Source: a virus
Direction: 5' to 3' (one strand)
DNA: 37,526 nucleotides
Virus record (IMG/VR): IMGVR_UViG_3300042542_001827
Location: 1-37,526 of that record
Positions 1 through 37,526 of the stretch are shown piece after piece. The notes beneath the pieces were generated by a model. The model saw nothing but the letters and a program-made list of their open reading frames with translations, ran no database searches and was not told the origin of the DNA. Numbering within the stretch: position 1 is the first letter of the stretch; every line of letters begins with the position of its first letter. The position numbers were made by a program, and so were the translations under genes.

Positions 1-122
1 AGGCTTTCGTAGTATGCCTCGGTTTGAAAGGTCTTGTCGTACTTAGACGGCATCCCAACAATGTTTCGCTTTTTACGAATTTCTTTGGCTGCGTGGTCAA
101 TTAATGCGAAGATGTCTGCCAT
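1..122 (-). CDS. Portal protein, 5' fragment (duplicate of 35530-37521)
   Basis: The ATG is at 120-122 on the minus strand and the frame runs off the left edge after about 40 codons. The residues are those of the portal N-terminus at the other end of the window. It is not a second gene: closing the circle merges it with 35530-37521. It shows that the portal gene lies about 30 bp downstream of the glycosyltransferase fusion that ends at 153, so the two are probably co-transcribed. Confidence 0.9.
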   Translation of the reverse strand, partial: MADIFALIDHAAKEIRKKRNIVGMPSKYDKTFQTEAYYES

Positions 123-127
123 GTGGC
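1..127. repeat. Terminal direct repeat, left copy
   Basis: Bases 1-127 are identical to bases 37400-37526. The match stops exactly at 127 bp, a common maximum assembly k-mer, so the repeat most simply marks a circular or circularly permuted molecule opened by the assembler. A real terminal redundancy cannot be excluded from sequence alone. The copy covers the first 40 codons of the portal gene plus 5 bp of its leader. Confidence 0.95.
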
Positions 128-152
128 TTGTTTTTTCATAAAAATACGCAAT

Positions 153-1910
153 CTACCTTATATGCTTCAAAAGTTCTTTTAACGGCAACCTAATCACCGC
201 ATCGGTGTAGTCATGATGCCCAGCCAAAATCAGGCAATTGCCATCGGCATCAATCTCCAAATGCGTTGGGAAGGTGACAAAATCCAGCATCTTCGCTAAC
301 CAAGTGTGGGGTGCTGGCGGTATATCTCGGCTGTTTTCAATAAATGTGGCTTTCCAAAGCGGTGTTCTTGACCACCGCAAAGCCTTAAACGGGGGTTTGG
401 CCTCCAGCTCCATTAAACCTGCCCAGTACAAATTGATAGCGTTCACCTTCTGCCGCACGTGAAATATGGTGTACAGTTTGCCGCCATGCTCAACTAATTG
501 TGTGCCGCCCCTGATATGTCCTCTTGTCAGGGTAGGTATTTCGGTTTTGTATTCGGCAATCGGTTCGCCAAGGTCGTACTCAACAACGTGGCCCGGCGCA
601 TACAAAACGTGAAGCCGCCCATCGTAAACAAACGGCGACCAGTTCTTTTCTCGGCCATCGTGGTCTTTCGGCCTGCTAACTGGCGGTTTCATCTGCCAGC
701 ATTCTTGCGTATCGATATACCCAAAATACATATTGCCGCCATCGTTAAACACCAAGGCTGGCCGCCCGTTAAATTCAACGCATCGTGGGTCTTCTGCATG
801 CCCGTTTTCGGTTTTAAACTTTAGCAGATGCGGCGTTGAAAGGTTGCCGTCTGCCCAATCCATTACTGCCAATTTGCGGTCTTGAAAAAATCTTGGTTTG
901 TCAAGGCGGACCACATACTTGCCCTGAACAATTGAACCATTAAAAGCGTTAGTAAAAGGCTTGGGCGCAGCCTTGCCGTATGGTAGCAACTGCATCTCAG
1001 GTGTCAATGCTGGCACAATAGCATCGTAGTGGATCCTGCGTGCATCTGTTGGCTTGTTTTTGGTCGGCTTGCTAACAGCAAACTTGGCCTTCATCAGGTG
1101 ATGCGACTTGCTGGCCGTAGAACTGCCGTAAAGTTGTTTCTCAACATATGCCACAATCCTGTCGTACATATCGTAGGTGTATCGGGCTTCAGTGCTGTAC
1201 TGCCCGTAACACCCAACGAAGTAATGGCTTTTACGCAATTCGCCAATGTCGGGCCGCTTGGCCTTGAACTGAACTGGCAACATCCCAAGGTCGGCGTTGA
1301 TTTGCGTTTGGGCCAAGGCTACATTGAAAGCCAGTTCATCGGGGAAACTATGGCCCCAGTGTTTGGTTGCCAAATGCTCACGGTAATTAGCCTTGGCGTT
1401 TGCCCAAAACTGCGCCGCCTTGTCGGTCTTGCGCCAGTATATAAACGAAGAATTAATCTCAGGTATTTCGCCCTCGCTTGGCAGATTGTATTCAGCCTTG
1501 ACCTCGGGCAGCGGCAACCAAAGGCATGGCCATTTGTCGGCAGTTAGCGGTGACTTGCTAACCACTTGCGTAGCAATATCAAAACCAGCGCAAGCCTCCC
1601 ATAAGGTCTGCAATTCTTGTACAGCAACCCCATCAATATCAATGTACATCGTTTCATCGTATGGCGAATAAAGGTCAAGGTGAAGTTTAAATTTGCCGGG
1701 TGCAATTCGGCCAGTCGCATCGTTCAAGTGTTCATTGTCAATCGAAACAACCTTGTCAATGTACTTGCGTTCCCGTTCGGGCAGTAGGTTAATATCACCA
1801 ACAATTGAAATGGGCACGTCAGGTGAAAAGTGTGCCAGAGAATTCACCATATTTTTCGCCCATTGGCCGTAGCTTGAATTGCCTGATAAGAATATAAGGT
1901 AGCCTTTCAT
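153..1910 (-). CDS. Glycosyltransferase / GH130-like beta-propeller fusion
   Basis: 585 residues with two parts. Residues 1-260 look like a GT-A-type glycosyltransferase: an N-terminal strand (YLIFLSG), an acidic DxD-like motif (D91-I-D93) and a late acidic site (FPDE, 189-192). Residues 320-585 resemble a five-bladed propeller of the GH130 (mannoside phosphorylase) type: EDPR at 373-376, EKNWSPF at 421-427 and RGGTQLV at 467-473. Family knowledge suggests sugar transfer plus glycan binding or phosphorolysis; the real substrate is unknown. The ATG at 1910 is clear. It sits between a terminator (1921-1947) and the portal gene, so it may share the portal transcript. Glycosylation of virion, host glycan or DNA are all possible. 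Domain calls are from motifs only. Confidence 0.75.
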   Translation of the reverse strand: MKGYLIFLSGNSSYGQWAKNMVNSLAHFSPDVPISIVGDINLLPERERKYIDKVVSIDNEHLNDATGRIAPGKFKLHLDLYSPYDETMYIDIDGVAVQELQTLWEACAGFDIATQVVSKSPLTADKWPCLWLPLPEVKAEYNLPSEGEIPEINSSFIYWRKTDKAAQFWANAKANYREHLATKHWGHSFPDELAFNVALAQTQINADLGMLPVQFKAKRPDIGELRKSHYFVGCYGQYSTEARYTYDMYDRIVAYVEKQLYGSSTASKSHHLMKAKFAVSKPTKNKPTDARRIHYDAIVPALTPEMQLLPYGKAAPKPFTNAFNGSIVQGKYVVRLDKPRFFQDRKLAVMDWADGNLSTPHLLKFKTENGHAEDPRCVEFNGRPALVFNDGGNMYFGYIDTQECWQMKPPVSRPKDHDGREKNWSPFVYDGRLHVLYAPGHVVEYDLGEPIAEYKTEIPTLTRGHIRGGTQLVEHGGKLYTIFHVRQKVNAINLYWAGLMELEAKPPFKALRWSRTPLWKATFIENSRDIPPAPHTWLAKMLDFVTFPTHLEIDADGNCLILAGHHDYTDAVIRLPLKELLKHIR

Positions 1911-1920
1911 GGCTTAAAGG

Positions 1921-1947
1921 TAAAGAAAAAGCCCCATCGCTGGGGCT
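1921..1947 (-). terminator. Rho-independent terminator
   Basis: On the minus strand, AGCCCCA-GCGA-TGGGGCT forms a perfect 7-bp stem with a 4-nt loop, followed by TTTTTCTTTA. It lies 40 bp after the stop of the small gene ending at 1988 and just before the glycosyltransferase fusion starting at 1910, so it ends the small-gene transcript. Confidence 0.85.
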
Positions 1948-1987
1948 GATTCGGGTTCTAAAAAAGGTAAAGTTGTTTGTTTACTTT

Positions 1988-2278
1988 TTAGTCATTTTGT
2001 AAAGGTGTGGCTTGACTATTGAAAGAATCAATATAATCCTTCAAATGCGCCAAATCCACAATCGGGATTCGGTCAAAAATATGCCCGCTTTCGGGTTCAA
2101 TCACCAGCAATTCGCAAAGCCGTGTTGCCTGATGCCAGTCCAGCATAAGCGATGGGGCCAGCATCTTCGTGAAGATTGTGTAGGGATAGCCGTGCATTTT
2201 TTCAAACACACTATCGTGCCCGTCTTCGGCAGTGAAGCCAAGGGCCATAATGTCGCAGTAGTTAATTGGTTGTTGCAT
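1988..2278 (-). CDS. Conserved small phage protein, unknown function
   Basis: About 96 residues from the Met at 2278 (MQQPINYCDIMALGF). The frame stays open to Met codons at 2302 and 2326, but those would overlap the upstream gene by 41-65 bp. The core (DIMALGF, a DGHDSVFEK stretch, LDWHQATRLCELL) resembles a small protein often seen in Bacteroidota phages and prophages, recalled from pattern and not searched. No catalytic motif or membrane segment is visible. It is the last gene of a short run of small genes driven from the promoters at 2873 and 2549, closed by the terminator at 1921-1947. Confidence 0.7.
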   Translation of the reverse strand: MQQPINYCDIMALGFTAEDGHDSVFEKMHGYPYTIFTKMLAPSLMLDWHQATRLCELLVIEPESGHIFDRIPIVDLAHLKDYIDSFNSQATPLQND

Positions 2279-2531
2279 GGGGTTGTTGGTTTTGGTAAAC
2301 ATATTGAAGCTGCCAATATTTTCCATTCATAGGGGCAAAAACTTGTAATTTATTCAAATTTTCTCCCATTGTTTTAAATAAATCTTCTGCAAATTCATCG
2401 GCTATTTTATTGAATAAATCCTCTGACATACTTAATCCATTTATCAACTTAATCCGCTGCCGAACAATGGCAATAGTTAATTTTTCTTCTTCGTTATTTT
2501 TCTTGTTTGTATTCATTGCTTGTATATTCAT
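2262..2531 (-). CDS. Small charged protein, unknown function
   Basis: About 89 residues from the ATG at 2531. The frame is open further up to 2576, but those codons lie across the -7 box at 2549-2556, so they would not be transcribed from this promoter; this decides the start. A later Met at 2516 (MNTNKKNNEEE) is possible. The protein is helical and polar, with Lys/Glu/Asn-rich ends and no recognisable domain. Its 3' end overlaps the next gene by 17 bp, suggesting translational coupling. I do not recognise the family. Confidence 0.6.
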   Translation of the reverse strand: MNIQAMNTNKKNNEEEKLTIAIVRQRIKLINGLSMSEDLFNKIADEFAEDLFKTMGENLNKLQVFAPMNGKYWQLQYVYQNQQPHATTN

Positions 2532-2548
2532 AACTTTTATTGTTTCTG

Positions 2549-2596
2549 CAAACCTAAATAAAAAACCAATACGCAAATGTTAATAAGTGTTAAAAC
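2549..2596 (-). promoter_or_regulatory. Promoter and direct-repeat operator A
   Basis: On the minus strand the -7 box TAGGTTTG (2549-2556) is preceded by a 17-nt spacer and a -33 TTTG (2574-2577), a full match to the Bacteroidota promoter. Directly upstream, 2577-2596 reads on the plus strand as two 10-bp direct half-sites (ATGTTAATAA, GTGTTAAAAC). The same arrangement recurs at 2873-2920, 27193-27246 and 30584-30641. It drives the gene starting at 2531. Confidence 0.75.
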
Positions 2597-2615
2597 AAAT
2601 TGGTTGTTGGCCATT

Positions 2616-2840
2616 TTAAATACATCTATCAATTTCTTCTTTAACTTTTTCCCAATAACTATACAAATGTGGTGCAAATCCACCTTGATTTACAGCAAAA
2701 GAAATATGAGACCTTGCAATCATTTTTGCCTTTGGCAAACATTCGCTTCTTTTCATTAAAACACCATCAGAATTATATTGTAATGACAATAAATTTATAG
2801 CGTAATTAATTAGTTTTTGCGCATCTTCTTTATAGTCCAT
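2616..2840 (-). CDS. Small helical protein, unknown function
   Basis: 74 residues, starting at the ATG at 2840, 33 nt below the -7 box of promoter B. The sequence is predicted largely helical (LINYAINLLSLQY near residues 10-22) with one short region rich in Lys and Arg (MKRSECLPKAKMIARSH). No signal peptide, membrane segment or catalytic motif is visible. It is followed after about 20 bp by promoter/operator A, so it and the next gene form two tandem, separately promoted small early genes. Family not recognised. Confidence 0.6.
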   Translation of the reverse strand: MDYKEDAQKLINYAINLLSLQYNSDGVLMKRSECLPKAKMIARSHISFAVNQGGFAPHLYSYWEKVKEEIDRCI

Positions 2841-2872
2841 ATTTCAGTTTTTAAGTTATTTGTTGTCAACTT

Positions 2873-2920
2873 CAAACCTACAAAGAATATCAATACGAAA
2901 ATGTTAAAAGGTGTTAAAAC
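2873..2920 (-). promoter_or_regulatory. Promoter and direct-repeat operator B
   Basis: Minus-strand -7 box TAGGTTTG at 2873-2880, with a degenerate TTTC/TTTT element at the -33 place. The operator at 2901-2920 reads ATGTTAAAAG-GTGTTAAAAC on the plus strand. The spacer (about 2883-2902) is nearly identical to that of site C at 27203-27222, beyond what a promoter alone needs. It serves the 74-residue gene starting at 2840. Confidence 0.7.
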
Positions 2921-2950
2921 AAAAAAGCCCCACCGAAGCAGGGCCTTTTT
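2921..2950 (-). terminator. Terminator with UUCG tetraloop
   Basis: On the minus strand GCCCTGC-TTCG-GTGGGGC makes a 7-bp stem (two G-U pairs) capped by a C(UUCG)G loop, followed by TTTTTTG. It lies about 22 bp after the stop of the virion-like gene ending at 2972 and directly before operator B. Its stem is almost the same as that of the terminator at 34274-34298. Confidence 0.85.
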
Positions 2951-2971
2951 GTATAACCATGAAAACAACGC

Positions 2972-3502
2972 TTATTCAAAGATGCCTACTGGCGCATTGT
3001 AAAGAACTGGGAATTCATTGGGGGCAGATTGCCAACCGAAGGTAACAATGTACTGCTGAACATCGTTCTCGTCAGCCTTGGCTGGTTTTGCAATACAACG
3101 AACAGGCTGCTCAACTACACGGATTTCATCTTCTTCGTAGTAGAACCAAGCCAATTTGTACTTGCCGATCGTGTTCAAAGTTTCGTAGAAGCTGTCGTTG
3201 CTGCTATCTACGTTGGCATCCATCACCGATAAAGTGTGGTTGAACTTGGTCAAGATGTCAGGTGTACCTCTCCGTGGGTTGCTGATAGTAACCTCTTCGG
3301 CTTCGGGATAGTTAGCCTTAATCTCTTTGATAATGGCAACATCACCAGCGGCAATGGCAGCGGTCCACTCAGCAGCATCGGTGTAGTCCAAAAAGGTGTA
3401 ATCGTTGTCAATTACAGCAACGGCAGAAATGCCCGTTAGCCTGTTTACTTCGCAGACATTTTCGCTGTAAACGGGCAGGTTGTCAAAACAAGAATAACTC
3501 AT
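2972..3502 (-). CDS. Putative virion-associated protein
   Basis: 176 residues, ATG at 3500-3502, single gene between its own promoter (-7 box 3523-3530) and its own terminator (2921-2950). The N-terminus (MSYSCFDNLPVYSENVCE) resembles the Cys-containing starts of the proteins at 31125-32135 and 32266-33333, and the rest is beta-rich without catalytic motifs. An isolated strong promoter plus terminator is typical of an abundantly made structural protein such as a decoration or tail tube protein. That role is inferred; a major tail protein is otherwise not identified in this genome, so this is one candidate for it. Confidence 0.55.
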   Translation of the reverse strand: MSYSCFDNLPVYSENVCEVNRLTGISAVAVIDNDYTFLDYTDAAEWTAAIAAGDVAIIKEIKANYPEAEEVTISNPRRGTPDILTKFNHTLSVMDANVDSSNDSFYETLNTIGKYKLAWFYYEEDEIRVVEQPVRCIAKPAKADENDVQQYIVTFGWQSAPNEFPVLYNAPVGIFE

Positions 3503-3522
3503 AGTGTTTAATTTTAGTTTAT

Positions 3523-3530
3523 CAAAGTTA
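3523..3530 (-). promoter_or_regulatory. -7 box of promoter for the gene starting at 3502
   Basis: Minus-strand TAACTTTG, a full match to TAnnTTTG, 20 nt before the ATG at 3502. The -33 region is not clear. It faces away from an identical plus-strand TAACTTTG at 3573-3580, forming a compact divergent control region of about 80 bp. Confidence 0.6.
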
Positions 3531-3572
3531 CCAATGCCGCCCCATACTTTCGTTTAATTGTCGCTATAAATG

Positions 3573-3580
3573 TAACTTTG
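3573..3580 (+). promoter_or_regulatory. -7 box giving a likely leaderless start
   Basis: Plus-strand TAACTTTG at 3573-3580 is followed by only five bases (TCGTT) before the ATG at 3586. With usual spacing, transcription would begin at or within a base or two of the start codon. The similar arrangement at 33478-33490 (AATTTTG-CGTT-ATGG) supports this reading. Confidence 0.55.
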
Positions 3581-3585
3581 TCGTT

Positions 3586-3945
3586 ATGGATATAGCCCAT
3601 TTGTCGCTTGCTGAACTTTTCGACCTTAAATCTGCGGTCAATAAGGCTATAAATCACCGCATTTCATCCGCTGCCGATGACTTTATTTGGCAGCTTTGCA
3701 CCCATTATGGCGTTGAACTGAGCCAATTTAAACAAGCAAGTAGGCGGCAGTACGCAGATATTAAGCGAATCGCATCTTACTATTTCGTGTCAATGAAGGG
3801 CTTAAGCCAAACCGAAGCGGCAGAAATAATCGGCATAAGCCGGGTAACGGTTGCCCAGCACGTGGCCAAAGTTCAACATTATAAGCGTTCAATCCCCGGC
3901 AAATGGTTTGCCATATTTAACACAATTCAATCAGTAACAAAATGA
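3586..3945 (+). CDS. HTH protein, DnaA domain IV-like
   Basis: 119 residues on the plus strand. The C-terminal half (about 55-100) has the helix pattern of DnaA domain IV or a sigma/TrpR-type HTH: a long helix (RRQYADIKRIASYYF), then GLSQTEAAEIIGISRVTVAQHV. The recognition helix follows the G-I-S-R-V-T-V turn. No AAA+ domain is present, so it would bind DNA but not hydrolyse ATP. It overlaps the next gene by 4 bp (ATGA), forming a two-gene operon with the glycosyltransferase-methyltransferase. A regulator for the phage or a competitor for DnaA boxes are both possible. It shares only the general fold with the minus-strand protein at 27999-28469. Confidence 0.65.
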   Translation: MDIAHLSLAELFDLKSAVNKAINHRISSAADDFIWQLCTHYGVELSQFKQASRRQYADIKRIASYYFVSMKGLSQTEAAEIIGISRVTVAQHVAKVQHYKRSIPGKWFAIFNTIQSVTK

Positions 3946-5066
3946 AACCCGTAGCAGTAACCCTTGGCATCGGCGATTACCTGAAGTACGCTGAAAAATC
4001 GGCAGAACTTGTGCGCAAGCATCTTGGCCTTGAAACCCGAATAATCACCGACGAACATCTTGGCCATGCCTTGAGAATGGCTGAATTTAAACATTCGGTT
4101 TGGACGCTAAAGTATAAGATTTGGGATATTTGGCCCGACCTTGATTTGGTGATGTATCACGACTGCGATTGGCGGCCCGTTCGGGATTTCGATTTGGCAG
4201 ATCATTTGCCCGATTTCAAAGACGTTTACTTTTGCCTTGATCGGGACAATGACCATACCAAGGGCCTTGAACAGCAATACCGTTTAAAGCCCTCAACCTA
4301 TTTCAATGCTGGTTGGTTTGTGGCCAACCGCAAGCACAAGCCGATATTTGATTTCTGCTACAATAACTATTTTAGGTACGAAAACGTATGGGGCGACCAA
4401 TGCGTTTTAAATCAAGTGTTCAAAAACTTGGTAACGCTGGCCGACAAGCGGTTGAACGTAATGGACATCAACACCAATATCCCTAATGAAGAAGTGTTGG
4501 GCTTTCACTCATCAGCAAATTACCAAATTTACGAAGGTAAAAAGGACTTTGAATGGGACAGCCCCGAATCACAAATTGAAAAATGGGACTTTGCCCATAC
4601 GTGGATAACCGACAAAATGCATATAACCGAAATCTACAACGTGGCCAAGCAATACAAAGGCGGCAAGGCCCTTGAAGTAGGTACTTTTAAGGCGCATGGG
4701 GCAAAGGCTATGACAATGGCTGGCATGTCGGTTAAAACAATTGACATAAGCGATGAACATTTAAAGGCAAACATTGCGTTTTGCAGCCCATATTTAATTG
4801 ATTTTCGCATAACATCAGGCGAAAAAGAACTGCAGAACGATGAAAAATACGATGTTGTTTTTCACGACAGCTACCACGGGCCCAGCGTTATTCAAGAATT
4901 GGTGCAATACTACCGAAAAAAGGTGGCCGAAAATGGTGTTTTAATCGTTCACGATGTGGATTCGTTCGATGTAAACGAATTACTTGACTTAATTGGCAAC
5001 CCAAGGCATACCATTACGACCGATGTCAAGGGCCGACAATTAGGCTGCTTTTATTCAGGCGTATAA
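3942..5066 (+). CDS. Glycosyltransferase-methyltransferase fusion
   Basis: 374 residues. Residues 1-215 look like a GT-A glycosyltransferase of GT8 type: metal-binding DxD at D74-C-D76, NAGWF at 122-126 and WGDQ at 150-153. Residues 240-374 are a class I SAM-dependent methyltransferase (Methyltransf_24-like): glycine motif ALEVGTFKAHG at 243-253, acidic end of strand 2 (KTIDIS) and VVFHDSYHG near 305-313. Family knowledge suggests transfer of a sugar followed by its methylation; acceptor unknown. It follows the HTH gene with an ATGA overlap and its 3' end overlaps the opposing head gene by 16 bp, tail to tail. Together with the fusion at 153-1910 the phage carries two glycosyltransferases. 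Confidence 0.8.
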   Translation: MKPVAVTLGIGDYLKYAEKSAELVRKHLGLETRIITDEHLGHALRMAEFKHSVWTLKYKIWDIWPDLDLVMYHDCDWRPVRDFDLADHLPDFKDVYFCLDRDNDHTKGLEQQYRLKPSTYFNAGWFVANRKHKPIFDFCYNNYFRYENVWGDQCVLNQVFKNLVTLADKRLNVMDINTNIPNEEVLGFHSSANYQIYEGKKDFEWDSPESQIEKWDFAHTWITDKMHITEIYNVAKQYKGGKALEVGTFKAHGAKAMTMAGMSVKTIDISDEHLKANIAFCSPYLIDFRITSGEKELQNDEKYDVVFHDSYHGPSVIQELVQYYRKKVAENGVLIVHDVDSFDVNELLDLIGNPRHTITTDVKGRQLGCFYSGV

Positions 5067-5932
5067 AAGCCTGCCGCTATTGCCCGATTAAGTACATCTT
5101 CGGGCACATCTTCGGTGGCAACTGGGATAATTTGGTGGCCGCAGTTGTAACCGCCCCGATAGGCGAAGATTGTGGTTTCGTTTGTGCCCCTTTGCTTCCC
5201 CTCCCATTTTATATTTGCCCAATTCTCAATTTCTCGCTTGTGAAATATCTTGTTGTTTCGTTCGCTGCAAAATGACCTTGTGCCCTTCACATCAACCCCG
5301 ATATATTCGTAAAATTCAAACCCATAATCCTCGCTAACTTGCCGAATGTATTGGGCATTTGATATGCTGTAAAAGTCGTATGCGTTCTGTTTTGCGTACC
5401 TCTCCATTCGGCCAGCGAATTCAGGTGTACCCTCAATGTTATTTCGGATGTTGCGAATGACTTGCTGAAAGTTTTCGCCCGTTGATATGCTGGTGTTTAG
5501 GATTTGCTTAAACGATTCAACCGAATCATTGACCGCAGCGTTTGCAAGTAAATCGAACACCGTAGTTTTTGCGTTGGATAAGATAGCGCCAGCCGTTGCA
5601 CTTTGCACAAATGCCTCCTTGGTGATTATGCCCATTAGCTTGCCTGTGTCTTCAGCCGTTGCATCGATGCTACCAACAAAATCACGAATGGCCTTGCTGT
5701 AATCTTTGTTCATGTAGGCGGCCTTCATCTTCTGCACCAATGCCTGAATCTTGTTGAAGTTGCCTTGGCTCACCAAAAGATTGCCAGCGTCATCCGTTGC
5801 CAGCGTTCCTATCTCGCTAACTATTTGTGCAAACGCTTCACGCTGCGCCTTTTTAACACCCCGAAAAAAGGCATCTGGCGCATCCTCCATTGACTGCGCA
5901 ATCTTCTTTATAAGCCTTTCTTTGGCGGTCAT
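5051..5932 (-). CDS. MuF-like minor head protein
   Basis: 293 residues. The N-terminal 200 residues are helical. The C-terminal part (about 218-275) has the signature of phage Mu gpF / SPP1 gp7-type head morphogenesis domains: RSFCSERNNKIFHKREIENW, then a glycine-rich turn, then GGYNCGHQIIPV, with the paired Cys and His. Such proteins sit inside the capsid near the portal and assist assembly or DNA ejection. The start overlaps the upstream tail gene as TAATG, so it is translationally coupled. Placement at the end of the tail block rather than beside the portal is unusual. The stop is 16 bp inside the opposing glycosyltransferase-methyltransferase gene. Confidence 0.75.
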   Translation of the reverse strand: MTAKERLIKKIAQSMEDAPDAFFRGVKKAQREAFAQIVSEIGTLATDDAGNLLVSQGNFNKIQALVQKMKAAYMNKDYSKAIRDFVGSIDATAEDTGKLMGIITKEAFVQSATAGAILSNAKTTVFDLLANAAVNDSVESFKQILNTSISTGENFQQVIRNIRNNIEGTPEFAGRMERYAKQNAYDFYSISNAQYIRQVSEDYGFEFYEYIGVDVKGTRSFCSERNNKIFHKREIENWANIKWEGKQRGTNETTIFAYRGGYNCGHQIIPVATEDVPEDVLNRAIAAGFYTPE

Positions 5933-7680
5933 TACAGCGGATTCACAATAAAGCGTTGGTCACGTTTGGCAACCTCAACCGTGCAAGGTGCGATTTCGGC
6001 ATCGTCCGAATAATCAGGTTCGTATTCGCCAATCTTGACATACTGCACCCCGTTGATGTAGAAATTGCGGTGCATCAACCCGACCGCTACCGATTGGTGA
6101 ACCGCAGGCCATACCGCATCAATGGCAAGTTCTTCTACCTTTCTGCCGTTGCTGAAGAACGAACGCTGGTAAGAATCTACCCCCTTGCGTTCTTCGTGCG
6201 CTATGCTGGTTATTTTGCCGTTCAGCAATCTGCCGTCAAGGTACATCGTGTTGGTGTAACCCGTAGTGTAAACGTGGCCGAATGCGTTGGTGTCATTGTC
6301 CCACTCCAATTTCATTTCGCAGTTGATAGGTTTCACGTGATAGCATTCAGAACAGGCAAACACATCAGGTTGAAAGTTCTGTATCTTGTAGCGCAAGGTA
6401 GCGCACAGCGTTACGTTGTTGTTGTGGGCCTTAATAATTATTCGCTTGGGCCCTGCGTTCATCCCGAAGTTGCTAACCGTAAAGATATGAACCCCGTTGC
6501 TGCCGTGTGGGTTTGAACATACCTGACTTGACAGGTCGGTGTTTTGGATGCAAACCTGAACATTGCCGTTGCTGTGCCCTGATATGGTTAGTTCAAATTG
6601 CACGTTGGTTACAATGGCATCGATGTCGCAGCCGATTTCTTCGGCATAGGCGAAATCCCCTTGCCTGCTGCCGTCAAAACATACGTTGCTGCCTTCGGTA
6701 GTTATGCCGACTGCTATGTCGGTGTTCCAGTTGCCGACCTCGCCTATTTCTTGGTAAACTGCGCACTCGTAATTGTCCGATAAACAAACCGTGTTGTCGC
6801 AACCGACGGGCAAATCAATGCACTTTTCGATGATGCCCCTGTTTCGTGCTGATCCTGTATAGGTAAATTCAGTCCACGCCCCACCATTAATGCTATACCC
6901 GTAACTATCTCTCATCAAATAAGCCTCACTATCGCATAAACAAATACAACCCGTGAACGGCCTTGTGGTTACAAATTCAATACGCTGAATGTTTAAGGGC
7001 TCACCAAACCACCAGTCAAATGTGCCGGGCGATTCAATCGGCAAGGTGTAATTGGTTGCCCCTTGCGATGCTTGAAAAAAGGCTGCACCTTGCGAATAAC
7101 TGCAAATGCTAAATGTGGCCCTATACCAATTTGTAATTGTCCCTACGGGGAAATCGAATTGAATGCTGCCATCAAATTCATTAAAACAAATACTATGGTC
7201 ATCATTAATAGACACGCTATCAATCTCAGTAATTGAAACGGCAGTAAGCCAAATGTTGTAAATAGCGTAGCCTTGGCCAGCAGTAAACGCACTTGGCACA
7301 GTTGGTGTGCCAACCAAGGTCAAGGTAGTAGCGGCAACACCGCCAGTATTTACCGCAAAGGTATCGCCCGTTGTGGTGTTTCGCACAAGCTGATATTGCG
7401 TTACACCGCCCGAAACGAAACTTGCACCTGAATCAACCAAGGTACTTGCACTGCCGCCCGTTGCCGTGCCCGTATCAAACGGCTGACAAACGATAAGGTT
7501 GTTACCTATTTCGCCAGCCTGAAACTGAAAGCAAAACGGCTCTCCTTCTTCCCAAGGCAAACACATTGGCGAACCGAAGAAATCGCATAGCTGGTCTATT
7601 TGTTCGTTGTATGACAGCTCGCCATCTCCGTAGAAGATTGGGCTGCTATATGGTATTGGTTGGGGATTTCTGATAGGCAT
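5932..7680 (-). CDS. Large cysteine-rich tail protein, candidate tail-tip or fibre
   Basis: 582 residues, starting MPIRNPQPIPYSSP at 7680. It is beta-rich, with many aromatic and about two dozen Cys residues, several in close pairs (GCICLCDSE; CSECYHVKPINCE). A Gly/Ser/Thr-rich stretch (about 73-140) looks like a flexible link. No enzyme motif is visible. Position after tape measure and the 759-residue protein suggests the distal tail, baseplate or receptor-binding apparatus; this is inference from gene order. The gene ends in a TAATG coupling with the MuF-like gene. The Cys content is far above that of neighbouring virion proteins. Confidence 0.6.
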   Translation of the reverse strand: MPIRNPQPIPYSSPIFYGDGELSYNEQIDQLCDFFGSPMCLPWEEGEPFCFQFQAGEIGNNLIVCQPFDTGTATGGSASTLVDSGASFVSGGVTQYQLVRNTTTGDTFAVNTGGVAATTLTLVGTPTVPSAFTAGQGYAIYNIWLTAVSITEIDSVSINDDHSICFNEFDGSIQFDFPVGTITNWYRATFSICSYSQGAAFFQASQGATNYTLPIESPGTFDWWFGEPLNIQRIEFVTTRPFTGCICLCDSEAYLMRDSYGYSINGGAWTEFTYTGSARNRGIIEKCIDLPVGCDNTVCLSDNYECAVYQEIGEVGNWNTDIAVGITTEGSNVCFDGSRQGDFAYAEEIGCDIDAIVTNVQFELTISGHSNGNVQVCIQNTDLSSQVCSNPHGSNGVHIFTVSNFGMNAGPKRIIIKAHNNNVTLCATLRYKIQNFQPDVFACSECYHVKPINCEMKLEWDNDTNAFGHVYTTGYTNTMYLDGRLLNGKITSIAHEERKGVDSYQRSFFSNGRKVEELAIDAVWPAVHQSVAVGLMHRNFYINGVQYVKIGEYEPDYSDDAEIAPCTVEVAKRDQRFIVNPL

Positions 7681-7697
7681 ATCACAAAGGTATTAAA

Positions 7698-9977
7698 TTA
7701 ACCGCCATCACCTTCTTCAGGTTCGGGTGTAATTGGGTTGCCGGGGTCAACATCAGGCTGCTCGGGTGCGGCCAATCTGCCCCTTGTTTCGCCCTCCGTA
7801 ACACCCGAAATGATGTTGCGGTTAAAATCGTAAAGGTTCATTGACCTACTTTCCCCGTCATCGGTAACTTGGTAAAGTAGTTTTTGGTAGGGGTTCGCCT
7901 TAATTGTCTTCCACAAGTCAGCATCGATATTCGCTTTCAATTGGTTTGTCAGCATAAACGAACCGCCCTTTTCGGCAGTCAAGATTGTGCCACCTTCACC
8001 CTCTAATGAATTACCAGCAATTGACCAAAATGTGTCATCACTTAGGTAAACTTGAAAATATTGGTTTGCAGTTGGTTCGGTTGCAATCAATTGAATTTGA
8101 AATACATCACCAGAATCTGCATTAAACATGCCAAAAAACAAATCGAAATCCCTATATCTTTCATCAGATGTTTGGCTAAATCGAAAGAACGGGCTTGTTT
8201 TCTTTATCGTTTTCACCCCTATTAAAGATGAATCCCATTGCGCAATAATAAATTCAAAAGTGGTGTATGAACTAAAGCCAAGATTTGAAAGCCAGTTGAT
8301 GAAAATAGACCCCTTAATTCTAAAAGAATACAATGCTGGCACTTGACAAACCCATGTTGAATTACTTATGTTGTACCCTGTGCTGGGGTCGCTACCCTTA
8401 ACAGTTATATCGGTAAACTCCCCAGTAATTGCCAAGTAGTTCAGATTGTTTGGTGCTACCAAGTCATCAAATACAGGGCCCGCAAGCGTTAAATTTGAAG
8501 CCCAATCACCAATAGGCGAACCGCTAAAATAATTGTATATAAGATACATCCTTTTAGGTGGCCCCGGCGATTGATTTATTTCATCCCTTGCTAATAATTT
8601 TGAGTATGGGATGTTTATAAATTCAGGCACATAGTACGCATCGAAATATTGCTGGCCAAAACTTGCATATTGGCTGGCGGCATTACCCGGCACTCCATCC
8701 GCATTCCTAATCATTACATTGTAGTTGCTGATGCTGTTGTTGAATACATTGAATATCGGCGGTGTGCCGACTGAACTAAGTACGGGTGTGCTTACATTGC
8801 CCGGTGCGTTCTTGTAAAAGCACGAAATCAAAAAAGCATCTTCATCGTAGCTATCATCAAAATCGGGATTGCCGGGTGTGTTTAAAAACCGCATGCACAT
8901 TACGTAATAGATAAGGTTGGTATGCGTAATCAAAACAGAACACCGCAAATCCCATTCGCTATCTACGTTTGAATTGTACTGAAAATAATAGTCCTCTTGC
9001 CATTGAAATACAAACGGGGTCTTGGGAATCCAATTCCAGTTGGTCATTACCAATGCCGCCGCCTGAACAGAACTTGGTGTATCAAAATCCTCCCTCGTTT
9101 CTGAACTGCCAACAATGGCCGAAGCATACAACATCGAAGTATCTATACTCTCGGTAACCCCAGCATCAACATCGAATAGGTTAATGCTTTGCGACTGCCG
9201 AAAGTAATCAATAGGCTCAACACGAATTCTCCATTGGCCTACGTTGTATTCTTCGACGGCAAAGGCCAAGTTGTATAGTTTCGACAAGTCCCCAAATAAC
9301 TCACTCCACGAAACCACAGGGCCGATGTCAATGGCATCACCCCTCAACTGCCTACCGCTTAAAATATGGGCCGTTTCTTGGCCAACAACAGGGGTTAAAT
9401 AATTAGATACAAAGCCAATCTGCCCGTCACTCATGGCAGCAACAAGATACTTTAAAGCATCGTAAGCAGTCATTGACTTGCGGCCAAACCCGGGTATCGT
9501 GATTGGCACAGGCAGATTCATAAATCTTATTTCTTGAACATCGGTAATGGTAACCGCAGAACTAATGTCTTCGCCCAACTTGCTATCGGGTGCGCCAAGG
9601 CTGAATCCAATGTTTACGTTATTGCGGATCTTGGCGAAAAATCCCCTATCAACGATTTGGCACGATACGGTCTTTTCGTATAGGTTAAACTCGCAATCGC
9701 TGGTAAATATCAACCCATTAACAACCGCTTCAAATGCGCCTGAATGTGGATTATATGCAACGATGTTCAACGGCACAGGGGTATCGTAGTCATCACGAAA
9801 CCGTTGCTGCAAAAATCGGTAGGTGTCCCCAGTAAAGGTTATCTCGCCTTCAAAGTCGAACAATAGCCCACGGGCTTCTTCATCCCAGTAGATGCGTTCT
9901 TTAATGTCTTCAACGCCCATAGCATCGCCAGTTACGTTGATGCTGTTAAGCGTTACTATTGCGGTATTACCTTCCAC
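7698..9977 (-). CDS. Tail protein, candidate tail-hub or baseplate protein
   Basis: 759 residues, immediately after the tape measure gene, which it overlaps by 11 bp. This is the place of distal tail or tail-associated (Tal/hub) proteins in siphoviruses. The first 300 residues contain beta-rich domains (ERIYWDEEARGLLFDFEG; DRGFFAKIRNNVNIGFS) that fit a hub, and the C-terminus ends in a Pro/Glu/Asp/Gly tail (PEPEEGDGG). No peptidase or glycosidase motif is visible. The size, position and coupling support a structural tail role; the exact component is unassigned. Confidence 0.65.
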   Translation of the reverse strand: MEGNTAIVTLNSINVTGDAMGVEDIKERIYWDEEARGLLFDFEGEITFTGDTYRFLQQRFRDDYDTPVPLNIVAYNPHSGAFEAVVNGLIFTSDCEFNLYEKTVSCQIVDRGFFAKIRNNVNIGFSLGAPDSKLGEDISSAVTITDVQEIRFMNLPVPITIPGFGRKSMTAYDALKYLVAAMSDGQIGFVSNYLTPVVGQETAHILSGRQLRGDAIDIGPVVSWSELFGDLSKLYNLAFAVEEYNVGQWRIRVEPIDYFRQSQSINLFDVDAGVTESIDTSMLYASAIVGSSETREDFDTPSSVQAAALVMTNWNWIPKTPFVFQWQEDYYFQYNSNVDSEWDLRCSVLITHTNLIYYVMCMRFLNTPGNPDFDDSYDEDAFLISCFYKNAPGNVSTPVLSSVGTPPIFNVFNNSISNYNVMIRNADGVPGNAASQYASFGQQYFDAYYVPEFINIPYSKLLARDEINQSPGPPKRMYLIYNYFSGSPIGDWASNLTLAGPVFDDLVAPNNLNYLAITGEFTDITVKGSDPSTGYNISNSTWVCQVPALYSFRIKGSIFINWLSNLGFSSYTTFEFIIAQWDSSLIGVKTIKKTSPFFRFSQTSDERYRDFDLFFGMFNADSGDVFQIQLIATEPTANQYFQVYLSDDTFWSIAGNSLEGEGGTILTAEKGGSFMLTNQLKANIDADLWKTIKANPYQKLLYQVTDDGESRSMNLYDFNRNIISGVTEGETRGRLAAPEQPDVDPGNPITPEPEEGDGG

Positions 9978-12777
9978 CTCTTATTTTTTTGCGGTTAATT
10001 TTCATGGTTTCAAAGCCAGTCCTATTGACTGCCGTTTGTTCTTTTATTGCCCGATAAAGTCGGTAGTCATCAAAGTTACTTGACATCTGCAATGCCATTG
10101 AACTCGCCAATCGGTCGGCAAAATCTTCTTCTGCTTGCCGCTGCTGCTCAATCAATGCTGGGCGCACAAAGTTGTTATTGATATAGCCGTCAAGGTTGCC
10201 TTCAATCCACGATTTTGCAAGGCCCGGATATTGCAAATTGTTTCGTGTTGGGATAATAGCCTCGCCCTCATGCGCCATAATCGGGATGGTGTCCTTCCCC
10301 TTTGGGCTGCCACCCCTTTGAAGGTATGCCGTACCATCGTAGAACCCCGGCTTTGGCACTTCGGCAGATAGCAATTGTGTTGTTTGTGCGAATGCGCCAA
10401 CTACAGCCCCTACCATTGATGCGATATACCCAGCCAAAACAAAAGGTGCACCCGGCCCTGTTGTTGCTGCTGATGAAGTAGCGCCAGCAATAGCGGCAGC
10501 AATAGCCGAAGCCATTTGTATTTGAACCTGAATCACGGCTAATGCTTTAACATACTCGGCATTCTCACCGCTAAGGGCAGCAAACGCACCTACCATTTGG
10601 CCAAAATTGCTTTCCAATGTTGACAATCCACCAGCCACATTTGATGCCGCTTCGTGAATGGCCTGAATTGAAACTACCGCATTTTCTGCCGATTCTTCAT
10701 CTACATCAAGTTTTACCTTAATGCTCATTACATCAGGTATTGGCAGTTCGGGCAGCGATGTATCTGTACCCGTGTCGGCAGGCTCCATTGGCAATATTTC
10801 AGGCCTTTGAATATTTACCTCAGAATTAAATTCTTCAATGGTCTTTTTCAGTCCATTAAGTTGGTTTTGCAGAAGATTTGCTTGCTCTGTTTTTTTCTTT
10901 GCCCCAATCCAATCACCTTTAAATGCAAGAAGTTCTGCCTCTGTATTTAGCTTAGAAATTTCCTCTGTAACAAGTTCAATGGCAGTCTTTGCTTTCCCGT
11001 TTCCATTGGTATTGTCATTCGTTGTGGTAGTCAATGATGACATACTATTTACAAGGCTTTTCGTATCGGCGTCAAGATTGTTAATCTCGCTGTCAATTTT
11101 AGTAACCTCGTTTTGGGCAACATCGTATGCCTTGGCTTGCTTTTCAATTTGAACTAAAAGGTCATCACCAGTTGTAATTACCCTCCTTGTTTGTTCTGCC
11201 TTTTCCCTTTCAGTTTCGCTTAATGCTAATTCATTGATTCTTTGGTCTACCAAACTTTGATTGTACTGAGCAACGGTCATACCCCTTTCCTCCAAAAACT
11301 TCTTTTCTAAAGCATTAAGTTTTGCCTCCTCTTGGGTTGCTTGGCCAGCAAATTTTGCCCTTTGTTTTAGTAGGGTCGTGTATTTCTCCTCCTGAATTTG
11401 AAGGGCAATTTTTGCTTTTATGCCCTCAATAACTTTGTCCTGTGCCTCCTTTAACTGATTTTGAAATGCAACTTCATCCGAAAGGTTTTTTAAAGTAGTC
11501 CCATATCGTTTGTTGATTTCATCGATAAGTTCTTTTCTCTCTTGACTTTTTGGGTTTGTCTTAGACAATGCTGAGAAATAGTTATTTGCAACACCAAGTT
11601 GTTCTGTCTCTGCCTCAACAAGCCTTTCGGTTACGCTTTTTAACTCCTCTTGCCTTTCGCTTAATTGGTCTACTTCCTCGCCAGCCTCATCAACCCCATC
11701 AATAAAATCAATGATATATGGCAATGCGAATGCAAATGCCGCTGTGAATAGGTTTGTTTTCAGCGTTTTATTCAATGACAATGTGGCGGCATTCATTGTC
11801 ATAATACCCTTGGCAACCTGTGGCAACATAGAAACTAACGGGCCCAACTTCCAACCTCCAAACGCTAATGCCGCTGCGGCTGCCGCCTTGGCAAAAGACA
11901 TCACGGTGTCCGCATCAAGATTCTCAAGAATTTGGTTTAAAGATTTCAATGCTGAATTAAAGGTTGGCAGTAATTTCTGCCCTACCTCTGTTTGAAGATC
12001 TTTAAATGTGGCCTCTAATATCCGTTGTTGGTTGGCAACACCCTCCGAAGTCCTTGCGAAATCACCTTGTGCATCTGCCGTCTGCTTAAATATAAGGGCA
12101 TTGGCCGCTAACACCTTTTGCTGTGGTGTTAATGCTCCCTTGGTTGTTTCAATAAGGCCCATTGCCAATGCCTCCTGTTTCAAGGTGGCTTCATCCATTA
12201 ACACCCCAAACCTACGAATCGGTTCAGCCTCACCCCTCAACGCTGCACCCAATGCCAATGCCGCTTCTTCAGGTGTTGTGTTTCCGAATGATGCAAGGTC
12301 GGCAGATAATGCCACAAGGTCGGTGCTGAACTTGCTCAAATCCTGCCCGGTCAATCCAGCCGATTTGCCGAATACACCGAATGAAGCCGCAGCATCAATG
12401 GCCTGTTGTTTAGATTGACCGAACTGCTTGGCTGAATTACTGGCAAAGTCCTCAACGGCCTTGCTTGCATCCCCAAATATCTGTTGGCTTTTGCTTAATG
12501 TTTCGTTCAGGTCGGATGCCGCATCAATGGTCTGCTTTGTAAATCGAATAATCTCACGGGCAGCGAAGGCCGCAGCTATCTGTTGCCCAAGGTTTTTAAT
12601 GGTGTCTTTTAAGCCGTTGGCATTTTTGCCTACGTCATCAAGGGCCTTGCCAGTTTTTTTACCAGCGTCCTTGGCGGCAGTTTCGACATTGCCTAACCTA
12701 CTTTTTAAGTCTTCTAATTCCTTTTTGAGCTTTGTGGTTTCCGCTTGAAACTCCAGCACTATTTTGTCGATTGCCAT
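9967..12777 (-). CDS. Tape measure protein
   Basis: 936 residues. Residues 1-60 form a coiled coil (LEFQAETTKLKKELEDLKSR). An Ala/Ser-rich helical region typical of tape measures follows (about 90-330; SQQIFGDASKAVEDFA, AAASFGVFGKSAGL), then a second long coiled coil (about 370-620). A hydrophobic Ala/Gly-rich part lies near 750-815 (IAAAIAGATSS; GYIASMVGAVVGAF). Tape measures fix tail length and reach into the membrane at ejection; at the usual 0.15 nm per residue the tail would be about 140 nm. It directly follows the frameshifted chaperone, whose extension overlaps its first 80 bp, the classic siphovirus order. Confidence 0.92.
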   Translation of the reverse strand: MAIDKIVLEFQAETTKLKKELEDLKSRLGNVETAAKDAGKKTGKALDDVGKNANGLKDTIKNLGQQIAAAFAAREIIRFTKQTIDAASDLNETLSKSQQIFGDASKAVEDFASNSAKQFGQSKQQAIDAAASFGVFGKSAGLTGQDLSKFSTDLVALSADLASFGNTTPEEAALALGAALRGEAEPIRRFGVLMDEATLKQEALAMGLIETTKGALTPQQKVLAANALIFKQTADAQGDFARTSEGVANQQRILEATFKDLQTEVGQKLLPTFNSALKSLNQILENLDADTVMSFAKAAAAAALAFGGWKLGPLVSMLPQVAKGIMTMNAATLSLNKTLKTNLFTAAFAFALPYIIDFIDGVDEAGEEVDQLSERQEELKSVTERLVEAETEQLGVANNYFSALSKTNPKSQERKELIDEINKRYGTTLKNLSDEVAFQNQLKEAQDKVIEGIKAKIALQIQEEKYTTLLKQRAKFAGQATQEEAKLNALEKKFLEERGMTVAQYNQSLVDQRINELALSETEREKAEQTRRVITTGDDLLVQIEKQAKAYDVAQNEVTKIDSEINNLDADTKSLVNSMSSLTTTTNDNTNGNGKAKTAIELVTEEISKLNTEAELLAFKGDWIGAKKKTEQANLLQNQLNGLKKTIEEFNSEVNIQRPEILPMEPADTGTDTSLPELPIPDVMSIKVKLDVDEESAENAVVSIQAIHEAASNVAGGLSTLESNFGQMVGAFAALSGENAEYVKALAVIQVQIQMASAIAAAIAGATSSAATTGPGAPFVLAGYIASMVGAVVGAFAQTTQLLSAEVPKPGFYDGTAYLQRGGSPKGKDTIPIMAHEGEAIIPTRNNLQYPGLAKSWIEGNLDGYINNNFVRPALIEQQRQAEEDFADRLASSMALQMSSNFDDYRLYRAIKEQTAVNRTGFETMKINRKKIRGGR

Positions 12778-12997
12778 CGGCTTCTTTTGTTTTAAGTTTT
12801 AACAAGCGTACAAAGTCGTTAATCGTGCCTGTGGCCATCAAATCAACGAACTGCGAATGCTCTCCATTACACAAAAATAAGCAATCGGCATCGAAATCAC
12901 TTAACCAATTGAAGACCTTATCTCGCCAAGAATCGACTTTAAGATGTCCTTCTTTTTTGTTTGAAACTGGTCGCTGGCTTGCCATAGCCGCTGCCAT
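12698..12997 (-). CDS. Frameshift extension of tail assembly chaperone (T part)
   Basis: This frame is probably not started independently at 12997. Its residues from KKEGHLKVDSW onward continue the upstream chaperone after a -1 slip at 12952-12958. The joined product would be 201 residues of the upstream frame plus 84 residues of this one, 285 in total. The added part is charged (KLKTKEADGNRQ) and ends in a basic tail (GIRRLKK), and it overlaps the tape measure start by 80 bp. By analogy with lambda G/GT, the long form would bridge the tape measure to the tail tube subunits. Evidence is the frame relation, slippery heptamer and gene position. Confidence 0.8.
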   Translation of the reverse strand: MAAAMASQRPVSNKKEGHLKVDSWRDKVFNWLSDFDADCLFLCNGEHSQFVDLMATGTINDFVRLLKLKTKEADGNRQNSAGVSSGNHKAQKGIRRLKK

Positions 12998-13554
12998 ACG
13001 TCTGCCAGTTGCTCGGCATTGGGTAAGAATTCGTTCATGCCAGCGGACAAAAAAAAATCATGGTTGACGAATTCACGCTTAAACAACCTCAGTTTCTCAG
13101 CCTGAATCGTTTCGTTTATTTCAAACGGGTTTTCATCGTCACGGATCAGGTTTAAAGCTGCCAACTCAACAATCAAATCGGTATGCAACCCCAGTTCTTT
13201 GTGCCTACTTTCGGCCTCCTGAATCGCCCAAAGGCATTGCTGCAACCCTTTACCCCTGTCCTTTCGGCTTTGGCCTTCAATGGCAGCCACCACACTTTCA
13301 CGTGCTATTGCCAAAATGCTGGTCAGTTCATCTGATGTAAGCCGATTATCTAACTGAATAAGCACAGCCTGAATTTCTTTGTAACGCACCAACGGCACAT
13401 CACCGCTATCCCGAAACTTGTAATACTTATGGCCGTCAATATCCACCATGAATTCGCAGCCAGCTTTCCAGTTCTTGGCATCAGGTTTCAAGGCAACCAA
13501 CACCGCATCAGGGTAGTGTTTAACCAGCCACTTGGCAATCTTACTTACGACCAT
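12901..13554 (-). CDS. Tail assembly chaperone (G part)
   Basis: 217 residues, alpha-helical, with no catalytic motifs. It lies immediately before the tape measure gene and carries an A AAA AAG heptamer in codon phase 15 codons before its last residue (heptamer 12958 down to 12952). This is the arrangement of lambda gpG, which is made in excess over the -1 product gpGT. Its start at 13554 overlaps the upstream membrane protein gene by 10 bp. The sequence itself is not similar to lambda G; the call rests on position, size and the frameshift signal. Confidence 0.75.
   Translation of the reverse strand: MVVSKIAKWLVKHYPDAVLVALKPDAKNWKAGCEFMVDIDGHKYYKFRDSGDVPLVRYKEIQAVLIQLDNRLTSDELTSILAIARESVVAAIEGQSRKDRGKGLQQCLWAIQEAESRHKELGLHTDLIVELAALNLIRDDENPFEINETIQAEKLRLFKREFVNHDFFLSAGMNEFLPNAEQLADVWQRLWQASDQFQTKKKDILKSILGEIRSSIG
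12952..12958 (-). promoter_or_regulatory. Programmed -1 frameshift slippery site
   Basis: Minus-strand A AAA AAG with zero-frame codons AAA (12957-12955) and AAG (12954-12952), after ACA. This is the strongest known bacterial -1 heptamer (as in dnaX). A -1 slip enters the frame that reads EGHLKVDSW and stays open for 84 codons. The zero-frame stop is about 50 nt downstream. I did not find a clear stimulatory stem-loop. Confidence 0.8.
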
Positions 13555-13841
13555 TTGGCAATTTTTAAAATGATACCGTTAAGACCAGCAAGGCATAAAA
13601 CGAAGATAGGCCAGCCGATAGCGGTCAGCGCATCAACGGGTTGGTTGGCGATAATCACGTCACCCCAGTAGGCAATCGTGCCGTAAACCGAAGCCATACA
13701 GGTAGGGCAGTCAATTACTGGCTTTGCAAGTTCGGGAAACTGCGAAATGAATCGCCAGCGAAGGTCATCTAAAATCATGCCCTCGGCTGAAGACAGCCAC
13801 AGGCCGAAGATGAATAGCGAAGTTAAAAGAAGTGTTGTCAT
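13545..13841 (-). CDS. Small membrane protein with CPTC motif
   Basis: 98 residues. An N-terminal hydrophobic segment (about 2-17, LLLTSLFIFGLWLS) and a C-terminal one (about 75-93, IGWPIFVLCLAGLNGIIL) flank a loop with CPTC at 45-48. The layout (helix, cytosolic CxxC, helix) resembles small phage membrane proteins of the DUF1360 kind, but I cannot confirm the family. It overlaps the chaperone start by 10 bp and is overlapped by the upstream 77-residue gene by 4 bp, so it belongs to the tail operon. A role in the envelope, such as helping lysis or exclusion, is possible. Confidence 0.6.
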   Translation of the reverse strand: MTTLLLTSLFIFGLWLSSAEGMILDDLRWRFISQFPELAKPVIDCPTCMASVYGTIAYWGDVIIANQPVDALTAIGWPIFVLCLAGLNGIILKIAKWS

Positions 13842-14071
13842 GGTTGTTGGTTAAAGGTTTCGTTGTAGTATTGTTCTGCTTGCTTAGTAGCTTCCATTTC
13901 TAATGGGTATATAAGTCCTGTTAAGTGCGCACCAATAATCTGCTCCTTAAACATTTCATCGGCTTGCATAAACAAGCCAATTACTTGCATGGTTTGGTCT
14001 TGGGTTAGAATTGTACCCTCCAGCGCTTCTTGAAGCCAATGTACCGCCGTTTGTTGATTGTTGTTGTTCAT
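13838..14071 (-). CDS. Small conserved helical protein, unknown function
   Basis: 77 residues: WLQEALEG near the N-terminus, a central helix (FMQADEMFKEQIIGAH) and a C-terminal EQYYNETF motif. Short proteins of this pattern are recalled as common in Bacteroidota phages and prophages, without a known function. The leader is AT/CA-rich (AAACAACAACAACC before ATG) and has no Shine-Dalgarno. An ATGA overlap couples it to the CPTC membrane protein gene. Confidence 0.7.
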   Translation of the reverse strand: MNNNNQQTAVHWLQEALEGTILTQDQTMQVIGLFMQADEMFKEQIIGAHLTGLIYPLEMEATKQAEQYYNETFNQQP

Positions 14072-14083
14072 GGTTGTTGTTGT

Positions 14084-14458
14084 TTATATTGGTTGAATCA
14101 TTTGTGTAGAAGGTGCGGCCGTATCGCTGCGCCAAAACATTAGCAAGAAGCCATCGTAAACCCCGTCAATGGGTACGAAGTTCGCCACGTCATCACCATT
14201 AGCCACAACGAATAGCGTATATGTTGTGGTGTTGTTGAAGAACAACGGGTTTACGGTCAAATCAATGGTAAGCATGCCACTCACGCTGCTTACTATGTCA
14301 TACTTTAAGACCTTTTTCGACCCATTATGCACGATAAATACGTCATAAGCGGTGCTTGGATTGGCCGTCCCGATTTCAAGGTCGGCGGCCAATTGGCAGT
14401 TCGTAGGTGAAGACAACACCTTGCATGGTGTTAAATCTTGTGGGCAGATAGGGTTCAT
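14084..14458 (-). CDS. Small beta-rich protein, possible virion component
   Basis: 124 residues from the ATG at 14458 (MNPICPQDLTPCKVL). The frame is open further upstream but a start there would lie deep in the preceding gene; the ATGA overlap at 14455-14458 and the promoter-like box at 14479-14486 decide this start. The sequence is beta-rich (YDVFIVHNGSKKVLKYD, TIDLTVNPLFF), like a small immunoglobulin-type or tail-adhesin domain. Cys residues cluster at the N-terminus, as in other virion proteins here. Function not known. Confidence 0.6.
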   Translation of the reverse strand: MNPICPQDLTPCKVLSSPTNCQLAADLEIGTANPSTAYDVFIVHNGSKKVLKYDIVSSVSGMLTIDLTVNPLFFNNTTTYTLFVVANGDDVANFVPIDGVYDGFLLMFWRSDTAAPSTQMIQPI

Positions 14459-15033
14459 TGTGCTTTGCTGAATTTGTTCAAATATACAGAAGAATCGGCA
14501 AAACATGGTGATGAAATTTTGACATAAGCATCTTTCTTGCCAAGTATCGCACTCCATAGCTTGCCGCCGAACCATTTTCCGGGACGTTCCCAATAACCTA
14601 CCACGTTCAATTCGTAATCGGTTTGAATAGTAACAACTGCTGGGCGGTCCGGATGCACAATTGCGGCAAATTTCATGCACATTGTGTCAAGTTTGAAGGA
14701 CTGAATCGGGCAGGGCAATGTTTCGATATGCCACCTATCAACCTCTACCTCAAAACTATCAATCCTTGTCCGCCACTTTGTGCGGTACACGAATTCAACA
14801 CGGCCACCTTTGATGTTCAGGCTGTCAAGTAGCCGCTTGTTTTCGGCCCGTAACTGTTCATTTGTCAAGGTCAATGTTCGGGCGGTTGCCGATGCCGTCT
14901 GCTGAATGGCAACGTAATTGCTTGCATGCCGTTCGGCCTCGGCCTTGTAGTTACATGACTGCTTACCCAAGATAAAAGCGGCAATCAGGGCAATGATGCC
15001 CCAATGCCGCAGAACAAATCCAGTCCAGTTCAT
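14455..15033 (-). CDS. Inner-membrane coiled-coil protein, i-spanin-like
   Basis: 192 residues. One N-terminal membrane helix (about 8-25, HWGIIALIAAFILGKQSC) is followed by a coiled coil (about 30-75, SATARTLTLTNEQLRAENKRLLDSL) and a mixed C-terminal domain with aromatic residues. This topology, and its place two genes after the amidase, fits an i-spanin or Rz-like protein, or the uncharacterised Bacteroidota phage families with the same layout (DUF6549/DUF6808 type). ATG at 15033 overlaps the metallophosphoesterase stop by 4 bp. Spanin function is inferred, and no outer-membrane lipoprotein partner was found. Confidence 0.55.
   Translation of the reverse strand: MNWTGFVLRHWGIIALIAAFILGKQSCNYKAEAERHASNYVAIQQTASATARTLTLTNEQLRAENKRLLDSLNIKGGRVEFVYRTKWRTRIDSFEVEVDRWHIETLPCPIQSFKLDTMCMKFAAIVHPDRPAVVTIQTDYELNVVGYWERPGKWFGGKLWSAILGKKDAYVKISSPCFADSSVYLNKFSKAQ
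14479..14486 (-). promoter_or_regulatory. Putative internal promoter box TATATTTG
   Basis: Minus-strand TATATTTG lies inside the 3' end of the spanin-like gene, 20 nt before the ATG at 14458. It is preceded by TTTTG and a 12-nt GATTCTTC-containing spacer, an arrangement repeated at 26367-26374. The 12-nt spacing is shorter than the usual Bacteroidota -33/-7 spacing, so it may be a phage-specific variant. Confidence 0.4.
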
Positions 15034-16064
15034 CGTACTTTACGATTGTCAATGCGAAAGTTCTCAACACTAAAGTTGCCGTCTTCTTCGATTTCAACAA
15101 TGGCAGCCCCGTGATTCCACTTGGTGAAAGCGAAGGGCCGATATGCTGGGCGAAGGTCGCAAAGGCAACCCGTTGAAAAGCAAGCAACTCCCTTGCCGTT
15201 TAGGTCGCTTTCGTGATGCTCAGATGTTTGATGGTTGTGCCCAGCCAAGGTAGATGCTTTGCCACGTAAGAACAACCCCCGTGCTGGGTTTACTGGGCTA
15301 AAGATGCTATCCCCGAATTCATGCCCGTGAATCACGTTTAACTTACCAAACTTCGCCACTTGTTTGCTATCGATTAACTCAATCTCGAAATCATCCAAGC
15401 CAAGGGCTTTCTTTAATTGCAAGCCGTCAAGGCCATGCAGTTCAGGTGCGTTCTGCAAGATGTAACGTTCCCACCTGTCTTCGTGGTTGCCTAACTTGTA
15501 ATAAACATCAACACCTAAATTTGCAATCCCTTCAAAGAAGTTCCTTGCCATGCCGACCTCAACAACGGCAGAAGTAATGGCTGGATCCTTTTCCCAGCGG
15601 CTAATCTTGGCGAAATCAATCACATCACCATTCAGGTAAATCCCGTCAATGCCGCTTTTAAACCCGTAATCAATAGCCGTTTCTAATGCTTCTAAAGAAT
15701 GGTAAGGTATGTGAATGTCCGATAACACCAACACCTTGCGGTGATGCTTCGGCAAATGCCAATCGGGCTTGCTTGTAGTTTCGCCACGTTGCATGAAATT
15801 GGCCATGTATTCGCTTGGCTTCATTTCATCTCTAATAAACTCGGTGCGAAGTTTACCTGAGTTCTTAGCCCATTCTAAATGCTTTTTGCCAAGCGCACCA
15901 ATGCGATACCTTATTGTTTTTCTAACGTATTCAATCTCTTTGTCGGTTTGCTCAAATAAGCCCGGGTTTTCGGCTACAATTTTACGTGCTAATGTTCGGG
16001 CGAAGAATCCCGGTTGCTGTTCATCAAGATATTTCTCAATGATTTCAATTTTTTGTTTACTCAT
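15030..16064 (-). CDS. Calcineurin-like metallophosphoesterase
   Basis: 344 residues. The C-terminal 230 residues carry all motifs of the family in order: SDIHIPY (D116, H118), GDVID (146-150), GNHED (192-196), HGHEF (246-250) and GHNH (275-278). These bind two metal ions. The N-terminal 100 residues are helical and basic, resembling a winged-helix or DNA-end-binding region (YVRKTIRYRIGALGKKHLEW). Phosphodiester hydrolysis is expected; nucleic acid or a signalling nucleotide are candidate substrates. It has its own promoter (16085-16113) and overlaps the next gene by 4 bp. Placement between lysis genes is unexpected for a DNA enzyme. Confidence 0.88.
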   Translation of the reverse strand: MSKQKIEIIEKYLDEQQPGFFARTLARKIVAENPGLFEQTDKEIEYVRKTIRYRIGALGKKHLEWAKNSGKLRTEFIRDEMKPSEYMANFMQRGETTSKPDWHLPKHHRKVLVLSDIHIPYHSLEALETAIDYGFKSGIDGIYLNGDVIDFAKISRWEKDPAITSAVVEVGMARNFFEGIANLGVDVYYKLGNHEDRWERYILQNAPELHGLDGLQLKKALGLDDFEIELIDSKQVAKFGKLNVIHGHEFGDSIFSPVNPARGLFLRGKASTLAGHNHQTSEHHESDLNGKGVACFSTGCLCDLRPAYRPFAFTKWNHGAAIVEIEEDGNFSVENFRIDNRKVR

Positions 16065-16084
16065 GGTTCCCTTTTTGGTTTAGC

Positions 16085-16113
16085 CAAATGTAGTTAAAAT
16101 ACAATAGGCCAAA
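16085..16113 (-). promoter_or_regulatory. Promoter for the metallophosphoesterase operon
   Basis: Minus-strand -33 TTTG (16110-16113), 17-nt spacer, -7 TACATTTG (16085-16092), then 20 nt to the ATG at 16064. This is a full Bacteroidota promoter match in the gap after the amidase gene. It should drive the block 16064 down through the tail genes. Confidence 0.75.
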
Positions 16114-16119
16114 CCTTTT

Positions 16120-16545
16120 TTAAGATTTCTTAACGGTTGCCCACCATTTTTTAGCATCGAAACAAGGGCAGGCTTTGGCAACATTTGGGAAATCCCTGTG
16201 CCCTAAAACTTCAGCCTTGGGGAATTGCTTGGCAAGTTTGTTCACCAATTCAGCCATTGCGTCCTTTTGCTGCGGTGTGCGGTTATCCACAGGCTTGCCA
16301 CTTTCATCAATGCCACCAATGTAACTGATGTTGATGCTATCATGGTTGTGCCCCTTCACCCCGTTGCTGGGTTTCGTGATTGGCCAGTTCTCAACTATTC
16401 TGCCATCCCGTTCAATGATAAAATGATAGCCCGGCGATTGCCAGTTCAGTACCTTTTTATGGTATCGGTTAATGCTGTCAGCCGTGGCCGTTATGTTGCT
16501 GGCCGTGGTGTGCAAAACGATGTAGTTAATTGCTCGCATCTTCAA
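16120..16545 (-). CDS. N-acetylmuramoyl-L-alanine amidase (endolysin)
   Basis: 141 residues, close to a minimal Amidase_2 / T7-lysozyme domain without a binding module. Zinc ligands are seen at H12 (VLHTTAS), H116 (LGHRDF) and C126 (KACPCFD), with the expected GYHFIIERDG segment at 39-48 and a substrate-loop His near 66-68. It cleaves the amide between muramic acid and L-Ala. There is no signal peptide, so a holin is needed; a holin-like gene lies at 30701-31123, far from it. The start overlaps the upstream 90-residue gene by 20 bp; a second Met lies two codons in. Confidence 0.92.
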   Translation of the reverse strand: MKMRAINYIVLHTTASNITATADSINRYHKKVLNWQSPGYHFIIERDGRIVENWPITKPSNGVKGHNHDSINISYIGGIDESGKPVDNRTPQQKDAMAELVNKLAKQFPKAEVLGHRDFPNVAKACPCFDAKKWWATVKKS

Positions 16546-16798
16546 ATGGGTTTACTGGTGTAGGGGCAACCCAAGGTATCAACGGCAAATCCTTTACCCA
16601 CATAAATTCTTCGTTCACCGTTTGGTCGATTTCTTCAATCGAAATCACCCAGTTTGGCGGCTCGTTGCCATCTTGAATTGGGTTGTAATAGCTGTCAGGG
16701 GCGAATAGCTGCCCCACCAAACTATCCTTTTGTAGTTCGGTTAAGCGGCCAACAAACTCGGTTTCTTGGCCTTGTGGTATTTCGTTGCGTGTTATCAT
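16526..16798 (-). CDS. Small acidic protein between fibre and amidase genes
   Basis: 90 residues, ATG at 16798, 5 bp after the stop of the fibre gene. It is acidic and Pro-rich toward the C-terminus (WVKDLPLIPWVAPTPVNPF) and has no membrane segment. The short spacing and 20-bp overlap with the amidase gene place it in the fibre-lysis operon. It could be a fibre chaperone or a short tail protein, but nothing in the sequence decides this. Confidence 0.6.
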   Translation of the reverse strand: MITRNEIPQGQETEFVGRLTELQKDSLVGQLFAPDSYYNPIQDGNEPPNWVISIEEIDQTVNEEFMWVKDLPLIPWVAPTPVNPFEDASN

Positions 16799-16803
16799 GT
16801 GTT

Positions 16804-17586
16804 TTATCTGCTCAAATTAGTAACATTAAATGTGTTTAATGCGGTTCTTAAATTTGCTCGTTCTGTGCTATTTAGACCATTTGATATTACAACAGTTTGA
16901 TGGTTTCTGTCTGAAAAAGCCCCTCCATTAGGCCCGTTTTTAAGTCCGCTAATTATAAAACTTGTTGCCGTAAATGCGGCAGAAAAAAACGATTCTGTGT
17001 TATTTAAAATATTGTAAAAACCTACATTGTCATTTGGCTCTCTGTTGGTTCCAAAAAACCCCTTTGATGTTGCGTTTAAAACACTAAAAACAGGAATTGA
17101 ATTACATCTTGCCCCAAAATCGCCCGAAAGTCTTGCATAAATTTGCAAAGCATTGTTTGGCGCACCACCAAAATTACTTAAATCAACACCAGTATTAGTG
17201 TTGTTGCCTGTAAATAAAAACATTCCAGCACCAGCCGCCAAATTTAATACAGAAGGTGAAAATTTCGTGTCATACCATCCGTTTATTGCGTTACCCGTAA
17301 TGCCCGCCGAATTGTGTGTTACACCGCCATTAAATACCGCCCTAAAAGCACCGTCTAAATCTCTTGGGTCTTTTAGGTTGTATTTATGCGATGCTGCCGC
17401 TCCCCCAACAAAAGGGTAGATAACATAGGCCTTATTCCATATCCCATAGTTTTTTAAGTCCTTAACCAATGTGTCAATAGCCAAAGATATTGTCGGGTCA
17501 GTAATGCCCGCCGCAGTCAAAAAAGCAACCGCATCGGGGTCGATGCCTAACCCCCCCGCCATCATTTGTAACCGTAACCTTCTCAT
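16804..17586 (-). CDS. Tail fibre / receptor-binding protein (Bacteroidota type)
   Basis: 260 residues from the ATG at 17586 (MRRLRLQMM), chosen because it overlaps the preceding stop as TAATG. The frame is open upstream, but that would overlap the preceding gene. The N-terminal part (DPTISLAIDTLVKDLKNYGI, then IYPFVGG and HKYNLKD) is a pattern recalled from many Bacteroidota phage tail proteins. The rest is Gly/Asn/Ser-rich beta structure like a lectin-type jelly roll (about 100-250). It likely binds the host surface. Coupling to the fibre-repeat gene upstream suggests both parts assemble together. Confidence 0.75.
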   Translation of the reverse strand: MRRLRLQMMAGGLGIDPDAVAFLTAAGITDPTISLAIDTLVKDLKNYGIWNKAYVIYPFVGGAAASHKYNLKDPRDLDGAFRAVFNGGVTHNSAGITGNAINGWYDTKFSPSVLNLAAGAGMFLFTGNNTNTGVDLSNFGGAPNNALQIYARLSGDFGARCNSIPVFSVLNATSKGFFGTNREPNDNVGFYNILNNTESFFSAAFTATSFIISGLKNGPNGGAFSDRNHQTVVISNGLNSTERANLRTALNTFNVTNLSR

Positions 17587-18371
17587 TAAACCGCTGGTGT
17601 TATGATGTACCCTACATTTGTGCCGCCCATCCAAAAGAAAACAATCAGGTTTACTTTGGTTAGGTCATAGTTAATCGGCCCGAACTTGATTGCCGTGCCG
17701 CCTGTTACAACAATCACAGGTGCAACCGTATCGTCATGGTAAACTATTTGGTCAATGCCCCTAACCGCATTTGTCAGGCTAACCGCTATGTTGCCCGTTG
17801 CTGGTGCGGCATACGTCCCGTATTCTTTTGGTGTGTCAAGCGTTATTGATGTGCCCGTGGTGGTGGCAACCGTGTTTTGTTTGCCAGCCAATGCGCTATC
17901 AACGTAGCCCTTGGTTGCAGCGTCATCGGTTGCAACGGGTGTGCCAAGGTTGTTTACCATTTGGCCGCCCATGTCAATATCACCCGACATCGTGCCGCCT
18001 GAAGTATCTAACTTGCCGCCCAATGCAGTATCCACATAGTCCTTGGTAGTCGCATCGGTGTTGGCAATCGGTGTACCAACATTTTCTATTTGGTTGCCGC
18101 CCATATCCAAGTCCCCTGTCATGGTGTCCCCTGTCTTTTGCACCGCATTATTAACTTGGCTTAAAGCGTTGTTTGCCGTTGCAATAGCGTTGTTTGCGTT
18201 CGTGTTGGCAGACGCCGCCGTGCTTGCTGCGCTGTTCGCTACCGCCAAGGTGGATGCCATTAGCAGTTGCTTTGTTGTTTTCTTTGATACCCCAGCCTGA
18301 ACAACGTACAGAACATCTGCATCGTTGCTGGTAGTCGCAGCGGTTAGTTGTGTAACTTTTTGATTCGCCAT
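17586..18371 (-). CDS. Tail fibre protein with fibre repeats
   Basis: 261 residues. After a polar Ala/Asn coiled stretch (about 40-75) come two copies of a roughly 42-residue fibre repeat, starting GDTMTGDLDMGGNQIENVGT and GGTMSGDIDMGGQMVNNLGT and each ending in KDYVDTAL or KGYVDSAL. This repeat is widespread in phage tail fibres and forms trimeric shafts. The C-terminal 85 residues form a beta domain. It is joined to its neighbours on both sides by TAATG overlaps (18371 and 17586). The pair of genes probably encodes shaft and tip of one fibre. Confidence 0.85.
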   Translation of the reverse strand: MANQKVTQLTAATTSNDADVLYVVQAGVSKKTTKQLLMASTLAVANSAASTAASANTNANNAIATANNALSQVNNAVQKTGDTMTGDLDMGGNQIENVGTPIANTDATTKDYVDTALGGKLDTSGGTMSGDIDMGGQMVNNLGTPVATDDAATKGYVDSALAGKQNTVATTTGTSITLDTPKEYGTYAAPATGNIAVSLTNAVRGIDQIVYHDDTVAPVIVVTGGTAIKFGPINYDLTKVNLIVFFWMGGTNVGYIITPAV

Positions 18372-19018
18372 TAGATTTCGATAAAGTCGTTTGTTTCTGT
18401 TAGTATAAAATCACCGCTTTCAAGCAGTAGAAGGTCGGCAATGCCGGGACAAGATGCACCTACAATGCAGTTCAAATCGCCAGTAATGGTCAAATCCACC
18501 TCCAGCATAGCAGCGGCCATATCCAGCGGCAACCGAAGGTCGATATTGTCAAACACCCCGTCCAGCGTTTCTGCGCCATACTGCCGATTGGTGACAACCG
18601 TTTTGATTCTGTCAAGGCCAAGGGTTGCCCGAAGGCTTGGGATATTATCAACGGTGATAGCCTTTTGAAGGGCAAGTAAAATGTACTGTTCTAAATACTG
18701 CGTGTCGTTCTGCCATGTGCTGCGGGTCCCAATCCAGTGAAACTTCAGGGGTATGGTGATTTGCACCCGTTCTTTGTTGGCACGAACCCGATCCAGCAGT
18801 TCAATATCTTCAGCCCCGTTCTTCAACCAAAAGGACATGCCTGTCCGCCAATCGAAACGTGTAATGTAGTCAAGGTTGCCTTTGCCGTCATACACAACTG
18901 GGAAAGTACGCAGGTTGCCGTCTTTGCCTGCTTCTTCAACAAGCTGGCATAACGGCCTCGCAACTGCCGAAATATTGGGCAGCCTTGCGTTCAAATAAGA
19001 TAGAATGTCTGAAATCAT
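18371..19018 (-). CDS. Putative tail or connector protein
   Basis: 215 residues, mixed alpha/beta. N-terminal MISDILSYLNARLPNISAVARPLCQLVEE resembles the start of tail-terminator-like proteins, and a C-terminal acidic stretch (LLLLESGDFILTETNDF) may be a peptide tag. It lies between a gp10-like completion protein (19015-19518, ATGA overlap) and the fibre genes (TAATG overlap). A tail-terminator or joining role is plausible from the order; sequence motifs do not prove it. Confidence 0.5.
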   Translation of the reverse strand: MISDILSYLNARLPNISAVARPLCQLVEEAGKDGNLRTFPVVYDGKGNLDYITRFDWRTGMSFWLKNGAEDIELLDRVRANKERVQITIPLKFHWIGTRSTWQNDTQYLEQYILLALQKAITVDNIPSLRATLGLDRIKTVVTNRQYGAETLDGVFDNIDLRLPLDMAAAMLEVDLTITGDLNCIVGASCPGIADLLLLESGDFILTETNDFIEI

Positions 19019-19518
19019 TTAAACAAATCTACGACAATTTGCTCGGCCCTTTCGGTAAATTCTTTGCGTTCTGCATCCGAAAACTTAAAAGCGTCACCAT
19101 ATTTGTCTAAAAGCGCATCAACTTTACCCTTCGGGTTGCCAGCGTTGTAGGTCATGCCTGTCGCTATAACAAACCCTGTGTCGCTAACTTTTAGTTCGGG
19201 GTTGACAATTGATTCAAGATACATTTGGTTAAACAAACGAAACAATACCATTTTGCCACGGTCTAATTTGCTTTTGAAAGCCTTGTAACCGCCCTTATAA
19301 TACCCAGCATCATCAGCGGTAGGGGTTTGCATCGGGCCAATATATATAGGCTTTGTTGAATACTCAGGCTTAATCGGTGCTCCATTAGCATCAAGCCCAT
19401 CTTGAAATATGCGCTTAAATTGTGTTTTCCCAACACTTGTAGACAAACCAACAAACCGCTTGCCGTTGATTGCCCGTTCAGCCTTGTTCAGTTTGGCGAT
19501 GTAGTCCTTGGTAGTCAT
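19015..19518 (-). CDS. Head-tail completion protein, HK97 gp10 / Mu gpG-like
   Basis: 167 residues. The N-terminal helix plus RIFQDGLDANGAPIKPEY (about 36-54) matches the start of phage virion morphogenesis proteins, in which a conserved F...G.d..G segment follows the first helix. The rest is mixed alpha/beta (LFRLFNQMYLESIVNPEL; TGFVIATGMTYN) and basic. Such proteins complete the head-tail or tail-terminator joint. It is coupled by ATGA overlaps to both neighbours. Family call is moderate. Confidence 0.55.
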   Translation of the reverse strand: MTTKDYIAKLNKAERAINGKRFVGLSTSVGKTQFKRIFQDGLDANGAPIKPEYSTKPIYIGPMQTPTADDAGYYKGGYKAFKSKLDRGKMVLFRLFNQMYLESIVNPELKVSDTGFVIATGMTYNAGNPKGKVDALLDKYGDAFKFSDAERKEFTERAEQIVVDLFK

Positions 19519-19742
19519 TTACCCGTGATGCGTTTGATTTCGGCTTCAACTTCGCTTAAAAGTTCGTAGCGGTAGTAGCTATCCACCCCGTCCACGTGCT
19601 TAACGCCGTACTTCAACTTATCGCTGCCGTCATAGCAAATGGTAACTACGATGGCTGGGCTTTCGGGGTCAATTTTAGCGAAGACAATATCGCCGGGCCA
19701 TAGGTCGTTTACTTCAAGTAATTGGTTAACGTGATCTTGCAT
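19515..19742 (-). CDS. Small beta-rich protein, unknown function
   Basis: 75 residues. The segment WPGDIVFAKIDPESPAIVVTICY suggests a small beta-barrel, like SH3-type accessory proteins, followed by a short C-terminal helix. It is acidic. ATGA overlap with the gp10-like gene and a 2-bp gap from the upstream gene show operon membership. I do not recognise the family. Confidence 0.55.
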   Translation of the reverse strand: MQDHVNQLLEVNDLWPGDIVFAKIDPESPAIVVTICYDGSDKLKYGVKHVDGVDSYYRYELLSEVEAEIKRITGK

Positions 19743-19744
19743 GG

Positions 19745-20017
19745 TTATAGTTTTATTTTGCCAAAGAATGGTTTATCGCTTACCGATTTGTTACCTCGGC
19801 ATGACCAAAGTTCACGGGCCCAATAGTTCGCACTACCTTTGCCGCTACCTTCGATACCTTGCGACCTTGCACAGTAGCTATCACCAGCAGACGTGCCGGG
19901 TTTAATTCGGTAGCCGCTTGCCCCGAAATGCACTGGAGGGTTATCGCCGCATTGTGCTTTGTACTTTTTGCCCTTGCGGTCAGACGGGCCAATGTTGCAT
20001 CCTTTGTATTCTGCCAT
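19745..20017 (-). CDS. Small Gly/Lys-rich protein, DUF5754-like
   Basis: 90 residues, basic. The core VHFGASGYRIKPGTSAGD then YCARSQGI and YWARELWSCRG resembles the small family in large viruses and phages that reads K-V-H-F-G-x-x-G-Y ... R-H ... W ... LW (DUF5754). Function of that family is unknown. It is the first minus-strand gene after the tRNA-like cluster, with no clear minus promoter in front, so it is probably reached by read-through from the terminase genes. Confidence 0.55.
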   Translation of the reverse strand: MAEYKGCNIGPSDRKGKKYKAQCGDNPPVHFGASGYRIKPGTSAGDSYCARSQGIEGSGKGSANYWARELWSCRGNKSVSDKPFFGKIKL

Positions 20018-20038
20018 ATGTTAAAAATATGTAATTGG

Positions 20039-20069
20039 TTTGGAAGTGTTTTAATTTTATTTAGTTTTG
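20039..20069 (+). promoter_or_regulatory. Promoter for the tRNA-like cluster
   Basis: Plus-strand -33 TTTG (20039-20042), 19-nt spacer, -7 TAGTTTTG (20062-20069). This is a full Bacteroidota promoter match pointing right. The first tRNA-like element begins 6 nt later at 20076, so transcription would start at or next to its 5' end. Confidence 0.7.
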
Positions 20070-20075
20070 TGTCAT

Positions 20076-20147
20076 AGTCAGGTGGCGAAATGGTAAGCGC
20101 TAAACAAAATATTGTGACAAATGCAAGTTCGAATCTTGTCCTGACTG
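20076..20147 (+). tRNA. tRNA-like element 1, anticodon arm not canonical
   Basis: 72 nt on the plus strand. The acceptor AGTCAGG/CCTGACT pairs fully (7 bp), the D arm is GCG/CGC with the GG-containing loop AAATGGTAAG, and the T arm GCAAG/CTTGT holds TTCGAAT. The 22 nt between D and T arms have normal length but no 5-bp/7-nt anticodon arm; the best hairpin is ACAA-AATA-TTGT. So the identity is undetermined. It shares acceptor and T arm with element 2, suggesting a duplication in which the centre diverged. It could be a pseudo-tRNA or a tRNA mimic. Confidence 0.55.
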
Positions 20148-20212
20148 CTGGTTTTTGAACTTTAGGATTTTGAGCATTTAACTGAATCAAGTTAGCTAAG
20201 TAAAATTCATAC

Positions 20213-20333
20213 AGTCAGGTGGCGGAATGGTAGACGCAAGCAGACGTGCTAAAAAAATAGATTGAGTTGCCAAACTTAAAATAGGAGAATGGTTACCTAT
20301 CCATTCATACAGGTTCGAATCCTGTCCTGACTG
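20213..20333 (+). tRNA. tRNA-like element 2 with enlarged centre
   Basis: 121 nt. Acceptor AGTCAGG/CCTGACT, D arm GCG/CGC with loop GAATGGTAGA, and T arm ACAGG/CCTGT with TTCGAAT are all intact. The D arm looks Leu/Ser-like. The centre is about 39 nt too long for a Leu tRNA and holds three hairpins: AGCA-GACG-TGCT, TTGAGTT-GCCA-AACTTAA, and GAATGG-(8 nt)-CCATTC, the last fitting a long variable arm. No ordinary 7-nt anticodon loop is visible, so the amino acid is undetermined. It is far too short for a group I intron. Confidence 0.55.
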
Positions 20334-20336
20334 CAC

Positions 20337-20406
20337 AGCCCGGTAGTGTAACTGGTAACACCCCGATTTTTCTCGGGAGTTTCGGGTTCGACCCCCGACT
20401 GGGCTA
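20337..20406 (+). tRNA. tRNA-like element 3, six-base anticodon loop
   Basis: 70 nt. Acceptor AGCCCGG/CTGGGCT, 4-bp D stem GTGT/ACAC, T arm TCGGG/CCCGA with TTCGACC are all good. The anticodon stem CCCGA/TCGGG closes a loop of only six bases (TTTTTC), one short of normal; TTC (Glu) or TTT (Lys) could be the anticodon. It starts 3 nt after element 2 and ends exactly at the base before the terminase stop codon on the other strand. Confidence 0.65.
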
Positions 20407-21726
20407 CTACCTAAAAATAAACTGCTTGTTGTTGGCGTGCAAATCATATCGCAAGCAATCCAAGGCATCGGCACGTTTATCAACCTTCGCCCGGCTACCT
20501 TTATCCACACCCCCGTCAGGTAACGCTTTCACGAATTCGCAATCACGTATCAGTACCTTGCACTTTGGGTTAATCAGTATTTCATCGTAGTTTGAAAAGA
20601 TGCTATTGCACAACCGCCGCGATTCTTGGTGGGGCGGGTTTGACCGTGGCACAAGCAGGTTGTTGGTGCTGATTCGCATGCGGTCAACGATTTCACTCCA
20701 CATATTTTGCCCGACCTTGGCAATCACCGACTGCTGGCGGCCCGAAGCATCGCCCGTAACAAAGTACAATCGGTTCTGCACCTGCGCTGGTGTTCGCCTG
20801 AAGATTTCCTCAACCATAGCTTCAATGAACGTCTTTCCCTGTATATGGTCCGCCGTTAGCGTTATTTCATCGAAGTAGTGAATGAACTGCTTGCCATCTT
20901 GCTGTCTGCCACGATGCGCCAAGATAGCCGTAAACGGGTTATTGTTAAAGTCAATGCTGACGTAAACAGGCATACTGGTGTCGTAGGTTGCCTTACCCCC
21001 AACGTGCTTTTGCCTGTCGAATGAATACAGCCAGTTCAGCCCCGACATCGTAACCCGGTTGGCCAACACCTCCCGTTTGAAGGTCAGGCTATCGTAGGTC
21101 TTCTCAAGCTGCTCAATATACCCTTCGGGCAAGTTCGCACTGTTGTCATACGTTGTGCCGATGGTATGGGCAATCTGCTTTTCGCCCCATATCAGTTCAT
21201 CAATATCAGGGTTGTCCATTGGTGGGGTCATTGTCCAAAGCGTTCGGGGAAACTTCGCCCCCGACATACGGCCCATGACGATATTCAGGCTATCAATCGC
21301 CGCATCCTGTACCTCATCACCCCAGCACCAGCCAAGTTCAATACCCCGTATCATGGTTTCGATGCTGAACGTGATCACCTGTGCCCCGTTCATAAACGAC
21401 CAAACGCCGTTGTGCTTTTCAAACTTTGACTTATAACCGAAGTAGCGTTCAGGGTCTTTATTGGCCACGTAATGTTCGCCCTTGTAAAGGCCATACGCTT
21501 CAAGTACCCCGATGAATTCGGATAAGGTTGCCGTGTTAAGCTGGCTGACCGTATTACTGAAGATGCCGCCCTTTATTTCTGGCTGATGAATGATATTGTG
21601 TAATGCCCAATGCGCCCCCGTTATGGTTTTACCCGACCGAATGCCACCGACATAAGCATATAGCCGTTCGGTTTCGCTTGCGGTTAATGTTTCGTGCTGC
21701 TTCGGGTTTAAATTATACCTCTTCAT
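20407..21726 (-). CDS. terL: Terminase large subunit
   Basis: 439 residues, full length for the family. ATPase: Walker A GGIRSGKT (27-34) and Walker B with WGDE (135-138). RNase H-like nuclease: D259 in VSIDFNNNP, D326 in VTGDASG and D420/D423 in KRADALDCL. It cuts the concatemer and drives DNA into the prohead through the portal. The start overlaps the small subunit gene by 14 bp. The portal gene is not adjacent, being about 17 kb away on the circle. Packaging type cannot be told from sequence alone. Confidence 0.95.
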   Translation of the reverse strand: MKRYNLNPKQHETLTASETERLYAYVGGIRSGKTITGAHWALHNIIHQPEIKGGIFSNTVSQLNTATLSEFIGVLEAYGLYKGEHYVANKDPERYFGYKSKFEKHNGVWSFMNGAQVITFSIETMIRGIELGWCWGDEVQDAAIDSLNIVMGRMSGAKFPRTLWTMTPPMDNPDIDELIWGEKQIAHTIGTTYDNSANLPEGYIEQLEKTYDSLTFKREVLANRVTMSGLNWLYSFDRQKHVGGKATYDTSMPVYVSIDFNNNPFTAILAHRGRQQDGKQFIHYFDEITLTADHIQGKTFIEAMVEEIFRRTPAQVQNRLYFVTGDASGRQQSVIAKVGQNMWSEIVDRMRISTNNLLVPRSNPPHQESRRLCNSIFSNYDEILINPKCKVLIRDCEFVKALPDGGVDKGSRAKVDKRADALDCLRYDLHANNKQFIFR

Positions 21727-22072
21727 CGTTTTTCACGATGTTGAAAGTAAAGTTGCTCGGCCATTTCACGTTGTCCCGCTTCTCTTCATGCGGCCTGTTA
21801 TATCCCCTTGCCTTGCCTTTGCTGTTCAGGTAGAAAATTATCGCAACTGTGTCCCCCTTGTTGATGCGGTCAATTAGCTTGTTTTCGACGAAGTCAAGTT
21901 GCACCTCCATGATTTCATCCACCTTGGCCTTGTACTCTTCATCCAGCTTTACCCATTCGTAATGCGTAACCCTTGCAACCCCTACCGCCTTGCATGCCGT
22001 TGTAACGATGCCCAATGATTTTTCAAGGGCTTCAAGCATCGCCTTTTTTTTAGCGTTCGTATTGTTCGCCAT
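21713..22072 (-). CDS. terS: Terminase small subunit
   Basis: 119 residues. An N-terminal HTH (about 10-45, LEKSLGIVTTACKAVGVARVTHYEW) is followed by a helical oligomerisation region (EEYKAKVDEIMEVQLDFVENKL) and a KARGYNR-type C-terminal segment. This is the standard layout of phage small terminases that recognise the packaging site. It directly precedes the large subunit with a 14-bp overlap. Size and order support the call strongly. Confidence 0.85.
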   Translation of the reverse strand: MANNTNAKKKAMLEALEKSLGIVTTACKAVGVARVTHYEWVKLDEEYKAKVDEIMEVQLDFVENKLIDRINKGDTVAIIFYLNSKGKARGYNRPHEEKRDNVKWPSNFTFNIVKNDEEV

Positions 22073-22076
22073 AGTT

Positions 22077-22571
22077 TTACTTCATTGAAACATTAAACCC
22101 TCGGCTTTTCAGTTCATCGAAAAGGTCTTCTAAGGTTCTCATATCGGCCTCCACAATCAGGCTGTTTGCGTCTTGTTCTTCGGGTTCATCGTTGGGCAGT
22201 TCAGCATCAAAGCCGGGTATATCCAGCCCCCAGCGTGTAAGCTCCTCAGCATCCCATTCGTTGGCCAGCATCTCCCAGTCATACATGCCATACGACACAT
22301 TATCCTTTATCACAAATTCATCTTTTTGGGCATCGGTCAATCCTTCGGCCACCACAATCGGCACTTCTTTCCACTTCAGTTCTTGCATTGCCTTTAACCG
22401 CATGTTGCCCCCTAAAACGGTCATGGTTTCATCGACCACTAAAGGACGAAGATTAGCCATTTCAGGAAACTCCACAAGCGAAGCCACCAACTTTTTGAAT
22501 TTTTCATCCCTGATAAATCTTGGGTTGCGGCTGTTTCCCTTTACCGAACCGATTTTAACAAGTTTAACCAT
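22077..22571 (-). CDS. ParB/sulfiredoxin-like domain protein
   Basis: 164 residues. N-terminal 100 residues resemble a ParB N-terminal (ParB/Srx) domain: NSRNPRFIRDEKFKKLVASL, then LRPLVVDETMTVLGGNMRLKAMQEL, with the GGNMR turn at 54-58 in the place of the nucleotide-binding loop. In ParB this loop binds CTP; in phage versions next to terminase genes the activity is usually unproven, though some are nucleases. The C-terminus is acidic with a helix (TLEDLFDELKSRGF). It lies between the VRR-NUC gene (8-bp overlap) and terS, so it may act in packaging or DNA processing. Confidence 0.8.
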   Translation of the reverse strand: MVKLVKIGSVKGNSRNPRFIRDEKFKKLVASLVEFPEMANLRPLVVDETMTVLGGNMRLKAMQELKWKEVPIVVAEGLTDAQKDEFVIKDNVSYGMYDWEMLANEWDAEELTRWGLDIPGFDAELPNDEPEEQDANSLIVEADMRTLEDLFDELKSRGFNVSMK

Positions 22572-22908
22572 TTTTGATGATTTCGTTAATTAAATTTGCG
22601 AAGCTGTCAAGGGTGCGCACGATGTAGTACCGCCCCCCGTTGGCCTTAAGCATCTTTTCAAATTCTTTTTGTTCATCACTTTGCCTACCATTACCCATTT
22701 TCAGTTCGATGCCGTGTAACGTGCCTTTGTAAAAAAACAATAAATCGGACACCCCAGCGACTACACCCATGCCTTTAAGCACAGCCCCGTTTGATGCGTT
22801 GATTGCCCTGCCGTTCGTGTGCCATAGGTTTCGATATAGGTCAGGATAATACTGCCTGAAAAATCGCACACAGGCCAATTGTAAAAGATGTTCACCAACT
22901 TTCGGCAT
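22564..22908 (-). CDS. VRR-NUC domain nuclease
   Basis: 114 residues, a stand-alone VRR-NUC. The PD-(D/E)xK core is GVSDLLFFYKGTLHGIELK, with D55, E68 and K70, and Q80 in RQSDEQ as the extra motif residue. Stand-alone phage VRR-NUC proteins resolve branched DNA such as Holliday junctions before packaging. It sits among packaging genes, overlapping the ParB-like gene by 8 bp, which fits removal of branches from replicated DNA. No other resolvase was seen in the genome. Confidence 0.88.
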   Translation of the reverse strand: MPKVGEHLLQLACVRFFRQYYPDLYRNLWHTNGRAINASNGAVLKGMGVVAGVSDLLFFYKGTLHGIELKMGNGRQSDEQKEFEKMLKANGGRYYIVRTLDSFANLINEIIKNG

Positions 22909-22918
22909 ATCGACAAAT

Positions 22919-23134
22919 TTAGGCCATAAGTTTCATGTGTGCAAGTGTAACCCGATATAGCCTTTCAAAGTACGGCAGAAATGCCCTTTTGCCAGCGTTG
23001 TATTTCAGTATTGCGATATGCGATTTGGTAAACATGCCAAGGTCGTTGATGCGTTCGCCGCCTATGTTGATTTCGGGTTGCGGCTTGGTCAGGTCAATGC
23101 CTTGCCAGTATGATTCGATTTCGGTGATGTTCAT
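22919..23134 (-). CDS. Small protein, unknown function
   Basis: 71 residues from the ATG at 23134 (MNITEIESYWQG), which overlaps the helicase loader stop as ATGA; the frame is open 8 codons further up but that start is less likely. The sequence has an acidic/aromatic N-terminus and a helical C-terminus (AFLPYFERLYRVTLAHMKLM). No motif recognised. Its tight coupling to the helicase loader and proximity to VRR-NUC suggest a replication or recombination accessory. Confidence 0.6.
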   Translation of the reverse strand: MNITEIESYWQGIDLTKPQPEINIGGERINDLGMFTKSHIAILKYNAGKRAFLPYFERLYRVTLAHMKLMA

Positions 23135-23907
23135 TGTGGCGGTGTGTATTTGCCCCAAAAAGCGTTGCGCATTTCATCGGCTTTGCTTGGCGGTGCTTCA
23201 ACTACCCGATTGGCAATGATGCCCAACTTTTCGTAAATCTCAGCCCGTAAATGGTCCGGGCATGGCACACCTTCATCTTCGGGTTTGGCTGGCAAAACAA
23301 CCTTCGGCCATTCAGCAAGCGGCATCACTTCAACATCACCCCGAAGGTCATCACCGGGCATGATAATCGTTTCCCACTTTTTGAATCGGGACATTAACCG
23401 TGCATCGGGCTGGCCGTCCGTCCCGAATCGTGCCAATATTTGGGACAGGGTGTTATTTGAAATTATACCAGTAATAAACTTGCTATCCATTCGGCTTTCG
23501 ATAATGTCGTACAAGATCGTGTTCTGCCGCCCAAACGCCCCGACCGCTTCATCAGCCCCGACATCGTCTAAAATCAAATGCCCGTACTTCGTTTTGTGGA
23601 TGAACGCCAAGATAAATTCATCAGGGTTTTTCATGGCCGCATACTCCCGAAATAAATGCCGCATGTTGTAGAAGGTGAATTGCTTTTCGGGTTGGGCCGC
23701 TAAGAACAGCCTTGTGTATATTGTTTTGCCTGTGCCCGTATCACCAGTCAAAAAAAACGATTTGTTCGTGTCGAATGCGGTGCAAAGCTTTCGCACGGCG
23801 GCGGCCCGTTCTTTTGTTAAAACCATTTTGTTGGGTTGAAATACGATGTTTGCCAGTTCGATGGCCCGGCGGTCAAGGGTTGTTTCGGTTAAGGTGTAGG
23901 TTTTCAT
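23131..23907 (-). CDS. DnaC-like AAA+ helicase loader
   Basis: 258 residues. Walker A GDTGTGKT (55-62), Walker B LILDDVG (111-117), sensor-1 region IISNN near 149-153, and a likely arginine finger in RLMSRF (about 170-175). This matches DnaC/IstB-type loaders, which place the host replicative helicase on DNA. No phage helicase was identified, so it probably recruits host DnaB to the candidate origin at 25786-25909. Its start lies 35 bp inside the end of the methyltransferase frame. Confidence 0.88.
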   Translation of the reverse strand: MKTYTLTETTLDRRAIELANIVFQPNKMVLTKERAAAVRKLCTAFDTNKSFFLTGDTGTGKTIYTRLFLAAQPEKQFTFYNMRHLFREYAAMKNPDEFILAFIHKTKYGHLILDDVGADEAVGAFGRQNTILYDIIESRMDSKFITGIISNNTLSQILARFGTDGQPDARLMSRFKKWETIIMPGDDLRGDVEVMPLAEWPKVVLPAKPEDEGVPCPDHLRAEIYEKLGIIANRVVEAPPSKADEMRNAFWGKYTPPQ

Positions 23908-24634
23908 ATTCGTTAATTGCTTTAAAGATTTGGTAAACTACTTGGGGCACGATTGCGTTTCCCCCTGCTTTGATTGATTCGTTTCGCCACTTAGAAAAGG
24001 TAATTCCGTCCAGTTCGGTGGAAAGCCCATCATTTCCAGTACAAATTGGGGATTTAGTTGGGAAGTTTTCCCAGTTTGGATGAACGAATCGGGTAGTGAG
24101 TTCGTGTGATTCCTCCCTGAGTTCTCCAGCGCTTCCGTTGACCTCGCCCCCTTGTAGTCCCTGGTGGTCGGTGTCGGGAGCAACCCCGGCCACCTTTTCT
24201 CCACAAACCCCGATTGAATCTCCTGAGCAAGCGTTCCGCTGTTCCCGAATTTCTGCTCCTTCTTGCTCAGGTTCTCCGTATAAGCGTCCGCTGCACAAGG
24301 TGTTTTTAGCAACCCCATTACCTGTGTTGCAAGGTTCGGCATCGTTGTTCCGTTTGGGTATTTCTCCATTCGTTTCTTGAATTTGTCCAGATCCATAACT
24401 TCTTTCCTTGTGGTCGGAGTAAGCAACAAACCAAACCCGGTCTCTTTTGTGGGGAGCGTTGACGCTTGCAGCTGGAAGTATAAACGGTTGGACTTCGTAC
24501 CCTTCAGCTTCCAAGTCAGCTTGCACCTCGTCGAAAACCAATCCCCCGTTCCAATTAACAAGGCCGAGAACGTTTTCGCCCACGACCCAACGTGGTTGAA
24601 CCTCTCGAATGACTCTAAGCATTTCGGGCCACAA
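23873..24634 (-). CDS. C5-cytosine DNA methyltransferase, C-terminal part
   Basis: 253 residues counted from a TTG at 24634. It continues the frame of the 83-residue fragment above but is separated by an in-frame TGA at 24692-24694. Motifs: GENVLG (motif VI), HKRDRVWFVA (motif VIII) and GNAIVPQV (motif X). A polar, low-complexity target-recognition region lies between (about 70-180). Together with the upstream fragment it would give a 356-residue enzyme. From the TTG alone it lacks motifs I and IV and would be inactive. Most of it is also covered by another open, conserved-looking frame (23938-24777). The end overlaps the DnaC-like gene by 35 bp. Confidence 0.75.
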   Translation of the reverse strand: MWPEMLRVIREVQPRWVVGENVLGLVNWNGGLVFDEVQADLEAEGYEVQPFILPAASVNAPHKRDRVWFVAYSDHKERSYGSGQIQETNGEIPKRNNDAEPCNTGNGVAKNTLCSGRLYGEPEQEGAEIREQRNACSGDSIGVCGEKVAGVAPDTDHQGLQGGEVNGSAGELREESHELTTRFVHPNWENFPTKSPICTGNDGLSTELDGITFSKWRNESIKAGGNAIVPQVVYQIFKAINEYENLHLNRNNP

Positions 24635-24777
24635 GTGTCGCTCGTCTTCCTTTCCGAGCCGCTTTCCGGCTGCGCTGTACGGTTGGCATGGTCAAGGGAA
24701 CCCGCCAACGAGAACAATGTCATCTGTTCTCCAGCGGGTTCCGAATCGTTTTTGCATTTCATAATCGATTTTTTCAT
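23938..24777 (-). CDS. Alternate-frame protein overlapping the methyltransferase
   Basis: 279 residues (a Met at 24723 gives 261). It lies in a different frame of the same strand and is nested in the methyltransferase region. It has recognisable family blocks: GPKCLESFERF, then RCKLTWKLKGTKSNRLYFQL, several LPTPTTRDYKG-like repeats, GNSGTLAQEI, and a final LNPQFVLEMMGFPPNWTELPF. These blocks are recalled from separately annotated phage and mobile-element proteins next to DNA methyltransferases, so this is unlikely to be a chance frame. Function unknown. The same bases encode the methyltransferase motifs, making the stretch dual-coding. Confidence 0.6.
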   Translation of the reverse strand: MKKSIMKCKNDSEPAGEQMTLFSLAGSLDHANRTAQPESGSERKTSDTCGPKCLESFERFNHVGSWAKTFSALLIGTGDWFSTRCKLTWKLKGTKSNRLYFQLQASTLPTKETGFGLLLTPTTRKEVMDLDKFKKRMEKYPNGTTMPNLATQVMGLLKTPCAADAYTENLSKKEQKFGNSGTLAQEIQSGFVEKRWPGLLPTPTTRDYKGARSTEALENSGRNHTNSLPDSFIQTGKTSQLNPQFVLEMMGFPPNWTELPFLSGETNQSKQGETQSCPK

Positions 24778-24943
24778 AGGTTAATGTGTGTATATCATCG
24801 TGGTGATATGCTTTTGGCCAGTAGTATTCGAGATGCTTTCGGCCAAATGGATTGATTTCGCAAGATGCGATGTTAGTCCAACCAGCCCACTCTGACGCCA
24901 ATTCAAAACCGCCTATTCCGCTGAATAAACTAATGTGTAGCAC
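24692..24943 (-). CDS. C5-cytosine DNA methyltransferase, N-terminal part (cut by TGA)
   Basis: 83 residues. LFSGIGGFELA (motif I, SAM binding), CEINPFG (motif II) and VLVGGFP (start of motif IV) are intact. The frame then meets TGA followed, in the same frame, by the rest of motif IV (PCQPYSAAGKR). Compared with the expected GGFPCQ there are two extra codons, TGA CCA, at the catalytic loop. The reading frame is otherwise kept. Without read-through the product lacks the catalytic Cys. The start overlaps the HNH gene by 14 bp. Confidence 0.8.
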   Translation of the reverse strand: MLHISLFSGIGGFELASEWAGWTNIASCEINPFGRKHLEYYWPKAYHHDDIHTLTYEKIDYEMQKRFGTRWRTDDIVLVGGFP

Positions 24944-25358
24944 GTTTTCTTCCTTTTGTGTATTGGTTATTATGTGGAGAATAAAGCCTTGTGTGTTCGC
25001 TCTTAAGCAAGCACTCTAAATTTTCAATTCTATTGTCGTGCTTAAGTTCGTTTTTGTGATGTATATCATACCCATTAGGTATTCTTCCATTGTAAAACTC
25101 ATAAACATAACGATGCATCAAAATTCTGTCATCAGTAGTTAGTCCGTAGTAGCCATTATTCCTAAGAGTAAACTTTTTGCCATCAAAAAATTGATATGGC
25201 CTAAAATTTGGGCCTCTTAGCTTGAATCCTCTTTTTACAAATGCTTTATAAACACATTGCCGCGTTACGTTTAATTCATCGGCAACTTGCTCAAGCGAAA
25301 GTCCGTCAAGATACATCTCGTATGCTTGATCGTAAATTGGATTTCTTTTTCTTCCCAT
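24930..25358 (-). CDS. HNH endonuclease with N-terminal HTH
   Basis: 142 residues. Residues 8-45 form an HTH (LSLEQVADELNVTRQCVYKAF). Residues 78-125 are an HNH_3-type nuclease: LMHRYVYEFYNGRIPNGYDI, H100-H101, then HDNRIENLECL with N109. These are often free-standing homing endonucleases in phages. It lies just before the methyltransferase fragment, and its own promoter gives a leaderless start (-7 box ends 4 nt before ATG). Base composition is more AT-rich than its neighbours, suggesting recent insertion. Confidence 0.88.
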   Translation of the reverse strand: MGRKRNPIYDQAYEMYLDGLSLEQVADELNVTRQCVYKAFVKRGFKLRGPNFRPYQFFDGKKFTLRNNGYYGLTTDDRILMHRYVYEFYNGRIPNGYDIHHKNELKHDNRIENLECLLKSEHTRLYSPHNNQYTKGRKRATH

Positions 25359-25362
25359 GATG

Positions 25363-25393
25363 CAAAGTTATAAATAAAGTTTACAAATGCAAA
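25363..25393 (-). promoter_or_regulatory. Promoter of HNH gene, leaderless start
   Basis: Minus-strand -33 TTTG (25390-25393), 19-nt spacer, -7 TAACTTTG (25363-25370), then CATC and the ATG at 25358. The message should begin at or next to the start codon. The same TAACTTTG box occurs at 3523, 3573 and 33384. Confidence 0.7.
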
Positions 25394-25420
25394 CCTTAAA
25401 AAGGCTTATAAGTTTCATGC

Positions 25421-26224
25421 TTAAAATTGTGTTACGCCCTCGCTTCGGTTTTCAAGTTTCTTCAACCGCTCGGCACTCGCCTTGGCTGCTGCTATTGTTG
25501 CTGGGTCCAGCCAAGGCTTACCAGCTGGCAGGCTTGTTGATGTACCTTTGCTTTGCTTATCTTTTCGGCCGTATAGCTGTGCCCAGTTCTTTTCTGCTGC
25601 CGACATAATTGCCGTGTACATTTCGGCAACCGTATGCCCTTCAATTTCTTTTTTTGAAATCAGCATACTTTGCTTAGTAATGACCTTTTTTCTTTTAAGC
25701 CACATCATCGTTACTTCACGAAGGTTTTCATCGGTTTTGAAATCACCTAACAAATCATTGCAAAAATCTTCACGGGTGTATGTGCTTACATTCTTATTAC
25801 CTTCTTTAATTATTTCTTTATTACCTTCTTTATTATATATGCCCTGTGATGTGCCCTGTGATATGCCTTCTGTTATGCCCTTTGATGTGCCCTTTGTTTG
25901 CCCTTTGGTTGTTTCTAAACCTTGGTAAACCGCCCAATTTACAAGGGTTACAAGCGAAAATTTACCGTGCCCTTTCCAAACGATTTCGCCACTATCTTCA
26001 AGAACTTCAATTGCCCTTCTAACTTGCTTCTTTGTTAGGCCGCATTGGTCACCGAATTTCTCATAACTGGTAACGAATTGGCCAGCCTGAACGGTTAGTT
26101 TGCCGAACTTTGATTGCATGAAATTTGCCGAAAGTAGGCAATGAATAAAGGCAGATTTTACGGGCAAATCATGATACCATGCCCAATCTTTTATCTTACG
26201 ATGAAGTTGAATGTAGCCGCACAT
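25421..26224 (-). CDS. Replication initiator / replisome organizer-like protein
   Basis: 267 residues from the ATG at 26224 (MCGYIQLHRKIKDWAWY), chosen because the open frame above it has no family-like residues and a micro-ORF ends at 26238. Residues 1-100 form a winged-helix domain like phage replisome organizers (FVTSYEKFGDQCGLTKKQVRRAIEVLEDSGEI). A Thr/Ser-Lys/Gln-Gly repeat (about 105-129) follows, then a helical C-terminal domain ending LPAGKPWLDPATIAAAKA. It probably binds the 12-bp iterons that lie inside its own gene. The DnaC-like loader downstream is the likely partner. Confidence 0.75.
   Translation of the reverse strand: MCGYIQLHRKIKDWAWYHDLPVKSAFIHCLLSANFMQSKFGKLTVQAGQFVTSYEKFGDQCGLTKKQVRRAIEVLEDSGEIVWKGHGKFSLVTLVNWAVYQGLETTKGQTKGTSKGITEGISQGTSQGIYNKEGNKEIIKEGNKNVSTYTREDFCNDLLGDFKTDENLREVTMMWLKRKKVITKQSMLISKKEIEGHTVAEMYTAIMSAAEKNWAQLYGRKDKQSKGTSTSLPAGKPWLDPATIAAAKASAERLKKLENRSEGVTQF
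25786..25909. other. Candidate replication origin: iterons plus AT-rich stretch
   Basis: Six adjoining 12-bp units at 25838-25909 (TATGCCCTGTGA, TGTGCCCTGTGA, TATGCCTTCTGT, TATGCCCTTTGA, TGTGCCCTTTGT, then a degenerate one) lie within the initiator gene. They are flanked at 25786-25837 by a very AT-rich stretch holding two TTATTACCTTCTTTA-like copies. This matches the iteron-plus-unwinding-element layout of lambda ori inside gene O. That it is an origin is inference; no replication data are available. Confidence 0.5.
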
Positions 26225-26237
26225 AGCGTTAAAATTA

Positions 26238-26339
26238 TTAATGCCATGCCCCGAAGTCGCAAAATCCGGTAGCAATTGGGAACCATCCCTCGGAAATCGC
26301 AGCCAACGGCAGCATGGCAATTTTTGTTAATCTATTCAT
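26238..26339 (-). CDS. Possible 33-residue micro-protein
   Basis: ATG at 26339, stop at 26238, between a TATATTTG box (26367-26374) and the initiator gene (13 bp away). The product is hydrophobic at the N-terminus (LTKIAMLPLAAIS) and ends GFCDFGAWH. The start lies 27 nt after the box, as expected of a first gene. There is no independent evidence of translation; it may be only a leader. Confidence 0.3.
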   Translation of the reverse strand: MNRLTKIAMLPLAAISEGWFPIATGFCDFGAWH

Positions 26340-26366
26340 TTGGCAATTGGCTTGCTACGGCCTCAT

Positions 26367-26374
26367 CAAATATA
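26367..26374 (-). promoter_or_regulatory. Putative promoter box for the initiator gene
   Basis: Minus-strand TATATTTG preceded by a 12-nt spacer (ACGGATTCTTTG) and TTTG. The same spacing and a GATTCTT core occur at 14479-14486, so the two look like members of one phage promoter class. It lies in the gap after the gene ending at 26386. Confidence 0.45.
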
Positions 26375-26385
26375 CAAAGAATCCG

Positions 26386-26919
26386 TCAAATATCGCACCA
26401 TTCAGCACCTACTTTGATAGCCGATACCATTCTCACCATGTACTCAAAAGCATCGTGAAACGGCATCGCATTAGCGTTGGCAACCACTTCTTTGGTCATG
26501 CCTTCGATTGCCAGCCAGCGGTCATCTTCTTGGTAGCCGATGCTCCATTTTTTGCTGCTGTAAATTAGCATGAAGTCGCTGTCGCTTAGAAACGAATACC
26601 AAGCAAAGTCCTGCTGCGGTTCGCCGCCGAATCTTGACAATTCAAGGCTGTATTCATCGTTTGAAGGTGTGCATAGTGGCCACATATCTTGGCCGATTAC
26701 GGTTGTGCCGTTTCTAATGCCTTGTTCGTGCCGTTCGATGTCAGCACCGTATGGATAGCTTTTGATAGCGTAGTCGAAGGCCACAATGGCAACGTGGTCA
26801 GGATAGCGTGAAACGAAGTCCACAAGGCCTTTGCCGTTCATTTGCATGGCCATCATAACTTGCATCTTGTCTTGGTTGTAGGCGATGCCGATTTCGATTA
26901 GTGATTTTTGTGTGTTCAT
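26386..26919 (-). CDS. Conserved early protein, unknown function
   Basis: 177 residues, acidic and aromatic, with several Trp/Tyr-containing segments (QDFAWYSFLSDSDFMLIYSS; WSIGYQEDDRWLAIEG). No membrane helix, signal or catalytic pattern is visible. The leader is CA-rich (ATTACACACACC before ATG). It lies between an early small gene and the initiator block, probably transcribed from promoter C. Family not recognised. Confidence 0.65.
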   Translation of the reverse strand: MNTQKSLIEIGIAYNQDKMQVMMAMQMNGKGLVDFVSRYPDHVAIVAFDYAIKSYPYGADIERHEQGIRNGTTVIGQDMWPLCTPSNDEYSLELSRFGGEPQQDFAWYSFLSDSDFMLIYSSKKWSIGYQEDDRWLAIEGMTKEVVANANAMPFHDAFEYMVRMVSAIKVGAEWCDI

Positions 26920-26937
26920 GGTGTGTGTAATTAAAGG

Positions 26938-27168
26938 TTAAAGATTAGTAGGGTTTGTCCAGTCAATCGTGTAACTTGAATCGTTGTGCTTTTCAACCTT
27001 GAAGCCGTTGGTTCGCAGCTTTTCAACATCTTCATCAGCAATCGGGTTGAATACCCAGCAGTACATGTCGCCATGCTTGGCTTTTTCAAGGCACATGGCT
27101 TCGATTTCGGCCATTGTGATTCTTGGCTTTGATGTTGCCAAGTTGTAAAGGTGATTTGCGTAAATCAT
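26938..27168 (-). CDS. Small early protein, unknown function
   Basis: 76 residues from the ATG at 27168. The open frame runs up to 27234, but those codons would cross the -7 and -33 boxes of promoter C (27193-27220), so they are not transcribed from it. The N-terminal part is helical (IYANHLYNLATSKPRIT) and the C-terminus beta-rich with WVFNP and TIDWTNP. First gene of the promoter C unit. No family recognised, although short proteins of this type occur in Bacteroidota phages. Confidence 0.6.
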   Translation of the reverse strand: MIYANHLYNLATSKPRITMAEIEAMCLEKAKHGDMYCWVFNPIADEDVEKLRTNGFKVEKHNDSSYTIDWTNPTNL

Positions 27169-27192
27169 GGTGTAAATGTTTTTTGTGTACTG

Positions 27193-27246
27193 CAATAGTA
27201 AAAAGAATATCAATACCAAAATCGGCGTTAACACTTTTTAACACTT
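27193..27246 (-). promoter_or_regulatory. Promoter and direct-repeat operator C (flipped operator)
   Basis: Minus-strand -33 TTTG (27217-27220), 16-nt spacer, -7 TACTATTG (27193-27200; one mismatch to TAnnTTTG). Operator at 27227-27246 holds two 10-bp repeats, but in the opposite orientation to those of sites A, B and D relative to transcription. The spacer shares a roughly 20-bp near-identity with site B. Confidence 0.7.
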
Positions 27247-27250
27247 GGGC

Positions 27251-27285
27251 ATAAAAAGAAAAAGCCCCAACCTTTCGGCCGGGGC
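27251..27285 (-). terminator. Terminator after SSB, GAAA tetraloop
   Basis: Minus strand: GCCCCGGCC-GAAA-GGTTGGGGC, a 9-bp stem with two G-U pairs and a GNRA loop, followed by TTTTTCTTTTT. It lies 22 bp after the SSB stop and directly before operator C. Confidence 0.9.
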
Positions 27286-27307
27286 AATTCACACCTAACA
27301 CACTATT

Positions 27308-27673
27308 TTAGAATGGCAGGTTCTCGCCATCGGTTTGCATCTCAGGTAAACGGCCACCGCCAGTTTCGGTACGCATGCCACCAAGCAGTTCTACTTGGTT
27401 TACTAAAACCTTGATGTCGTTGCCGATTTTGTCGTTGCCTTCTTTGTCCTTGTAAACATCAAGCACAGGGCGACCGCTGATGTACACTTGTGTGCCTTTG
27501 CTCAAAAATTTAGCAACCCCAGCAGGCTTGCCGTCCCGACCGAACAGCGTGCAACGAAACCATTGGGTTTCTTCGCCTTTGCCAACCGCTACCGAAAAGG
27601 TAGTGATGTCTTTGTTTTTGCCGACTAACTCAGCGTCTTTGCCGATACGGCCGATTAATTGTAGTTGTAACAT
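27308..27673 (-). CDS. ssb: Single-stranded DNA-binding protein
   Basis: 121 residues with an OB-fold of SSB type: MLQLQLIGRIGKDAEL, FSVAVGKGEETQWFRCTLFG (about 27-46), KGTQVYISGRP (59-69) and a basic/beta end. The C-terminus is short and ends GENLPF, like the acidic-hydrophobic tip used to bind partner proteins. It coats single-stranded DNA in replication and recombination. It ends the recombination operon and is followed by a strong terminator, so it should be highly expressed. Confidence 0.93.
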   Translation of the reverse strand: MLQLQLIGRIGKDAELVGKNKDITTFSVAVGKGEETQWFRCTLFGRDGKPAGVAKFLSKGTQVYISGRPVLDVYKDKEGNDKIGNDIKVLVNQVELLGGMRTETGGGRLPEMQTDGENLPF

Positions 27674-27675
27674 GG

Positions 27676-27984
27676 TTATTTGGTTTTGATTAGTTTCTTA
27701 CGTTGAATTGCTTTTGACACGATGTGCTGGCCGATTTCTTTGCCATCCATCGACAGCCAAGATAGCAGATGCTTAAGGTCTGCCGCCCGATTGGCGCACG
27801 TGCCGATAATCAGCTCGCCCTTCTGCCCATTTTGAGTAATGGCAATCGAAGCGGTTGCCGTTTCTTTGTCGGGGTAAGACCTAACAATAATCGGTACATC
27901 TAAGTAGGTTGGCCGAATCATCTGGGCCCAACTGCCGTCTTTGATTTGCTCAAAGCCAAGCTGTTCTAATTGTTCTTTTCTCAT
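27676..27984 (-). CDS. Small early protein, unknown function
   Basis: 102 residues, start ATG 27984, 2 bp before ssb. It begins MRKEQLEQLGFEQIKDGSWAQ, followed by beta strands (VPIIVRSYPDKETATASIAI) and a C-terminal basic helix (SKAIQRKKLIKTK). The leader is CA-rich (AACACACACAAAACC before ATG) without Shine-Dalgarno. Gene order places it in the recombination operon; function not known. Confidence 0.65.
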   Translation of the reverse strand: MRKEQLEQLGFEQIKDGSWAQMIRPTYLDVPIIVRSYPDKETATASIAITQNGQKGELIIGTCANRAADLKHLLSWLSMDGKEIGQHIVSKAIQRKKLIKTK

Positions 27985-27998
27985 GGTTTTGTGTGTGT

Positions 27999-28469
27999 TT
28001 AGTTGTAATTTATTGACGTGAAGATAGGTGTATTTTTATTCAAATCCAATTCTTGCATGACCATTTTGATATGCTCACAAAATTCGATGCAGCGCATGTA
28101 GTATTGTGGGTCAGCCAGTATAGAATCCTGAACAAACTTTATGCTGTGCATGACCGTTGCATGCTCGCAGTTCAGCATCTTGCCGATGTCTTGAAGGCTC
28201 ATTGATGTAGCGCATCGCATCGCAAACCTCATGGCGTGCTTGAAGTGTTTAACCTCTCGAAACCTTCGCTTGCTGTATGCGGCTTCGTAAGGTAACCCCC
28301 AGTAATCGGCGGCGGCTTTGATAACCGCCCGCTGGTGTTCGGTGCGCAAATGCATCTTAAAGAATTCATCGTTTCGGCTGTTGATTATTCGGTCAATTTC
28401 GGTGCGAATCTTCAGTAAGCCATCATTGTCCTGTTTCAACAGGTAGCGTTCAAATTGTCGTTCAGTCAT
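27999..28469 (-). CDS. DnaA domain IV-like DNA-binding protein
   Basis: 156 residues. Residues 84-135 match the DnaA C-terminal DNA-binding domain: KRRFREVKHFKHAMRFAMRC, then MSLQDIGKMLNCEHATVMHS, with C-E-H-A-T-V-M-H at the place of the DnaA signature (D-H-T-T-V). It has no ATPase domain, so it cannot itself initiate as DnaA does. It may bind DnaA-box-like sites to regulate phage genes or to compete with host DnaA. It overlaps the exonuclease gene by 4 bp, and its stop is 14 bp before the next gene. Confidence 0.8.
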   Translation of the reverse strand: MTERQFERYLLKQDNDGLLKIRTEIDRIINSRNDEFFKMHLRTEHQRAVIKAAADYWGLPYEAAYSKRRFREVKHFKHAMRFAMRCATSMSLQDIGKMLNCEHATVMHSIKFVQDSILADPQYYMRCIEFCEHIKMVMQELDLNKNTPIFTSINYN

Positions 28470-29077
28470 TGTAATTGTGGTAAAAGTTCAACTTCGATAA
28501 TGTTGCGGCACATTTGCACCCGTTCGTAAATGGCCTGAATGGTTGCTTCATCGTAGTAAATGTCAAATACCTTCAGCCGATATTTGGCTGGGATATTGGT
28601 CAGGTCAAGTTGGATGCCGCCAAGTTCTTCAGGTGTCGGCATTAAAACGTAAACCAACTGGGCCCTTTTAAGCCCCAACAGGTGCATGTACCCCTGCAGT
28701 TGATACCAATATCCTTTCGGTGGGTTTCTTTCCCACATTGGGAAGGTAAACACGTCCCAAGGGCATTTGATGTCAACAACGGTGTTGCCGTGAATAACAT
28801 CGGGCGTTCCAGTCAAAAACTCATTCTCAAAGAAGGTTTCGTTCTTTTCGGGCATAAACCAGTTAAGGTGTTGCCCGGCGAATTCAATGGCTTCATCTTC
28901 GACCATTCGGCCTTTCTCCATTGGGCGGCTGTCAATCTGCTTGCGCACCCCGTATATCTGCTCGACAATCCAGTCCTGCAGATATGAATAGCACGTTGCT
29001 CCAGCCGTATCTTTACCCCTGCCATTGGCCATAATTTGACCAATGGCACTGCATCTGATTTTGAAATCTTGCATCAC
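28466..29077 (-). CDS. YqaJ/lambda-type exonuclease
   Basis: 203 residues. PD-(D/E)xK exonuclease motifs: E60 in GRMVEDEAIEF, TGTPDVI with D93, VVDIK (D102, K104) and YWYQLQGYM with Q126/Q128. It digests one strand of dsDNA from an end, making ssDNA for annealing. The ATGA overlap with the upstream annealing-protein gene gives the exo-beta pair usual in phages. Confidence 0.88.
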   Translation of the reverse strand: MMQDFKIRCSAIGQIMANGRGKDTAGATCYSYLQDWIVEQIYGVRKQIDSRPMEKGRMVEDEAIEFAGQHLNWFMPEKNETFFENEFLTGTPDVIHGNTVVDIKCPWDVFTFPMWERNPPKGYWYQLQGYMHLLGLKRAQLVYVLMPTPEELGGIQLDLTNIPAKYRLKVFDIYYDEATIQAIYERVQMCRNIIEVELLPQLQ

Positions 29078-29649
29078 TTCAATTGTTTGGTGTAAATATC
29101 AATAGCCTTCTTCACTGTTGCCTCATCTTTGGCCCAAGATTTTACATTGATGCAATCAGCATCGTTAAACGGGTTGGCCTTTTCTTTGCTAACCTCGGGC
29201 AGTTGTTGGCTGATGTCGAACAAGGTGTTGACCAATTCTTGCTGCGGATCGGGCAGCGTCAAGAAGTCAATTACTACGGGTGCGGCCGTTTGCGCCTGTG
29301 CCTTTTGCTGGCCGATGGCATTTGCCACTTCATCTGCGGTAGCGAATTCAGTACCTCCAAGGCCAAAGGCTGCCAATGCCCTACCGATTGCCGATGTTTC
29401 AGCGTTTTCTAAAGCCGATGTTTTGTTGATGCTGGATGCCTTGCGATATTCTTCAGCGTGGCCAGTTGCTACTAACCGCCCTTCGGGGTTGAAGATACTT
29501 GCTTTCATAACTACGCAATCTTCATCACGTGTGAGCACCTCAGTTGTTAATGAATGGTCAGGGCATGCCGCCTTGAACTTTTGCACACGCAGGGCTACTG
29601 TTTCGTACTCCCTGCCGTGAATGTTTACTTTGCCGTTGTTTTTGTTCAT
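29074..29649 (-). CDS. Probable single-strand annealing protein
   Basis: 191 residues. The segment INKTSALENAETSAIGRALAAFGLGG (split here: INKTSALENAE, then TSAIGRALAAFGL, residues 74-97) resembles the helical core of Erf/Sak-type phage annealing proteins; preceding strands (VVMKASIFNPEGRLVATGHA) fit a Rad52-like fold. The C-terminal 70 residues are separate and helical. It pairs with the exonuclease gene (4-bp overlap), supporting a recombination role. The exact superfamily is uncertain from motifs alone. Confidence 0.65.
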   Translation of the reverse strand: MNKNNGKVNIHGREYETVALRVQKFKAACPDHSLTTEVLTRDEDCVVMKASIFNPEGRLVATGHAEEYRKASSINKTSALENAETSAIGRALAAFGLGGTEFATADEVANAIGQQKAQAQTAAPVVIDFLTLPDPQQELVNTLFDISQQLPEVSKEKANPFNDADCINVKSWAKDEATVKKAIDIYTKQLK

Positions 29650-29659
29650 GGGTTTTGTT

Positions 29660-30121
29660 TTACTTGGTTAATAATTGATTTACTTTTTCGATTAAGGCTT
29701 CACCGATATACTTTCGGCAGATGTCGGCTGCTTGTTGGCGGTTGGCGGCAGCAGCAGCATAAGCAGCATCAGCATCAGCAGCATAAGCAGCAGCATAAGC
29801 AGCATCAGCACCAGCAGCAGCATAAGCAGCATAAGCAGCAGCATCTAACTCTTCACGTGTAGCCTTACCTTCACCAAACGCAATAGCCACATCAACAGCT
29901 TTTATGCTTCGCTCGTCTGTCATTAAGTGCCTAACTGTGTTTGCACAATGCCCTTTCGCCAACGTGCGAAGGCGTAAATCTACATCAACTTTTTTGGCAA
30001 GCCACAGCAACCAATCTCCTCGGTGGCAGGTTGAAACTATTTCTTCGATAGGCATATCTCTTGCCCATTCTCTTGCTTCTTCGCAAGCGTCTAATTTGAT
30101 TAAAAGTTCTTTCAAGGTCAT
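29660..30121 (-). CDS. Protein with Ala/Tyr repeat region
   Basis: 153 residues. The N-terminal 92 residues form a helical domain (LLIKLDACEEAREWARD; DWLLWLAKKVDVDLRLRTL). Residues about 94-128 are a low-complexity tract of AYAA, ADAAYAA and similar units, and the end is a helix (ICRKYIGEALIEKVNQLL). The pattern is recalled from proteins of Bacteroidota phages and animal-gut bacteria with variable repeat number. Function unknown. Tract length probably varies by slippage. It overlaps the upstream gene by 4 bp. Confidence 0.75.
   Translation of the reverse strand: MTLKELLIKLDACEEAREWARDMPIEEIVSTCHRGDWLLWLAKKVDVDLRLRTLAKGHCANTVRHLMTDERSIKAVDVAIAFGEGKATREELDAAAYAAYAAAGADAAYAAAYAADADAAYAAAAANRQQAADICRKYIGEALIEKVNQLLTK
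29749..29850. repeat. GCAGCATAA/GCAGCATCA microsatellite-like tract
   Basis: On the plus strand the tract is built from GCAGCA with TAA or TCA every 9-12 bases, encoding the Ala/Tyr/Asp repeat on the minus strand. All units are multiples of three, so length changes keep the frame. Confidence 0.85.
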
Positions 30122-30312
30122 GGGTTTTGTTTGTAAAAGGTGATTAAATTAGAAAGAACGATGTTTGCTTGGCGCATTACCATTTCGCTGGGTATCAACG
30201 GGGGCTGCGACCTTAATGTGGCGAATAGTATCGGGCGACCTTTGTCGGGCTTGCCGATAATTTGGATTTTGCTGCCGCCTACAAGGGGCGATTCGATTAA
30301 GGTTATTTTCAT
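30118..30312 (-). CDS. Small early protein, unknown function
   Basis: 64 residues: beta-rich N-terminus (MKITLIESPLVGGSKIQIIG) and a C-terminal helix (EMVMRQANIVLSNLITFY). Basic. ATGA overlap with the repeat-protein gene, and 3 bp from the upstream stop. It is the second gene of the promoter D unit. No family recognised. Confidence 0.6.
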   Translation of the reverse strand: MKITLIESPLVGGSKIQIIGKPDKGRPILFATLRSQPPLIPSEMVMRQANIVLSNLITFYKQNP

Positions 30313-30315
30313 GGC

Positions 30316-30546
30316 TTAAATTTCTTCTACTTTAACAAGGACAAAACCGTAATCTTCTTCAAAATCATTAAAGGCATGTTCGCCATCGTGCGAATGGTGA
30401 ATGATTTTGCCGCTATTTTTTTTCTCGACAATGTCGATGCAGCCCATAAAAGCATAGCCGTAACTGCCGCCTCTAACGCCATCAAGATTGATGTTTGCAA
30501 CTTTCGCATCGAATAGCTGCTGATTTGTAACTTCATAAGTTGTCAT
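30316..30546 (-). CDS. Small early protein, unknown function
   Basis: 76 residues, first gene after promoter D; ATG at 30546, 38 nt below the -7 box. Composition is acidic with Gly/His-rich centre (GVRGGSYGYAFMG; IIHHSHDGEHAF) and an acidic end. The frame shifted by one is also open for 69 codons but lacks a sensible composition. The leader is A/CA-rich (AAAAAACACACACA before ATG). Role unknown; position suggests an early host-takeover gene. Confidence 0.6.
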   Translation of the reverse strand: MTTYEVTNQQLFDAKVANINLDGVRGGSYGYAFMGCIDIVEKKNSGKIIHHSHDGEHAFNDFEEDYGFVLVKVEEI

Positions 30547-30583
30547 TGTGTGTGTTTTTTAATGGTTAATGAAATTTGTACTG

Positions 30584-30641
30584 CAAACCTAATAGTTATT
30601 TCAACACGAAATCAACAACAAGTGTTAAAAAGTGTTAAAAC
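30584..30641 (-). promoter_or_regulatory. Promoter and direct-repeat operator D
   Basis: Minus-strand -7 TAGGTTTG (30584-30591) with a weak TTTCG at the -33 place. Operator at 30621-30641 is two perfect 10-bp direct repeats AGTGTTAAAA plus C on the plus strand, set 10 bp further from the promoter than in sites A and B. It drives the early block 30546 down to ssb. Confidence 0.7.
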
Positions 30642-30663
30642 AAAAAAGCCCCGATGTGGGGCT
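30641..30663 (-). terminator. Terminator after holin-like gene
   Basis: Minus strand AGCCCC-ACATC-GGGGCT (6-bp stem) followed by TTTTTTG. It closes the late block ending with the holin-like gene at 30701 and lies directly next to operator D, separating late from early genes. Confidence 0.88.
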
Positions 30664-30700
30664 GTTGTAACAAATAAAGTATTAATTCGTTTCTAAGGGC

Positions 30701-31123
30701 TTATTCTTTGATTTTCGATACAATCCCCTTGCCCTTGCGAATGATGTCGTACAGCCTCTTTAAAAGCGTTGTACCCGTCATTTTTTCGATATTCTCATCT
30801 ATGCTCTTAAACTCAATCCCGATTAACGCAACGCCTACCGCTTTGGTCAGCACAAAAGATGTATTCACGAACTGGCCAAGAAGGTCACTAACAATGAAAA
30901 CGTCCATTACAAAGAAGGTCAAGACTACCGATTGATACATCACCATTTTCCAAACTACCTTGCTCAGCTTTTTGCTTTCGATTTTCTCACCCATTTTCTG
31001 GGCGGCCATAACCCCAAGCAAGGTGTCAAGGGTAATGAATGCGCCAACGGCAATCATGATGCCAGCAACTGGTGCAAAAAATGCAAGTATTGATGCTGAA
31101 ATGTATGCAAAGGTAGATTTCAT
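30701..31123 (-). CDS. Phage holin-like membrane protein
   Basis: 140 residues with hydrophobic segments near 5-35 (ISASILAFFAPVAGIMIAVG), 60-78 (MVMYQSVVLTFFVMDVFIV) and 88-104 (SFVLTKAVGVALIGIEF), followed by a charged tail ending KGKGIVSKIKE. The layout and EFKSIDENIEK segment resemble TcdE/holin_4-type holins. It would form the lesion that lets the amidase reach peptidoglycan. It is 14 kb from the amidase gene, an unusual split of the lysis functions, but is followed by the strong terminator at 30641-30663. Confidence 0.8.
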   Translation of the reverse strand: MKSTFAYISASILAFFAPVAGIMIAVGAFITLDTLLGVMAAQKMGEKIESKKLSKVVWKMVMYQSVVLTFFVMDVFIVSDLLGQFVNTSFVLTKAVGVALIGIEFKSIDENIEKMTGTTLLKRLYDIIRKGKGIVSKIKE

Positions 31124-31124
31124 C

Positions 31125-32135
31125 TTACGGGATATTTACTCGGTTCACGACCATTGGGGTACAGGTGTAGCACCTATCATTTGGTAGCCGCAAATTAGCC
31201 AACAAGGTCTGCATTTCGCTGTTGTAATACTGAACGTAAAGGCTGCGCTTTTCGTTGGCGTCTTCTTTGTTGATTGTGGTTACGTTGTTTAGCCTGTCGC
31301 TGAACAAGATTTCATCCATCAATTCAACCCCCGAAGCGTACAGCATTGCCCTGCGAAGCCGATTTGAAAATTGGCAAAGCCAAGTATTATCGTCACATTC
31401 GATTGAATAATTAAGGCTAACGCCGTGGGTATATCCAATCCCTACCAAATTTGTGTCAGTTAACGAACCTGTTTTGCTTGTTTCAACCGCCCTTGTAAAC
31501 AATAGGTCACTGAATCTTGACCGCCGCCCTTTGGTGCAGCTTGCACAGGCGGTTGGGTTTATCCAAGTGTCAAATGCCGCAGATATGCCAGCGTCAACGG
31601 CAACCATTAAATGAAGGTCTTGGCCGTTGGTCGGGTAGCTTTTGTTAATCAGTACCTCAGTAATCTGCCCAGCAACCGATGTAAATGGTATGGTGTCGAT
31701 TATCGTGCCCTGAATAATGTCAATTACGTAGATGTTATCCGTAACCGCCCCGGCAAAAAATATCGAAACGCTGTTTAGGTTGAATTTCAAATATGGGTAA
31801 TCGCTAACCAATATCTCAACCCCAGCATATTTGCCAACCTTGGCAGCATCGTTTGACTTATTCTCATCAAAGAAGCCTATTGTGCCTTTGTCAACTACCG
31901 AATTGAACCGACCTTTAATGTCCATAAAAGACCTAAAGTCGCTGACAATTTTATCGCCAGCACGTTCAACGGCAGCGGTCATTACATCGTAGCCGCTGGA
32001 TTGTTGGGCATCACTAACGTAGTCGGCTTGGTATAAGTCAAAGCCGGGCAGCGTAGCCAATGACACCTTGTTACTGGGCGTTGACGTGCATCCATCGGGC
32101 ACGAATATCAAATCGGTTAGACAGGTTGTTGGCAT
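31125..32135 (-). CDS. Putative neck or virion structural protein
   Basis: 336 residues, directly after the capsid block and 1 bp from the holin gene. N-terminus MPTTCLTDLIFVPDGC; later a Cys pair (TACASCTKGRR, near 193-203) and a C-terminal CYTCTPMVVNRVNI. It is beta-rich and has no enzyme motif. Position after the capsid gene suggests an abundant virion protein, for instance a major tail or decoration protein. The exact role is not shown by the sequence. Confidence 0.55.
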   Translation of the reverse strand: MPTTCLTDLIFVPDGCTSTPSNKVSLATLPGFDLYQADYVSDAQQSSGYDVMTAAVERAGDKIVSDFRSFMDIKGRFNSVVDKGTIGFFDENKSNDAAKVGKYAGVEILVSDYPYLKFNLNSVSIFFAGAVTDNIYVIDIIQGTIIDTIPFTSVAGQITEVLINKSYPTNGQDLHLMVAVDAGISAAFDTWINPTACASCTKGRRSRFSDLLFTRAVETSKTGSLTDTNLVGIGYTHGVSLNYSIECDDNTWLCQFSNRLRRAMLYASGVELMDEILFSDRLNNVTTINKEDANEKRSLYVQYYNSEMQTLLANLRLPNDRCYTCTPMVVNRVNIP

Positions 32136-32144
32136 AATGAAAAA

Positions 32145-32210
32145 TTATCGACCACCACAATTGCAGCCTCCGGGCCGTGATGTCGGTTTTGGTTTTGGTT
32201 TGTATTTCAT
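32145..32210 (-). CDS. Possible 21-residue basic CNCGG micro-protein
   Basis: ATG at 32208-32210 on the minus strand, stop at 32145, 9 bp before the structural gene starting at 32135. Product: a Lys/Pro run (KYKPKPKPTSRP) then GGCNCGGR. It begins right after the capsid terminator. No homologue can be claimed; it may be a leader peptide or noise. Confidence 0.35.
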   Translation of the reverse strand: MKYKPKPKPTSRPGGCNCGGR

Positions 32211-32213
32211 GCG

Positions 32214-32248
32214 GTTAAAAATAAGGGGGGATTGCTCCCCCCGTTATT
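32214..32248 (-). terminator. Terminator after major capsid gene
   Basis: Minus strand GGGGGGA-GCAA-TCCCCCC, a perfect 7-bp GC stem extended by AATAA/TTATT with one bulge, then TTATTTTTAA. It lies 18 bp after the capsid stop. Confidence 0.85.
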
Positions 32249-32265
32249 TGTGAATTGCAGGTAGA

Positions 32266-33333
32266 TTAAACTCCTACGAATTTCAGGATGCCGTTAACAC
32301 CTTCCAAGCGGTCACCAGCTTGGTACATGTCGGCAGGTAAGAAGATGAAGTCGTGGTTTAACGCAACCTCAAAGTTCCACACTTTGCTGTCTGCACCGTT
32401 GCAAGTGTACTCAGCACGGTAGTCGAAAGTTAATGGCAAGTTCGGATCAGGATGCTGAAGCGTACCCTGCACCAAGGTGCTGTCGTTCATCTCCAAGATG
32501 CCTTTGAATTCGTTAAACGAAATCATCTGAACGGCACCGGGGATGATTGAATAAGCAGCAGTTGGGGCTGTGTCATTTAACTGAATTCTGCGGTCGTAAC
32601 CGTAGGTAATGCCAGCTTGTTGGGCATAAAGACCAGTTGACAAACCTCCATCAGTAAATGCAGGGGGCGCAGCAGCGTTCAACGCTTTGATGTACTTCCA
32701 CCAAGTTTCACCGCCGAAAACGTAAGGCATTCCGTTGAATTCGTTAGCCATGTTCTCGAAAGCAATTACTTCGGTAGCGTCATAGTTGGGACCGCCAGCA
32801 GTCAAAACCGTATCAGCGTTTTTGAACAATGAAGTTCCAGCCGGGTTGCCATTATCAACGTCAGAAGCGAAGTTACCGCTGTTGGCGATGATTTGGATGG
32901 CTGCATTGGTTGCAACTTTACGGGCCAAAACGTCCATCATTTTGAACACCTCTTTGGCGATGTAGTTGGTGTCGGCCTCGCAGCGTTCCTCTAACTCAGA
33001 AGCAGTCAATTTGAAACCAACGTGGTAACCGTCAGAAGGGGTAAGCGAATACAAAACCGAAGTTTCGCCGTCATTAGACCAAGTGCCGCAGGTTACACGA
33101 CCGCCGTCCTGTACCATTGATTCAAGAAAACGCTGACCATAAACTACCTCAACCGTTTTGCGACCGTGATCACGAAAGTTAAGCTGGTTTTGGATAACGT
33201 CTGAGCGGTTTGGCGCAGATAAGATAAAAGAAAGCAAGGGCAAAGCCTCCGCCTTCAAATTGTCAACTCCGAAGGAGTCGAATAAAGATAGCTGCACATT
33301 AGGGCAAGCTATAAATGAAGATAATGCTGACAT
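32266..33333 (-). CDS. Probable major capsid protein
   Basis: 355 residues. Features of an HK97-fold shell protein: helical N-terminus (FGVDNLKAEALPLLSFILSA), an E-loop-like stretch (about 60-110, VVYGQRFLES to YHVGFK), a spine helix region (YIAKEVFKMMDVLARKVATN) and a beta-rich C-terminus (VALNHDFIFLPADMYQAG). It is downstream of portal and scaffold, stands alone between a 155-bp leader region and its own GC-rich terminator, and uses common codons, all fitting a very highly made protein. I saw no clear TAnnTTTG before it. The fold call is from pattern and order, not from a search. Confidence 0.8.
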   Translation of the reverse strand: MSALSSFIACPNVQLSLFDSFGVDNLKAEALPLLSFILSAPNRSDVIQNQLNFRDHGRKTVEVVYGQRFLESMVQDGGRVTCGTWSNDGETSVLYSLTPSDGYHVGFKLTASELEERCEADTNYIAKEVFKMMDVLARKVATNAAIQIIANSGNFASDVDNGNPAGTSLFKNADTVLTAGGPNYDATEVIAFENMANEFNGMPYVFGGETWWKYIKALNAAAPPAFTDGGLSTGLYAQQAGITYGYDRRIQLNDTAPTAAYSIIPGAVQMISFNEFKGILEMNDSTLVQGTLQHPDPNLPLTFDYRAEYTCNGADSKVWNFEVALNHDFIFLPADMYQAGDRLEGVNGILKFVGV

Positions 33334-33489
33334 TGTATTTGTTTTTAATTGTCATTTGTTTATGTTACCTACTTTTTCGGGGGTAACTTTGCCCGACTTT
33401 TGCGCCATTTTGGTTCGGCAGCGCAGCCGACTATCACAAATTTACCAACAATGTGGCAAATGCATTGTTTTTTTTACCAATTTTGCGTT
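33334..33489 (+). promoter_or_regulatory. Divergent control region between capsid gene and plus-strand genes
   Basis: The 155-bp gap contains two plus-strand -7-like boxes: TAACTTTG at 33384-33391, and CAATTTTG at 33478-33485, the latter only 4 nt before the ATG at 33490. The second gives a leaderless start like that at 3573. Between them a small hairpin TCGGC-AGCGCA-GCCGA is visible. The minus-strand capsid promoter is not recognisable, apart from an A/T-rich leader. Confidence 0.45.
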
Positions 33490-33777
33490 ATGGAGAACGA
33501 AATACAACAAACCAGCAAGCCCGTCATCACGTTTTTTGAACAATACGGGGGTAGAAATTGCCCAGACGGCGAACCAACCAGCAACTATCAATGCGCACCA
33601 AGGGGGCATCACAATAGCATCAAGGCATCATACAGCAAACGCATCGAATTTGCTGTTGAAATGTATGATGAACTGCGGAGGCACGGTATGAATCGTTACC
33701 AAGCAGCCACCGAAGCGGCAACCGCCTACGATATTAACGAAGATAAGTTGCTGCGGATTGCCCGAAAAACGCTATAA
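33490..33777 (+). CDS. Small plus-strand protein, possible HTH
   Basis: 95 residues from the ATG at 33490 (MENEIQQTSKPVITFFEQ). The frame is open upstream to 33349 but those codons lie over the promoter boxes and look non-coding. The C-terminal half is helical with an HTH-like pattern (MNRYQAATEAATAYDINEDK). His/Cys/Gly residues in the middle (CPDGEP; CAPRGHHN) are noticeable. It is the first of two plus-strand genes opposite the late operon, so a regulator is plausible but unproven. Confidence 0.6.
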   Translation: MENEIQQTSKPVITFFEQYGGRNCPDGEPTSNYQCAPRGHHNSIKASYSKRIEFAVEMYDELRRHGMNRYQAATEAATAYDINEDKLLRIARKTL

Positions 33778-33795
33778 TGGGGGAAAACTACCGCC

Positions 33796-33918
33796 ATGCC
33801 GTTTAAAAGTGAAGCCCAGCGAAAATTCTTGTACGCCACCAACCCAAAATTGGCTGCCGAATTTGAAAAGAAAACCCCCAAGGGCATGAAGTTGCCGAAT
33901 AAATCGGCTAAGAAGTAG
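33796..33918 (+). CDS. 40-residue phage protein, MPFKSEAQRKF family
   Basis: Small and basic: MPFKSEAQRKFLYATNP then a helix (KLAAEFEKKTP) and a basic tail (KGMKLPNKSAKK). The N-terminal pattern of F-x-S-E-A-Q-R plus a C-terminal P-x-x-x-K-K tail is recalled from very many phages as a short uncharacterised protein often near portal or capsid genes. It starts 18 bp after the 95-residue gene and ends overlapping the opposing gene by 11 bp. Confidence 0.75.
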   Translation: MPFKSEAQRKFLYATNPKLAAEFEKKTPKGMKLPNKSAKK

Positions 33919-34081
33919 GGGTTATATTGCCCTCAATATCAAGAAAGCGGTCAATAGTGTTGATGTGAAAGCCTGCGGTCAGCAGCATGCCCCGTAATGA
34001 CCGAATAATATCTTCAATGCCAGCATCGTTTGGCAGTTCGGTTGATACTTCAATATCGTAGCTTCTAATCGTAATTTTCAT
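33908..34081 (-). CDS. Small protein, unknown function
   Basis: 57 residues from the ATG at 34081 (MKITIRSYDIEVSTEL); a Met four codons upstream is possible. Beta-alpha pattern: strand, acidic loop, helix (IEDIIRSLRGMLLTAG), then HINTIDRFLD. Short proteins of this form are recalled from Bacteroidota phages with unknown role. It has its own TAGATTTG box (34110-34117). Its 3' end overlaps the opposing 40-residue gene by 11 bp. Confidence 0.65.
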   Translation of the reverse strand: MKITIRSYDIEVSTELPNDAGIEDIIRSLRGMLLTAGFHINTIDRFLDIEGNITPTS

Positions 34082-34109
34082 GTTGTCGTGCATGGCAGAA
34101 TCTTTTAAT

Positions 34110-34117
34110 CAAATCTA
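34110..34117 (-). promoter_or_regulatory. -7 box for the gene starting at 34081
   Basis: Minus-strand TAGATTTG, full match to TAnnTTTG, 28 nt before the ATG at 34081. A -33 TTTG is not clear at the usual distance. A hairpin (34126-34147) lies immediately upstream. Confidence 0.5.
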
Positions 34118-34125
34118 CAACTTTT

Positions 34126-34215
34126 GCCAGTATTTTGATTTACTGGCATTTTAAAGTTCCTCACCAATGGCGAGATAATTCGCCAAAAGGTAAAGAATAA
34201 TTGACCTTTGGCGAA
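34126..34215. promoter_or_regulatory. Non-coding block of competing hairpins
   Basis: Three inverted repeats: GCCAGTA/TACTGGC (34126-34147, 8-nt loop); TGGCGA/TCGCCA (34168-34185, 6-nt loop); and a long one, TTCGCCAAAAGGT (34179-34191) with ACCTTTGGCGAA (34204-34215), one bulged A. The second and third share the arm at 34180-34185 and cannot form together. The 226-bp gap 34094-34319 holds no gene. This could be an attenuator, a protein-binding site or a packaging or replication signal. Confidence 0.5.
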
Positions 34216-34273
34216 ATATACCCTATCGGTGATTTTTTCGCATCTATTGGTTTAGCATATACCCGATTGGGCA

Positions 34274-34298
34274 TAAAAAAGCCCCACCGAAGTAGGGC
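34274..34298 (-). terminator. Terminator after scaffold gene, UUCG tetraloop
   Basis: Minus strand AGCCCTAC-TTCG-GTGGGGCT, 8-bp stem with one G-U pair and a UUCG loop, then TTTTTTATG. It lies 22 bp after the scaffold stop. Nearly the same stem as at 2921-2950. Confidence 0.88.
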
Positions 34299-34319
34299 TG
34301 TTTGATAATTTCAGGCCGC

Positions 34320-35129
34320 TTAGATTTTGATGCCTTGGGCCCGTGCCTTTGCCAGCCATGCCTCCTTGGCAGCGGCTACCGCCGGGTTCATTTCTTTGCC
34401 GTTCACCGTTGTGGTCGTGTTCTGCTTGCCGTTTGCACCTTGGCCGCCGTTGTTTAGCTTAAAGCGTTTGGTGTCTTTTAGCGTCTTTTCAAACAACTGC
34501 TCGGCAGTTAATTGCGAAGTCGTGCCGCCTGTAACGATGTTGCCCTCCATGTCATACACCAGCAGCTTGCCGTTCTCCTTGCGAAAATCGTACTTGCCTT
34601 GGATTTGCGTCAGCCACACACCTTGCTTGACAATGGCATCTGCATCGTCAACCCAGTTGCTGGCATCAAATAAGCGTGTAACCTCTGCCTCGGTCTGCGC
34701 CTTTTCAAGTTGCTTAACAGCATCGGATTTGGCATTTTCAACAGCAGCCAGCAACTCAACTTCTTTAGCCTTTGCCGCCTCGGTCATTTCCCGAAGTTGG
34801 TCACGTTCTTTTTTGATTTGCTCAATATCGGGCTGCGACTTACCAGCCTCAATAGCTGCGGCCAATTGTTCGTTCAATGTTTGCATCTTGGCAGGCACAA
34901 GTTCTACAAGTTCATCGAATGATTTGCCCTTGCCTTCATCACCAATCAATGCCTTTAGCTTGTTTTCGGCCGTGCCCCGTGCCTTGCCGAAGGTAGCGTT
35001 GATTTCTTTCAGGTGAGTTTCCCTGTCGATAAACCTTTCGCCAAGGGCAGTCCTAATCGTGTCCTCGTTGGCATCTTCGGCAATTTGAATGCCCGTTAGT
35101 TTTTCAAAGATTTCCTTATTGATTTCCAT
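34320..35129 (-). CDS. Scaffolding protein, coiled coil (GP20-like)
   Basis: 269 residues. Long coiled coil at about 80-150 (QTLNEQLAAAIEAG; IKKERDQLREMTEAAKAKEVE), an N-terminal helical region and a C-terminal alternate segment (GKYDFRKENGKLLVYDMEGN) followed by Gln/Asn/Thr-rich linker and a basic end (AWLAKARAQGIKI). This is the layout of phage scaffold proteins of the minor structural GP20 type, which guide capsid assembly and leave. It lies between portal and capsid genes and overlaps the upstream gene by 14 bp. Confidence 0.82.
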   Translation of the reverse strand: MEINKEIFEKLTGIQIAEDANEDTIRTALGERFIDRETHLKEINATFGKARGTAENKLKALIGDEGKGKSFDELVELVPAKMQTLNEQLAAAIEAGKSQPDIEQIKKERDQLREMTEAAKAKEVELLAAVENAKSDAVKQLEKAQTEAEVTRLFDASNWVDDADAIVKQGVWLTQIQGKYDFRKENGKLLVYDMEGNIVTGGTTSQLTAEQLFEKTLKDTKRFKLNNGGQGANGKQNTTTTVNGKEMNPAVAAAKEAWLAKARAQGIKI

Positions 35130-35514
35130 CGGTTGTTGTTTTAGTGGTTCTTGTTTTTTTGTTACCTTCTAACTGCGCTTGTAGTTCGGCAATTCTCGCC
35201 TGCAGTTCGGCCTCCTTGCGTTCTGCATCGGTTAGCCTGTTTTCAAGCGAAGTCAGTAGTTGGGTTTGCTGTTCGGCTTGGTCGATAAACTTGCGGTCAA
35301 TGTTGTACCCGTTGAAGTTCTTGGCTTCCCAATCCTCAACAAGCATATAACCCAATGCGCCGAATTTGGCTTTCATTTCGGCTATCTTTGGCCATGCCCG
35401 TTTTGGGACTTCAAGTTTTCTGCCAAAGTTGGCAGGTTTGCCGGGATTATGCGTCCTCTCGGCTTGGTGTTTAGCTACACGGATGAAGGTGTAGCTTTCT
35501 CGAATTTGCGTCAT
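35116..35514 (-). CDS. Coiled-coil protein between portal and scaffold
   Basis: 132 residues. The N-terminal 80 residues (SYTFIRVAKHQAERTHNPGKP; YMLVEDWEAKNFNGYNI) look globular. Residues 85-115 are coiled coil (LTDAERKEAELQARIAELQ), and the end is basic and Thr-rich. It overlaps the scaffold gene by 14 bp and follows the portal by 15 bp. It may assist portal-capsid assembly. Family not recognised. Confidence 0.6.
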   Translation of the reverse strand: MTQIRESYTFIRVAKHQAERTHNPGKPANFGRKLEVPKRAWPKIAEMKAKFGALGYMLVEDWEAKNFNGYNIDRKFIDQAEQQTQLLTSLENRLTDAERKEAELQARIAELQAQLEGNKKTRTTKTTTDGNQ

Positions 35515-35529
35515 ATTTTAGCATTTTGT

Positions 35530-37521
35530 TTATGCTAAGGTAAGACCTTCCTCCGAATTGGGCAACTCAGGTGTGCCCAACTCTCTACGTGCTTGTTCTT
35601 CACTAATGCCATACATTCTTGTTACAAACGCAACAGCGGCATCCAAATCATAAACACCGGACGCAACCGCCTTGGCGATTTCGATGAAGCCTGTTAATCC
35701 GCCTACGGTTTTGCTCAGTTCAGTACCTCCTAACATAGCCTGTCCGTCAATTTGTTTCGGCATAAACGGCTCGGCAATTTGTGTGGCAATACCAAGAACG
35801 ATTTCACGTTGCTGCGCTGTTTCCAGTTCATCGAAATTCTCATTCTCATCGTATGCCTGATTCAAGATAGTAACAAAGCTATTGTGCAGAATAACCTCGG
35901 CCTCGGTTGCCGTGCTGCCAAGCATGCCCCTAACGGTCAGGTCATCTTTTGACCAAAGCCTGTCAAGTTTGATTTGCAACTTAATCATGCGCTCAACCTT
36001 TGGCGAAGCGTTGAACCTTGTGCCTACGTATTGGTAAAGAAGCGAAGCCAATGCCGAATCTGGCATAGATTGTTCTTTAGCCGTTCCGATTTCGGTTGTT
36101 ATGTCCTCGTAGCTTCTAAAGTTAAACGAAGTCGGTACTTGGATGCTGGGCTTTTCAAATGCGTTGCCGTACCTCATGTGGCCAATTGCCTCGATGCTCA
36201 TGTCCATTAACGCAAACAACTCACGGGCGAACTGCACCATAAACGTCTGCCATTCTTCCTTTTCAATTTGCTTGCCTGTTGCCGTTGCTGAATTTGCTTG
36301 CTCGGGCTCAAAGAACATACCGAACGCTGACCGCCTACGTGCTTCGATTTGGTCGCTGGTGTACTTTAGAATTTCACTTGGTGGCGCAGCAAACTGAACT
36401 GGAGGTGACATTGCCAGTTGATTCGTTTCGCCCATTCGGGTTGTGGCCGCTACTTCGTATATCCCCGTTGGGCTGTGGTTTAGATTCTTGCCAGTCCCGT
36501 TACATTTGCCGCAGGCAGAATAGCCATTGGATTCGTTGTTCCAAACTTGACCGCCATCGCATCCAGCGGCATCGCACCTATCAACAACAGCAATGATAAT
36601 CGGGAAAGCCAAACGATACGTTGACATCATTAGGTTGCTTTCCAGCCGAATAACCGTGTTCAAGTGTGGGATTGCATCGGCAAAAGAAGACCGGTATAAA
36701 ACCTCTCCATCCTTCATCTCGGGCTTGCCGCCAAGTTTCCATGCTGGCAAATATCCCCAGCCGTGCCGAAATGTTTCAACCACTTCAAAGGTCAGGTTAC
36801 CTTTGGCATCTTTGCCGTTTACGTAGGCTTCGTAAATAGATAGCTTATCAACATACTTAAAGCCCATTTTATCACCATCCTTGCCGTTCCAAAGTAAGGC
36901 ATACTCCCCAGCCTTGTAACCAGCGATGTACTTTTCTTCGTAAATTTTGGCAACGGGCGAAATCAACTCCGACTGGTCTACAACCTCATATTCGTTGCCT
37001 TCTTCATCAATGGCCGTTTTCATCGGCAGATATTCAGGGCAAACCAACAGCAATTGGTTAGGGTAGTTTATCTTGCGCTCACGAACAATGTCAAAAAAGT
37101 AGGCTTCGATTGAATAGTATTCGGGGTAAAGCCCGTAGAAATACTCCTTCTGTTCATCATTTGGCCACTCAATAGAATAGTTTTGGCTGTTTGCAACCGC
37201 CTTGGTTCTGTTCAGGGCCCTGTTCCATTCGGTGTTGGTCGTTGGTTCGTACAGACCCTTTTGATATTCCCATTCTTCAGGCTGCTGGTTAGGTGCTTTT
37301 GACCGAAGGATTTCGTATGGGAATTGGTTGGCTTCTGCGTGTACACAAACCGCATTATGTTCACGGATCGTGAACGGGTATATTTCTGTGAACTCGGGCA
37401 GGCTTTCGTAGTATGCCTCGGTTTGAAAGGTCTTGTCGTACTTAGACGGCATCCCAACAATGTTTCGCTTTTTACGAATTTCTTTGGCTGCGTGGTCAAT
37501 TAATGCGAAGATGTCTGCCAT
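35530..37521 (-). CDS. Portal protein with zinc-ribbon-like insertion
   Basis: 663 residues. The mixed alpha/beta portal body (about 130-450) includes a clip-adjacent segment with a Cys cluster: C316, C321, C337 and C340 (CDAAGCDGG; ACGKCNGTG), like a DnaJ-type zinc ribbon. The C-terminal helical domain ends with SEEQARRELGTPELPN. It forms the ring through which DNA enters and leaves the capsid. ATG at 37521, within the terminal repeat. The glycosyltransferase fusion is upstream across the junction and the scaffold pair is downstream, giving the usual portal-scaffold-capsid order. Confidence 0.85.
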   Translation of the reverse strand: MADIFALIDHAAKEIRKKRNIVGMPSKYDKTFQTEAYYESLPEFTEIYPFTIREHNAVCVHAEANQFPYEILRSKAPNQQPEEWEYQKGLYEPTTNTEWNRALNRTKAVANSQNYSIEWPNDEQKEYFYGLYPEYYSIEAYFFDIVRERKINYPNQLLLVCPEYLPMKTAIDEEGNEYEVVDQSELISPVAKIYEEKYIAGYKAGEYALLWNGKDGDKMGFKYVDKLSIYEAYVNGKDAKGNLTFEVVETFRHGWGYLPAWKLGGKPEMKDGEVLYRSSFADAIPHLNTVIRLESNLMMSTYRLAFPIIIAVVDRCDAAGCDGGQVWNNESNGYSACGKCNGTGKNLNHSPTGIYEVAATTRMGETNQLAMSPPVQFAAPPSEILKYTSDQIEARRRSAFGMFFEPEQANSATATGKQIEKEEWQTFMVQFARELFALMDMSIEAIGHMRYGNAFEKPSIQVPTSFNFRSYEDITTEIGTAKEQSMPDSALASLLYQYVGTRFNASPKVERMIKLQIKLDRLWSKDDLTVRGMLGSTATEAEVILHNSFVTILNQAYDENENFDELETAQQREIVLGIATQIAEPFMPKQIDGQAMLGGTELSKTVGGLTGFIEIAKAVASGVYDLDAAVAFVTRMYGISEEQARRELGTPELPNSEEGLTLA

Positions 37522-37526
37522 GTGGC
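37400..37526. repeat. Terminal direct repeat, right copy
   Basis: Identical to bases 1-127. It contains the 5' end of the portal gene and 5 bp of its leader. Joining at this repeat gives a circle of 37,399 bp in which the glycosyltransferase fusion ends about 30 bp before the portal start. Confidence 0.95.

Follow-up and report, generated by a model that had tools for sequence, protein, structure and literature searches.

A dual-coding phage C5-cytosine methyltransferase gene with a probable HNH-linked stop hop in its catalytic motif

The window, i.e. the whole stretch of 37,526 bases analysed here, is a virus record in which terminase, portal and tail genes are present. A tRNA-like fold with a two-base anticodon, reported by ARAGORN at 20337-20407 (+), overlaps the end of the terminase gene and is probably spurious. 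On the minus strand the open reading frame of a presumed homing endonuclease (25358-24930) ends where a methyltransferase gene, here termed alpha, begins (Table 1). An earlier note on this DNA had assigned C5-methyltransferase motifs to a single frame running from 24943 to 23873; the motifs are borne out by matches to PF00145 (E = 5.9e-17 and 1e-5 for the two halves of alpha) and phrog_363, but the region is not one open frame, being divided by TGA at 24694-24692 within motif IV (GGFP*PCQPYS, where the asterisk is the stop). The catalytic Cys is encoded by TGC 24688-24686, and alpha terminates at TGA 23875-23873. The note had also described a second frame on the same strand, 24777-23938, with sequence blocks that it likened to those of annotated phage proteins. 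This frame is open for 279 codons and contains the quoted blocks exactly, and its product, here termed beta, matches phrog_1008 (E 1.7e-24), whose members carry the phage annotation 'DNA methyltransferase'. With GGAG at 24732-24729, the start of beta is probably ATG 24723 rather than 24777, giving about 261 codons.

Table 1. Coordinates of the methyltransferase locus in the window
Feature	Positions	Strand	Basis
HNH endonuclease ORF, 142 aa, HTH + HNH_3	24930..25358	-	HNH_3 6e-15; phrog_7545 1e-17
Alpha N-terminal half: GTG start, motif I LFSGIGGF to GGFP of motif IV	24695..24943	-	PF00145, phrog_363, translation
Conserved hairpin	24697..24742	-	5' arm 24742-24734; 3' arm 24705-24697
Putative take-off codon CCT, Pro of motif IV	24695..24697	-	CCN, never CCC, in 51 hop loci
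In-frame stop TGA inside motif IV	24692..24694	-	Stop in 51/51 hop loci, never TGG
Putative landing codon CCA	24689..24691	-	YYN in 51/51 hop loci
Alpha C-terminal half, motifs VI, VIII, X	23873..24688	-	PF00145, phrog_363; codon-position constraint as in uninterrupted genes
GGAG, probable beta ribosome binding site, within hairpin	24729..24732	-	Sequence
Beta, probable gene, ATG 24723, 261 aa, +1 frame relative to alpha	23938..24723	-	phrog_1008 1.7e-24; 46-relative alignment; resampling and synonymous-site tests
Beta motif-IX-like block LNPQFVLEMMGFPPNWT	24007..24057	-	Invariant core in 46 relatives; near-zero synonymous variation in overlapped alpha codons

The argument that beta would not be open by chance is upheld by resampling. 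With the alpha protein of the window fixed and its synonymous codons resampled, a mean of 7.1 stops is expected in the beta frame and the probability of its being open is 0.002, and the reverse resampling, applied to the half of alpha after the stop, predicts 14.3 stops in alpha, with 0/1000 resampled sequences open. Beta relatives are encoded by 519 IMG/VR stretches, and the 79 loci retained have the two frames open across one common region and in the same relative phase, the motif-IV stop excepted. For the 62 uninterrupted loci, in which the two frames are open together over 200-300 codons, 6.0 stops are expected on average in beta with alpha fixed (P open 0.0016) and 13.2 in alpha with beta fixed (P < 0.001 in 62/62), and none is seen in either frame. 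The outcome that would have spoken against dual coding, namely beta homologues existing only as shadow frames in which related phages tolerate stops, was not what the collected homologues revealed; in these, beta invariably lay over an alpha gene and did not occur alone.

Synonymous sites are likewise constrained where the frames overlap. Four-fold synonymous diversity in alpha is 0.62 upstream of the beta start, falls to ~0.09 over the LNPxFV..MMGFPxxW end of beta and is ~0.65 past the beta end, the last two values being averages of the individual site values; in this low-diversity overlap alpha FPTQSPICGGDDGLPTELDGITF is read against beta SQLNPRFVAEMMGFPPNWTELPF, with many columns identical in 60/60 loci. 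Synonymous sites of alpha are thus nearly fixed over the beta end and saturated elsewhere. We conclude that both overlapping frames are real and under selection. About 20 codons before motif IV the uninterrupted loci also show synonymously conserved GGA and ATT codons (columns -20 and -18), a pattern that fits a ribosome binding site and TTG start for beta; the equivalent in the window is GGAG-AACAG-ATG 24723. Beta carries a conserved LTWKLKG block and a number of LPTPxxRDYKG modules (window 24250-24090) that varies among relatives, with alpha lengthening in step, and these modules may be units of recognition that can be exchanged. In L195 and L208 (also L198), CQD-type methyltransferases with a motif-IV stop, the overlapping alternate-frame ORF is long but of a different kind, e.g. 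YLSPRAARGILRRAEKRGRELPP in L208, and possibly represents a second family of nested partner proteins.

Alpha is split at the same place in 7/79 of these relatives, and two fecal phage records that are closest to the window past the stop are uninterrupted. A motif pattern that permitted Trp, either Phe codon and any next codon yielded 50 viral loci, all of which have a stop, all TTC and all a YYN codon next. A control scan with 1-13 extra nucleotides between the Pro and Cys codons added 9-nt inserts (6 loci) and 7-nt inserts (2), in which, too, the stop directly follows CCN and YYN directly precedes TGY. After deduplication 51 loci share one order, i.e. a hairpin ending at CCN, the stop, 0-3 nt, a YYN codon and the catalytic Cys TGY, with an insert of 6 nt in 43 loci, 7 nt in 2 and 9 nt in 6, and at all three lengths removal of the insert restores GGFPCQ. 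The stop is TAA in 31 loci, TGA in 17 and TAG in 3; the codon before the Cys begins with CT (22), CC (20) or TC (9), never with TT, and ends in A (33), G (12), T (5) or C (1). The codon before the stop is CCG, CCT or CCA, CCC occurring in 0/51 hop loci against 17/62 uninterrupted genes, and TTT is used in 28/62 of the latter. Most matches to the stop pattern in genome contigs fell by chance outside methyltransferases and showed TTT, TGG and non-YYN codons, and only two (L165 and L167) were real; apparent 4-nt inserts (L135, L145, L146) proved to be ordinary GSPPCQ motifs in another frame.

Motif IV of the window is whole only if the stop is bypassed. Recoding of the stop codon was considered and rejected, as all three stops occur at the site and TGA and TAG terminate alpha and beta. 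Were the stop instead decoded by a tRNA in ordinary readthrough, alpha would gain two or three residues in the motif IV loop, and the 6- and 9-nt inserts, which are the majority, would indeed keep the frame and give a full-length chain. The 7-nt inserts, however, shift the frame, two stops stand in a row in 4/6 of the 9-nt inserts, all three stop codons are used, and the extra residues would split the Pro-Cys catalytic dipeptide, whilst the YYN codon, the missing TT and the avoidance of CCC would be left unexplained; we regard readthrough as very unlikely.

The part of alpha beyond the stop evolves as do intact genes. Over motifs IV-VIII, divergence at codon positions 1/2/3 is 0.171/0.092/0.307 in genes with the stop against 0.173/0.100/0.331 in those without it. 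In a tree based on 105 columns, many of whose forks are unresolved, interrupted and uninterrupted genes are intermixed, with at least 24 changes, of which well supported branches force 9; a clade of seven divergent loci, itself well supported, is interrupted throughout. One further record, L001, is identical to the window, is perhaps the same virus and was not counted as independent proof against sequencing error. As judged from these sequence comparisons, the half of alpha after the stop is used and the stop is not decay. The contrary reading, that alpha is dead, the gene being kept only for beta and the alpha frame open merely as the shadow of beta, could appeal to the presence of an in-frame stop within a catalytic motif and to two Bacteroides finegoldii plasmids, NZ_OY725930 (L216) and NZ_OY725938 (L217), in which beta is open for 303 and 353 codons and alpha appears broken by stops or frameshifts, with no hairpin. 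These plasmid copies may reflect persistence of beta without alpha, decay or an assembly error. A dead alpha seems most unlikely, given that the half after the stop diverges exactly like intact genes, that beta alone would leave 13 alpha stops in the uninterrupted loci and 14.3 in the window half after the stop where none is seen, that the deep hop-only clade keeps alpha, and that the stop is set in a conserved hairpin and codon context.

This hairpin distinguishes the interrupted loci. The 102 nt up to the Pro codon have a mean folding z of -4.26 in interrupted loci against +0.39 in uninterrupted ones, and a helix through GGSTTC is predicted in 45/51 hop loci as against 1/61 others. In 41/45 the take-off codon base at which the 3' strand ends is the same, in model numbering the first (the first paired C's of CCN), and the third base of the Gly codon is paired as G-C in 19, C-G in 23 and A-U in 2. 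The nine-pair outer helix is unbroken in 189/189 cells of the 21 hairpins that could be aligned, with covariation at pairs 8:39 (AU, GC, CG, UA) and 5:42 (GC, CG) and a covariation score of 0.191, compared with 0.097 +/- 0.011 for shuffled and at most 0.077 for slid alignments. The covariance model matches the window at 24742-24695 with 69.8 bits, as expected with the window hairpin in the model, and Rfam holds no family for this hairpin. The full stem is missing in 6/51 loci, of which L118 has none at all and four of the others a shorter, imperfect stem. Asymmetry between G.U and A.C pairs was considered as proof of action by the sense RNA, and set aside, the counts not proving action at the RNA level. 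The RFGSHWRNDDIIL peptide before the hop, absent from HNH-2 loci, is explained by the hairpin encoded in it. The hairpin is kept in 16/17 interrupted loci with no detected HNH gene and so goes with the stop, not with the nuclease. The device has the 5' stem-loop of bypass sites of the T4 gene 60 type.

The beta start signal, GGAG...ATG, lies in the upper stem and loop of the same hairpin (window 24742-24697), and translation of alpha may open or close it. A purely regulatory role for the stop would follow if ribosomes that end the alpha N-terminal fragment there re-initiated at the beta start, with alpha remaining split; such translational coupling would suit the position of the beta ATG, which the window and, by sequence, L083 have within the hairpin, a few codons upstream of the stop. 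Some hairpins, however, are without any ATG (e.g. L149), and the only start codon found between the stop and the catalytic Cys is CTG, in 7/51 loci, so an active C-terminal half could not start separately. Coupling of this kind is accordingly, in our estimation, very improbable.

The interruption is closely associated with the nuclease. An HNH gene lies within ~2 kb of 34/51 interrupted against 0/62 uninterrupted genes (p ~2e-16), the other 17/51 hop loci having none in the available stretch, and it either stands free immediately ahead of alpha, the arrangement in the window, or is inserted in the gene between motifs III and IV. The hop and no-hop samples come from different scans, although the 5 hop loci of the common scan agree, with the HNH gene upstream in four and downstream in one. 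Among the HNH homologues fetched, some of them near-identical, 28/28 of those next to or inside a methyltransferase accompany a motif-IV stop. Comparison of L001 (equivalent to the window) with its uninterrupted sister L006 locates the exchange: the flanks are 90.5% identical at 25810-25484 and similarity resumes at 24690, exactly at motif IV, and between these breakpoints L006 simply carries an uninterrupted alpha, whereas L001 has the HNH gene, a different alpha N-terminal half, the hairpin and the stop. Of nine sister pairs, most have their right-hand breakpoint at motif IV, which is what co-conversion from a cut at that place would produce. The loci show the properties of a homing cassette, namely a nuclease linked to the insert, empty sites in sisters and co-conversion at the cut site. 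The device thus has the look of a mobile cassette comparable to T4 mobA/gene 60, and its insert would protect the gene from the HNH enzyme, which would cut uninterrupted motif IV in rival phages. An HNH-containing 'DNA methylase' of Cylindrospermopsis phage Cr-LKS3 was rejected as a further example, being a methylase of another kind with no such stop, and among INPHARED matches to the HNH proteins the one record inspected contained no isolate with the device. In L098 and L188 the N-terminal part of the methyltransferase stays open across the inserted HNH gene, whose frame is not the same, giving yet another overlap of frames.

Taken as a whole, we consider it quite likely that the window encodes a two-subunit methyltransferase in overlapping frames, with alpha interrupted by an HNH-linked cassette and its stop crossed by a programmed hop; the hop itself is judged probable from the sequences of about 60 related viruses. 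In the proposed mechanism motif IV would be interrupted by a cassette comprising the HNH gene, a replaced alpha N-terminal half, the hairpin and the stop. While CCT occupies the P site and TGA the A site, the hairpin would re-form behind the ribosome; peptidyl-tRNA-Pro would then release CCT, pass TGA and re-pair with CCA, and decoding would restart at TGC, to give the uninterrupted product GGFP-CQPYS. A stop beside the take-off codon and a landing codon pairable with the same tRNA are found in 51/51 CQP-type loci, and the codons seen are those open to re-pairing by tRNA-Pro (anticodon UGG) if no more than one wobble is allowed in the first two positions. Among CQD-type or related loci there are exceptions, with landing codons ACA (L195-L197) and ACG (L193), a sense codon before the stop (L191) and an earlier YY triplet (L208); these show either that the rules have exceptions or that decay is under way in some copies. 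In L194 (2620-2670) the take-off codon is CAT (GGFH*P CQ) despite an intact hairpin, which is at odds with a Pro hop.

The same codons could be read as a +1 frameshift site. Known +1 sites include CCN ahead of a slow stop, and at CCC_UGA it matters that peptidyl-tRNA-Pro comes after Phe (PMC5009743). Beta itself is in the +1 frame, such that an RF2-like shift would fuse the alpha N-terminal part to beta. CCC, the best +1 site, is nevertheless found in 0/51 loci, the fusion would be without motifs IV-VIII, the site is followed in L105 by no more than ~10 codons of the beta frame, and neither the conserved alpha half after the stop nor the YYN codon would be explained, making a frameshift extremely unlikely. 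We think it fairly probable that these loci form a natural family of stop hops, defined by a mobile HNH-linked cassette, a 6/7/9-nt skip, tRNA-Pro re-pairing with one wobble, a push from the 5' hairpin and a dual-coding gene.

The features of the two products point to a division of labour. Alpha has the marks of a C5-cytosine methyltransferase, i.e. motifs I, IV, VI, VIII and X and a Rossmann-like large domain, and its relatives have the same motifs but pass from VIII to X with no motif IX. The large domain of L006 matches M.HhaI in sequence and in fold, the AlphaFold model being confident there; residues 186-337 of this alpha are predicted to be disordered (pLDDT ~33), and its model contains no folded recognition domain. 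The end of beta, LNPxFVxEMMGFPxxWT, resembles motif IX by eye, and in L191 a beta-type end block sits in alpha's own frame. The beta profile searched against the PDB gave chance matches only and no methyltransferase, and an AlphaFold model of beta alone (pLDDT 56) was too poor for a structure search; assignment of motif IX to beta, guided by pattern and context, is thus best treated as putative. By analogy, alpha may be the catalytic subunit and beta, in the +1 frame, a subunit that would supply the recognition part and motif IX to alpha's catalytic large domain with its motifs I-VIII and X, the two acting together. The missing motif IX and folded recognition domain of alpha, the precedent of the two-polypeptide M.EcoHK31I and the L191 block together favour such a split enzyme, and frames and constraint place the gene for the second subunit within the large-subunit gene in another frame.

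What is known of translational bypassing in phages comes essentially from a single well-studied case, T4 gene 60. If the proposal is true, evolution would offer a family of over 50 natural and divergent cases, whose three gap lengths, covariation and matched uninterrupted sisters would let the rules for tRNA release, scanning and re-pairing be read off and tested with 100-nt constructs. It would also supply a second case of a homing endonuclease travelling with a ribosome bypass. As the same DNA is dual-coding, the hairpin, two proteins and start signals share one sequence, and annotation pipelines can be expected to label such genes as pseudogenes or to divide them.

As a pair of proteins, alpha and beta are best read as a split enzyme of the M.EcoHK31I kind, a likeness set by the description of that enzyme. 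In M.EcoHK31I, too, the beta gene is nested in alpha in another frame. This two-polypeptide C5 methyltransferase recognises YGGCCR, and its larger subunit has motifs I-VIII and X, with motif IX on the second polypeptide (PMC3404938); its predicted recognition domain, however, is in the large subunit (PMC3404938), whereas the corresponding part of alpha is predicted to be disordered. Paenibacillus phage Diva gp49/gp50 also combines a methyltransferase with an overlapping-frame 'g49 internal gene' homologous to beta, but its motif IV is uninterrupted and there is no stop hop.

As a bypass, the device resembles T4 gene 60 in having a stop right after the take-off codon, a 5' stem-loop, which in gene 60 is thought to push the ribosome forward, a landing codon that matches the P-site tRNA and, for an insert in the gene of an essential enzyme, linkage to a homing endonuclease (PMC5009743). 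It differs in that gene 60 has a gap of 50 nt and matched Gly codons, as against 6, 7 or 9 nt and Pro CCN to YYN here, and in that the present device is without a known nascent-peptide signal and occurs in dozens of divergent loci. In the synthetic 'stop hops' of Weiss et al. 1987 nine nucleotides, codon-stop-codon, specify one amino acid (PMC5009743), which is the arrangement proposed here, although the present device is natural, conserved and coupled to a hairpin. Natural stop hops had been predicted, and a 2016 review knew of no natural in-frame case (PMC5009743); no later one was found in the literature searched, subscription papers being outside its scope. The mitochondrial bypass of Magnusiomyces capitatus likewise involves mobile short inserts neutralised by the ribosome and an imperfect match of take-off and landing (PMC5009743), but there mitochondrial ribosomes act independently of context at 81 sites in one genome, in contrast to the single site, fixed hairpin and HNH linkage of the phage device described here.
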